Below are positions 1 to 35,246 of a DNA stretch of 35,246 bases, in pieces. Origin of the DNA: Natrialbaceae archaeon Tc-Br11_E2g14. Its GTDB lineage: Archaea > Halobacteriota > Halobacteria > Halobacteriales > Natrialbaceae. The notes under the pieces are model-generated. The model was not told the DNA's origin and did no database searches. It was given only the letters and a program-made list of their open reading frames with translations. Numbering within the stretch: the first letter of the stretch is position 1; the number at the start of each line of letters is the position of its first letter. Location of the stretch: positions 1 to 35,246 of the forward strand of contig LKND01000027.1 of the NCBI GenBank assembly GCA_001564275.1, in the 5' to 3' direction. The position numbers were made by a program, and so were the translations under genes.

Positions 1-328
1 GTGGGTCGGTACCATGCTCACCCTCGAGTGCGGCCTCGACTTCCACGAGTCTAGATTCGAGCCGGTCGACCGCCGCCAGGGCCGCGTTCGCCCGTCGCTC
101 GACATCATCGTTGACGTGGTGCACGCTATCGACGAAGCCCTCCAGGGAGCGATCAGCCGCCTCGAGTTTGGCCAGTCGGCGCTCATGATCGGTGACCAGT
201 CCCTCGAGTCGGGAGACGGTCCCCTCGAGTGTCGCCATCGACGCGACGTCGCTCACCGGTCGTTCGTCGTCGACCACCGCGCGTTCGACGGCGGCGAGAC
301 GACGGTCGAGTTCCGCTGGGTCAGCCAT
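1..328 (-). CDS. Coiled-coil protein, partial (C-terminus beyond the left edge)
   Basis: The frame reads from an ATG at 328 to the window edge without a stop, giving 109 residues of an incomplete protein that begins MADPAELDRRLAAVERAV. It is hydrophilic and acidic with regular leucine spacing in RLEGLV, RRLAKLEAAD and DRLESRLVEVEAAL, as in a long coiled coil, and it has no signal peptide or membrane segment. A TATA box (351-359) lies 23-31 bases before the ATG, so the gene probably has its own leaderless promoter even though it sits 60 bases downstream of the HerA-like ATPase gene on the same strand. I believe haloarchaea carry a named coiled-coil DUF family in this position (possibly DUF7310), but this is from memory. 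The function is unknown; association with the neighbouring ATPase is inference. Confidence 0.75.
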   Translation of the reverse strand, partial: MADPAELDRRLAAVERAVVDDERPVSDVASMATLEGTVSRLEGLVTDHERRLAKLEAADRSLEGFVDSVHHVNDDVERRANAALAAVDRLESRLVEVEAALEGEHGTDP

Positions 329-350
329 GGACGCGCTGGTCCCGTGCTGG

Positions 351-359
351 TATATAAAT
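351..359 (-). promoter_or_regulatory. TATA box for the coiled-coil gene
   Basis: On the minus strand this reads ATTTATATA, centred about 27 bases before the ATG at 328. This is the usual place for a haloarchaeal leaderless promoter. It lies in the short gap after the HerA-like gene. Confidence 0.6.
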
Positions 360-388
360 CCACGACAGGGGCGGCCCATAGCCACCGA

Positions 389-1630
389 TCACGAGCCCAT
401 CCCATCGCTAACTTCCCGAGAATCGGACTCCGAAAGGTGATCCGCAAGGTCGTCGTCCCCGTCGACAGTATCGGGACCCTCGACCTCGCCACCAACGCTC
501 TCACCCGCCTCACCGTCGCTCTCATGTTCGCCATCGGCACCCTCATCGGGATACGGACGAGAACCGTCGTCGGGAGCGATCGAACTCGCCCGCGGACTAT
601 CCCCGCCGTGGGGCGTCTCACGCAACCGAATCCGAGCGGCGTGGACGGTCTCGGTTGCGTCGTCGATCACGACGACCTCCCCCGGCCGGTCGGGGAGTCG
701 CTCGCGCAGCAATCCGTTCATGTACGTCGGCTGGGCCTCCTCCAGGGCCGCAATGTCGGCACGGGCCGTCAACCGGTGTGAAATGGTGATGTCGGCCTGA
801 GAAATCCCCACCTCGGGGACGGCACTCGGCCGCTGGGTGGCTGCGACGAGGCTAACGCCGGGTGCCCGTCCACGAGTCAGAATCGTCTCGAGGGCGGGAA
901 GTGCCACACCGGCAAAGAAGGTGTGCGCCTCGTCGATCAGGAGCCAGGGCAGCCGGTCGAGGCGGTCGTCAACCCGCGCTCTGTACAGCGTTTCGCCGAC
1001 GCCGCGGGCGACAGCGTTCATCGCGGCATCCGGCAGTCCGGACACGTCGAGAACGGTAACCGAAGCGTCACCGAGTGCGGTTGCTGTCATGCCACCAGCA
1101 TCGAAGATTCCCCAGGAGGCTGCGAGCTCGAGGTGGTTGGCGGCGGCTCGACGGTCGGCCGAGGGTGCCTCCGCATCCTCGATTGCGTCGCCCATCCCGT
1201 CGAGTGTCGAGGCAAGCTGGGCCGCTCGCCAGAGGAGTCCGCCGGCCCCGCTCGAACTCGAGAGACCCACCAGCGAACACCATGATTTCGGATCGAGCGT
1301 GTCGGGCGCGATCGTTGGGCTATCGACGACCGTCGCGGGTACCGGGTCGGCACTCGAGGGTTCGGCGAGTGTGGTGAAGACGCCCATCGGATCGACGATC
1401 ACGGGTGCGACGCCCTCGGCTCGAGCGAGCTCTTCGGCGATCACGCCGAGCGTGAACGACTTTCCATAGCCCCGTTTTCCAACGACGAGCATTGCGTGGG
1501 GACCGTCCAGGTCGAGGGCCAGTGGGGCCCCATCGCTGCCGTCGAGTGCCCGATACCGGCCCAATCGACCGGTGTGTGTCTCGAGAGTCGCCTCCGTCTC
1601 GCTCGCCCCGCGGCCAAGCACGAACGTCAC
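389..1630 (-). CDS. HerA-like (VirB4/FtsK-type) P-loop ATPase
   Basis: This 413-residue protein starts with GTG at 1630. It has a Walker A motif GKRGYGKS (residues 51-58) preceded by hydrophobic HAMLVV, a Walker B strand WLLIDEAH (229-236), and an ATQRP motif (264-268) typical of the HerA/DUF87 branch of the FtsK-HerA superfamily. Residues 340-413 form a very acidic, probably disordered tail. HerA proteins are hexameric DNA or protein translocases; the classical partner NurA is not seen here. The protein is shorter than repair HerA (about 500 residues) and lacks an obvious N-terminal HAS barrel, so it is a paralogue rather than the repair enzyme. It is divergent from the TrkA-C/MinD operon and shares a compact promoter region with it. 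ATPase assignment is strong; substrate and role are unknown. Confidence 0.9.
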   Translation of the reverse strand: MTFVLGRGASETEATLETHTGRLGRYRALDGSDGAPLALDLDGPHAMLVVGKRGYGKSFTLGVIAEELARAEGVAPVIVDPMGVFTTLAEPSSADPVPATVVDSPTIAPDTLDPKSWCSLVGLSSSSGAGGLLWRAAQLASTLDGMGDAIEDAEAPSADRRAAANHLELAASWGIFDAGGMTATALGDASVTVLDVSGLPDAAMNAVARGVGETLYRARVDDRLDRLPWLLIDEAHTFFAGVALPALETILTRGRAPGVSLVAATQRPSAVPEVGISQADITISHRLTARADIAALEEAQPTYMNGLLRERLPDRPGEVVVIDDATETVHAARIRLRETPHGGDSPRASSIAPDDGSRPYPDEGADGEHESDGEAGESVGGEVEGPDTVDGDDDLADHLSESDSREVSDGMGS

Positions 1631-1650
1631 GGACGGCCTGGGTCGTACTG

Positions 1651-1660
1651 ATTTATAAAT
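1651..1660 (-). promoter_or_regulatory. TATA box of the HerA-like gene
   Basis: The palindromic ATTTATAAAT lies 21-30 bases before the GTG at 1630, as expected for a leaderless transcript. A second TATA box facing the other way begins only 24 bases further on, so the two promoters nearly abut. Confidence 0.65.
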
Positions 1661-1683
1661 CTCGAGTGAGGCGGCCTCGAGAG

Positions 1684-1690
1684 TTTATAA
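1684..1690 (+). promoter_or_regulatory. TATA box of the membrane/MinD operon
   Basis: TTTATAA lies 25-31 bases before the ATG at 1715 but only 4 bases before the ATG at 1694. Because haloarchaeal TATA boxes sit about 25 bases before the transcription start, this spacing supports 1715 as the true start codon of the first operon gene. Confidence 0.65.
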
Positions 1691-1714
1691 CCGATGACGG
1701 ACCCAGGTCGGCTC

Positions 1715-3076
1715 ATGTCGCTGCCAGTGGACGTGCTGGTCGCCATCGCCTACGGACTCCTCGCGGGCACCGTCGCCGCCGCGGCGGTCGGCTTGCTCGC
1801 TGCCGGGAGTCGATACTACGTTGGTCGTCGGTTCTCGGACACCGGCGCGATCGGCTGTGGCCTCCTGATCGTCCTTCCGATCACACACCAGTTCGGTATC
1901 CTCACGCCAACGCAAGAGGGAGCCCTTTCCGGTGGTATCGTCGCCACGGTAACCGTACTGGTCGTCGTCTACGCCGCCGGACAGGGTGATCGGCTGGCGA
2001 GTGCAGTGCCCAGTACTGGAGCCACCACACGCCGGCGGGAACCGACGCTCTCGAGTAACGCCCTCGAGTCCGTCGACGCCCTGGGACAGATCGCCATCGC
2101 CGCCGACCGTGTCGAGGGGATCGACGGCTATCCGCCCCTCGAACCGAGCACCCGTCGAACCCTCGAGAGGACGACGTGGCGAGTGCCGATCGACCTGCCA
2201 CTCCCGGCGCTCGAGGATCGGATTGCTGACCGGCTTGTCACACGTCACGGCTTCGAAACCGTCGACGTCACCGTCGACGCCCGCGGACGAGCAACGATTG
2301 CCGTCGCACCGCGACCGACCGGTGTAGCCGGCCGCCTCGATCCTGGAGAGCGTGCCGTCACCATCGACGCCCTGATCCCGGAGGAGTTGGCTCGCGGTGA
2401 TCGCATCACGATTGGACTCGAGAACGGGCGCGTCGAGGGTTACGTGCTCGACGTGCCAGCATCCACGGGGGACCACCGATCACCGTCGCGATCAGCCAAC
2501 CAGGGACGGCGTCCAGTCACCGTCGCCGTGGCGACGGGTGAAGCCGGTGCGGTGCTGGCGAGTTCGACGCCCCCCGTAGCAGTGCAATCGGCGGGGACTG
2601 ACGGCTCATTCGAACTGGTCACCGTCCTCGAGCGAGCGGGCTGGACGATCCGCCGCCTTCCAGTGACCGAATCGGCTCGGCGCCGGATCGAGCACAGCGA
2701 TCGGTTTCGGGTCGTCGCGACACGAACCGGTGCGTCGAGTGAGGAGTCCGATGGCGGGTGGATTACCCACCTGGGAAGACCCGCCCTCTGGGACGCCCGT
2801 ACCGCCTTCGTGGCAGGTCCCGTCGAGGCTGTTCGAACGCTCGAGTCACTCGTCGACATCGAGACTCGAGATGCGACCGGGATCGCTGGCGAGCGAGCAA
2901 CACTCGAGGGACAGCGTCACGCCGACCTCCCCGACTGTCGTCGATCTCCAGTCGGGGAGAGTCGCGAACCAGTACCGGATGATCCAGGATGCGACGATGA
3001 CGCAGACGGCCACTCCTCAGATGAGAAGCCAGCACAAAGGACACCGGTTGCTGGTGAGTGGGGGCGGTCGTCGTGA
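1715..3076 (+). CDS. Membrane protein with cytoplasmic domain, paralogue of the next gene (TrkA-C-like)
   Basis: The 453-residue protein has about three hydrophobic segments in the first 90 residues (roughly 8-30, 43-60 and 68-88), followed by a long soluble part and an acidic C-terminal tail. An in-frame ATG at 1694 would add seven residues, but the TATA spacing favours 1715. The soluble part shares a layout with the downstream protein: a DRVEG(x)GY segment, then a 'positively charged helix, PGE/PGD strand' region. This suggests tandem duplication. Haloarchaeal proteins of this kind are often annotated as TrkA-C domain proteins; here the RCK-C fold is weak, with candidate segments around DALIPEELARGDRITIG. 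It may sense a ligand or interact with a channel, which is inference. It is the first gene of a four-gene run ending in a MinD ATPase. Confidence 0.85.
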   Translation: MSLPVDVLVAIAYGLLAGTVAAAAVGLLAAGSRYYVGRRFSDTGAIGCGLLIVLPITHQFGILTPTQEGALSGGIVATVTVLVVVYAAGQGDRLASAVPSTGATTRRREPTLSSNALESVDALGQIAIAADRVEGIDGYPPLEPSTRRTLERTTWRVPIDLPLPALEDRIADRLVTRHGFETVDVTVDARGRATIAVAPRPTGVAGRLDPGERAVTIDALIPEELARGDRITIGLENGRVEGYVLDVPASTGDHRSPSRSANQGRRPVTVAVATGEAGAVLASSTPPVAVQSAGTDGSFELVTVLERAGWTIRRLPVTESARRRIEHSDRFRVVATRTGASSEESDGGWITHLGRPALWDARTAFVAGPVEAVRTLESLVDIETRDATGIAGERATLEGQRHADLPDCRRSPVGESREPVPDDPGCDDDADGHSSDEKPAQRTPVAGEWGRSS

Positions 3077-4326
3077 CGGTAATCGGAGCGGCCGTGCTCG
3101 CCAACGGCGTCCCGTCGATCGAAGCCGTTCCTTCGATGATTTCCGCGTGGACCCACGCGGCGCTCCTGCGTATCATCGGGTTCGGGCTTCTGGCTGGTGT
3201 CATCGCCACCGCTGGAGCCGTCATCCATCGCTGGGGGACGATGCGACCGATCCCGATCGGGGTTGCGATCCTCGCTGGTTGCGTCTTTCCGGCCCTCGCG
3301 GTACTGGCCGAGGGGCTCCGACGAGGCGTCCTCCTCGAGCCCGCACCGCTAGCCGGCTACGCCAGTGGGCTCTACGTGCTCGGTGTCTGTAGCAGCAGTG
3401 CACTCGCGGGTGCTGGTGGCCGTTCAGTCGGTGACCACCTGGCCTGTCGGGTGTTCGAAATCAGGCGGGTGGACCCGCGAACACCGGGCGGATCGGCGCT
3501 GTCCGCGGCAGGATTGACGATCGCCTGCCGCCCGCCCCCGACGATCGATCGCGTCGAGGGGTACCGGCAACTCCCGGTCGAACACCGCCAGCGACTCACG
3601 AACCGCTCGCTGTTACTCCCTCGAGCCCTGGATCCCGACACTCGAGCGCAGCGAGTGCGGTCACGACTCCAACGTGATTTCGACCTCGACGCGCTCGAAC
3701 TGTCGATGCGGGCCGACGGAACCATCGAGCACCTCGCCGTCGGCCGGAGACGACGGGGGCTCAGCCCGCTGGTGCCGCCCGGAACCGAGGCGGTGACCGT
3801 TCGGACGTCGCCACCGGCAACCATCGAACCGGGCGATCCAGTCGAGGTGTGGACTGCCGAAGGCACCGAGTCGCCGACGCTCGTAACCACCGGAACGCTC
3901 CACGTTGCCGACGGCGAGATAGCGACCGTGTTCGTCGACAGCGAGGGGGAGTCGTCGGCACTCGATGCCGATCGCACGTACCGACTGTCGACGCCGTCCA
4001 CGCCACCGGATGATGGACACGCCTTCGCTCGACAGCTTCGATCCACCCGACTGGTCGTCAACCGTCACATCGTCGAACCGGACAGCCCCATCGACGGCGA
4101 GTTCGTCGAGTGGGTGGCCGGAACCGTCGCCGCCCTGAAACGCGGGGACGACGGTGAGTGGATCCCCTATCCACCCGGAAACGAGACGCTCCGTCCTGGC
4201 GACGAGGTGTACATCCTCGAGCCGCCGGCGTCGGTTGCAGAACCCTCGCGCCACGAGGGGGTCGCCACGAGCGACGGAACGGACCGAGCGGGGCACTCAA
4301 CCGATAACGTGGGTGGTGGACGGTGA
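3073..4326 (+). CDS. Membrane protein with C-terminal TrkA-C (RCK-C) domain
   Basis: The start chosen is the GTG at 3073, which overlaps the previous stop as GTGA; a GTG at 3058 would add five residues. The N-terminus has about three membrane segments (roughly 1-20, 28-50 and 57-78, with a further hydrophobic stretch to 115). The C-terminal region, about residues 325-385, matches an RCK-C domain: a segment starting VEPDSPIDGEF, then ALKRGDDGEWIPYP, then LRPGDEVYILEPP. In RCK proteins this pattern binds small ligands such as c-di-AMP or ions and controls K+ transport. No K+-channel filter or Rossmann RCK-N domain is present, so this is not TrkA itself. It is probably a membrane-anchored sensor, and its partner is unknown. 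Translational coupling to both neighbours suggests fixed stoichiometry. Confidence 0.87.
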   Translation: MTVIGAAVLANGVPSIEAVPSMISAWTHAALLRIIGFGLLAGVIATAGAVIHRWGTMRPIPIGVAILAGCVFPALAVLAEGLRRGVLLEPAPLAGYASGLYVLGVCSSSALAGAGGRSVGDHLACRVFEIRRVDPRTPGGSALSAAGLTIACRPPPTIDRVEGYRQLPVEHRQRLTNRSLLLPRALDPDTRAQRVRSRLQRDFDLDALELSMRADGTIEHLAVGRRRRGLSPLVPPGTEAVTVRTSPPATIEPGDPVEVWTAEGTESPTLVTTGTLHVADGEIATVFVDSEGESSALDADRTYRLSTPSTPPDDGHAFARQLRSTRLVVNRHIVEPDSPIDGEFVEWVAGTVAALKRGDDGEWIPYPPGNETLRPGDEVYILEPPASVAEPSRHEGVATSDGTDRAGHSTDNVGGGR

Positions 4327-4718
4327 TCGACCTCGAGAGCGAGACGACGGTGATCGACGGGGTTGCCTTCGTCGCGGTGACGGTGACCAACGCTCGCCGA
4401 ACGGCTCAGCGAGTCGCGGTTCGAAGCCTGCTATCCGAGCCACCACTAGTTCCCCGTGAGTGTGATGGTACCGCCCCCGCGTGGGAGGGCACGGTGTGGC
4501 GTGGGCAGGTGGCGGCTGGGCGAACGCGAGGGATCGGATTCGCGGCACTCCTCGAGGATGGACAGATGGGCAGCGATCGATCGATTGGCGAGCCAGTCGA
4601 ACTCGTCAGTGCGGAGCGGGCGACGGGGAACCAACGGGCCGACGTTGTTTCGAGTCTTCCACCGTGGGCACCGAACCGGGTCGCGATCGGCAGTCGTGAA
4701 CACCCTGGCGAGCGATGA
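4323..4718 (+). CDS. Small conserved-looking protein of unknown function between RCK-C and MinD genes
   Basis: This 131-residue protein starts with GTG at 4323 inside a GTGA overlap with the previous stop, and its own stop overlaps the MinD start as ATGA. It begins MIDLESETTVIDGVAFVAV and then VTVTNARRTAQRVAVRS, a strand-rich pattern like a small beta-sandwich ('NxR...VRV'). It has no membrane segment, zinc motif or catalytic motif that I recognise. I do not recognise a function. The double overlap strongly implies co-translation with the RCK-C membrane protein and the MinD ATPase, so an adaptor role between them is possible, but this is inference only. Confidence 0.8.
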   Translation: MIDLESETTVIDGVAFVAVTVTNARRTAQRVAVRSLLSEPPLVPRECDGTAPAWEGTVWRGQVAAGRTRGIGFAALLEDGQMGSDRSIGEPVELVSAERATGNQRADVVSSLPPWAPNRVAIGSREHPGER

Positions 4719-5425
4719 TCGTCGCCGTCTGTGGTGGAAAAGGCGGGGTCGGGAAATCGACGTGTGCGTTGAACCTGGCCGACGAACTCGACGCGGTGAC
4801 CGTCGATTGTGACCTGACGACCGCGGACCTGCCAGCCCACGGAGGACCAGACCTTCACGACGTCCTCGCCGGCCGCGTGTCGCCACTGGAGGGCGTCAAG
4901 TCAGTGGGCGGCATCCAGATACTGTCATGTGGTCGGAGTCTGGAGGGGGCACGGGCCGTCGATATCACCCGATTACCGACCGTCCTGGACCGAGTCGAGC
5001 GACGTCGTGAGCGCGTGGTCGTCGATTGCCCGGCCGGTATCGCCAGAGACGTCGGGACGGTCCTGGCGAGTGCGGATTTCGCCGTCCTCGTCACCGAACT
5101 TTCGCGGGCGGGGGTGGTCGACGCCTGGCGCACGCGACGGCTGGCACTCGACCTCGAGACGGCCATCGGCGCGGTGGTGATCAACCGGGTTCCAGCAAAC
5201 CCGGAAGAGGAGTTGCTCGAGCGCGTCGAATCACGGTTTGGCGCACCCGTCGTGAGCATCGAAAGGGACGACGCGGTCGCGAAGGCACAGGCAGCAGGAC
5301 GACCGATCCGGCGTGTCGATCCAGCCGCGCCCGCAGTCGAGGCGTTCGAGGCGGTGGGGCAGTATCTCGAGCGGGCCGAGAGGTCGCGGTTCGGTCGGCT
5401 TGGCGTGGACTCGCTGCGATCGTGA
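4715..5425 (+). CDS. MinD/ParA family ATPase
   Basis: This 236-residue protein has the deviant Walker A box GGKGGVGKST (residues 7-16, signature Lys9 and P-loop Lys14) and a switch-II-like VVVDCPAG, which define the SIMIBI MinD/ParA family. MinD proteins dimerise with ATP and mark positions on membranes; in Haloferax, paralogues act on cell shape, archaella and chemoreceptor arrays rather than division. This one is of basic length, without the long C-terminal extension of MinD4. The C-terminus (YLERAERSRFGRLGV) could form an amphipathic helix, which I cannot confirm. It is the last gene of the run and overlaps the previous gene by ATGA. Likely partners are the RCK-C membrane proteins upstream. 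Which MinD paralogue it matches cannot be decided here. Confidence 0.92.
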   Translation: MIVAVCGGKGGVGKSTCALNLADELDAVTVDCDLTTADLPAHGGPDLHDVLAGRVSPLEGVKSVGGIQILSCGRSLEGARAVDITRLPTVLDRVERRRERVVVDCPAGIARDVGTVLASADFAVLVTELSRAGVVDAWRTRRLALDLETAIGAVVINRVPANPEEELLERVESRFGAPVVSIERDDAVAKAQAAGRPIRRVDPAAPAVEAFEAVGQYLERAERSRFGRLGVDSLRS

Positions 5426-5475
5426 TGGCGACCTCCACAGCGGACGATCGATACCGCCACCACGAGTCCCAGCGC

Positions 5476-5489
5476 AACTGTAAACAGTT
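5476..5489. promoter_or_regulatory. Palindrome at the atpD promoter
   Basis: AACTGTAAACAGTT is a perfect 6-base inverted repeat around AA. It overlaps a TATA-like GTTATCC (about 5487-5493), which lies 26-33 bases before the atpD ATG at 5520. The position over the TBP/TFB site would suit a repressor operator. It may also be chance. Confidence 0.35.
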
Positions 5490-5519
5490 ATCCGATTGCG
5501 GGCGCAAGCCCTCCACAAG

Positions 5520-6251
5520 ATGGCCAAGGACGTCAAGCCCACCCGGAAAGAGTTGATGCAGATCGAGGATCGCATCGACCTCTCCGAGCGTGGTCACGGG
5601 ACCCTCGAAAAGAAGCGTGACGGGCTGATCATGGAGTTCATGGACATTCTGGATCAGGCCCAGGACGTTCGCGGGGAACTCTCGGAGGACTACGAGCGGG
5701 CCCAAAAGAACATCAACATGGCGCGGGCGATGGAGGGGGACGTCGCCGTTCGTGGGGCTGCAGCAGCCCTCCAGGAGCACCCGGAGATCACCACCGAGTC
5801 GAAGAACATCATGGGCGTCGTCGTGCCCCAGATCGAGTCCACGAAAGTGACCAAGCGCCTGGATGAGCGTGGCTACGGCATCATGGGCACCTCCGCGCGG
5901 ATCGACGAAGCCGCCGAGGCGTACGAGGAACTGCTCCAGAGCATCATCCTCGCCGCCGAGGTCGAGACGGCGATGAAGAAGATGCTTCGGGAGATCGAAA
6001 CCACGAAACGGCGCGTCAACGCCCTGGAGTTCAAGCTCCTGCCGGAGCTCTACGAGAACCAGGAGTACATCGAGCAGAAACTCGAGGAACAGGAGCGCGA
6101 GGAGATCTTCCGGCTCAAGAAGATCAAGGAGAAAAAGGAGGCCGAAGAAGACGCCGAGGCGGCAGCGGCTGAGGCTGAGGCTGCGGCCGCAGCGGATGAG
6201 GCGGAACCCCCCGAGACGGCGACCGCGAGCGGCGCTTCTGGCGGCACCTGA
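5520..6251 (+). CDS. atpD: A-type ATP synthase subunit D
   Basis: The 243-residue protein begins [19 protein letters not shown] and follows the subunit D pattern of A/V-type ATPases: two long helical arms with '[12 protein letters not shown]' near residue 35 and '[17 protein letters not shown]' near residue 170. These pair as the coiled-coil central stalk that couples rotor and catalytic head. The ATG at 5520 is used because it gives the family N-terminus; upstream codons in frame are in the promoter region. The last 40 residues are an Ala/Glu-rich tail typical of haloarchaeal versions. The other ATP synthase genes are not in this window. In haloarchaea atpD usually closes the atp operon or stands apart downstream, and here it appears to have its own promoter after the MinD gene. 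Confidence 0.95.
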
Positions 6252-6363
6252 TCGGGCGGCTGGACCGCTCTATTGCCCTCGATTCCACCAGCGAGCCCCA
6301 TCCATCCTCGCACCAGTCCATCCCCGACCAAGGGTGTCTCTGATCGTCATCCACCGGCTTCGA

Positions 6364-6837
6364 TCAGCCGTAGTGCAACTGCTCGAGTTGGTGGCGCCGT
6401 CGCTCGAGATCGACTGCCGGCTCGATCGATGGATCGTCGAGCAGCCGATCGATCGTCAACAGCGGATCGACGCCGGCTCGCTCGACGCACTCGAGCAGGG
6501 CCGAAAGCGGCTCGCGATTGTGCGCCATTGATTCACAACACGCGAGTGCGAGCGCCAGTGGCACTGCGGCGTCGGCGTCTCGAGGAAACGTGCTGGCGAT
6601 TCGATCGACTCGGTCCCCCTCGAGAGCCGATGGGCCCGATTCGTCGCACTCGGCGTCGACTGGTCCTGCCCTGACGGTCAGACATCGGAGACAGATCGTC
6701 GCCCTGTGGAGTGCGGGCTCGCGACGGTGGCCGTCATCATCTACGTCGGCGAATCCATCTGGCAGAAGCGCTGGGTCCCGATACGTCGAGGGAAGGCTGA
6801 AGGCGACCGTCTCCGCCTGACAGCGAGTGCAGTCCAT
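6364..6837 (-). CDS. Small protein with CxxC zinc-ribbon motifs
   Basis: This 157-residue protein starts MDCTRCQAETVAFSLP, giving a CxxC pair at residues 3 and 6, and has a second pair in ICLRCLTV near residue 50. The four cysteines can bind one zinc ion as a ribbon. The rest is helical and acidic, with a conserved-looking ALALACCESMAHNREPL segment. No catalytic motif is visible. I recall haloarchaeal DUF6276 proteins with this architecture near atpD and aRF1, but this is memory rather than comparison. The gene is convergent with atpD and lies downstream of the aRF1 gene's end in the same orientation, separated by about 200 bases. Function unknown. Confidence 0.85.
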   Translation of the reverse strand: MDCTRCQAETVAFSLPSTYRDPALLPDGFADVDDDGHRREPALHRATICLRCLTVRAGPVDAECDESGPSALEGDRVDRIASTFPRDADAAVPLALALACCESMAHNREPLSALLECVERAGVDPLLTIDRLLDDPSIEPAVDLERRRHQLEQLHYG

Positions 6838-7036
6838 ACACGTCCGTGGTCAGCACGCACAATCAATCGTCGGGTCAGTCCCGAACCGGGCGAGGATGGA
6901 TGGGGCTCGATGGCGCGCGTACCGGCGTCCAAGCGCCGGGCGGTGTCGAGACTGTCGCAGCGTCACCGGGTCGTCACGTCCCCAACACGACGGTCGGACA
7001 CCCGATCACGAGTCGGAGTCGGTCGGTCGACTCGCC

Positions 7037-8296
7037 CTAGACGCCCGTATTGTACCGCAAGATGCCGGCTATGCCGCCGAAGGCGTTGTGCAGTTGTTCA
7101 CCCTTCTCGAAGTCACTCGAGATGAACTTCGTCTCGGTTCCGCGCTGTTCGGCGATCGTTATCAGGTGCTCGATGGCGTCCTCGCGGTCGTCGTCCGTGG
7201 CCTCGATGGTGGTCCCACACTCGCTGCAATCGTGGTCGGGCGTGTCCTTGCGCGGGTCGATCAATTCGTGGTCGGTGTTACCACAGGCCCCACAGTCGTA
7301 GGTGACGGCGTCCTCACGGAGGTCCTCGCTGATGAGCAGCGTCTCGACTGATCCCATCATGAGGTTGGTTCGCGTCTGGTCGAACCCGTAGGTGGCGAGT
7401 TCGCCGCTGTGGAGTTCCTTGAAAAAGCGATCCATCTGGCGCTTGTCTTTCATTACCTCGGCGTCGGCCAGGGCGTCCTGGGCCCTGTCCACGAGGTCCT
7501 TCAAGCCGGATTCGTCCGTATAGGAGACGTCGAATTTGTCGATGACGGCGTCTTGAATCTCGTGGTGAAGGTAGTCGCCGTCCAGGAACTCGTCTTTGGT
7601 CGGCGACGGCCCACCCACGAGGATGCCGTCCAGTTCGTGACGTTTGGGCACGAACAGGTCGTTGGCCATCCCCGCAACCTCCTGGTAGAAGTTGTCGATG
7701 GCCTCGAGGCGCAGGCGGGCGAATCGCTGGGCGGACTGGCCACCTTTGCGCTGCTTACCGGGGACCAGCGAGGAGGCGGACTTGACCGCTTGAATGCGCT
7801 TACCTTTCAGCCAGCCGACGTTGGCCTCGCGGCGGTCGAGGACGATCAGTCCGTACAGTCCCTGGTCCTCGAGCATGTGCTCGAGGGGTTCGGTGAGGAA
7901 GTCCGAATCACAGTGATACCGGAAGGACTCGACGGGCTGGGGTGGGCTCTCGAGGACGCGAGTGATCATGTCAGTCTGGCCGCCACCAGAGTCGACCGCG
8001 CCCGAAAACAGGACGATACCGTTGTCGGGTGGGTAGGTGCTGTAGTACCGCAGACGGTCTTTGATACTCGTCAGTGCGTCCTGGACGTTCGTCCGGGTCT
8101 GCTTGGACTTGATATTGGCCGCTTCGCTGTGTTCCTGGGTCACGTGGGCGACCACGTCACTGATCTGGCGATCGTCCGGGACGTAGATCGTCACGAGTTG
8201 CGTGCCCGAGCCCTCGTACGCCTTGAGATCCTCGATGACCCGCTGGAACTCGTACTTCTTCCGACCGGACTGTTCCTGGGCGGCCTCCTCGCTCAT
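7037..8296 (-). CDS. prf1: Peptide chain release factor aRF1
   Basis: This 419-residue protein recognises all three stop codons and triggers peptide release on the ribosome. It has the NIKS stop-codon motif at residues 61-64, the catalytic GGQ motif at 185-187 (in RKGGQSAQRF), and a C-terminal zinc-binding mini-domain (CGACGNTDHEL, then CSECGT near residue 370), as in archaeal aRF1. The start is the ATG at 8296 (MSEEAAQEQSGRKKYEFQRV); the open frame continues upstream to 8407, but that extension has no family counterpart. The gene is divergent from the S9 peptidase gene. Identification is secure. Confidence 0.97.
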   Translation of the reverse strand: MSEEAAQEQSGRKKYEFQRVIEDLKAYEGSGTQLVTIYVPDDRQISDVVAHVTQEHSEAANIKSKQTRTNVQDALTSIKDRLRYYSTYPPDNGIVLFSGAVDSGGGQTDMITRVLESPPQPVESFRYHCDSDFLTEPLEHMLEDQGLYGLIVLDRREANVGWLKGKRIQAVKSASSLVPGKQRKGGQSAQRFARLRLEAIDNFYQEVAGMANDLFVPKRHELDGILVGGPSPTKDEFLDGDYLHHEIQDAVIDKFDVSYTDESGLKDLVDRAQDALADAEVMKDKRQMDRFFKELHSGELATYGFDQTRTNLMMGSVETLLISEDLREDAVTYDCGACGNTDHELIDPRKDTPDHDCSECGTTIEATDDDREDAIEHLITIAEQRGTETKFISSDFEKGEQLHNAFGGIAGILRYNTGV

Positions 8297-8480
8297 TACT
8301 CGAGATAAACGGAGCCGTGGGTAAGTACCCTTTGACACGGCTCGAGGCGAACGCTGGGGGATCCACCGGGCAGTTTTCGGTCGATTTGTGGGCCAGCTTG
8401 CCCCCACCGATCGAGAGTGGGTGACTACCGTACGCCCTACGAATCGAAACGGTTAATCGATCCCGCTCGCAGTGGTGACT

Positions 8481-10571
8481 ATGCACACAGTCGAGCCCGC
8501 CGACTACCACGACATCGCACAGGTCGAAGACCCACAACTCTCCCCCGAGGGCAACCGGGTGGCATTCGTCAGAAAAGACCCCGAGGACGAGGAGTCCGTC
8601 GAGGCCACGATTTACGTTGTCCCTATCGGTGGCGATGACCCCCGACAGTTCACCGTCAACGAGGGTGTCGACAGCCAGCCACGCTGGAGTCCCGACGGCT
8701 CACGGCTGGCGTTCGTTAGCACCCGCGGCGCCGACGACGATCGCCCCCAACTCTGGATCCTCCCGACCGACGGGGGCGAGGCACGACAGGTTACCAGCGT
8801 CGTCGGCGGCGTCTCGGGACTCGAGTGGAGTCCAGACGGCTCGACGCTGCTTTTTACCCAGTCCTCGAACGCCGAGGATCGCGAGGCTGGACGGGACTTC
8901 GCCGTCGAGTCGGAGTACGAACCCGAGACGCCGGACCCGCGCGTCATCGATCGCATGGTCTATCGGGCCGCCCAGCGCTACGCGGACGGACGGCGCAGTC
9001 ACGTCTATACGCTGGATGTCGAGACGGCCCTCGAACAGGGAGCCGTGACCGATCCCGACGCGGAGAACCCGGCCATGGAACGTCTCACCGACGGCGACGA
9101 GGACTTCCAGGGAGCGACGTGGGGTGACGACGAGACGGTCTACTACGGACGGAAACTGGGCGAGGAACCGGACGATTCCCTCGAGGCGGAAATCCTGGCC
9201 CACGACCTCGAGACGGGCGACGTCGAGCAAGTGGTCGAGACGGTTGGGTGGGTCGCCAGCATCGAGGCGACCCAAGACGGCCGCGTGGCCTATCCGTGGA
9301 CGCCCGAAGAGGGCTTTACGCTCCGGCAGACGGAGATCAAGGTTTACGACCGCGACGCCGAGGAGGAGCGGACGCTCACCGCCGATCTGGACCGGACCAT
9401 CGGCTACGGCGGCGGGTTCGAGTGGGGGCCCGACGAGGAACTCCTCTACTTTGCGACGCCCGACGAGGGCTCGGTCGTCCTCTGGTCGGCACCCGGGGAC
9501 GCCAGCGAGGACCCCACGCGCGTCTACGACGAGGGAGTCACCCTCGAGGGGTTTTCCGTTGGCGAGGACGCCATCGCCTACACCCAGAGCGAGTGGGACC
9601 ACCCGGGAGACGTCTTCGTCTCGACGCGCGGTGGCAACGAGGTGACCCGACTGACCCGGGTGAACGCCGACTACCTCGAGGACCGTGCGGTCGCGCAGCC
9701 GGAGGAGCTGTGGTACGAGAGCGAGCAGGGACCAGTGCAGGGCTGGGTCCTCACGCCGCCGGATTTCGACGAGGACGAGACCTACCCGCTCGTCGTCGAG
9801 ATCCACGGCGGCCCACACGCCCAGTGGACCACGAGCGGCACGATGTGGCACGAATTCCAGAGCCTCGCGGCGGCGGGCTACGTCGTGTTCTGGTCGAACC
9901 CGCGAGGATCGACGGGGTACGGCGAGGATCACGCCGCGGCCATCGAACGCGACTGGGGTGACGTGACGCTGACCGACATCCTCGCTGGCGTCGACCTCGT
10001 CTGTGAACGCGACTACGTCGACACCGACGAGCAGTACGTCACCGGCGGCAGTTTCGGCGGGTTCATGACTGCGTGGACGGTCGGCCAGACGGACCGGTTC
10101 AAGGCTGCCGTCAGCCAGCGCGGTGTCTACGACTTCACGAGCTTCTACGGCTCCACGGACGCGTTCAAACTCGTCGAGGGGGACTACGGCGTCACCCCGT
10201 GGGAGGACCCCGAGTACCTCTGGGAGCAGTCGCCCACAGCATACGTGCCCGAGGTCGACACGCCGACCCTGCTCATCCACTCCGATCAGGACTACCGGAC
10301 GCCCGCGAACACCGCCGAACTGTTCTACCTCGGCCTGAAGAAACACCGCGTCGACACCCGGATGGTCCGCTATCCGCGGGAGGGCCACGAACTCTCACGG
10401 TCGGGCGAACCGGGCCACGTGGTCGACCGCCTCGAGCGCATTCAACGCTGGTTCGACGGGTACTCCGAATACAGCGAGGCCCCGCCGGCGCTCGAGCGCG
10501 GGCGAAACGTGGGACTGTCGGCGAGTGAAGACGAGGAAGACGACGACGACGGCGCTGGTGAGGGCGAGTAG
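8481..10571 (+). CDS. S9 family serine peptidase (prolyl oligopeptidase / acylaminoacyl peptidase type)
   Basis: The 696-residue protein has an N-terminal beta-propeller made of PD40/WD40-like repeats (LSPEGNRVAFV, WSPDGSRLAFVS, WSPDGSTLLFT) over about residues 10-400, then an alpha/beta-hydrolase domain. The catalytic triad is Ser524 (GGSFGG), Asp604 (HSDQDYRTP) and His636 (EGHELS). This is the S9 family layout, where the propeller limits access to short peptides. There is no signal peptide, so it is cytoplasmic. The ATG at 8481 is preferred over two GTG codons 6 and 9 bases upstream. The last 30 residues are a strongly acidic, probably disordered tail. Exact specificity (oligopeptidase or acylaminoacyl peptidase) cannot be read from the sequence. 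Confidence 0.93.
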   Translation: MHTVEPADYHDIAQVEDPQLSPEGNRVAFVRKDPEDEESVEATIYVVPIGGDDPRQFTVNEGVDSQPRWSPDGSRLAFVSTRGADDDRPQLWILPTDGGEARQVTSVVGGVSGLEWSPDGSTLLFTQSSNAEDREAGRDFAVESEYEPETPDPRVIDRMVYRAAQRYADGRRSHVYTLDVETALEQGAVTDPDAENPAMERLTDGDEDFQGATWGDDETVYYGRKLGEEPDDSLEAEILAHDLETGDVEQVVETVGWVASIEATQDGRVAYPWTPEEGFTLRQTEIKVYDRDAEEERTLTADLDRTIGYGGGFEWGPDEELLYFATPDEGSVVLWSAPGDASEDPTRVYDEGVTLEGFSVGEDAIAYTQSEWDHPGDVFVSTRGGNEVTRLTRVNADYLEDRAVAQPEELWYESEQGPVQGWVLTPPDFDEDETYPLVVEIHGGPHAQWTTSGTMWHEFQSLAAAGYVVFWSNPRGSTGYGEDHAAAIERDWGDVTLTDILAGVDLVCERDYVDTDEQYVTGGSFGGFMTAWTVGQTDRFKAAVSQRGVYDFTSFYGSTDAFKLVEGDYGVTPWEDPEYLWEQSPTAYVPEVDTPTLLIHSDQDYRTPANTAELFYLGLKKHRVDTRMVRYPREGHELSRSGEPGHVVDRLERIQRWFDGYSEYSEAPPALERGRNVGLSASEDEEDDDDGAGEGE

Positions 10572-10796
10572 GTGGAGAAGGCTGGAACCTCGTTGGCGGA
10601 GGCGGCGGTGACGGATCTGGACGTGCCCCACACCGAACCGGCCGTCGGCGGCGCAGTCCTGGCGCTGGGTGGCGAGATGGCTCGTAAGCCCCAACCGTGA
10701 CAGATCGAACGGCGTCGAGATCGCTCGAGCAGGTTCTAGTCGGTGGGTAGTCGACACCGACTCCGTCCCTCGAATGCAGAAAATCAGCCGGCGAGA

Positions 10797-11540
10797 TCAG
10801 TCGCTCTGGATCCGCGGCGCCAACATGTAGGTGACCTGACCCTGCCCCTCGGCGAAGCCGAAATAACACTTGATCGGGAACTCCTCGCCGAGATCCATGG
10901 TGACCTCGGTATCCTTGGGAATCGCCTTGTTCATGTCCTTGAGGTAATCGAGGCTGAACAGTGAGTGGGCGGGGCCGACCTGCAGGTCGATCAGGTCCGC
11001 CGCCGTGAGCTCGAGGTGGACGTCGTCGGTATCACCCTCGGCATCGACGTAGAAGTACTCCTCGCTCTCGTCGACGCCCAGCGCGATGTGATCGCTCACC
11101 ATGTCGGCGGCCTTCACCGAGCGGTTGACGTCCTTGCCCTCGAGGACCACTTGCGCAGGCAGGTCGAGGTCCGGGATGTCCGGCTCCTGGCGGATCGAGT
11201 CCGGATCGATCAGCGCGAGCGTGTACTCGAGCCCGTCGATCTGGATGTGCAGTTTGCGGGTCTCCTCGTCGAGTTCGAGCTGGATCAATTGGCCGGACTC
11301 GGCCATACCGGCGATGTCCTCGAGTCTGGAGAGGTCGACCCCGATGAGACCGCCGTCGGCCTCGTATGACTCGAATGCCGAGGCCTCGAGTGAGAGGTCG
11401 ACCATGCCGACGTTGGCGGGGTCGACGGCCCGAATGGAGAGCCCCTCCTCCTCGAGGTGGATCTTACACTCATCGACCAGCACACTCACGGAATCGAGCG
11501 CGCTGGTGAGCGTTTCCGCGCTCACGATGGCCTTGAACAT
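10797..11540 (-). CDS. pcn: DNA polymerase sliding clamp PCNA
   Basis: The 247-residue protein begins [18 protein letters not shown] and has the two-fold PCNA topology: the central [12 protein letters not shown] and the interdomain [19 protein letters not shown], ending with a strand at [13 protein letters not shown]. Length is that of archaeal PCNA. It forms a trimeric ring that tethers polymerase, ligase and FEN1 to DNA. A second in-frame ATG lies two codons upstream (11546), and either could be used; I chose the one matching family N-termini. The protein is strongly acidic, a known haloadaptation of halophilic PCNA. A T-rich stretch at about 11566-11574 is a possible TATA box. Confidence 0.97.
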
Positions 11541-11748
11541 ATGCATCGGGATACGAACGGTCGGTACAAAAAGGCACCCTTTGGCCGCGGGCGCGCTCGC
11601 TACAGGGGCGGGCCGGTTTCCGGGCAGCGACACCCAGTCGTCGACGGCGATGGTCTCGAAGTGGCCCGCCACGGGGGCAACGAGCCGTGCCGTCACCGGT
11701 GGGTCACGGACGCTCGGAGAGTGTGGTGTTCGCCCCGGTGTATCCGGA

Positions 11749-12039
11749 CTACCCGACAACCTGACTCGTCGCCGCGAGGACCAGCCACAGCGAGAGGGCG
11801 AGACAGCCAGCGATCGCCAGCAGTTCGAGCCGACGATCGTCGACGGGGCTGGCGATCGACACGTCACGGGTGATCACGCGTCCACCGATTCCGACGAGCA
11901 ACCAGCCGCCGGCCGCGATGGCCACGAACGTCGACCCCGGCTCGAACTGCAACGAGAGCAAGATCTGGCTCAGCCCCAACAGGAGCGGGATCGACCCGTA
12001 AAGGAAGCTCAGACGGACGCCACCGACCGTGTCGTTCAT
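11749..12039 (-). CDS. Small membrane protein, unknown function
   Basis: This 96-residue protein has hydrophobic segments at about residues 10-28, 38-55 and 72-92, so two or three membrane helices, with a charged loop ([16 protein letters not shown]) between the last two. No motif is recognised. It lies between PCNA and carA on the same strand, about 120 bases after the carA stop. ATG start at 12039. Codon use resembles the neighbours, which supports a real gene. No function is proposed. Confidence 0.75.
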
Positions 12040-12162
12040 GGGTGAATACAGCCAGACTGGCGGCTAAAGCGTTGTCGTTGCTCGAGTGAAGGGGCCGCCA
12101 CTATCGGGGATCGTTCGTCACCGAGGGGAAGCGATCGCGGAGAACCGGGACACCGATCCGTC

Positions 12163-13245
12163 TCAGTCGTCAGCCGGAATAGCGGGGCGCGTTCGCGAGT
12201 GTCCGTTTCCCATCGCGAGGACGTCGTCGAAGAAGTCGAGGGTGTCCTCGGGGCCGGGATTCGCTTCGGGGTGGTACTGGCGGGTGATGACGTCGTACTC
12301 GATGCCGTCCAGCCCTTCGGGGGTGTCGTCGTTGACGTTGATTTGGGTAACCTCGAGGTGCTCGCCGGGGTCCTCGACGGTGTAACCGTGGTTCTGGGTC
12401 GTCATCACGACCTGTCCCGACTCGAGGTCGAGGACGGGCTGGTTGACGCCGCGGTGGCCGAAAGTCATCTTCTCGGTGGTGCCACCGAGTGCACGGGCGA
12501 CGATCTGCTGGCCGAGGCAGATACCAGCGACGGGTAACTCCTCGACGAACGTCTCGACGAGCGTGACGGCCTGTTCGTAGTTGGCCGGGTCACCGGGGCC
12601 GTTCGAGATGAACAGCACGTCGGGGTCGACGGCCGCGACGTCGGCCGCGCTGGCGTCGTGTGGGAAGACGTGAACCGTCGCGTCACGGGCGAGCAGGGAA
12701 TCGATGATCGAGCCCTTGACGCCACAGTCGACGAGGGCAACGGTCTTGCCGTCGTTGGCCGCGCCGTGGACGGTCGTCTCCTCGACGCTGACCTGGGCGC
12801 CGATTTCGGTGTGGTCGCTCATCGCCTCACAGCGCTCGAGTTCGGCGATGGCGTCGTCCGGGGTCGCGTGCTGGCCGACCGCGATGCCACACTTCATCGC
12901 GCCGCCTTCACGCACGTCGGTGACGACGTCACGCGTGTCGAGATGGTCGACAGCGGGGACGTTCTCACTGCGGAGCCAGTCGGCGACGTCGTCGGTGAGT
13001 TCTCGAGCGAGGACGGCTCGCGGGTGGACGCGATCGGACTCGAAGCGCTCCTCGCGGACGCCGTAGTTACCGATCAACGGGTACGAGAACGTCAGGACCT
13101 GTTCCTCGTAGGAAGGGTCGGTCAGACTCTCCTCGTAGCCCGTGTAGGCTGTTGTGAAAACCAGTTCCCCGCGTGCGGTGCCCGGAGCACGACCACGCCC
13201 CTCGAGTACGTGACCGCTTTCCAGTGCAACGTAGGCCGGGTTCAT
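12163..13245 (-). CDS. carA: Carbamoyl-phosphate synthase small subunit (glutaminase)
   Basis: This 360-residue protein hydrolyses glutamine and passes ammonia to CarB for carbamoyl phosphate, used in pyrimidine and arginine synthesis. The N-terminal CarA domain has the family segment RGELVFTTAYTGYEESLTDP. The class I amidotransferase domain has the nucleophile Cys in GICLGQQ, the His in NHGYTVE and the HPEANPGPED motif with catalytic His and Glu. ATG at 13245 (MNPAYVALESGHV) is chosen; an in-frame codon at 13272 would add nine residues without family support. carB is not within the window. The gene is divergent from an Lrp/AsnC regulator, with a palindrome between them. Confidence 0.96.
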   Translation of the reverse strand: MNPAYVALESGHVLEGRGRAPGTARGELVFTTAYTGYEESLTDPSYEEQVLTFSYPLIGNYGVREERFESDRVHPRAVLARELTDDVADWLRSENVPAVDHLDTRDVVTDVREGGAMKCGIAVGQHATPDDAIAELERCEAMSDHTEIGAQVSVEETTVHGAANDGKTVALVDCGVKGSIIDSLLARDATVHVFPHDASAADVAAVDPDVLFISNGPGDPANYEQAVTLVETFVEELPVAGICLGQQIVARALGGTTEKMTFGHRGVNQPVLDLESGQVVMTTQNHGYTVEDPGEHLEVTQINVNDDTPEGLDGIEYDVITRQYHPEANPGPEDTLDFFDDVLAMGNGHSRTRPAIPADD

Positions 13246-13296
13246 TACGAGATACGTATCGGGCACACCCACATAAGTGTTTTCTTCGAAGCGATG

Positions 13297-13311
13297 TTAC
13301 GAATTTCGTAA
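13297..13311. promoter_or_regulatory. Inverted repeat between carA and the Lrp/AsnC gene, likely operator
   Basis: TTACGAATTTCGTAA is a perfect inverted repeat with 7-base arms around a central T. It lies 52 bases before carA and 37 bases before the regulator. Lrp/AsnC proteins bind AT-rich palindromes of about 15 bases and often autoregulate, so this is a good operator candidate. Direct binding is not shown by sequence. Confidence 0.55.
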
Positions 13312-13347
13312 TGGTCAAGTGGGTATCAGCCCAACCACTAGATCTCC

Positions 13348-13761
13348 ATGGACGATCTCGACCGACAGATCCTGCACATCCTCCGGCGGGATGCCCGTAC
13401 GCCTTACACCGAAATCGCCGGAGAGGTGGGGACGAGCGAGGGAACAGTGCGAAACCGGGTCGAACGGATGATCGACGATGGCGTCATCGAGCGCTTTACC
13501 GTCACCACCCGCACCGGGAACGTGAAGGCCATGCTCGAGATCAGCGTCGCCGTCGACGTCGACACCGCGAGCGTCTCCGAGCGGATGGCCGAGTGGGAGG
13601 AAGTCGACTTTGTCTGGCAGGTCTCCGGCGAGCAGGACGTGGTGTTGGTGGTTGACGCCGCCGACACGCGTGGGGTCAACGAACTCATCACGCAGGCCCG
13701 CGAGCAGGACGAGGTCGTGAGCACCAAGACGAGGTTGATTCTGGACGAGAAACTTGGGTAG
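13348..13761 (+). CDS. Lrp/AsnC family transcriptional regulator
   Basis: The 137-residue protein has the N-terminal helix-turn-helix of the family (LDRQILHILRRDARTPYTEI, then EVGTSEGTVRNRVERM, residues 4-48). The C-terminal RAM/AsnC effector domain follows (about 65-137) with VWQVSGEQDVVLVVDA and ending TRLILDEKLG. Lrp/AsnC proteins form dimers to octamers and respond to amino acids or related ligands. It is divergent from carA, a pairing I recall in other haloarchaea, and may control carbamoyl-phosphate supply according to glutamine or arginine, which is inference. An in-frame ATG start at 13348 gives the usual family N-terminus. Confidence 0.95.
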   Translation: MDDLDRQILHILRRDARTPYTEIAGEVGTSEGTVRNRVERMIDDGVIERFTVTTRTGNVKAMLEISVAVDVDTASVSERMAEWEEVDFVWQVSGEQDVVLVVDAADTRGVNELITQAREQDEVVSTKTRLILDEKLG

Positions 13762-14025
13762 CCCACTGAGGCGGCCGCCGATACCGTTCGAAACCGGCAA
13801 CGCACGCAGCCAGAGGCCCTCGGGCGACGAGCTGGCGCGACCGCGAGAGCTCAGACGCCCACCTCGGCCGGTCTCACGGCCGAACGAAGGCGCTCGAGGA
13901 TCCCACACGGTCATCGCCGGCGTGCACGTCGAGGCGGTTGCCGGATCCCTGGGAGTGATACACGACGGTCGAACCCCTCGTGGAAAGCCGATACTGGTTT
14001 TACGGGTGACCCGTTGAGTAGCCGT

Positions 14026-14592
14026 ATGGACGATACCGAGACAGCCGAGGAGTTGCCCCACAAAAACGCCGCCCAGGACGTCGTCGCCGTCGACGAGGAC
14101 GACACCGAACTGGGACCCGTCAACCGGCTGGAGGCCCACACGGGCGAGGGGACGCGCCACCGGGCGTTCACCACGCTCATCTTCGACGAGGACGACAACA
14201 TCTTGCTCGCTCAGCGAGCGCCAAACAAGCGCCTCTGGTGTACTTACTGGGACGGCACCGTCGCCTCCCACCCCGTCCAGGGTCAGAGCCAGGAGGACGC
14301 CACCCGCCAGCGTCTCGAGGAGGAACTGGGAATCACGCCCGACCAGTACGACGACTTGCGCGTGACCGATCGGTTCGAGTACAAGCGCTACTTCGAAAAC
14401 GCGGGCGTCGAACACGAGGTCTGTGCGGTCCTCAAGTGCACGCTCCAGGACACGTCGCTCGATCCCGACGAGGAGGAGGTCGCGGGTGTGCTGTGGGCCC
14501 CCTACGAACGCCTGCACTCCCACCCCGAGTGGTACCGCCAACTCAGACTCTGTCCGTGGTTCGAGATCGCGATGCGCCGCGACGTGCGGTGA
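14026..14592 (+). CDS. idi: Type I isopentenyl-diphosphate isomerase homologue lacking the usual catalytic Cys
   Basis: The 188-residue Nudix-fold protein matches type I IDI, which interconverts IPP and DMAPP for archaeal lipid synthesis. The metal site appears complete: His38 and His45 (AHTGEGTRHRAF), His82 (SHP), and Glu129/Glu131 (VEHEVCAV), equivalent to E. coli His25, His32, His69, Glu114 and Glu116. The Nudix helix reads ATRQRLEEELGI. The position of the essential E. coli Cys67 (VCGHP) is Ala80 here (VASHP), and the preceding loop is about two residues longer, with a Cys at 72. ATG at 14026 is preferred over a TTG four codons upstream. The fold is certain; isomerase activity is likely but not proven by these residues. 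Confidence 0.88.
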   Translation: MDDTETAEELPHKNAAQDVVAVDEDDTELGPVNRLEAHTGEGTRHRAFTTLIFDEDDNILLAQRAPNKRLWCTYWDGTVASHPVQGQSQEDATRQRLEEELGITPDQYDDLRVTDRFEYKRYFENAGVEHEVCAVLKCTLQDTSLDPDEEEVAGVLWAPYERLHSHPEWYRQLRLCPWFEIAMRRDVR

Positions 14593-14713
14593 GGGTCTCG
14601 TCGGGGGTGTATCGCACCGAGGGACGTGCGTACCGCGGTGTCGTTGTGACCACCCGCACCCCACCGACGCGGCACCTCCTCGAGGGTTCGGAAGCCTAAA
14701 TCGTAGTGTGGTA

Positions 14714-14728
14714 TGTTACCAGGTAGCA
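14714..14728. promoter_or_regulatory. Near-palindrome directly upstream of a TATA box
   Basis: TGTTACCAGGTAGCA is an inverted repeat with one mismatched pair. It ends about five bases before the TATA box CTTATAT (about 14732-14738) of the small gene at 14791, thus covering the BRE. This is the position of activator or repressor sites in archaea. The binding protein is unknown. Confidence 0.45.
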
Positions 14729-14790
14729 AGCCTTATATCGCCCTGTTTCGTACTGTTGGGTAGCGGTCGACGAAATCGACCAGTGACACG

Positions 14791-15087
14791 ATGAGTACGC
14801 CTCCACAGGAAGCCGACACCCGCACCGTCGATCTCTCGTTCGAGCAGCGATGGATCCTCCACCACGCACTCGTCACGCGAGGGGACGCCTACATCGACGA
14901 GGACGAACCCGTTCCCCCGTGGCTCTGCCGACTGCTCGACCTCCTCGAATCCAACCGGGAAACGATGACGGTGTGGCAAGGGCGAACCCTCATCAGCCTT
15001 CTCGAGGACGATCGCGGGAATCTGCCGGAGCCGGATCGAGCGGTCGCTGCCGACGTCGTCGAGGCGCTCGAAGCCAGCCTACAGTAA
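14791..15087 (+). CDS. Small acidic protein of unknown function
   Basis: This 98-residue protein begins MSTPPQEADTRTVDLSFEQRW and is predicted to be helical throughout (WILHHALVTRGDAYIDEDEP, LCRLLDLLESNRETMTVWQG, AADVVEALEAS). There are no cysteine pairs beyond one Cys, no membrane segment and no catalytic motif. It is strongly acidic like haloarchaeal cytosolic proteins and has good codon use. It has its own TATA box with a short leader of about 25-30 bases, and a palindrome at the BRE, so it may be regulated. I recall similar small haloarchaeal DUF proteins but cannot name one safely. Confidence 0.8.
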   Translation: MSTPPQEADTRTVDLSFEQRWILHHALVTRGDAYIDEDEPVPPWLCRLLDLLESNRETMTVWQGRTLISLLEDDRGNLPEPDRAVAADVVEALEASLQ

Positions 15088-15186
15088 CACTTGAAACGAG
15101 TTCTCGTAGCCTGAACGAATCGATAATCAATGGACGTCGTTGTCTGCCCCTGTCAACTCTTTTGTGCCACAGCCAGGGCACCCATT

Positions 15187-15260
15187 CACAGACACGTCCA
15201 CCACCGGGGGCACTGTCCGGCCTCCACAGACACGTCTGTCACGGGGGATGTATCCACAAA
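15187..15260 (+). repeat. 38-base direct repeats upstream of purS
   Basis: CACAGACACGTC occurs at 15187-15198 and again at 15225-15236, and the following bases are also related (CACcGGGGG). A third, weaker copy (CCACAAACGTG) begins near 15254. The second copy also contains ACAGAC-AC-GTCTGT, a 6-base inverted repeat (15226-15239). The array ends about 60 bases before the purS ATG. It may be an operator array; it is not a CRISPR (too few copies, no spacers). Confidence 0.5.
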
Positions 15261-15318
15261 CGTGCACGACGTCACAAACCCGAAAGCGTTTTTGAGCACG
15301 GTTGCGGGGTATCAACTG

Positions 15319-15570
15319 ATGAGTGCCTACACCGCCACGGTGACCGTCCGACTCAAACGGGGCGTCCTCGACCCCGAGGCCGAGACCACACGCCGTTCCC
15401 TCGAGCGTCTCGGGTTCGACCTGACGGACCTTCGATCGGCCGACCGGTTCGAGATCGACCTCGAGGCCGACAGCGCCGAGGAGGCAGCCGACCGGGTCGA
15501 CGAAATGGCCGAACGACTGCTGGCGAATCCGACCATCCACGACTACGACGTGGCGGTCGACGAGCGATAG
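15319..15570 (+). CDS. purS: FGAM synthase subunit PurS
   Basis: The 83-residue protein begins MSAYTATVTVRLKRGVLDPE and follows the PurS pattern: a strand, a GVLDPEAETTRRSLERLGF helix, the strand RSADRFEIDLEA and a final helix with MAERLLANP. PurS dimers link PurQ and PurL in the formylglycinamidine ribonucleotide synthase complex, which carries out step four of purine synthesis. The frame extends upstream to 15130, but that part is repeat-containing promoter DNA without family match, so ATG 15319 is chosen. A weak TATA (CGTTTTTGA, 15287-15295) lies about 28 bases before it. It is followed immediately by a minigene and purQ. Confidence 0.93.
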   Translation: MSAYTATVTVRLKRGVLDPEAETTRRSLERLGFDLTDLRSADRFEIDLEADSAEEAADRVDEMAERLLANPTIHDYDVAVDER

Positions 15571-15633
15571 ATGACGGGCGTTCCAACCACGATGGCTACC
15601 GTCAGTTCCGCCACAGGGAGGTGGGCGCAGTGA
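15571..15633 (+). CDS. 20-codon minigene bridging purS and purQ
   Basis: An ATG directly follows the purS TAG. The 20-residue frame MTGVPTTMATVSSATGRWAQ ends in a TGA (15631-15633) that overlaps the purQ GTG (15630-15632) as GTGA. The spacing is exact at both ends, so terminating ribosomes could move from purS through the minigene to purQ. Its middle lies in the left arm of the hairpin that covers the purQ start. Whether it is translated is unproven; the arrangement is what suggests it. Confidence 0.4.
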   Translation: MTGVPTTMATVSSATGRWAQ

Positions 15634-15647
15634 CGGTAGCCATCGTG
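15588..15647 (+). promoter_or_regulatory. Hairpin with 17-bp stem enclosing the purQ ribosome-binding site and start
   Basis: Bases 15588-15604 and 15631-15647 are perfectly complementary (17 bp, 26-base loop). The right arm contains the first codons of purQ, and the loop carries GGAGGTG (15617-15623), a strong match to the 16S anti-Shine-Dalgarno, 6 bases before the GTG. In mRNA this would hide the start codon until something opens the stem. Confidence 0.6.
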
Positions 15648-16316
15648 CGCTTTGGCGGCTCAAACTGCGACCGCGACGCCGCCGCCGCCCTCGAGCACCT
15701 CGACATCGACGCGGAAATCGTCTGGCACGAGGACGGCCTCCCGGCGGACACCACGGGCATCGTCCTCCCCGGTGGCTTCTCCTACGGCGACTACCTCCGG
15801 GCCGGCGCCATCGCCGCCCACTCCCCCATCCTCGAGTCGGTTCGCGAAGCGGCCGCCGACGGCGTCCCCGTCCTCGGCGTCTGCAACGGCGCCCAGATCG
15901 GCTGTGAATCTGGCCTCACCGACGGCGCGTTCACGACGAACAGCAGTGCACGGTTCCAGTGTGAACCCGTCTACCTCCGCGTCGAGCGCGACGACACACC
16001 CTGGACGGCCGCCTACGAGACCGGTGACGTCCTCGAGATACCAATCGCCCACGGCGAAGGGCGCTACGAGATCGACGAGGGTCGCCTGACGCGCCTCGAG
16101 ACCGACGGACGCGTCTTGTTCCGGTACTGTGATGCCGAGGGGAACCTCACGGACGCGGCAAATCCGAACGGATCGAAACACAACGTTGCGGGCGTCCTCG
16201 GCGAACGGGAGACGACGGCCGTGATGATGCCTCATCCCGAACGTGCGACGCTGCCCGACGTCGGCGGGACGGACGGACAGGGTATCCTCCGTGGGTTCGA
16301 CCAGAGTACCGCGTGA
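15630..16316 (+). CDS. purQ: FGAM synthase glutaminase subunit PurQ
   Basis: The 228-residue class I glutamine amidotransferase supplies ammonia to PurL in purine synthesis step four. It begins with GTG (MTVAIVRFGGSNCDRD). The signature VLPGGFSYGDYLRAGAIAA is followed by the nucleophile Cys in GVCNGAQIG and the His/Glu pair in MMPHPERA. Length matches archaeal PurQ. The start is fixed by a strong ribosome-binding site at 15617 and by the family N-terminus. It lies 59 bases after purS, and the gap is filled by a minigene and a strong hairpin. PurL is outside the window. Post-transcriptional control between the two subunits is an inference from the hairpin. Confidence 0.95.
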   Translation: MTVAIVRFGGSNCDRDAAAALEHLDIDAEIVWHEDGLPADTTGIVLPGGFSYGDYLRAGAIAAHSPILESVREAAADGVPVLGVCNGAQIGCESGLTDGAFTTNSSARFQCEPVYLRVERDDTPWTAAYETGDVLEIPIAHGEGRYEIDEGRLTRLETDGRVLFRYCDAEGNLTDAANPNGSKHNVAGVLGERETTAVMMPHPERATLPDVGGTDGQGILRGFDQSTA

Positions 16317-16529
16317 ACACCACGAGGGGCCTCAGCGCCATAGAATTGATTCGTTCCCACTGGCCACGACAGTTGTCTTTGGGTAGATTCCAGTAGACTC
16401 CCGACGAACGAACCGGGTCGGAACGAGGCGGCAACTGGCTGATATCTGGGCCCAGCCTCCCGTTCGTCTGGTCTGGGTGTCGTGATTGCGTGGCGCCCTC
16501 GACAGGACGATCAGCGGCGGGAGGACATC

Positions 16530-17609
16530 TCAGCGAACGAGTGGCTGATTGTAGGCCGTCTCGTGAGCGAGGACGGTCTCCCAGGTCGACGCACAGTCAC
16601 AGGACACCTGCTCGAAGACCGTCGGGTCCTGGCGAAGATTGAAATCCTTGATCGCCTTCTGCACGAGATCGTCACACTCCCCGCAGTTGTGGGCCCCGCG
16701 GTCGGTCCCGTGGCCGACCGGATCGGAGACGACCAGGCCGTCGCCGTCCACGGTGCGCTCGAGTACGGCCGCGACCGACCAGAGCCACGGCGGTCGGTAG
16801 CCGTCCCGAAAGAAGAGTTCGTCCACCATGGTGTAGCGCTGGACGTTACAGGGGTTCATCGAAACGGTGTGACAGCCCTCGACCGCGAGACAGCGCTCGA
16901 TGGAGGTGACCATGTCCTCGAGGGCTTCCGACTCGGTGAGGAAGGGCGGTTTCATCAGCAGGTAGGCCTTGACCCCCGCGCCGTCGACGGCAGTGGCGTC
17001 CGCACACGCTGCCTCGAAGTCCGCGAAGGCGAAGTACTTGTTCACGCAGTCGCGACGAACCCGATCGGTCGCGGTCTCGAGGCCGATGGCCACGTCCGTC
17101 TCGAGGCCGTGACTCGTGAAGTCCCGCAGCTTCTCCCGAGAGACGAAATCGGGGAGTGACTCGAGGACGATCCGCTCACGGTCGCCGAAGGTGTCGGCGA
17201 TCGCCGCCCGCGTTCGGGCCCCGACCTCCCGCTCGTCGAGGAACGAGCCAGAAGTGTAGATCTTGATCAGCGGGGCCGGCTCGTCGGCGTTATCGGCCTC
17301 GTGGGCCAGACAGGTGTCGATCTGGTCCATGAGGGCCTCGTGGGAGACCGACCCACCCTCGACGCTCTCGGCGACGTAGCCACACATGGTACAGCCGCCA
17401 GCGCGGGCCCACCGACAGCCGCCGGTGTTGAGGATGATCGTCAGACTCTCCCTGACGCCGTCCGGGGTATTGTCCTCGTCGACCCACACCCGCGTCGGCT
17501 CGTGGGGATCGTACTGCTTGTCCTTGCGCGAACGGATCTCGCGCATGACCTGGTTGTGGGCGTCCATGCCCTTGCCCGCCTCGTACACCTCGGGCGTCGG
17601 CTCGCTCAT
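16530..17609 (-). CDS. raSEA: Archaeosine biosynthesis radical SAM protein RaSEA
   Basis: The 359-residue protein belongs to the Elp3-like radical SAM family. It has a cysteine cluster in GGCRWARAGGCTMCGY (CxxxxxxxCxxC) around residue 65 for the 4Fe-4S cluster, then KIYTSGSFLDERE, ESLPDF and GLETATDRVRRDCVNK, typical of this group. RaSEA works with ArcS to convert preQ0-lysine-tRNA to archaeosine at tRNA position 15. The start is the ATG at 17609 (MSEPTPEVYEAGKGMDAHNQ); the frame continues upstream without homologous sequence. arcS is not nearby. The C-terminus has an extra HNCGECDD cysteine pair and SCDC, perhaps a second metal site. Assignment is confident from the family pattern. Confidence 0.88.
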   Translation of the reverse strand: MSEPTPEVYEAGKGMDAHNQVMREIRSRKDKQYDPHEPTRVWVDEDNTPDGVRESLTIILNTGGCRWARAGGCTMCGYVAESVEGGSVSHEALMDQIDTCLAHEADNADEPAPLIKIYTSGSFLDEREVGARTRAAIADTFGDRERIVLESLPDFVSREKLRDFTSHGLETDVAIGLETATDRVRRDCVNKYFAFADFEAACADATAVDGAGVKAYLLMKPPFLTESEALEDMVTSIERCLAVEGCHTVSMNPCNVQRYTMVDELFFRDGYRPPWLWSVAAVLERTVDGDGLVVSDPVGHGTDRGAHNCGECDDLVQKAIKDFNLRQDPTVFEQVSCDCASTWETVLAHETAYNQPLVR

Positions 17610-17751
17610 TGTCGGAGTGAACGGCCCGAGGGCTAAAGCGGCTTCGTCTCGGTGGTCGTCCGCTCGGGCCTCGTGGCACCGACCCTCCTCGAGCGTCTGG
17701 TGGAGACGACAACCACGAGGAGTTTTGCCGACAGAGCGCGTTGGAGAGCAT

Positions 17752-18219
17752 ATGCATGCATCGATCGACGCAGTTCGCATCGCGGGCACCCCCCAGGGCC
17801 CCGTCCCCGTGGTGGTCCTCGACGTCGAGGGCGAGGCCGACGTGGTGCCGATCTTCATCGGCTTCGAGGAGGCCACGAGCATCGCTCGCGGGCTCGAGGC
17901 CGAAGACATCGGTCGGCCGCTGACCCACGACCTGCTGCTCGACGTGATGGAGGAACTCGGGGGACGCATCGAGCGCGTCGTAGTCAGCGAGATCAGCGAA
18001 CGCGAGGACGGCAACGGGGGAACCTACATCGCCGATCTGCACCTCCAGACGCCGCGTGACGAGACGATTGTCGACGCCCGGCCGAGCGATTCGCTGGCGC
18101 TCGCCGCACGAACGAACGCCCCCATCGAGGTGACCGAAGCCGTCTTCGAGGCCGGCCGAGACGACAGGGACAAGTTCGACTCCCTCCAAGACGTGCGTGA
18201 CGTTTCCGGTGAGCCATAG
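17752..18219 (+). CDS. Bifunctional nuclease domain (DUF151) protein
   Basis: The 155-residue protein begins MHASIDAVRIAGTPQGPVPVVVL and has the BFN/DUF151 hallmarks: LPIFIG-like VVPIFIGFEEATSIARGL, a central PLTHDLLLDVMEELG and TIVDARPSDSLALAARTNAPI. Plant and bacterial members show DNase/RNase activity in vitro, but the physiological role is unclear. ATG at 17752 gives the family N-terminus. It ends immediately before the hisE ATG, so the two genes are co-transcribed. It is divergent from raSEA. Confidence 0.93.
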   Translation: MHASIDAVRIAGTPQGPVPVVVLDVEGEADVVPIFIGFEEATSIARGLEAEDIGRPLTHDLLLDVMEELGGRIERVVVSEISEREDGNGGTYIADLHLQTPRDETIVDARPSDSLALAARTNAPIEVTEAVFEAGRDDRDKFDSLQDVRDVSGEP

Positions 18220-18552
18220 ATGGACGACCCCAGTACCACGCCAGCGCGAGAGGACGACGCGAGTGCGATGACCGACACCCTCGAGGAGCTGTTCGCGGTG
18301 ATCGAGGACCGAAAGGCAACCCGCCCAAAGGGGTCCTACACCGCTTCGCTGTTCGACCACGAGAAGGGCGAGAACGCCGTCCTCGAGAAGTTGGGGGAGG
18401 AGACGACAGAACTCGTGTTGGCGGCCAAAGACGACGATAGCGAGGAGATCGCCCACGAGGCCGCCGACATCGTCTACCATCTGCTCGTCTTGTTCTCGAT
18501 GAAGGAGCTTGATCTCGAGGAACTGCAGGCCGAACTCGAGGCGCGTCGCTGA
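18220..18552 (+). CDS. hisE: Phosphoribosyl-ATP pyrophosphatase HisE
   Basis: The 110-residue all-alpha MazG-like protein removes pyrophosphate from phosphoribosyl-ATP, the second step of histidine synthesis. The family motifs GSYTASLF, KLGEETTELVLAAK and EEIAHEAADIVYHLLVL are present, with the EExxE/ExxD metal-binding residues in these helices. The ATG at 18220 follows the previous stop directly; an internal ATG at 18268 (MTDTLEELFAVIEDRK) fits the usual N-terminus better, so the first 16 residues may be untranslated or an extension. Co-transcribed with the BFN gene. Other his genes are not present here. Confidence 0.93.
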   Translation: MDDPSTTPAREDDASAMTDTLEELFAVIEDRKATRPKGSYTASLFDHEKGENAVLEKLGEETTELVLAAKDDDSEEIAHEAADIVYHLLVLFSMKELDLEELQAELEARR

Positions 18553-18761
18553 GAGCGGCCCGGACGACGGGGTGGTCGTCCCCGCCGATCGGCGAACGCG
18601 GACGGCGGCAATCCTCACCGCTGACGGCGGAGTGACTGTTCTCGAGGCCCCCACAGTCTGGCACTGAGACGGTCTCTGTACCGCTTTGTGTGGTCCAGAA
18701 ACGAATCGAAACGCACCGATAAGAGACAACGGGATCCCCTCGAGCGAGTCGGCGAGTGGCC

Positions 18762-19940
18762 CTAGAACAGGTCCTGGGTGATCTCGAGTGTTTCCTCCCG
18801 GTCCGCCCAGTCGACGAACAGCGCGACGGACGTCGCCGAGGTGATCAGATCGTGGACGTTGATGCGCGCCTCGGCGAGCGGGTCGACGATGCCCTTGATG
18901 ACGCCGGGCTGATTCGGCAGTTCGCCGCCGGTCACCCGGACCACGGCGAGTGGGTCCTCGACGGTGACACTCGAGAGTTCCTCCCTGGCGATGACTTCGC
19001 GATGGAGGATGTTCTCGGCGCGTTCGGCCTCGTCGGCGTCGACGTAGAAGGTCACGGAGTCGAGGCCACTCGCGACGGCGTCGATGTTGATCGTGCTTTC
19101 CCCGAGGGCCGCCGAGAGCGACTGGAACACCCCCGGCTGATTCCGTATCGCCCGACCCGCGACGGTGAGACAGGCCAGTGGTTCCTCGCGCATGTTGACG
19201 AGGCTCTGGAACTCGCCCTCGATGCTCGTCCCGCCCGAGAGCAGGTCCCCGTGCTGGTAGTGGACGACCCGGACGGTGAGTTGGCCGTGCTTGTACGACA
19301 GCGCCGACGGCGCAACGACTTCCGCCCCGCGGAACGAGAGGTTCCGCAATTCGTCGACGGAAATCTCGCCGACGTTGCGGGCACCCTCGACGACCCGCGG
19401 GTCGCCGGTCATGACGCCCTCGACGTCGGTGACGATGACGACCTCGTCGGCGCTCATGTAGTTGCCGAGCATGACGGCCGTGGTGTCGGAGCCACCGCGA
19501 CCGAGGGTCGTCACCGACCCATCGGGCGCTTCAGCGAGAAAACCGGTGATGACCGGGACCCGCCCGTCCATCGTGGCCGCGAGTTCGTGTGCACGCCGTT
19601 TGGTCTCCTTGACGTCGACCTCGCCGAACTCGTCGGTGACGACCGGCCAGCCCTCGCTCCCCGGCTCGAAGAAGGCAGCGTCGACCCCACGGGCGGTCAG
19701 GGCCGCTTTGAGCATTCGCACCGAGGTTCGTTCGCCCATGCTGACGATCTGTGCCTTGTCTTCGTCGTCTGCCTCGAAGGTGATCTCCTCGAGCAGGTCG
19801 TCCGTGGTCGATCCCATCGCGCTGGCGACGACGGCGATCTCGTGGCCGTCGGCGACCGCGGCTGCGATCGAGTCAGCGGCGCGGTTGATGCGGTCGCCGC
19901 TCCCAAGGCTGGTTCCTCCGAACTTGGCTACGACTCGCAT
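18762..19940 (-). CDS. lysC: Aspartate kinase
   Basis: The 392-residue monofunctional enzyme phosphorylates aspartate for the threonine, methionine and lysine branch. The N-terminal kinase domain begins MRVVAKFGGTSLGSGDRI with the conserved KFGGTS, followed by GRGGSDTTAVML around residue 150 and TDVEGVMTGDPRVV. Two ACT domains follow (VAGRAIRNQPGVFQSLSAAL near 280 and VTGGELPNQPGVIKGIVDPL near 350), which bind feedback amino acids. The gene is convergent with hisE. Identification is secure; which amino acid inhibits it cannot be told. Confidence 0.96.
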   Translation of the reverse strand: MRVVAKFGGTSLGSGDRINRAADSIAAAVADGHEIAVVASAMGSTTDDLLEEITFEADDEDKAQIVSMGERTSVRMLKAALTARGVDAAFFEPGSEGWPVVTDEFGEVDVKETKRRAHELAATMDGRVPVITGFLAEAPDGSVTTLGRGGSDTTAVMLGNYMSADEVVIVTDVEGVMTGDPRVVEGARNVGEISVDELRNLSFRGAEVVAPSALSYKHGQLTVRVVHYQHGDLLSGGTSIEGEFQSLVNMREEPLACLTVAGRAIRNQPGVFQSLSAALGESTINIDAVASGLDSVTFYVDADEAERAENILHREVIAREELSSVTVEDPLAVVRVTGGELPNQPGVIKGIVDPLAEARINVHDLITSATSVALFVDWADREETLEITQDLF

Positions 19941-20033
19941 CCGATCACCCGGCGAGTCGCGGCGCTGGTGGCTGCGTTCATATGCGTTGGCGTAACCAGA
20001 GCGGGCAAATAACTGTGTCCCTCCGCCGGAGAG

Positions 20034-21182
20034 TTACCGGTCGCCGTCCACTGGTCCGGACTGTTCCCCGTCTTGGGCCGCTCCTGGGGGCATCTCGGCG
20101 TCTGCGTCTCCGGCTGCCTTTGGGTCCGTTCCTTCGGGTTGGGTGGCGTTGCCCTCGAGTTCCGCCTGGGGATCGAAGGTAACCATCCCGAGGCCGCTCG
20201 TGTACTCGTAGGTATGCCACTCGGAGATGGCCAGGACGCCACGGAGTTTGCGGACCCGCACCCGTCGGAACAGGGTATCCTCGAGGATCGAGTTGTCGAG
20301 TCGGAGGTCCACGACGCCGTCGACGACGTAATCGAGGTCGCGGGGGAAGTCGTCGGCTGCCCCCTCGACGGTGGCCCCCGCGATCACCGGCACGAACCGA
20401 CCCTTGCAGACCTCCGCCCGAACGTTCTTGACGAAGTCGTATGCCTGTACGGGCTGGACGAGCGAACCGTATTCGGCGATCGAATCGATCACCACCACCC
20501 CGGTCTCGACCATCTCGAGGGCCTCGAGGCAGTTGTCGACGGCGTTCAGTACCGCCTGGCTGTCACTCGGGTCCCTGACGGCGGTGGTCTGTGGCTCGGT
20601 CGCCTCGAGCAGGTGGGCGTTCCAGTCGGTCATCCGATCGTAGAGGCGTTCCCGATCGTCCATCCGATAGGTGAAACAGTCGACGAGATGTAACTGATCG
20701 GCTTCGAGGTAGGGAAGCACGTTCCAGTCCATCGCGAGGAAGTTGGCGACGACGGAGGTCGGGGGTTCGGTGAAGGCGACGACCACCGCGGGCTCGCCGC
20801 GCTCGAGTGTTCGCCAGACCAGTTCGGCCTGGATCGCCTCCTCGCGGGTGCCGGAGTTGCCGACCAGCATGAGAAACGTGTTCCGGGGGAGTCCCTGGGG
20901 GAGCGAGGCGTCGAGGCCGGCGACGCCCGGCCGAAGCTTGCGGTGGCTGTCGTCGTCGATGAAGACGCTCTCGGTGTCCTCGTAGGCGCGTCGACAGGTC
21001 GTCGAACAGAACGCCTGGGCCCCATCGGAATCGCTACTGCGCTCGTCATCGTCGTCATCACTCTCGCCGTTGCCCCCACCAGTGGCCGAGACATCCGCGA
21101 CCGGTTTCGCCACCGGTTCGAGTGGACACCGTTGCCGGCAGAACGCACAGCGTGGTCGCGCGGTCTCTGCATCCTCAGTCAT
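20034..21182 (-). CDS. KaiC/RadA-like (HTR-like) protein with degenerate P-loop and N-terminal zinc motif
   Basis: The 382-residue protein starts with ATG at 21182. It has a Cys cluster (Cys12, 15, 19, 59, 63: CAFCRQRC ... FCSTTC) that can form a zinc knuckle, split by an acidic linker. A RecA/KaiC-like core follows (about 85-340): GLDASLPQGLPRNTFLMLVG, Walker B-like TGVVVIDSI (227-235) and a C-terminal VRVRKLRGV strand typical of KaiC-like proteins. The P-loop reads GNSGTREEA (108-116) in place of GxxGxGKS/T, so the catalytic Lys is missing. It is probably a non-hydrolysing regulator, as in haloarchaeal 'HTR-like' proteins. The acidic C-terminal tail is disordered. It is divergent from the GNAT-like gene. 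Confidence 0.85.
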   Translation of the reverse strand: MTEDAETARPRCAFCRQRCPLEPVAKPVADVSATGGGNGESDDDDDERSSDSDGAQAFCSTTCRRAYEDTESVFIDDDSHRKLRPGVAGLDASLPQGLPRNTFLMLVGNSGTREEAIQAELVWRTLERGEPAVVVAFTEPPTSVVANFLAMDWNVLPYLEADQLHLVDCFTYRMDDRERLYDRMTDWNAHLLEATEPQTTAVRDPSDSQAVLNAVDNCLEALEMVETGVVVIDSIAEYGSLVQPVQAYDFVKNVRAEVCKGRFVPVIAGATVEGAADDFPRDLDYVVDGVVDLRLDNSILEDTLFRRVRVRKLRGVLAISEWHTYEYTSGLGMVTFDPQAELEGNATQPEGTDPKAAGDADAEMPPGAAQDGEQSGPVDGDR

Positions 21183-21241
21183 GGCTGATACTGACGGGCC
21201 ACCCACATGAAAGTGCGTACCGAACTCCTCCCGTCGGCTGG

Positions 21242-21249
21242 ATTTATAG
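21242..21249 (+). promoter_or_regulatory. TATA box for the GNAT-like gene
   Basis: ATTTATAG lies 26-33 bases before the ATG at 21275, so the transcript is probably leaderless. Confidence 0.55.
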
Positions 21250-21274
21250 TCGTGGGAGTCAATACCTTGCAGTG

Positions 21275-21802
21275 ATGAACGTACGGGACGCCCTCGAGGC
21301 CGATGCCGACGCGCTCGCGTCGATCGCCGACTCGCCGACGGACGTGATGCGAAACCTGGTTCACGACCGGACGGTTCGCGTCGCCGAGGACGGCACCCAC
21401 GACCCGAACGCCGACGTGGGGGACACGAGTTCGAGTGTGGCCGCGTCCCACGCCGATGGCGATGACGATGACGACGCTGCGGCTGGCGATGGACGCCCTG
21501 ACAACGCCGAAAGCACCCAGTACGGCGGCTCGGATCCCGAAGATCTCCTCGGGTTCGTGAGTTTCGACGTCCAGGGAGATACCGTCCACGTCACCCAGAT
21601 CGGCGGCACCGAGGACGCCTGCGAGCGCCTGCTGGCCGAACCCGTTCGCTTTGCCTCCGGTGAAGGGCTCGCCGTCGAGATCCTCGTCCCCCGCGACGAC
21701 GAACCCGTCGAAGAGGCCGCGGCATCGTTGGGGTTCGACAACCAGGGGCTCGGGCCCAGGTTCGACGGTGACCGGACGATTCGGTTCCGCCTCGAGCCCT
21801 GA
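21275..21802 (+). CDS. GNAT-like acetyltransferase domain protein with acidic insertion
   Basis: The 175-residue protein begins MNVRDALEADADALASIAD, the typical first strand and helix of a GNAT domain. The later LLGFVSFDVQGDTVHVTQIGG matches the central strands, and EILVPRDDEPVEEAAASLGF the C-terminal alpha/beta part, ending RFRLEP. Residues about 43-85 are an Asp/Ser/Ala-rich insertion with a DGDDDDDAA run, likely an unstructured loop. I see no clear Q/RxxGxG/A acetyl-CoA loop, so activity is uncertain. ATG at 21275 is supported by the TATA spacing. The substrate is unknown. Confidence 0.8.
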   Translation: MNVRDALEADADALASIADSPTDVMRNLVHDRTVRVAEDGTHDPNADVGDTSSSVAASHADGDDDDDAAAGDGRPDNAESTQYGGSDPEDLLGFVSFDVQGDTVHVTQIGGTEDACERLLAEPVRFASGEGLAVEILVPRDDEPVEEAAASLGFDNQGLGPRFDGDRTIRFRLEP

Positions 21803-21934
21803 AAGGGCCTGCAGTGCCACCGAACCGCCGAGTGCCGACCCCCTGGCGGTGATCGGCGGGACACCGTGACAGCGGTTGGGAACTCCGTCGCCGCCTCCTC
21901 AATCCTTTTGGTGACCCGTGGAGAGAACCCCCAT

Positions 21935-23185
21935 ATGGCAGCCGTGACTCCACCCGGGCCCACACGCACCACCCTTCCCGACCGCGAGTTCGACGACCGT
22001 CTCGAGGCCGTTCGGGACCGGATCGCCGAGCACGACGTCGCCGTCGACGCCGGCGTCTGGTTCGGCGCGACGAGCATCGAGTACCTGACCGGATTCGATC
22101 ACATCCAGACCGAGCGACCGGTCGTCCTCGCCGTCACCGAAGATCGAATCGAGGTGACGGTCCCGCGACTCGAGGTCGAACGCGTCGAGCCGAACCCACG
22201 CATCGACGCTGTCCACCACTATCGCGACTACCCCGGCGGAGGGCCCATCGAGGTCGCGGTGGGGATGCTCGAGGGACTCGACGTCTCGGTGATCGCCGCC
22301 GACGCCGACGGTGCACCGGGGACCATGGGCTATCAGGGGCCGTCACTCGCCGAAGCTGCACCGTTCGACCTGACCGTCGAAACCCAGGACTGGGTCAGCC
22401 GCCTGCGCTGGGAGAAAAGCGAGGCCGAACTCGCGCTCATCCGGGAGTCCGCGCGCTGGGCCAACCTGGGCCACCGCTATCTCACCGACTACACTGCCGT
22501 CGGGGAACACCCGGCAACGGTGAGCCAACGGGCCTCGATGGACGCCTCGCGGGCGATGCTCGACACCCTCGGCGATCGATACGTCGCCCGGACCCGCGGC
22601 TCCGGGCCCGTCCACGCTGGCTACATCACCGGCCCCCAGACTCGCCTACCACACGGCCACACCGCCAACCGACGCCTCGAGGCGGGCGACGTCCTCGTCA
22701 CCGGGGCGTCGGCGAACGTCGACGGCTACTACTCCGAACTCGAGCGGACGATGTTCATCGGTGAGCCGAGCGACGAGCAAGAACACTACTTCGACCTGAT
22801 GCTCGAGGCCCAGACCATCGCCATCGAGGCGCTCGGGCCGGGCGTGCCGATCGCCCACGTCGACGACGCCGTCGAATCCTACTTCGAGGAACAGGGCGTG
22901 AGCGACCTCGCCCAGCACCACGTCGGTCACAACATCGGCATGGGCGGACACGAACCGCCGTACATCGACGAGGGATGGGGCGACCACTGTGAGGACGACG
23001 CGACGAACTACGACCCCGAGGACCGGACGATGGCCCCCGGCCACGTCTGGACCATCGAGCCCGGCATCTACACCGACGAGTACGGCTACCGACACTCCGA
23101 CACCATCGCCGTCACCGAGGATGGGATCGAGTGGCTCACGTACTTCCCGCGGGACCTCGAGTCGAATACGATCGGCCTCGAGTGA
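21935..23185 (+). CDS. M24 family (Xaa-Pro dipeptidase/creatinase-like) protein with altered metal site
   Basis: The 416-residue protein has a creatinase N-terminal domain (about 15-150, AGVWFGATSIEYLTGF) and an M24 pita-bread domain (about 165-410). The conserved His lies in HHVGHNIGMGGHEPPY, and a Glu in TIEPGIYTDEYG. Three other metal ligands differ from classical Xaa-Pro peptidases: the first Asp is Thr256 (GDVLVTGAS), the second is Glu268 (SELERT), and the final Glu is replaced in YRHSDTIAVTEDG. Thus it may be a creatinase-type or other amidohydrolase rather than a metallopeptidase. ATG at 21935 (MAAVTPPGPTRTTLPDREF) is used; an upstream frame lacks family match. Monocistronic, with a probable promoter just upstream. 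Confidence 0.87.
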   Translation: MAAVTPPGPTRTTLPDREFDDRLEAVRDRIAEHDVAVDAGVWFGATSIEYLTGFDHIQTERPVVLAVTEDRIEVTVPRLEVERVEPNPRIDAVHHYRDYPGGGPIEVAVGMLEGLDVSVIAADADGAPGTMGYQGPSLAEAAPFDLTVETQDWVSRLRWEKSEAELALIRESARWANLGHRYLTDYTAVGEHPATVSQRASMDASRAMLDTLGDRYVARTRGSGPVHAGYITGPQTRLPHGHTANRRLEAGDVLVTGASANVDGYYSELERTMFIGEPSDEQEHYFDLMLEAQTIAIEALGPGVPIAHVDDAVESYFEEQGVSDLAQHHVGHNIGMGGHEPPYIDEGWGDHCEDDATNYDPEDRTMAPGHVWTIEPGIYTDEYGYRHSDTIAVTEDGIEWLTYFPRDLESNTIGLE

Positions 23186-23283
23186 GTCGCGCCAGCGAGG
23201 CCACGATCGTGTTCCCGCCCGTGTCACCGGTGCGTGCCCGTACCGGGTCGGCAATCACCGGGAAGCGACCACAGTGAACCGTA

Positions 23284-24939
23284 TCACCCGTCTTCGGGCG
23301 GCCTCGGCACCGGTTCGTCGGCGCCGCCATCACACACGTGCCGGTAGACGTGGGTATAGCTGCGATCGCGGCCCTCGTGGTCGACGATCGTCTCCTCAGT
23401 CACCGCCTCGGTGACCTCGTACATGTCGATGACGCCGAGGGTTTCGCCGTGGTCGGCCTCCCACCGTTCGCAATGGTACTCTGCCAGTAACTTCGCGGCG
23501 TCGTTGCTGTAACCCCCGCGGCGGATGCTGTTCATGTAGAAGCGCTGGCGGTAGGTGTCGTGCTGTTTCTGGAGTTCGTCGTGGGGCCGATCGTACGTCA
23601 TCGGCCGGTCGCTAAAGACGTCCACCTCCTCGCCGGATTCGGTCACCGCCGGGAAGACGTAGTACCGATCCGTGGTTCGCGGTTCGGGGGCGAACACCCC
23701 CCAGCCGAGTGGCTGATCGATGCCCAGGCCTGAGGCCACCGTGTTGACCTCGCGGACGCCGTGAGTCTCGACCAGTGTCGCCCGAAGTTCGTCCTCGACG
23801 TGGTGCTCCAGGGTCTGGTCGTGGTGATCGTCGTGTTCGTAGGCCGCCATCCCGGCCTGCGCACCGATCGTCAGGATCAAAAAGAGCATCGTGGTGACGA
23901 CGGCCGCCATCGTCACGGCGTACGTCCGCTGTCGAATCTCAGGTGTGAGGATGCCATCCAGTCGGCGGTCCGGAACGGCGCTCGCGGCGACGATGAGTCG
24001 GCGTCTGGCACGCTCGAGGTGGTCATCGAGGGTATCAACCCGCCTGAGGTCGAGCCAACAGCGGTCCCAGACGGGTGTCTGGACGAACAGGATGAGGCCG
24101 GCCAACGCGACGTAGGCGAACGCCCCGATACGGACGGTGAGCGCGAAGGAGAGGTGACCGCCGATGTAGAGCGTGAGAAGGGCCATCCGAACCCAGCCGC
24201 GGGTGAGCAAGAGGAGAAAGCCAAACACCATCATGTAGTACCAGAGCAGCCCACCGATGGCGAGCAGTTCCGGGAAATGCCGAACGGTATCCCCGAGGAG
24301 GTAGGTCATCTCATCGAGGCCGAGGACGAGCGGGGCGGCCTCGCCCTGTCGCCAGGTCGTGGAGACGGACTTGATCAGTCCGTTGGTGACGTACATGTAG
24401 ACCAGCTGTGCGAGGACGAAGAACGTCGCCGCGCTGGCGATCTGGGTGCGAGGTACGCGCTCGCGGTGAACGGCGTCGATCGACCAGCGCTCCCCGAGGG
24501 GAAGGAAGATGGCCCAGAATGCGAGCAGCCGAAAGAGGATGTCGGCGTAGCTCAACACCAGCGGGTTGTGGTGGTCGAGTGAGATAATGAACAGAAAGGA
24601 GACGACCATCGCCAGGCGGGTCCGGTAGCCGACGAACAGCGCCACGGCGGCCAGCGCGTGCAGGACGAACAACGCGGCGATGAGTTCCGTGGACGTCGTG
24701 AGGTGGAAGATGGAGACCGCGTGGTCGGCCGACAGCTGTCGGGCGAGGTACTGTGGGACGACGCCGTTTTCGGTGTAGTAGAAGTGGAAGTTTCGCGACC
24801 TGAGGATCAGATCGGCGAAGATCAGGCTGGCGATGGCCATCCGGAACAACGCCAGGGCTCTCGAGTCGATTGCGATGCACCCCCGGAGGTATCGCCGGAG
24901 CCAACCGACGACGGCAGAGGGGCTGGGCGTGGAGGGCAT
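23284..24939 (-). CDS. HTTM domain membrane protein (vitamin K-dependent carboxylase-like)
   Basis: This 551-residue protein has about eight hydrophobic helices in the first 300 residues and a further one near 345-365. The segments ALALFRMAIASLIFADLI, LLGDTVRHFPELLAIGG and the polar HDDHHDQTLEHHVEDE loop fit the HTTM (horizontally transferred transmembrane) family. HTTM proteins share a fold with gamma-glutamyl carboxylase. The C-terminal 190 residues form a soluble domain with WGVFAPEPRTTDRYYV and CERWEADHGE. The function of haloarchaeal members is unknown; electron transfer or quinone-dependent modification is sometimes proposed. ATG at 24939. It lies downstream of a repeat element and a phosphatidyltransferase gene on the same strand. 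Confidence 0.85.
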   Translation of the reverse strand: MPSTPSPSAVVGWLRRYLRGCIAIDSRALALFRMAIASLIFADLILRSRNFHFYYTENGVVPQYLARQLSADHAVSIFHLTTSTELIAALFVLHALAAVALFVGYRTRLAMVVSFLFIISLDHHNPLVLSYADILFRLLAFWAIFLPLGERWSIDAVHRERVPRTQIASAATFFVLAQLVYMYVTNGLIKSVSTTWRQGEAAPLVLGLDEMTYLLGDTVRHFPELLAIGGLLWYYMMVFGFLLLLTRGWVRMALLTLYIGGHLSFALTVRIGAFAYVALAGLILFVQTPVWDRCWLDLRRVDTLDDHLERARRRLIVAASAVPDRRLDGILTPEIRQRTYAVTMAAVVTTMLFLILTIGAQAGMAAYEHDDHHDQTLEHHVEDELRATLVETHGVREVNTVASGLGIDQPLGWGVFAPEPRTTDRYYVFPAVTESGEEVDVFSDRPMTYDRPHDELQKQHDTYRQRFYMNSIRRGGYSNDAAKLLAEYHCERWEADHGETLGVIDMYEVTEAVTEETIVDHEGRDRSYTHVYRHVCDGGADEPVPRPPEDG

Positions 24940-25219
24940 CTGTCAGGTATCCCCCACCGCGAGGTGAAATAGGTTACTATGAAAATTCGTTGCGACCGTT
25001 GATCGGGTGTGTTGTCGTCCAATGACTGCAGGCGGTTCCCTCGATCGATCGCTGATCGGCACGCAGTACCAACAGCTCTCACATTTAACTATAGGATTTG
25101 AAGTTATACGCTCCACGATTCAAAGTTAACTCCTTGATGCACATGTTTCGTGGTTCTCTCGGGAGCGTGTTGCTCGAGGCCACTCGAGCCAGCCGGGAGA
25201 TCGGGGTGCACACCGCTCA
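24940..25219. other. Intergenic region upstream of the HTTM gene
   Basis: This non-coding stretch is AT-richer than its surroundings. A TATA-like CCTATTTC lies on the minus strand at about 24966-24973, 27 bases before the HTTM start. Around 25083-25133 the bases TTTAACT...TTTGAA and TTCAAAGTTAAC form a broken inverted repeat. No gene is seen. Confidence 0.5.
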
Positions 25220-25330
25220 ATAGTAGCCACCGAACGTCATTGCACACCCCCCACGAGACCATGGCTCAGAACCGGTGACAAACCGGTTCTGAGCCGACTC
25301 GCTGGGAGGGTGTGTGAATCGTTCCAATCG
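25220..25330 (-). repeat. 111-bp intergenic element, copy 1
   Basis: This element is about 80% identical (hand alignment) to 32317-32428 in the reverse orientation. Its centre is a perfect inverted repeat: GGCTCAGAACCGGT (25263-25276), spacer GACAA (25277-25281) and its complement (25282-25295). The outer flanks also resemble each other in reverse, so the whole unit is a quasi-palindrome. It starts 27 bases after the stop of the phosphatidyltransferase gene and reads in the same direction. No coding potential is seen. Confidence 0.75.
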
Positions 25331-25357
25331 TTACGATAGCTGACACGCCTCCCGGAG

Positions 25358-25975
25358 TCAGTCGTCCGAGTCGAGTGTCTGCCAGGACCAGACGAACCGC
25401 TGGCCCGCAGTGACGTGTGTGAAGACCGCAAGGAAAACAAGCGTCCACTCGACGAGCGAGAGTCCATAGCGGACGGGGTTCGTGACGGCCGCAATCCCGA
25501 CGATAACGCCGACGAGCAATAGAATATCGGCGCGGCCGAGTAGCCCGCCATAGATTCGCTCGAGGCCGATCGCTTGCGCCTGCGTTCCAAGGTATGCCGT
25601 CAGCAGGACGCCGGTGAGCGCGAGCATCCCCAACTCGTATTGCTCGACGCCGAGTGCAAGGCCGCCGAGGATCAGGACATCCCCGTATCGATCAAGGGTG
25701 TGATCGAGGAAGTCGCCGGCGTCCGACGTGGTGTCCGTTGCCCGCGCGAGCGCACCGTCGAGCACATCGAAGAAGCCGGTGAGTAAGACGAGTACGGCGG
25801 CCACGAGATACCACGACGAATCGGAGCCACCAAGCACGAGCGCATATCCAGCCCCGGCCGCAGTAACGACGGAGAAAGCCGTGATCGCGTTTGCGGAGAG
25901 ACCGAGCCGGGCTGTGGCGGTGACAGCGGGTGTAATGGCCCGACTAACGAGCGGGCGAAGTTTATCGAGCGTCAT
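25358..25975 (-). CDS. CDP-alcohol phosphatidyltransferase family membrane protein
   Basis: The 205-residue integral membrane protein has about six hydrophobic segments and the full family motif: Asp70 and Asp73-Gly74 (DVLDG), AR (77-78), Gly87, Asp91 and Asp95 (DFLDHTLD). These residues bind Mg2+ and CDP. It transfers an archaetidyl group from CDP-archaeol to an alcohol such as inositol phosphate or glycerol phosphate, so it takes part in membrane lipid head-group synthesis. Sequence alone does not decide the acceptor; archaetidylinositol phosphate synthase is one option. The ATG at 25975 is supported by a possible minus-strand TATA near 26033-26040 with a leader. A ~111-bp repeat element follows its stop. 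Confidence 0.92.
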   Translation of the reverse strand: MTLDKLRPLVSRAITPAVTATARLGLSANAITAFSVVTAAGAGYALVLGGSDSSWYLVAAVLVLLTGFFDVLDGALARATDTTSDAGDFLDHTLDRYGDVLILGGLALGVEQYELGMLALTGVLLTAYLGTQAQAIGLERIYGGLLGRADILLLVGVIVGIAAVTNPVRYGLSLVEWTLVFLAVFTHVTAGQRFVWSWQTLDSDD

Positions 25976-26124
25976 CGCCGTCGGTCGCCTCCACGGTCTG
26001 AGCCCATTCGTAGGCCCAAGTATCTGTGCGCAGGGTATAAGTCACCCTGATCTCGCTTGCGCCGATAGACTCCGGTAACGTCTATTTCCCAGGGACCCGT
26101 CCTCTAAAGGGAACAGCGAGAGTT

Positions 26125-26146
26125 CCACGGGTCACCTGACCCGTGG
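26125..26146. repeat. Isolated perfect hairpin between divergent genes
   Basis: CCACGGGTCA, CC, then TGACCCGTGG form a 10-base inverted repeat, followed on the plus strand by TTGTTTAC. No plus-strand gene ends before it, so an ordinary terminator is unlikely. Hairpins with this look occur at the ends of IS200/IS605-type elements, so a solo remnant is possible. Confidence 0.4.
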
Positions 26147-26293
26147 TTGTTTACAAATGACCGTGTCTACGGAAATCCATTGATCGGGTAGATCTGAAAG
26201 CCAACACACACACCACTGCGGTCATCAGCATCGCCCGAGCGACCCCCGGACCCCCGCCTCCGAAGCAACCCCCTCGAGGAACCCGCAGGACTT

Positions 26294-26301
26294 ACCTTAT
26301 C
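26294..26301 (+). promoter_or_regulatory. Probable TATA box of mutS
   Basis: ACCTTATC lies 20-27 bases before the mutS ATG, which suits a leaderless or nearly leaderless transcript. The match to TTTAWA is only partial. Confidence 0.4.
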
Positions 26302-26320
26302 ACAACACACTCGAGCGCAT

Positions 26321-29002
26321 ATGACCGAGGCGACGGGTATCGTCGGGGAGTTCCTCTCGCTGAAAGCCGAGACCGACGCCGACCTGCTGGCGATGCAGTG
26401 TGGGGACTTCTACGAGTTCTTCGGCGAGGACGCCGAGTTGGTGGGCGAGGAACTCGAGTTGAAGGTGACATCGAAGTCCTCCCAGGGCCAGTCGTATCCG
26501 ATGGCCGGCGTGCCGCTGAACGACCTGACGCCGTACGTGAAAGCGCTCGTCGAGCGGGGCTATCGCGTGGCTGTGGCCGACCAGTACGAGACCGACGACG
26601 GGCACGCGCGCGAGGTCGTCCGCGTCGTGACCCCGGGAACGTTCCTCGAGACGAGCGACGCGGACGCCCAGTACCTGGCAGCGGTGGTCGCAGCGGACGA
26701 ACCAGCGGGAACCCACCGGAACGACGGTACGGACCCCACCTACGGCCTCGCCTTTGCCGACGTGACCACGGGCCAGTTCGTCGTCACGAGCGCCACGGGC
26801 GCCGACGACGCGATGACCGAACTGTACCGCTTCGATCCCGTCGAGGTCCTCCCGGGCCCCGAGATCCGCACCGACGACGACCTGCTCGCCGGGTTCCGCG
26901 ACCGCCTCGACGCCCGGTGCTCGCTGTTCGACACCGAGGCCTTCGCCCCAAAGCGGGCCACCCACCGCGTTCGCGAGCAGTTCGGCCGGGAGACCGTCGA
27001 CCGCCTCGAGCTCTCGCCCGCGACGAGAGCCGCCGCCGGTGGCGTCCTCGCCTACGTCGAGGATACCGGCGTGGGCGTCCTGGCCTCGATGACCCGCCTC
27101 CAGACCCACCGCGGAGACGACCACGTCACCCTCGACGCCACCACTCAGCGCAACCTCGAGTTGACCGAGACGATGCAGGGCGACCGCGAGGGATCACTCT
27201 TTGCGACAATCGACCACACGAAGACGAGCGCCGGTGGGCGGCTCTTGAAGGAGTGGCTCCAGCGACCCCGCCGCGCCCTCGAGACCCTCGAAACCCGACA
27301 GCGGGCAGTGGGTGCCCTCGCGAGCGCGGCCCTGGCTCGCGACGAACTCCAGGAGACGTTGGGGACCGCCTACGACCTCGAGCGGCTGGCCGCCCGGACG
27401 ACCCACGGGAGCGCGGACGCTCGCGACCTGCTCGCCGTGCATGACACCCTGGCACTGCTCCCCCGGGTCGCCGACGTGGTCGATTCGACACCCGCCCTCG
27501 CGGATTCGCCGCTCTCCAGGGTGCTCGGGCAGGTCGACCACGAGGCGGCCGCCGATCTCCAGGCGAGGCTCGCTGAGGCCCTCGCTGAGGACCCACCCTC
27601 GACGGTCACCCAGGGTGGCCTGTTCGCTCACGGCTACGACGAGGAACTCGACGACCTGATCGAGCGCCACGAGGAGCTGACGACGTGGCTCGAGACGCTC
27701 GCCGACCGCGAGAAACGCCAGTACGGCCTGAGTCACGTCAGCGTCGACCGGAACAAGACCGACGGCTACTACATCCAGGTGGGGCGCTCCGTCGCCGATC
27801 AGGTGCCCGAGCACTACGAGGAGATCAAACAGTTGAAAAACTCGAAACGGTTTACCACAGCGGACCTCGAGGAGAAAGAGCGCGAGATGTTGCGCCTCGA
27901 GGAACGCCGGGGGGACCTCGAGTACGAACTGTTCGAGGCGCTTCGCGAGCGCGTGGCCGAAGCGGCAACCCTGCTCCAGGACGTCGGGCGAACGCTGGCG
28001 ACGGTGGATGCCATGGCAAGTCTGGCGACCCACGCCGCCGAGAACGGCTGGATCGCTCCCGACCTCCACCGTGGAGCGACCCTCAACATCGAACAAGGAC
28101 GTCACCCCGTCGTCGAGCAGACCACGGAGTTCGTGCCCAACGACGTGGCGATGGACACCGATCGAAACTTCCTGGTCGTCACCGGCCCCAACATGTCCGG
28201 GAAGTCGACGTACATGCGCCAGGTTGCCTGCATCGTGCTGCTGGCTCAGATCGGGAGTTTCGTCCCCGCCCGCGAGGCCGAGATCGGGCTCGTCGACGGA
28301 ATCTTCACCCGTGTGGGGGCGCTCGACGAACTCGCTCAGGGACGGTCGACGTTCATGGTCGAGATGAGCGAACTCTCGAACATCCTCCACGCGGCCACGG
28401 ACGAGTCGCTCGTGATCCTCGACGAGGTGGGTCGGGGGACGGCGACCTACGACGGCATCTCCATCGCCTGGGCCGCCACCGAGTACCTCCACAACGAGGT
28501 GCGGGCGAAGACCCTCTTTGCGACCCACTACCACGAACTGACGGGGCTGGCCGAGCACCTGCCGCGGGTGGCGAACGTCCACATCGCCGCCGACGAACGC
28601 GACGGCGACGTCACCTTCCTCCGGACCGTCCGGGACGGCCCGACAGACCGTTCGTACGGGATCCACGTGGCGGACCTCGCGGGCGTCCCGGGGCCCGTCG
28701 TCGACCGCGCACGGGACGTCCTCGACCGCCTCCGCGAGGAGCAGGCCATCGAGGCGAAGGGCGGGGGCTCGAGCGAGCCCGTCCAGACGGTGTTCGACGT
28801 CTCGAGCGGGAGCTTTCGCGGCCCGGCGAACACGGATGGTGGCGGTCCGAAATCCCCACCTGACGGTGACGGGGACGACTCGCTCGACCCCGACGCGGCC
28901 GCAGTCCTCGAGGAACTGACCGACGCGAACGTCGAGGAGACGCCGCCCGTCGAACTGATGGCACGAGTCCAGGCGTGGCAACGGAGGCTCGAGGATGAGT
29001 GA
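26321..29002 (+). CDS. mutS: DNA mismatch repair protein MutS
   Basis: This 893-residue MutS1 homologue has the mismatch-reading Phe-Tyr-Glu motif (GDFYEFFGED, residues 28-37), clamp and lever domains, and a C-terminal ABC-type ATPase with Walker A GPNMSGKSTYMRQ (about 622-634), ILDEVGRGTATYDG and ATHYHEL. The final 80 residues include a Gly/Asp/Pro-rich acidic linker followed by a short helix (ELTDANVEETPPVELMARVQ), as in bacterial MutS tetramerisation tails. It starts repair by binding mispaired bases. The stop overlaps the mutL start by 8 bases, so the two proteins are translationally coupled. Archaea usually lack MutS/MutL; haloarchaea acquired them from bacteria, which this gene pair fits. 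Confidence 0.97.
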   Translation: MTEATGIVGEFLSLKAETDADLLAMQCGDFYEFFGEDAELVGEELELKVTSKSSQGQSYPMAGVPLNDLTPYVKALVERGYRVAVADQYETDDGHAREVVRVVTPGTFLETSDADAQYLAAVVAADEPAGTHRNDGTDPTYGLAFADVTTGQFVVTSATGADDAMTELYRFDPVEVLPGPEIRTDDDLLAGFRDRLDARCSLFDTEAFAPKRATHRVREQFGRETVDRLELSPATRAAAGGVLAYVEDTGVGVLASMTRLQTHRGDDHVTLDATTQRNLELTETMQGDREGSLFATIDHTKTSAGGRLLKEWLQRPRRALETLETRQRAVGALASAALARDELQETLGTAYDLERLAARTTHGSADARDLLAVHDTLALLPRVADVVDSTPALADSPLSRVLGQVDHEAAADLQARLAEALAEDPPSTVTQGGLFAHGYDEELDDLIERHEELTTWLETLADREKRQYGLSHVSVDRNKTDGYYIQVGRSVADQVPEHYEEIKQLKNSKRFTTADLEEKEREMLRLEERRGDLEYELFEALRERVAEAATLLQDVGRTLATVDAMASLATHAAENGWIAPDLHRGATLNIEQGRHPVVEQTTEFVPNDVAMDTDRNFLVVTGPNMSGKSTYMRQVACIVLLAQIGSFVPAREAEIGLVDGIFTRVGALDELAQGRSTFMVEMSELSNILHAATDESLVILDEVGRGTATYDGISIAWAATEYLHNEVRAKTLFATHYHELTGLAEHLPRVANVHIAADERDGDVTFLRTVRDGPTDRSYGIHVADLAGVPGPVVDRARDVLDRLREEQAIEAKGGGSSEPVQTVFDVSSGSFRGPANTDGGGPKSPPDGDGDDSLDPDAAAVLEELTDANVEETPPVELMARVQAWQRRLEDE

Positions 29003-31154
29003 CAACGAACCCGAAAGCGAGATTCAGCAACTCGACGAGGACACCGTCGCCCGAATTGCCGCGGGTGAGGTCGTCGAGCGACCCGCCTCCGCGGTCAAGG
29101 AACTCCTCGAGAACAGCCTGGACGCCGACGCGAACAGGGTCGAGGTGGCCGTCGAGGTCGGCGGCACCGAATCGATCCGGGTGACCGACGACGGCCGTGG
29201 GATGACCGAGGCCGACGTTCGGCGAGCAGTTCGCCAGCACACCACGAGCAAGATCGCCGACCTCGAGGATCTCGAGTCCGGCGTCGCCACCCTCGGCTTC
29301 CGGGGGGAGGCCCTGCACACGATCGGCTCCGTCTCGAGGATGCGGATTCGGACGCGCCCCCGCACTGATCGCGATGGTGGGGGTGACGAGAGGGGCACCG
29401 AACTCGTCTACGAGGGGGGTGACGTCGTGTCGGTCGAACCCACCGGCTGTCCGACGGGAACGACCGTGGAAGTGACCGACCTGTTTTACAATACCCCGGC
29501 GAGGCGCAAGTTCCTCAAGACCACGGCGACCGAGTTCGCCCACGTCAATCGAATCGTGACACGGTACGCCCTCGCCAATCCGGACGTGGCGATGTCGCTC
29601 GTCCACGACGGCCGGGAGATCTTCGCGACCACGGGTCAGGGAAGCCTCGAGGCGGCCGTCCTCGCGGTCTACGGTCGGGAAGTAGCCCAGTCGATGATCG
29701 AGGTCGACGCCGGTGGGGAGGAGCTCCCCGTCGGTCCCCTTGAATCGGTTTCGGGGATCGTTTCCCATCCAGAGACGAACCGGGCCACTCGGGAGTACCT
29801 CGCGACGTACGTCAACGGTCGAGCCGTCACCTCGAGTGCGATCCGCGAGGGGATCATGGACGCCTACGGCGGCCAGCTTAGTGGCGATCGGTACCCGTTC
29901 GTGGTGCTCTTTCTCGAGGTTCCCGGCGACGCCGTCGACGTCAACGTCCACCCCAGAAAGCGCGAGGTCCGCTTCGACGACGACGATGCCGTCCGCCGTG
30001 GGGTCGAATCGGCAGTCGAGGGCGCCCTGCTCGAGCACGGCTTGCTTCGGTCGCGGGCCCCGCGGGGACGGTCGGCACCCGCGGAGACGGATGTTCGACC
30101 GGGGGCCGACGAGGAGTCAGACGACCATTCGTCGAGCGCGGGGGCAAGCCCCTCGAGCCGATCCGAATCGGGATCGCGAGAGCGCACGAGAGAGACGGGC
30201 GCTGCCGACAGCCAGGCTGAAACGAAACCGACCGACAGCCAGGCTGAAACGAAAGCAACCGACAACCCAGTGGGAACGCCAGCGGGCAAGGGACAGCGCC
30301 ATACCGCCACGGACGAGAGTCAGACAGGCCCACTCACTGACGAGGGTCACTCGGACGCAGCCACAGCCGACGGCGAACCAACCAGCACGACCCCACCCCG
30401 CTCGGCAGAGTCTCGAGGCGATCGGTCGCCGACAGCGGGCGGAAACAGCGGCTGGTTCGAACCTGTAGACGGGGGCACGTTCGATCCCGGGACCGAACAG
30501 CGGACCCTCGACGGGGAGACGACCACCGAGGGAGCGACCCGGACGTACGACACCCTCCCACGGCTGCGAGTACTCGGCCAGCTCCGGGACACCTTCCTCG
30601 TCTGTGAGACGCCGGACGGACTGGTCCTGATCGACCAGCACGCCGCCGACGAGCGGGTCAACTACGAGCGCCTTCGGGGGGCCTTCGCCGACGATACAAC
30701 CGCCCAGGCACTGGCCGACCCCGTCACCCTCGAGTTGACCGCCATCGAGGCCGAGACGTTCGAACACTACCGCGAGGCACTCTCTCGACTGGGGTTCGCC
30801 GCTGACCGGGTGGACGACCGAACGGTCGCCGTGACGACCGTTCCCGCCGTCCTCGAGAAGACCCTCGAGCCGACCCAGTTGCGGGACGTGCTGACGTCGT
30901 TCGTCGGCGGCGATCACGAGGCCGGCGCCGAAACGGTCGAGGAACTGGCCGACGAGTTTCTCGGCGACCTCGCGTGCTATCCCTCCATCACGGGCAACAC
31001 CTCGCTCACGGAGGGGTCAGTCGTCGACTTGCTCGCGGCCCTGGACGACTGCGAGAACCCGTACGCCTGTCCTCACGGTCGTCCCGTCATCGTCCAGTTC
31101 TCCTATGGCGAACTCGAGGATCGTTTCGAGCGGGATTATCCCGGCCACAGCTGA
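28995..31154 (+). CDS. mutL: DNA mismatch repair protein MutL
   Basis: The 719-residue protein has the N-terminal GHKL ATPase (ENSLDADANRVEV, DDGRGM, GFRGEALHTIG; residues 36-100) and a C-terminal dimerisation/endonuclease domain. The endonuclease motif DQHAADERVNYE (about 546-557) is intact, and ACPHGRP (about 690-696) is present, so it is a nicking MutL as in organisms without MutH. The linker (about 345-515) is long, acidic and low in complexity and contains two direct 27-base units (30207-30260) encoding DSQAETKPT and DSQAETKAT. Linkers in this family vary widely. It overlaps mutS by 8 bases and precedes trmG10. Confidence 0.97.
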   Translation: MSDNEPESEIQQLDEDTVARIAAGEVVERPASAVKELLENSLDADANRVEVAVEVGGTESIRVTDDGRGMTEADVRRAVRQHTTSKIADLEDLESGVATLGFRGEALHTIGSVSRMRIRTRPRTDRDGGGDERGTELVYEGGDVVSVEPTGCPTGTTVEVTDLFYNTPARRKFLKTTATEFAHVNRIVTRYALANPDVAMSLVHDGREIFATTGQGSLEAAVLAVYGREVAQSMIEVDAGGEELPVGPLESVSGIVSHPETNRATREYLATYVNGRAVTSSAIREGIMDAYGGQLSGDRYPFVVLFLEVPGDAVDVNVHPRKREVRFDDDDAVRRGVESAVEGALLEHGLLRSRAPRGRSAPAETDVRPGADEESDDHSSSAGASPSSRSESGSRERTRETGAADSQAETKPTDSQAETKATDNPVGTPAGKGQRHTATDESQTGPLTDEGHSDAATADGEPTSTTPPRSAESRGDRSPTAGGNSGWFEPVDGGTFDPGTEQRTLDGETTTEGATRTYDTLPRLRVLGQLRDTFLVCETPDGLVLIDQHAADERVNYERLRGAFADDTTAQALADPVTLELTAIEAETFEHYREALSRLGFAADRVDDRTVAVTTVPAVLEKTLEPTQLRDVLTSFVGGDHEAGAETVEELADEFLGDLACYPSITGNTSLTEGSVVDLLAALDDCENPYACPHGRPVIVQFSYGELEDRFERDYPGHS
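30207..30260 (+). repeat. Two 27-base tandem units in the MutL linker
   Basis: Two in-frame units of 27 bases differ at few positions and encode DSQAETK(P/A)T twice. They lie in the flexible linker, where length change does not break the frame, and may expand or contract by slippage. Confidence 0.7.
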
Positions 31155-31243
31155 GTTCGTTCAGGCGCGACATCCCGCTTGGTGGCTGCTCGCGGGCACC
31201 GGAAACGGTACCCTCATGATCCGTCCGCCCCCTCGACTCGAGC

Positions 31244-32323
31244 GTGTACGTACTCGAGCTCGGCGGCGACGACGATGCCTTCGCAGCTTGCGAGAGTCGC
31301 GTGGCCGCCACCGGGATCCGCCCATTGGCACCGGGGCTGGCCCTCGCCGACGCCGTCAACCCCGACCGACTCCGCGGCCTCGCCTACACACACCGGGCGA
31401 GCGAACTGCTCGGGCACACCGACGCCTCGCTCTCGAGTGCGCGCGCCCTCCTCGAGGCCGCCGCAATCGACCGGGAGGGCTCGGTCGCCGTCCGTGGGAC
31501 CGATGTCCACGGCTCGAGTGGCGTCTCGACCGCCGCGGTCGAGCGGGAATTGGGGAGCGTCCTCGTCGACCGTGGGTTTTCCGTGGACCTGGAAAACCCG
31601 GACCACGTGTGCAGGGTGGCGTTTTCGGTCGGTGACCGCCCGTCGTACGCGGCCGGTCCAGCGAGTGAGGACGGCGACGGTCTGGGCGAGCACGTTTCGG
31701 TCTGTGCCGTCGGTTGGCTCGCCGCCGAGAGCGTACGGGACTTCGGCTCGCGAGCCCCCACCGATAAGCCCTTCTTCCAGCCCGGGAGTATGGATCCGCT
31801 GCTGGCACGAGCCGTGGTCAACATGGCCAGGGCCGGGCCGGGACGTAGCCTCTTGGACCCGATGTGCGGAACAGGTGGCGTCCTCGTCGAGGGTGGCCTC
31901 GTCGGGGCGGACGTGATCGGCACGGACGCCCAGTCGAAGATGGTCGCGGGGGCACGAACGAACCTCGCGCACTTCCTCGATCGTGAGGGCCACACAGCCA
32001 CCGGCAACGTCCCTGGGGACTGGTACGTCGCTCGGGGGGACGGGACCAGCCTGCCTCTCCCGGATGGCAGCGTCGACGCCGTCGTCTTCGACGCCCCCTA
32101 CGGCCGCCAGTCGAAGATCGAACGGCACCGCCTCGAGGACCTCGTCTCGGGCGCGCTGTCGGAGGCGCGACGAGTGGGCGACCGCGCGGTGGTCGTGGCC
32201 GATCGCCCCTGGACGGGGGCGGCGCTGGCGGCGGGGTGGGACCTCGAGGCGACCTTCGAGCGACGTGTCCATCGGTCGTTGACGCGACACGTACTGGTAC
32301 TCACCAGCTGTAGTACCAATTGA
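31244..32323 (+). CDS. trmG10: tRNA (guanine10-N2)-dimethyltransferase (Trm-G10/aTrm11)
   Basis: The 359-residue protein has an N-terminal THUMP-like domain (about 1-155: MYVLELGGDDDAFAACESRV, RALLEAAAIDREGSVAVRGT) and a Rossmann methyltransferase domain. SAM motif I is LLDPMCGTGGVLVEGGL (about 204-220), and the catalytic motif IV reads FDAPYG (about 281-286), a haloarchaeal-style variant of DPPYG. It methylates G10 of tRNA. The start is GTG at 31244. The gene follows mutL by about 90 bases and may be co-transcribed. Its stop codon (TGA, 32321-32323) lies inside the first bases of repeat element copy 2, so the last two or three residues may derive from it. Confidence 0.93.
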   Translation: MYVLELGGDDDAFAACESRVAATGIRPLAPGLALADAVNPDRLRGLAYTHRASELLGHTDASLSSARALLEAAAIDREGSVAVRGTDVHGSSGVSTAAVERELGSVLVDRGFSVDLENPDHVCRVAFSVGDRPSYAAGPASEDGDGLGEHVSVCAVGWLAAESVRDFGSRAPTDKPFFQPGSMDPLLARAVVNMARAGPGRSLLDPMCGTGGVLVEGGLVGADVIGTDAQSKMVAGARTNLAHFLDREGHTATGNVPGDWYVARGDGTSLPLPDGSVDAVVFDAPYGRQSKIERHRLEDLVSGALSEARRVGDRAVVVADRPWTGAALAAGWDLEATFERRVHRSLTRHVLVLTSCSTN

Positions 32324-32428
32324 AACGAGTTACAGACCCGCACAGCGAGGCGGCTCAGAACCGGTGACAAACCGGTTCTGAGCCATGGTATCGTGAGGGT
32401 GTGTACAATGACGGCCAGTGGCGACTGT
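32317..32428 (+). repeat. 111-bp intergenic element, copy 2
   Basis: This is the second copy of the element at 25220-25330, in the opposite window orientation but in the same orientation to the preceding gene. Core: GGCTCAGAACCGGT (32352-32365), spacer GACAA (32366-32370), complement (32371-32384). Left flank matches 32/40 bases without gaps; right flank matches at similar level with one gap. It overlaps the trmG10 stop codon and precedes a convergent gene. Confidence 0.75.
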
Positions 32429-32465
32429 AGACCCCCCACAGCAGCGAGGTCCCGGCCGCGACCGG

Positions 32466-32840
32466 TCACCGAAAGCGAGCCAGGATCGAATCGCCCCCGG
32501 CCACGATCAGACCAACGGCGAACGCGCCCGTCCAGCAGGCCAATGCGAGTGATTCGTCGCCGGGCGTCTCGACGGAGAGAACCTGCCAGAGGCCCACAGC
32601 CGTGAGCCAGTGGGCGACCCCGAACCGCCAGACGTGCGTGTGTGTCAGTCGAGGGTCCTCCAGACGAACGACGGCCACCCCCAGCGCCGTTCCGGGCGCA
32701 AGCGCGAGGAGGCTTAGCGACCACGAGAGGAAGAACCCACCGTCGTCGTAGATCCCAAAGAGCGCACCCATCGGGAGGGCGACGACGATGGCACACGTCA
32801 GTACGATACCGGCGGCCTCGAGTCGGTCGGCAAGGGACAT
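32466..32840 (-). CDS. Small membrane protein, unknown function
   Basis: The 124-residue protein has four likely membrane helices (about 10-30, 36-58, 74-90 and 98-116) with a VRLEDPRLTHTHVWRFG loop in the middle. No enzymatic motif is seen. It starts with ATG at 32840 (MSLADRLEAAGIVL) and faces trmG10 across repeat copy 2. Codon use is like its neighbours, so it is likely a real haloarchaeal gene. Function unknown. Confidence 0.8.
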   Translation of the reverse strand: MSLADRLEAAGIVLTCAIVVALPMGALFGIYDDGGFFLSWSLSLLALAPGTALGVAVVRLEDPRLTHTHVWRFGVAHWLTAVGLWQVLSVETPGDESLALACWTGAFAVGLIVAGGDSILARFR

Positions 32841-32952
32841 GTCTCGAGGATCGCAGGCGATCGGGAACAGCGTGGCGGTTTGGGCACCCCGAAGGAGCGA
32901 CGAACGGCCGCAATATTATCGAGACCGACCAGAACGGCGCGAAAGTCCGCTT

Positions 32953-34746
32953 TCAGTCATCGATGACGGCCTCGAGGGTCGTCCCCGCCGGGGTCCGGAC
33001 TGAGTGCAGCAGGTCGAGATACCCCGTCTCCGCGAGGGTTCGGTAAGCGTAGACGTTCCGGTCGGGGAACGCGTCCCACAGCGCGTCCTCGACGATCCCG
33101 TCCCACGCGAGCGGATGCTGGCCCCGTATTCGCCACGCCGACCGGGGGGCCAGAAACGGCGGCTCCCAGTCGCCCCCGCGCTCCGTGAACTGCCGCTCGG
33201 GTGTGTGGCGAACGAGTGAGAGCAGGCGGTCGACGGGTTCGAGGCGGCGATCGGTCACCGCCGCCCGTGCTCGAGAGACGTCGGCCACCCGCTGATAGGT
33301 GTCGACGGCGAGTTCGGCGTGGAGCCGCTTCCCCCGGCGTCGGGCGTACGGAACCGTTTCCCAGGCGCGAACGTAGGCGGGATCCCAGAGTGGCAACCAC
33401 CACGCGAGGCCGGCGTCCTCGTAGCCACGCAGGTCGCCATTGGTGAACGTCGACATTCGCCCGCGCCACTCCCAGTGCTCGTAGGCGGCGGCCAGAGCCG
33501 TGAGGTTCGTGAGGGTGAGCGGGGCGCGACTCCCACAGAGCCCTCGACGGATCCGTCGGCGAGCATGGGCGGTGAACGACTCGTCCTGCCAATCCCAGAG
33601 CGTGTAGTGACGCTCGAGGACGTACTCGACGAGGGCGTCCAGCGTGGCCGCGATCGTATCTTGATCGTCGGTGTCCTCGGCGTCGACGGCTGGTCCACAG
33701 CCGATTGCCGGTCGGCCAGCGTTCCCGGTCGGACCCTCGGCAGCGTCCGTCGCCCGAAACCGCGGCAATCGCTCGCTCGGGGTCGCCACCGTGTGGCCCG
33801 GACAGTAGAGGCCGTCTTCGGGGAGCCGACCCGCCTCGAGCAACGCCCGGACCGCAGGCCAGGCGGCGAGGAACGGGAGGCCGTCGCCCCCGAACGCCCA
33901 CTCGCGATAGGTGCGACAGGCATCTCCGTGGTACCACGCGCGCCAGTCATCGCGGCTGTATGGAACGAACTCCCAGCGGATTCCCAGGTTGCTCGCGATC
34001 TCACGGCTGACTTCCACGTCGGGGTGGCCCGAACGCCCGAACGTGAACGCGATCACCTCCCGTTCGCGCTCGACCAGGGCAGCCGCGAGAAGTCGGGAGT
34101 CGTACCCCCCAGAGAGTGGCAAAACGATCGGCCGTTCGCCGGCGACGGCCTCGAGGCGATCGAGCGCGGTCTCGAGACCGTTTCGGAGGCGCTCGAGGAC
34201 AGGGTCGGTAGGCTGGTCATCTCGGTCGTCGATGCCTGGGCCCCCGTGGTCGTCGTCCGGCCAGTACGCCCAGTACTCCTGGCGGCGAACGCCGTCGTCG
34301 CTCACCGCAACCACTTCGCCGGGAGCCACCGCGCCGACGCCCGCCCAGATGGTCTCACCGCCAGTTACGTATCGCGTGCAGTGAAACTCCCGTTCGGTGA
34401 TCGGATCTCGCGGGGCGTCGATCGCCTCTCTGAGGAGTCGTCCCCGGTCGCTACAGACCGAGCCCTCGACGTCGAACCACAGCGGGATCGACCGGGCCCG
34501 ATCGGCGACGAGTATCGTCTCCCCAGCGGTCTCAATGACGGCCCCAAAGAACCCTTCGAGCGACGCCGCACAGTCGGCAACCGCATCGAGTTTCGCCTCG
34601 GGATCGCCTGACACACCGGTGACCGCACGTCCGAATCGGTCGGCGACGTCCCGGGCCTCGAGTCGACGGGCGTCGTCGAACGCCACGCCACGGACGGCGA
34701 CCGACCGGTGGCGAACCCAGCCGTGGGCCATCAGCCTGACGTCCAT
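32953..34746 (-). CDS. Asparagine-synthetase-like ATP-dependent amidotransferase lacking the N-terminal Cys
   Basis: The 597-residue protein has an N-terminal Ntn-like domain (about 1-160: SLEGFFGAVIETAGETILVADR, FHCTRYVTGGETIWAGV, APGEVVAVSDDGVRRQEYW) and a synthetase domain with the PP-loop SGGYDS (212-217). Later segments (SREIASNLGIRWEFVPYSRDD, AWWLPLWDPAYVRAWETVPY) are as in asparagine synthetases of archaea. The normal nucleophile Cys2 of glutamine-dependent AsnB is absent at any plausible start, so glutamine hydrolysis is doubtful. It may use ammonia or another substrate, or act in a modified sugar or peptide pathway. ATG at 34746 is chosen; an upstream TTG would extend it. Substrate unknown. 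Confidence 0.87.
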   Translation of the reverse strand: MDVRLMAHGWVRHRSVAVRGVAFDDARRLEARDVADRFGRAVTGVSGDPEAKLDAVADCAASLEGFFGAVIETAGETILVADRARSIPLWFDVEGSVCSDRGRLLREAIDAPRDPITEREFHCTRYVTGGETIWAGVGAVAPGEVVAVSDDGVRRQEYWAYWPDDDHGGPGIDDRDDQPTDPVLERLRNGLETALDRLEAVAGERPIVLPLSGGYDSRLLAAALVEREREVIAFTFGRSGHPDVEVSREIASNLGIRWEFVPYSRDDWRAWYHGDACRTYREWAFGGDGLPFLAAWPAVRALLEAGRLPEDGLYCPGHTVATPSERLPRFRATDAAEGPTGNAGRPAIGCGPAVDAEDTDDQDTIAATLDALVEYVLERHYTLWDWQDESFTAHARRRIRRGLCGSRAPLTLTNLTALAAAYEHWEWRGRMSTFTNGDLRGYEDAGLAWWLPLWDPAYVRAWETVPYARRRGKRLHAELAVDTYQRVADVSRARAAVTDRRLEPVDRLLSLVRHTPERQFTERGGDWEPPFLAPRSAWRIRGQHPLAWDGIVEDALWDAFPDRNVYAYRTLAETGYLDLLHSVRTPAGTTLEAVIDD

Positions 34747-34821
34747 GCTGTGGAGTCGGGAACGGTCGTACAAAGCAATGGTGGATCGGCGTGATTTGGA
34801 GGGGTCTGCGTTCGAGCGGGG

Positions 34822-35246
34822 TCAATCGGCCGCCTGCGCCTCGTCGACGTCGGCCCCGCGCTCGGGGTAGATATCCGCGACCTCCTCGTCGAACTTCTCG
34901 AGGATGACCCGACGTTTCTTCTTCATCGTCGGCGTCAGCATCTCGTTTTCCTCGGTGAACTCCTCGGGGACCAGCTGGAACTGCTTGATCTGCTCGTGTT
35001 TCTCGAAGCGCTCGTTGATGGCGTCGACCTCGGCCTGGACCAGCTCGTGGGCGGCCTGACTGTCGACGATCCGTTCTTCGTCCTCGAGACCCAGTTCGTC
35101 CCGCAGGTAGGCGAAATTGGGGACGATGAGCGCGCCGACGAACTTCTCGCCGTCGCCGACGACCATACACTGCTCGACGATCTGGCTCTGGGCGAAGGCG
35201 TCCTCGATGGGTGCTGGCGCGACGTTTTTGCCCGTCGAGAGCACCA
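34822..35246 (-). CDS. Long-chain acyl-CoA synthetase (AMP-binding), partial C-terminus
   Basis: The frame enters from the right edge and ends at 34822. The visible 140 residues begin LSTGKNVAPAPIEDAFAQS, the hinge and C-terminal lid of ANL-superfamily enzymes like FadD15-type acyl-CoA ligases. KQFQLVPEEFTEENEMLTPT then MKKKRRVI contains the C-terminal catalytic Lys region. The enzyme activates fatty acids with ATP and CoA. It ends EEVADIYPERGADVDEAQAAD. The N-terminal two-thirds is outside the window. Chain length is not determinable. Confidence 0.93.
   Translation of the reverse strand, partial: VLSTGKNVAPAPIEDAFAQSQIVEQCMVVGDGEKFVGALIVPNFAYLRDELGLEDEERIVDSQAAHELVQAEVDAINERFEKHEQIKQFQLVPEEFTEENEMLTPTMKKKRRVILEKFDEEVADIYPERGADVDEAQAAD

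What the first reader, a model, noticed from the sequence alone, without database searches (positions are those of the whole stretch)
15588..15647. 17-bp perfect hairpin over the purQ start with the ribosome-binding site in its loop
Seen: 15588-15604 and 15631-15647 are perfect reverse complements, GGAGGTG sits in the loop, and the GTG is at the stem edge. A 17-bp stem would strongly block initiation. Such a stem between purS and purQ, whose products are needed together, looks like a translational switch responding to purine status or to ribosomes arriving from purS. I know of no described haloarchaeal example.
Basis: partly seen in the sequence, partly recalled or inferred. Interest (0 to 1): 0.72.

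Follow-up and report, generated by a model that had tools for sequence, protein, structure and literature searches.

The report
Relay mini-gene and hairpin before purQ
Between two purine-synthesis genes of a salt-loving archaeon lies a tiny gene that seems to carry ribosomes from the first gene to the second through an RNA hairpin that hides the second gene's start, an arrangement repeatedly gained or lost in related species.

Summary
The 17-bp perfect stem is real (15588-15604/15631-15647) and beyond chance. Of 176 distinct purS-purQ junctions, 103 have no insert and 73 have one; in 72 of the 73 the insert is an unbroken chain of one to three mini-ORFs from the purS stop to an NTGA overlap with purQ, at 21 insert lengths. 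purQ starts with GTG in 70/73 with inserts, 3/103 without. The hairpin recurs with compensatory changes (88% of cells paired; 57 double-changed cells against 20 shuffled), though 33 of 72 inserts do not fold clearly better than shuffles. An attenuator-style alternative pairing shows no covariation; no Rfam match. The core unit is nearly confined to this locus (48 of 49 matches). Best reading: a translational-coupling relay, the hairpin blocking independent purQ initiation and ribosomes handed on from purS opening it. Purine sensing is unsupported. Nearest known: termination-reinitiation coupling, MIRUs, Salmonella mgtQ. No expression data were available.

The parts
15319..15570 (+). purS (83 aa, stop TAG 15568-15570), upstream cistron
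   Evidence: TIGR00302 E 1.2e-24; Pfam PF02700 E 2.3e-25; translation
15571..15633 (+). Relay mini-ORF, 20 codons (MTGVPTTMATVSSATGRWAQ) plus TGA; ATG abuts the purS TAG, TGA overlaps the purQ GTG as GTGA
   Evidence: the chain property holds in 72 of 73 inserts; no NCBIfam or Pfam match for the peptide
15588..15604 (+). 5' arm of the outer stem, inside the mini-ORF
   Evidence: covariation; 17/17 pairs with its own purQ start, mean 12.9 with other genomes' starts
15609..15627 (+). Inner stem and apical loop: 15609-15612 with 15624-15627, 15614-15615 with 15622-15623, loop 15616-15621
   Evidence: MFE fold of the window sequence; corresponds to the family inner helix, columns 34-45 with 50-59
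15617..15623 (+). Shine-Dalgarno-like GGAGGTG, 6 nt before the purQ GTG, enclosed by the stem
   Evidence: sequence; motif recognised from general knowledge
15631..15647 (+). 3' arm of the stem = bases 2-18 of the purQ coding sequence
15630..16316 (+). purQ (228 aa, GTG start), downstream cistron
   Evidence: TIGR01737 E 2.7e-91; start position matches relatives in which purQ begins at the purS stop

Best explanation
The stem is the lock of a translational-coupling relay. SHOWN (sequence and comparison): the purS-purQ gap is a mini-ORF that starts at the purS stop and ends in a 4-nt stop/start overlap with purQ; a hairpin enclosing the purQ Shine-Dalgarno-like sequence and start codon recurs with compensatory changes. 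INFERRED: (1) free ribosomes cannot readily start at purQ, because SD and GTG are folded away; (2) a ribosome ending purS at TAG reinitiates at the adjoining ATG; (3) translating 20 codons, it unwinds the 5' arm and the SD hairpin; (4) it stops at the TGA inside GTGA, its footprint keeping the 3' arm open, and restarts one base back at the purQ GTG. PurQ is then made mainly from purS-translating ribosomes and, with two reinitiation steps and a GTG start, probably at a lower rate than PurS. That would fit the PurL:PurQ:PurS 1:1:2 complex described for Gram-positive bacteria (passage of PMC10912719) and would avoid making a glutaminase subunit without its partners. The peptide is probably not the product of interest.
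For: 72 of 73 inserts chain from the purS stop to an NTGA overlap with purQ across 21 insert lengths; in the other 103 of 176 junctions purQ starts within -4 to +8 nt of the purS stop. Unit lengths differ by multiples of 3 (e.g. 47, 53, 59, 65). Huber 2023 (abstract and part 1 of the Discussion read): in native pairs of H. volcanii and E. coli even about 20 nt of spacing almost abolishes coupling, so a long gap needs a relay to stay coupled. Hairpin: 88.1% of 1175 cells paired against 22-53% when slid; 10 of 25 pairs with double changes (shuffled mean 6.5, 6/500); 57 double-changed cells against 20.3 shuffled, 0/500. Own arm and start complementarity exceeds swapped, 0/10000 permutations, 51 junctions. 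Over nine column pairs that I chose because both sides vary, 28 phylogenetically independent contrasts: on average 16.9 change the same way, 0 the opposite way, 11.1 not at all. Opening -15..+15 costs 25.4 kcal/mol on average with an insert (n=72) against 16.0 without (n=103); the window, 34.8, is the maximum. GTG start 70/73 against 3/103.
Against: No transcript, ribosome-profiling or protein data. The hairpin is not in every insert: 39 of 72 reach z below -2 (30 of the 48 in A1, 9 of the other 24), and 18 of 72 have z above -0.6, including the window's near relatives L082 and L084-L086, although the mini-ORF chain holds there. The permutation and shuffle controls do not remove shared ancestry; each independent-contrast test alone is too small for significance. 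The number of further pair types is not exceptional (26 against 23.7, 60/500). Insert junctions are richer in GC (0.64 against 0.58), which accounts for part of the energy difference. Three inserts keep an ATG start. Huber 2019 found SD contributions to reinitiation highly variable, so the role of the enclosed SD is unsure.
Confidence: 0.66

Rival explanations
1. A tolerated repeat, like mycobacterial MIRUs: a small DNA unit that enters or expands at a stop/start overlap and survives because it carries a reading frame that keeps the two genes coupled. The stem is a by-product of how the unit arose (purQ start, inverted copy, purQ start, as from template switching) and is kept similar by palindrome correction rather than by selection.
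For: Presence is patchy: at least 12 changes forced by well-supported branches, 37 on the best tree (quick tree of 429 columns). Eleven of 72 chains hold more than one mini-ORF, one of them three 59-nt units. The mini-ORF start resembles the purQ start (10.6 of 15 nt with its own, 10.0 with other genomes'), so deletion between the copies would restore the uninserted form. The window stem is perfect over 17 bp while its near relatives L082 and L083 pair 13 and 15 of 17. 18 of 72 inserts fold about as shuffles do.
Against: The core unit is nearly confined to this locus in 125 genomes (48 of 49 matches), unlike MIRUs, which are dispersed. The inner stem outside the purQ copy also covaries (38:55, 39:54). 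The GTG start goes with the insert (70/73). Within the insert, paired columns are more conserved than unpaired ones (0.87 against 0.76).
Confidence: 0.2
2. Attenuator of the ermC or mgtQ type: the mini-ORF start (a copy of the purQ start) pairs with the 5' arm in competition with purQ, and ribosome stalling in the mini-ORF switches the pairing.
For: The mini-ORF start repeats the purQ start in many genomes, so the alternative pairing is possible in some, e.g. L093 (sequence).
Against: The alternative helix shows no covariation: 68.1% of cells paired against 68.6% shuffled, covariation score reached by 193 of 500 shuffles. In the window the mini-ORF start has diverged. By eye no conserved stalling codons among the peptides.
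Confidence: 0.06
3. A purine-binding riboswitch or other ligand switch at the purQ start.
For: Position in front of a purine gene; an RBS-masking stem is a usual output module of such switches (general knowledge).
Against: No Rfam match up to E 1 in 15300-15900. Conservation sits in paired columns, SD and start; unpaired insert columns vary more. 103 of 176 junctions lack the insert.
Confidence: 0.03
4. The mini-ORF is a real gene for a conserved microprotein that acts with PurS/PurQ; the stem is incidental.
For: Frame strictly kept; unpaired third codon positions are somewhat more variable than first and second (0.70 against 0.79, few columns).
Against: Peptides vary widely in sequence and length (7-48 codons) and are absent in 103 of 176 junctions. 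Over all mini-ORF columns of A1 there is hardly any codon-position bias (0.83, 0.82, 0.81). No family match for the window peptide.
Confidence: 0.05

Closest known systems
Translational coupling by termination-reinitiation at NTGA overlaps in haloarchaea (Huber et al. 2019, PMC6728339; Huber et al. 2023, PMC10666635)
   Same: 4-nt stop/start overlaps, partner genes of one complex, strong dependence on short spacing
   Different: There the two genes touch directly. Here a poorly conserved mini-ORF is interposed and touches both, and a hairpin masks the second start. Term searches of the main texts gave no purS, purQ or hairpin in either; PMC6728339 does describe, from other work, structures that mask a downstream start until the upstream gene is translated.
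mgtQ, intergenic small ORF between mgtC and mgtB of Salmonella (PMC8092293; outline and passages seen)
   Same: A short ORF between two operon genes whose translation frees a downstream RBS held in a stem-loop
   Different: mgtQ has its own strong SD, starts 51 nt after mgtC in a 219-nt gap, and works through alternative stem-loops and ribosome destabilisation. Here start and stop are joined to the neighbours and the alternative pairing is not conserved.
Mycobacterial interspersed repetitive units (MIRUs), as described in the review PMC12548453 (passage)
   Same: Short unit at a start codon with an ORF coupled to the next gene at -4 nt; tandem copies here (MIRU tandem copies: recalled)
   Different: MIRUs are described as mobile repetitive units; this unit's core is nearly confined to purS-purQ (48 of 49 matches) and carries an arm complementary to the purQ start.
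Synthetic upstream 'nonsense' ORF (PMC13255528; outline and abstract seen)
   Same: A short ORF with an internal RBS ending near the target start boosts the target
   Different: Engineered in E. coli to boost expression; here natural, in archaea, and apparently fed by ribosomes from purS.

Membership tests
Termination-reinitiation coupled gene pair | Stop/start overlap or near-zero spacing between consecutive ORFs | tested here: met
   purS-mini-ORF spacing 0, mini-ORF-purQ overlap 4 nt; 72 of 73 inserts chain
Termination-reinitiation coupled gene pair | Downstream translation falls when the upstream ORF is not translated to its stop | not testable with these tools
   needs a reporter assay
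RBS-sequestering coupling hairpin (RNA-unfolding model) | Conserved structure enclosing downstream SD and start, opened by upstream translation | tested here: inconclusive
   Structure and covariation met in the 48-row alignment but z below -2 in only 39 of 72 inserts; opening by ribosomes not testable here
Translational attenuator (ermC/mgtQ type) | Mutually exclusive conserved alternative pairings | tested here: not met
   The alternative helix that I tested is at shuffled level
Riboswitch | Known aptamer family or conserved ligand-binding core | tested here: not met
   No Rfam match up to E 1; unpaired columns less conserved. An unknown aptamer is not formally excluded.
MIRU-like interspersed repeat | Dispersed copies at several loci of a genome | tested here: not met
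   48 of 49 core-pattern matches in 125 genomes lie at purS-purQ; model hits elsewhere are weak
MIRU-like interspersed repeat | ORF joined to the next gene by a 4-nt overlap | tested here: met
Intrinsic terminator | GC-rich hairpin followed by a T run | tested here: not met
   No terminator-like site in 15080-16500 (that scan takes loops of 3-8 only, and the sequence after the stem, GCGCTTTGGCGG, has no long T run)

The most novel reading that the evidence does not exclude
A locus-bound, repeatedly gained and lost 'relay valve': a tandem-expandable 59-nt unit (mini-ORF + SD + self-complementary lock) placed between subunit genes of a complex to dial the downstream subunit down in steps while keeping obligatory coupling, with unit number (0, 1, 2, 3) as the dial. 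It would be a stoichiometry device that my searches did not list for archaea.
Probability: 0.3. Interest if true: 0.78.

Novelty: new variant of a known kind. Interest (0 to 1): 0.62.

Why it matters
Whether coupled genes are joined by the same reinitiating ribosome or by unfolding of a masked start is not settled for prokaryotes (passages of the review PMC12548453). This junction offers natural variants with 0, 1, 2 or 3 relay units and strong, weak or no stem in close relatives, so the two mechanisms and the effect on subunit ratio could be separated in one operon in a haloarchaeal host. It also suggests that conserved gaps inside operons may hide relay mini-ORFs too short for usual gene calling (not tested here).

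Tried and rejected
Off-locus hits of the covariance model (8 stretches): weak (E 4.9e-7 to 0.0095); on a crude ORF listing I saw none at an evident gene junction and took them as chance. Mini-ORF chains elsewhere: one other in the window at 11366 is antisense to a long minus-strand ORF (10797-11867) and taken as spurious; 3 others in 524 kb of strand-sequence of the longer loci L081-L233, besides 22 purSQ chains and one duplicate purSQ locus. Alternative attenuator pairing rejected. Riboswitch search negative. Terminator and sigma-70 promoter scan negative (archaeal promoters are not covered by it). RNAalifold on A1 predicted 16 pairs, agreeing on the main stem and the SD stem but leaving out columns 35-39 with 54-58.

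Rows dropped or excluded before counts: of 182 candidate loci (L001-L009, L081-L253), L110, L111 and L112 (partial PurQ matches without purS) and three exact duplicates (L095, L151, L214) were left out, giving 176. L010-L080 (71 of 80, non-haloarchaeal titles) were not used. One order-level genome with a purQ match (G147) was not fetched. G005 gave no match and G089 no good purQ match. 'Insert' means a gap over 8 nt. L109 (gap 73) is the one insert without a chain; L107 has only a 7-codon GTG mini-ORF and is counted as a chain. Alignment A1 holds 48 of the 51 junctions whose last unit fits the 59-nt register; L007, L220 and L241 (other families) were left out. The output was cut; I reran it without the lists.

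Papers: PMC10666635 outline, abstract, part 1 of 2 of Discussion, term search; PMC6728339 passages and section 9; PMC12548453 passages; PMC8092293 outline and passages; PMC13255528 outline with abstract; PMC10912719 one passage. All other papers only as search listings. ermC attenuation is recalled.

Full report
OBSERVATION. The stem 15588-15604/15631-15647 is a perfect 17-bp inverted repeat with GGAGGTG (15617-15623) between the arms and the purQ GTG at 15630-15632. PurS (15319-15570) and PurQ (15630-16316) are secure by NCBIfam and Pfam. The 161-nt region folds with z -2.23. With the purQ tail fixed and only the 59-nt insert shuffled, z is -5.47 and none of 200 shuffles does as well. No other perfect inverted repeat in the window (loop 3-60) exceeds 14 bp, and six simulated windows reached at most 13 bp.

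The 59 nt between the genes belong to an open reading frame: ATG at 15571 directly after the purS TAG, 20 codons, and a TGA at 15631-15633 that overlaps the purQ start (GTGA). The 5' arm and the SD lie inside this mini-ORF, and its stop codon lies in the 3' arm.

COMPARISON. I collected purS-purQ junctions from the window's relatives (31 genomes drawn as relatives, 125 of its family, 59 spread over its order, overlapping sets, and nine named haloarchaeal contigs); 176 are distinct. The family is probably Natrialbaceae: one member's junction is identical to that of a contig titled Natrialbaceae archaeon (L151 = L001; inference). In 103 junctions purQ begins between -4 and +8 nt of the purS stop (48 at 0, 44 at -4). 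In 73 there is a longer gap, and in 72 of these the gap is an unbroken chain of one to three mini-ORFs that begins at or over the purS stop (58 at offset 0, 13 at -4, 1 at +1; 71 ATG, 1 GTG) and ends in an NTGA overlap with purQ. This holds over 21 insert lengths, 16 to 177 nt, and both joint types (TAG-ATG and ATGA); it includes Halorubrum, Halorientalis, Halorussus, Halogeometricum and Halegenticoccus contigs (L003-L007). Unit lengths differ by multiples of three (47, 53, 59, 65). Elsewhere in the same DNA such chains are rare: 3 in 524 kb of strand-sequence, against 22 purSQ chains plus one duplicate locus. The relay frame is therefore very probably under selection, most simply for continued translation from purS to purQ; many of the 72 share ancestry, so the variety of lengths carries more weight than the count.

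THE HAIRPIN. In the family-type 59-nt unit (48 junctions, alignment A1, no gaps) a stem joins the purQ start to the middle of the insert. Of 1175 cells 88.1% are standard pairs, against 22-53% when one side is slid; 10 of 25 pairs show changes on both sides, with 57 such cells against 20.3 (sd 3.5) in shuffles, 0/500; the number of further pair types is not exceptional (26 against 23.7, 60/500). Column pair 27:68, where 68 is a third codon position of purQ, occurs as A-U, G-C, U-A and C-G, with 10 of 47 rows unpaired. Arms fit their own purQ start better than those of other genomes (14.4 against 13.3 of 17 over 51 junctions; 0 of 10000 permutations). For nine column pairs chosen because both sides vary, 28 phylogenetically independent contrasts gave on average 16.9 changes in the same direction, none in the opposite and 11.1 without change; no single test is significant. 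Opening the region -15..+15 costs on average 25.4 kcal/mol with an insert and 16.0 without; the window has the highest value of all, 34.8. Against this: 33 of 72 inserts do not reach z -2 and 18 have z above -0.6, among them the window's near relatives L082 and L084-L086, so the relay frame is more constant than the lock. Insert regions also have a higher GC content (0.64 against 0.58).

ALTERNATIVE PAIRING. The mini-ORF start often resembles the purQ start (10.6 of the 15 nt after the first base), which suggests an ermC-like switch in which the arm chooses between two partners. That helix shows no covariation: 68.1% of cells paired against 68.6% in shuffles. I reject it as a conserved feature. 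Rfam finds nothing up to E 1, and there is no terminator-like site.

LOCUS SPECIFICITY AND EVOLUTION. A covariance model of the unit matches 61 of 125 family genomes at E 0.01; by my reading 54 of these at purS-purQ, the other seven only by weak hits elsewhere. A 24-nt core pattern with two mismatches has 49 matches in 44 genomes, 48 of them at purS-purQ, and none for the reversed control; it misses the window's own diverged unit. The unit is therefore not a dispersed repeat. Eleven of 72 chains have more than one mini-ORF, one of them three 59-nt units. Presence and absence are mixed on the gene tree (quick tree): 37 changes on the best tree, at least 12 on well-supported branches. Since the mini-ORF start and purQ start are near-repeats, loss by recombination between them would restore the uninserted form; this is inference. 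With an insert purQ starts with GTG in 70 of 73 cases, without one in 3 of 103.

MECHANISM. In native pairs of H. volcanii and E. coli even about 20 nt between genes almost abolishes coupling (PMC10666635 abstract). A longer gap would thus uncouple purQ unless bridged. The mini-ORF provides the bridge: reinitiation at the purS stop, translation through the 5' arm and SD hairpin, termination at GTGA, reinitiation at purQ. Without such ribosomes the stem would hide the start. I infer that the arrangement makes PurQ dependent on purS translation and probably lowers its rate; a 1:1:2 PurL:PurQ:PurS complex is described for Gram-positive bacteria (PMC10912719 passage). The steps of ribosome movement are inferred, not shown. 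The peptide is unlikely to matter: sequence and length vary (7-48 codons), codon-position bias is nearly absent (0.83, 0.82, 0.81), and within the insert paired columns are more conserved than unpaired ones (0.87 against 0.76).

STANDING. It works like RBS-unfolding and reinitiation coupling, and like the engineered 'nonsense ORF'. It resembles Salmonella mgtQ but lacks conserved alternative pairing, and MIRUs but is not dispersed. My searches of the paper library listed no report of it; that library lacks most subscription journals. I rate it a new variant of a known kind. The main rival is a tolerated repeat whose stem is a by-product of its origin and of palindrome correction; the stem-mutation reporter assay decides between them.

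Noticed in passing
window 25263-25295 and 32352-32384: The same 33-nt palindrome (14-bp perfect stem, 5-nt loop) occurs twice, identically, 7 kb apart in the window, each followed within about 20 nt by a GAGGGTGTGT stretch; looks like a REP-type or terminal-repeat element.
   Followed up: partly
L120, L124, L163 (purS-purQ junctions): A second, different 74-nt unit follows the 59-nt unit; it again encodes a mini-ORF coupled at NTGA and, in the folds, a stem around the SD or start, as if a second relay type had been added.
   Followed up: partly
L084, L085, L086 (same genus as the window): The mini-ORF is 42-48 codons long and contains an internal purQ-like start stretch, as if two units had fused into one frame.
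   Followed up: no
L109: The one insert without a relay chain begins with tandem ACATAG repeats between purS and purQ in a distant relative.
   Followed up: no
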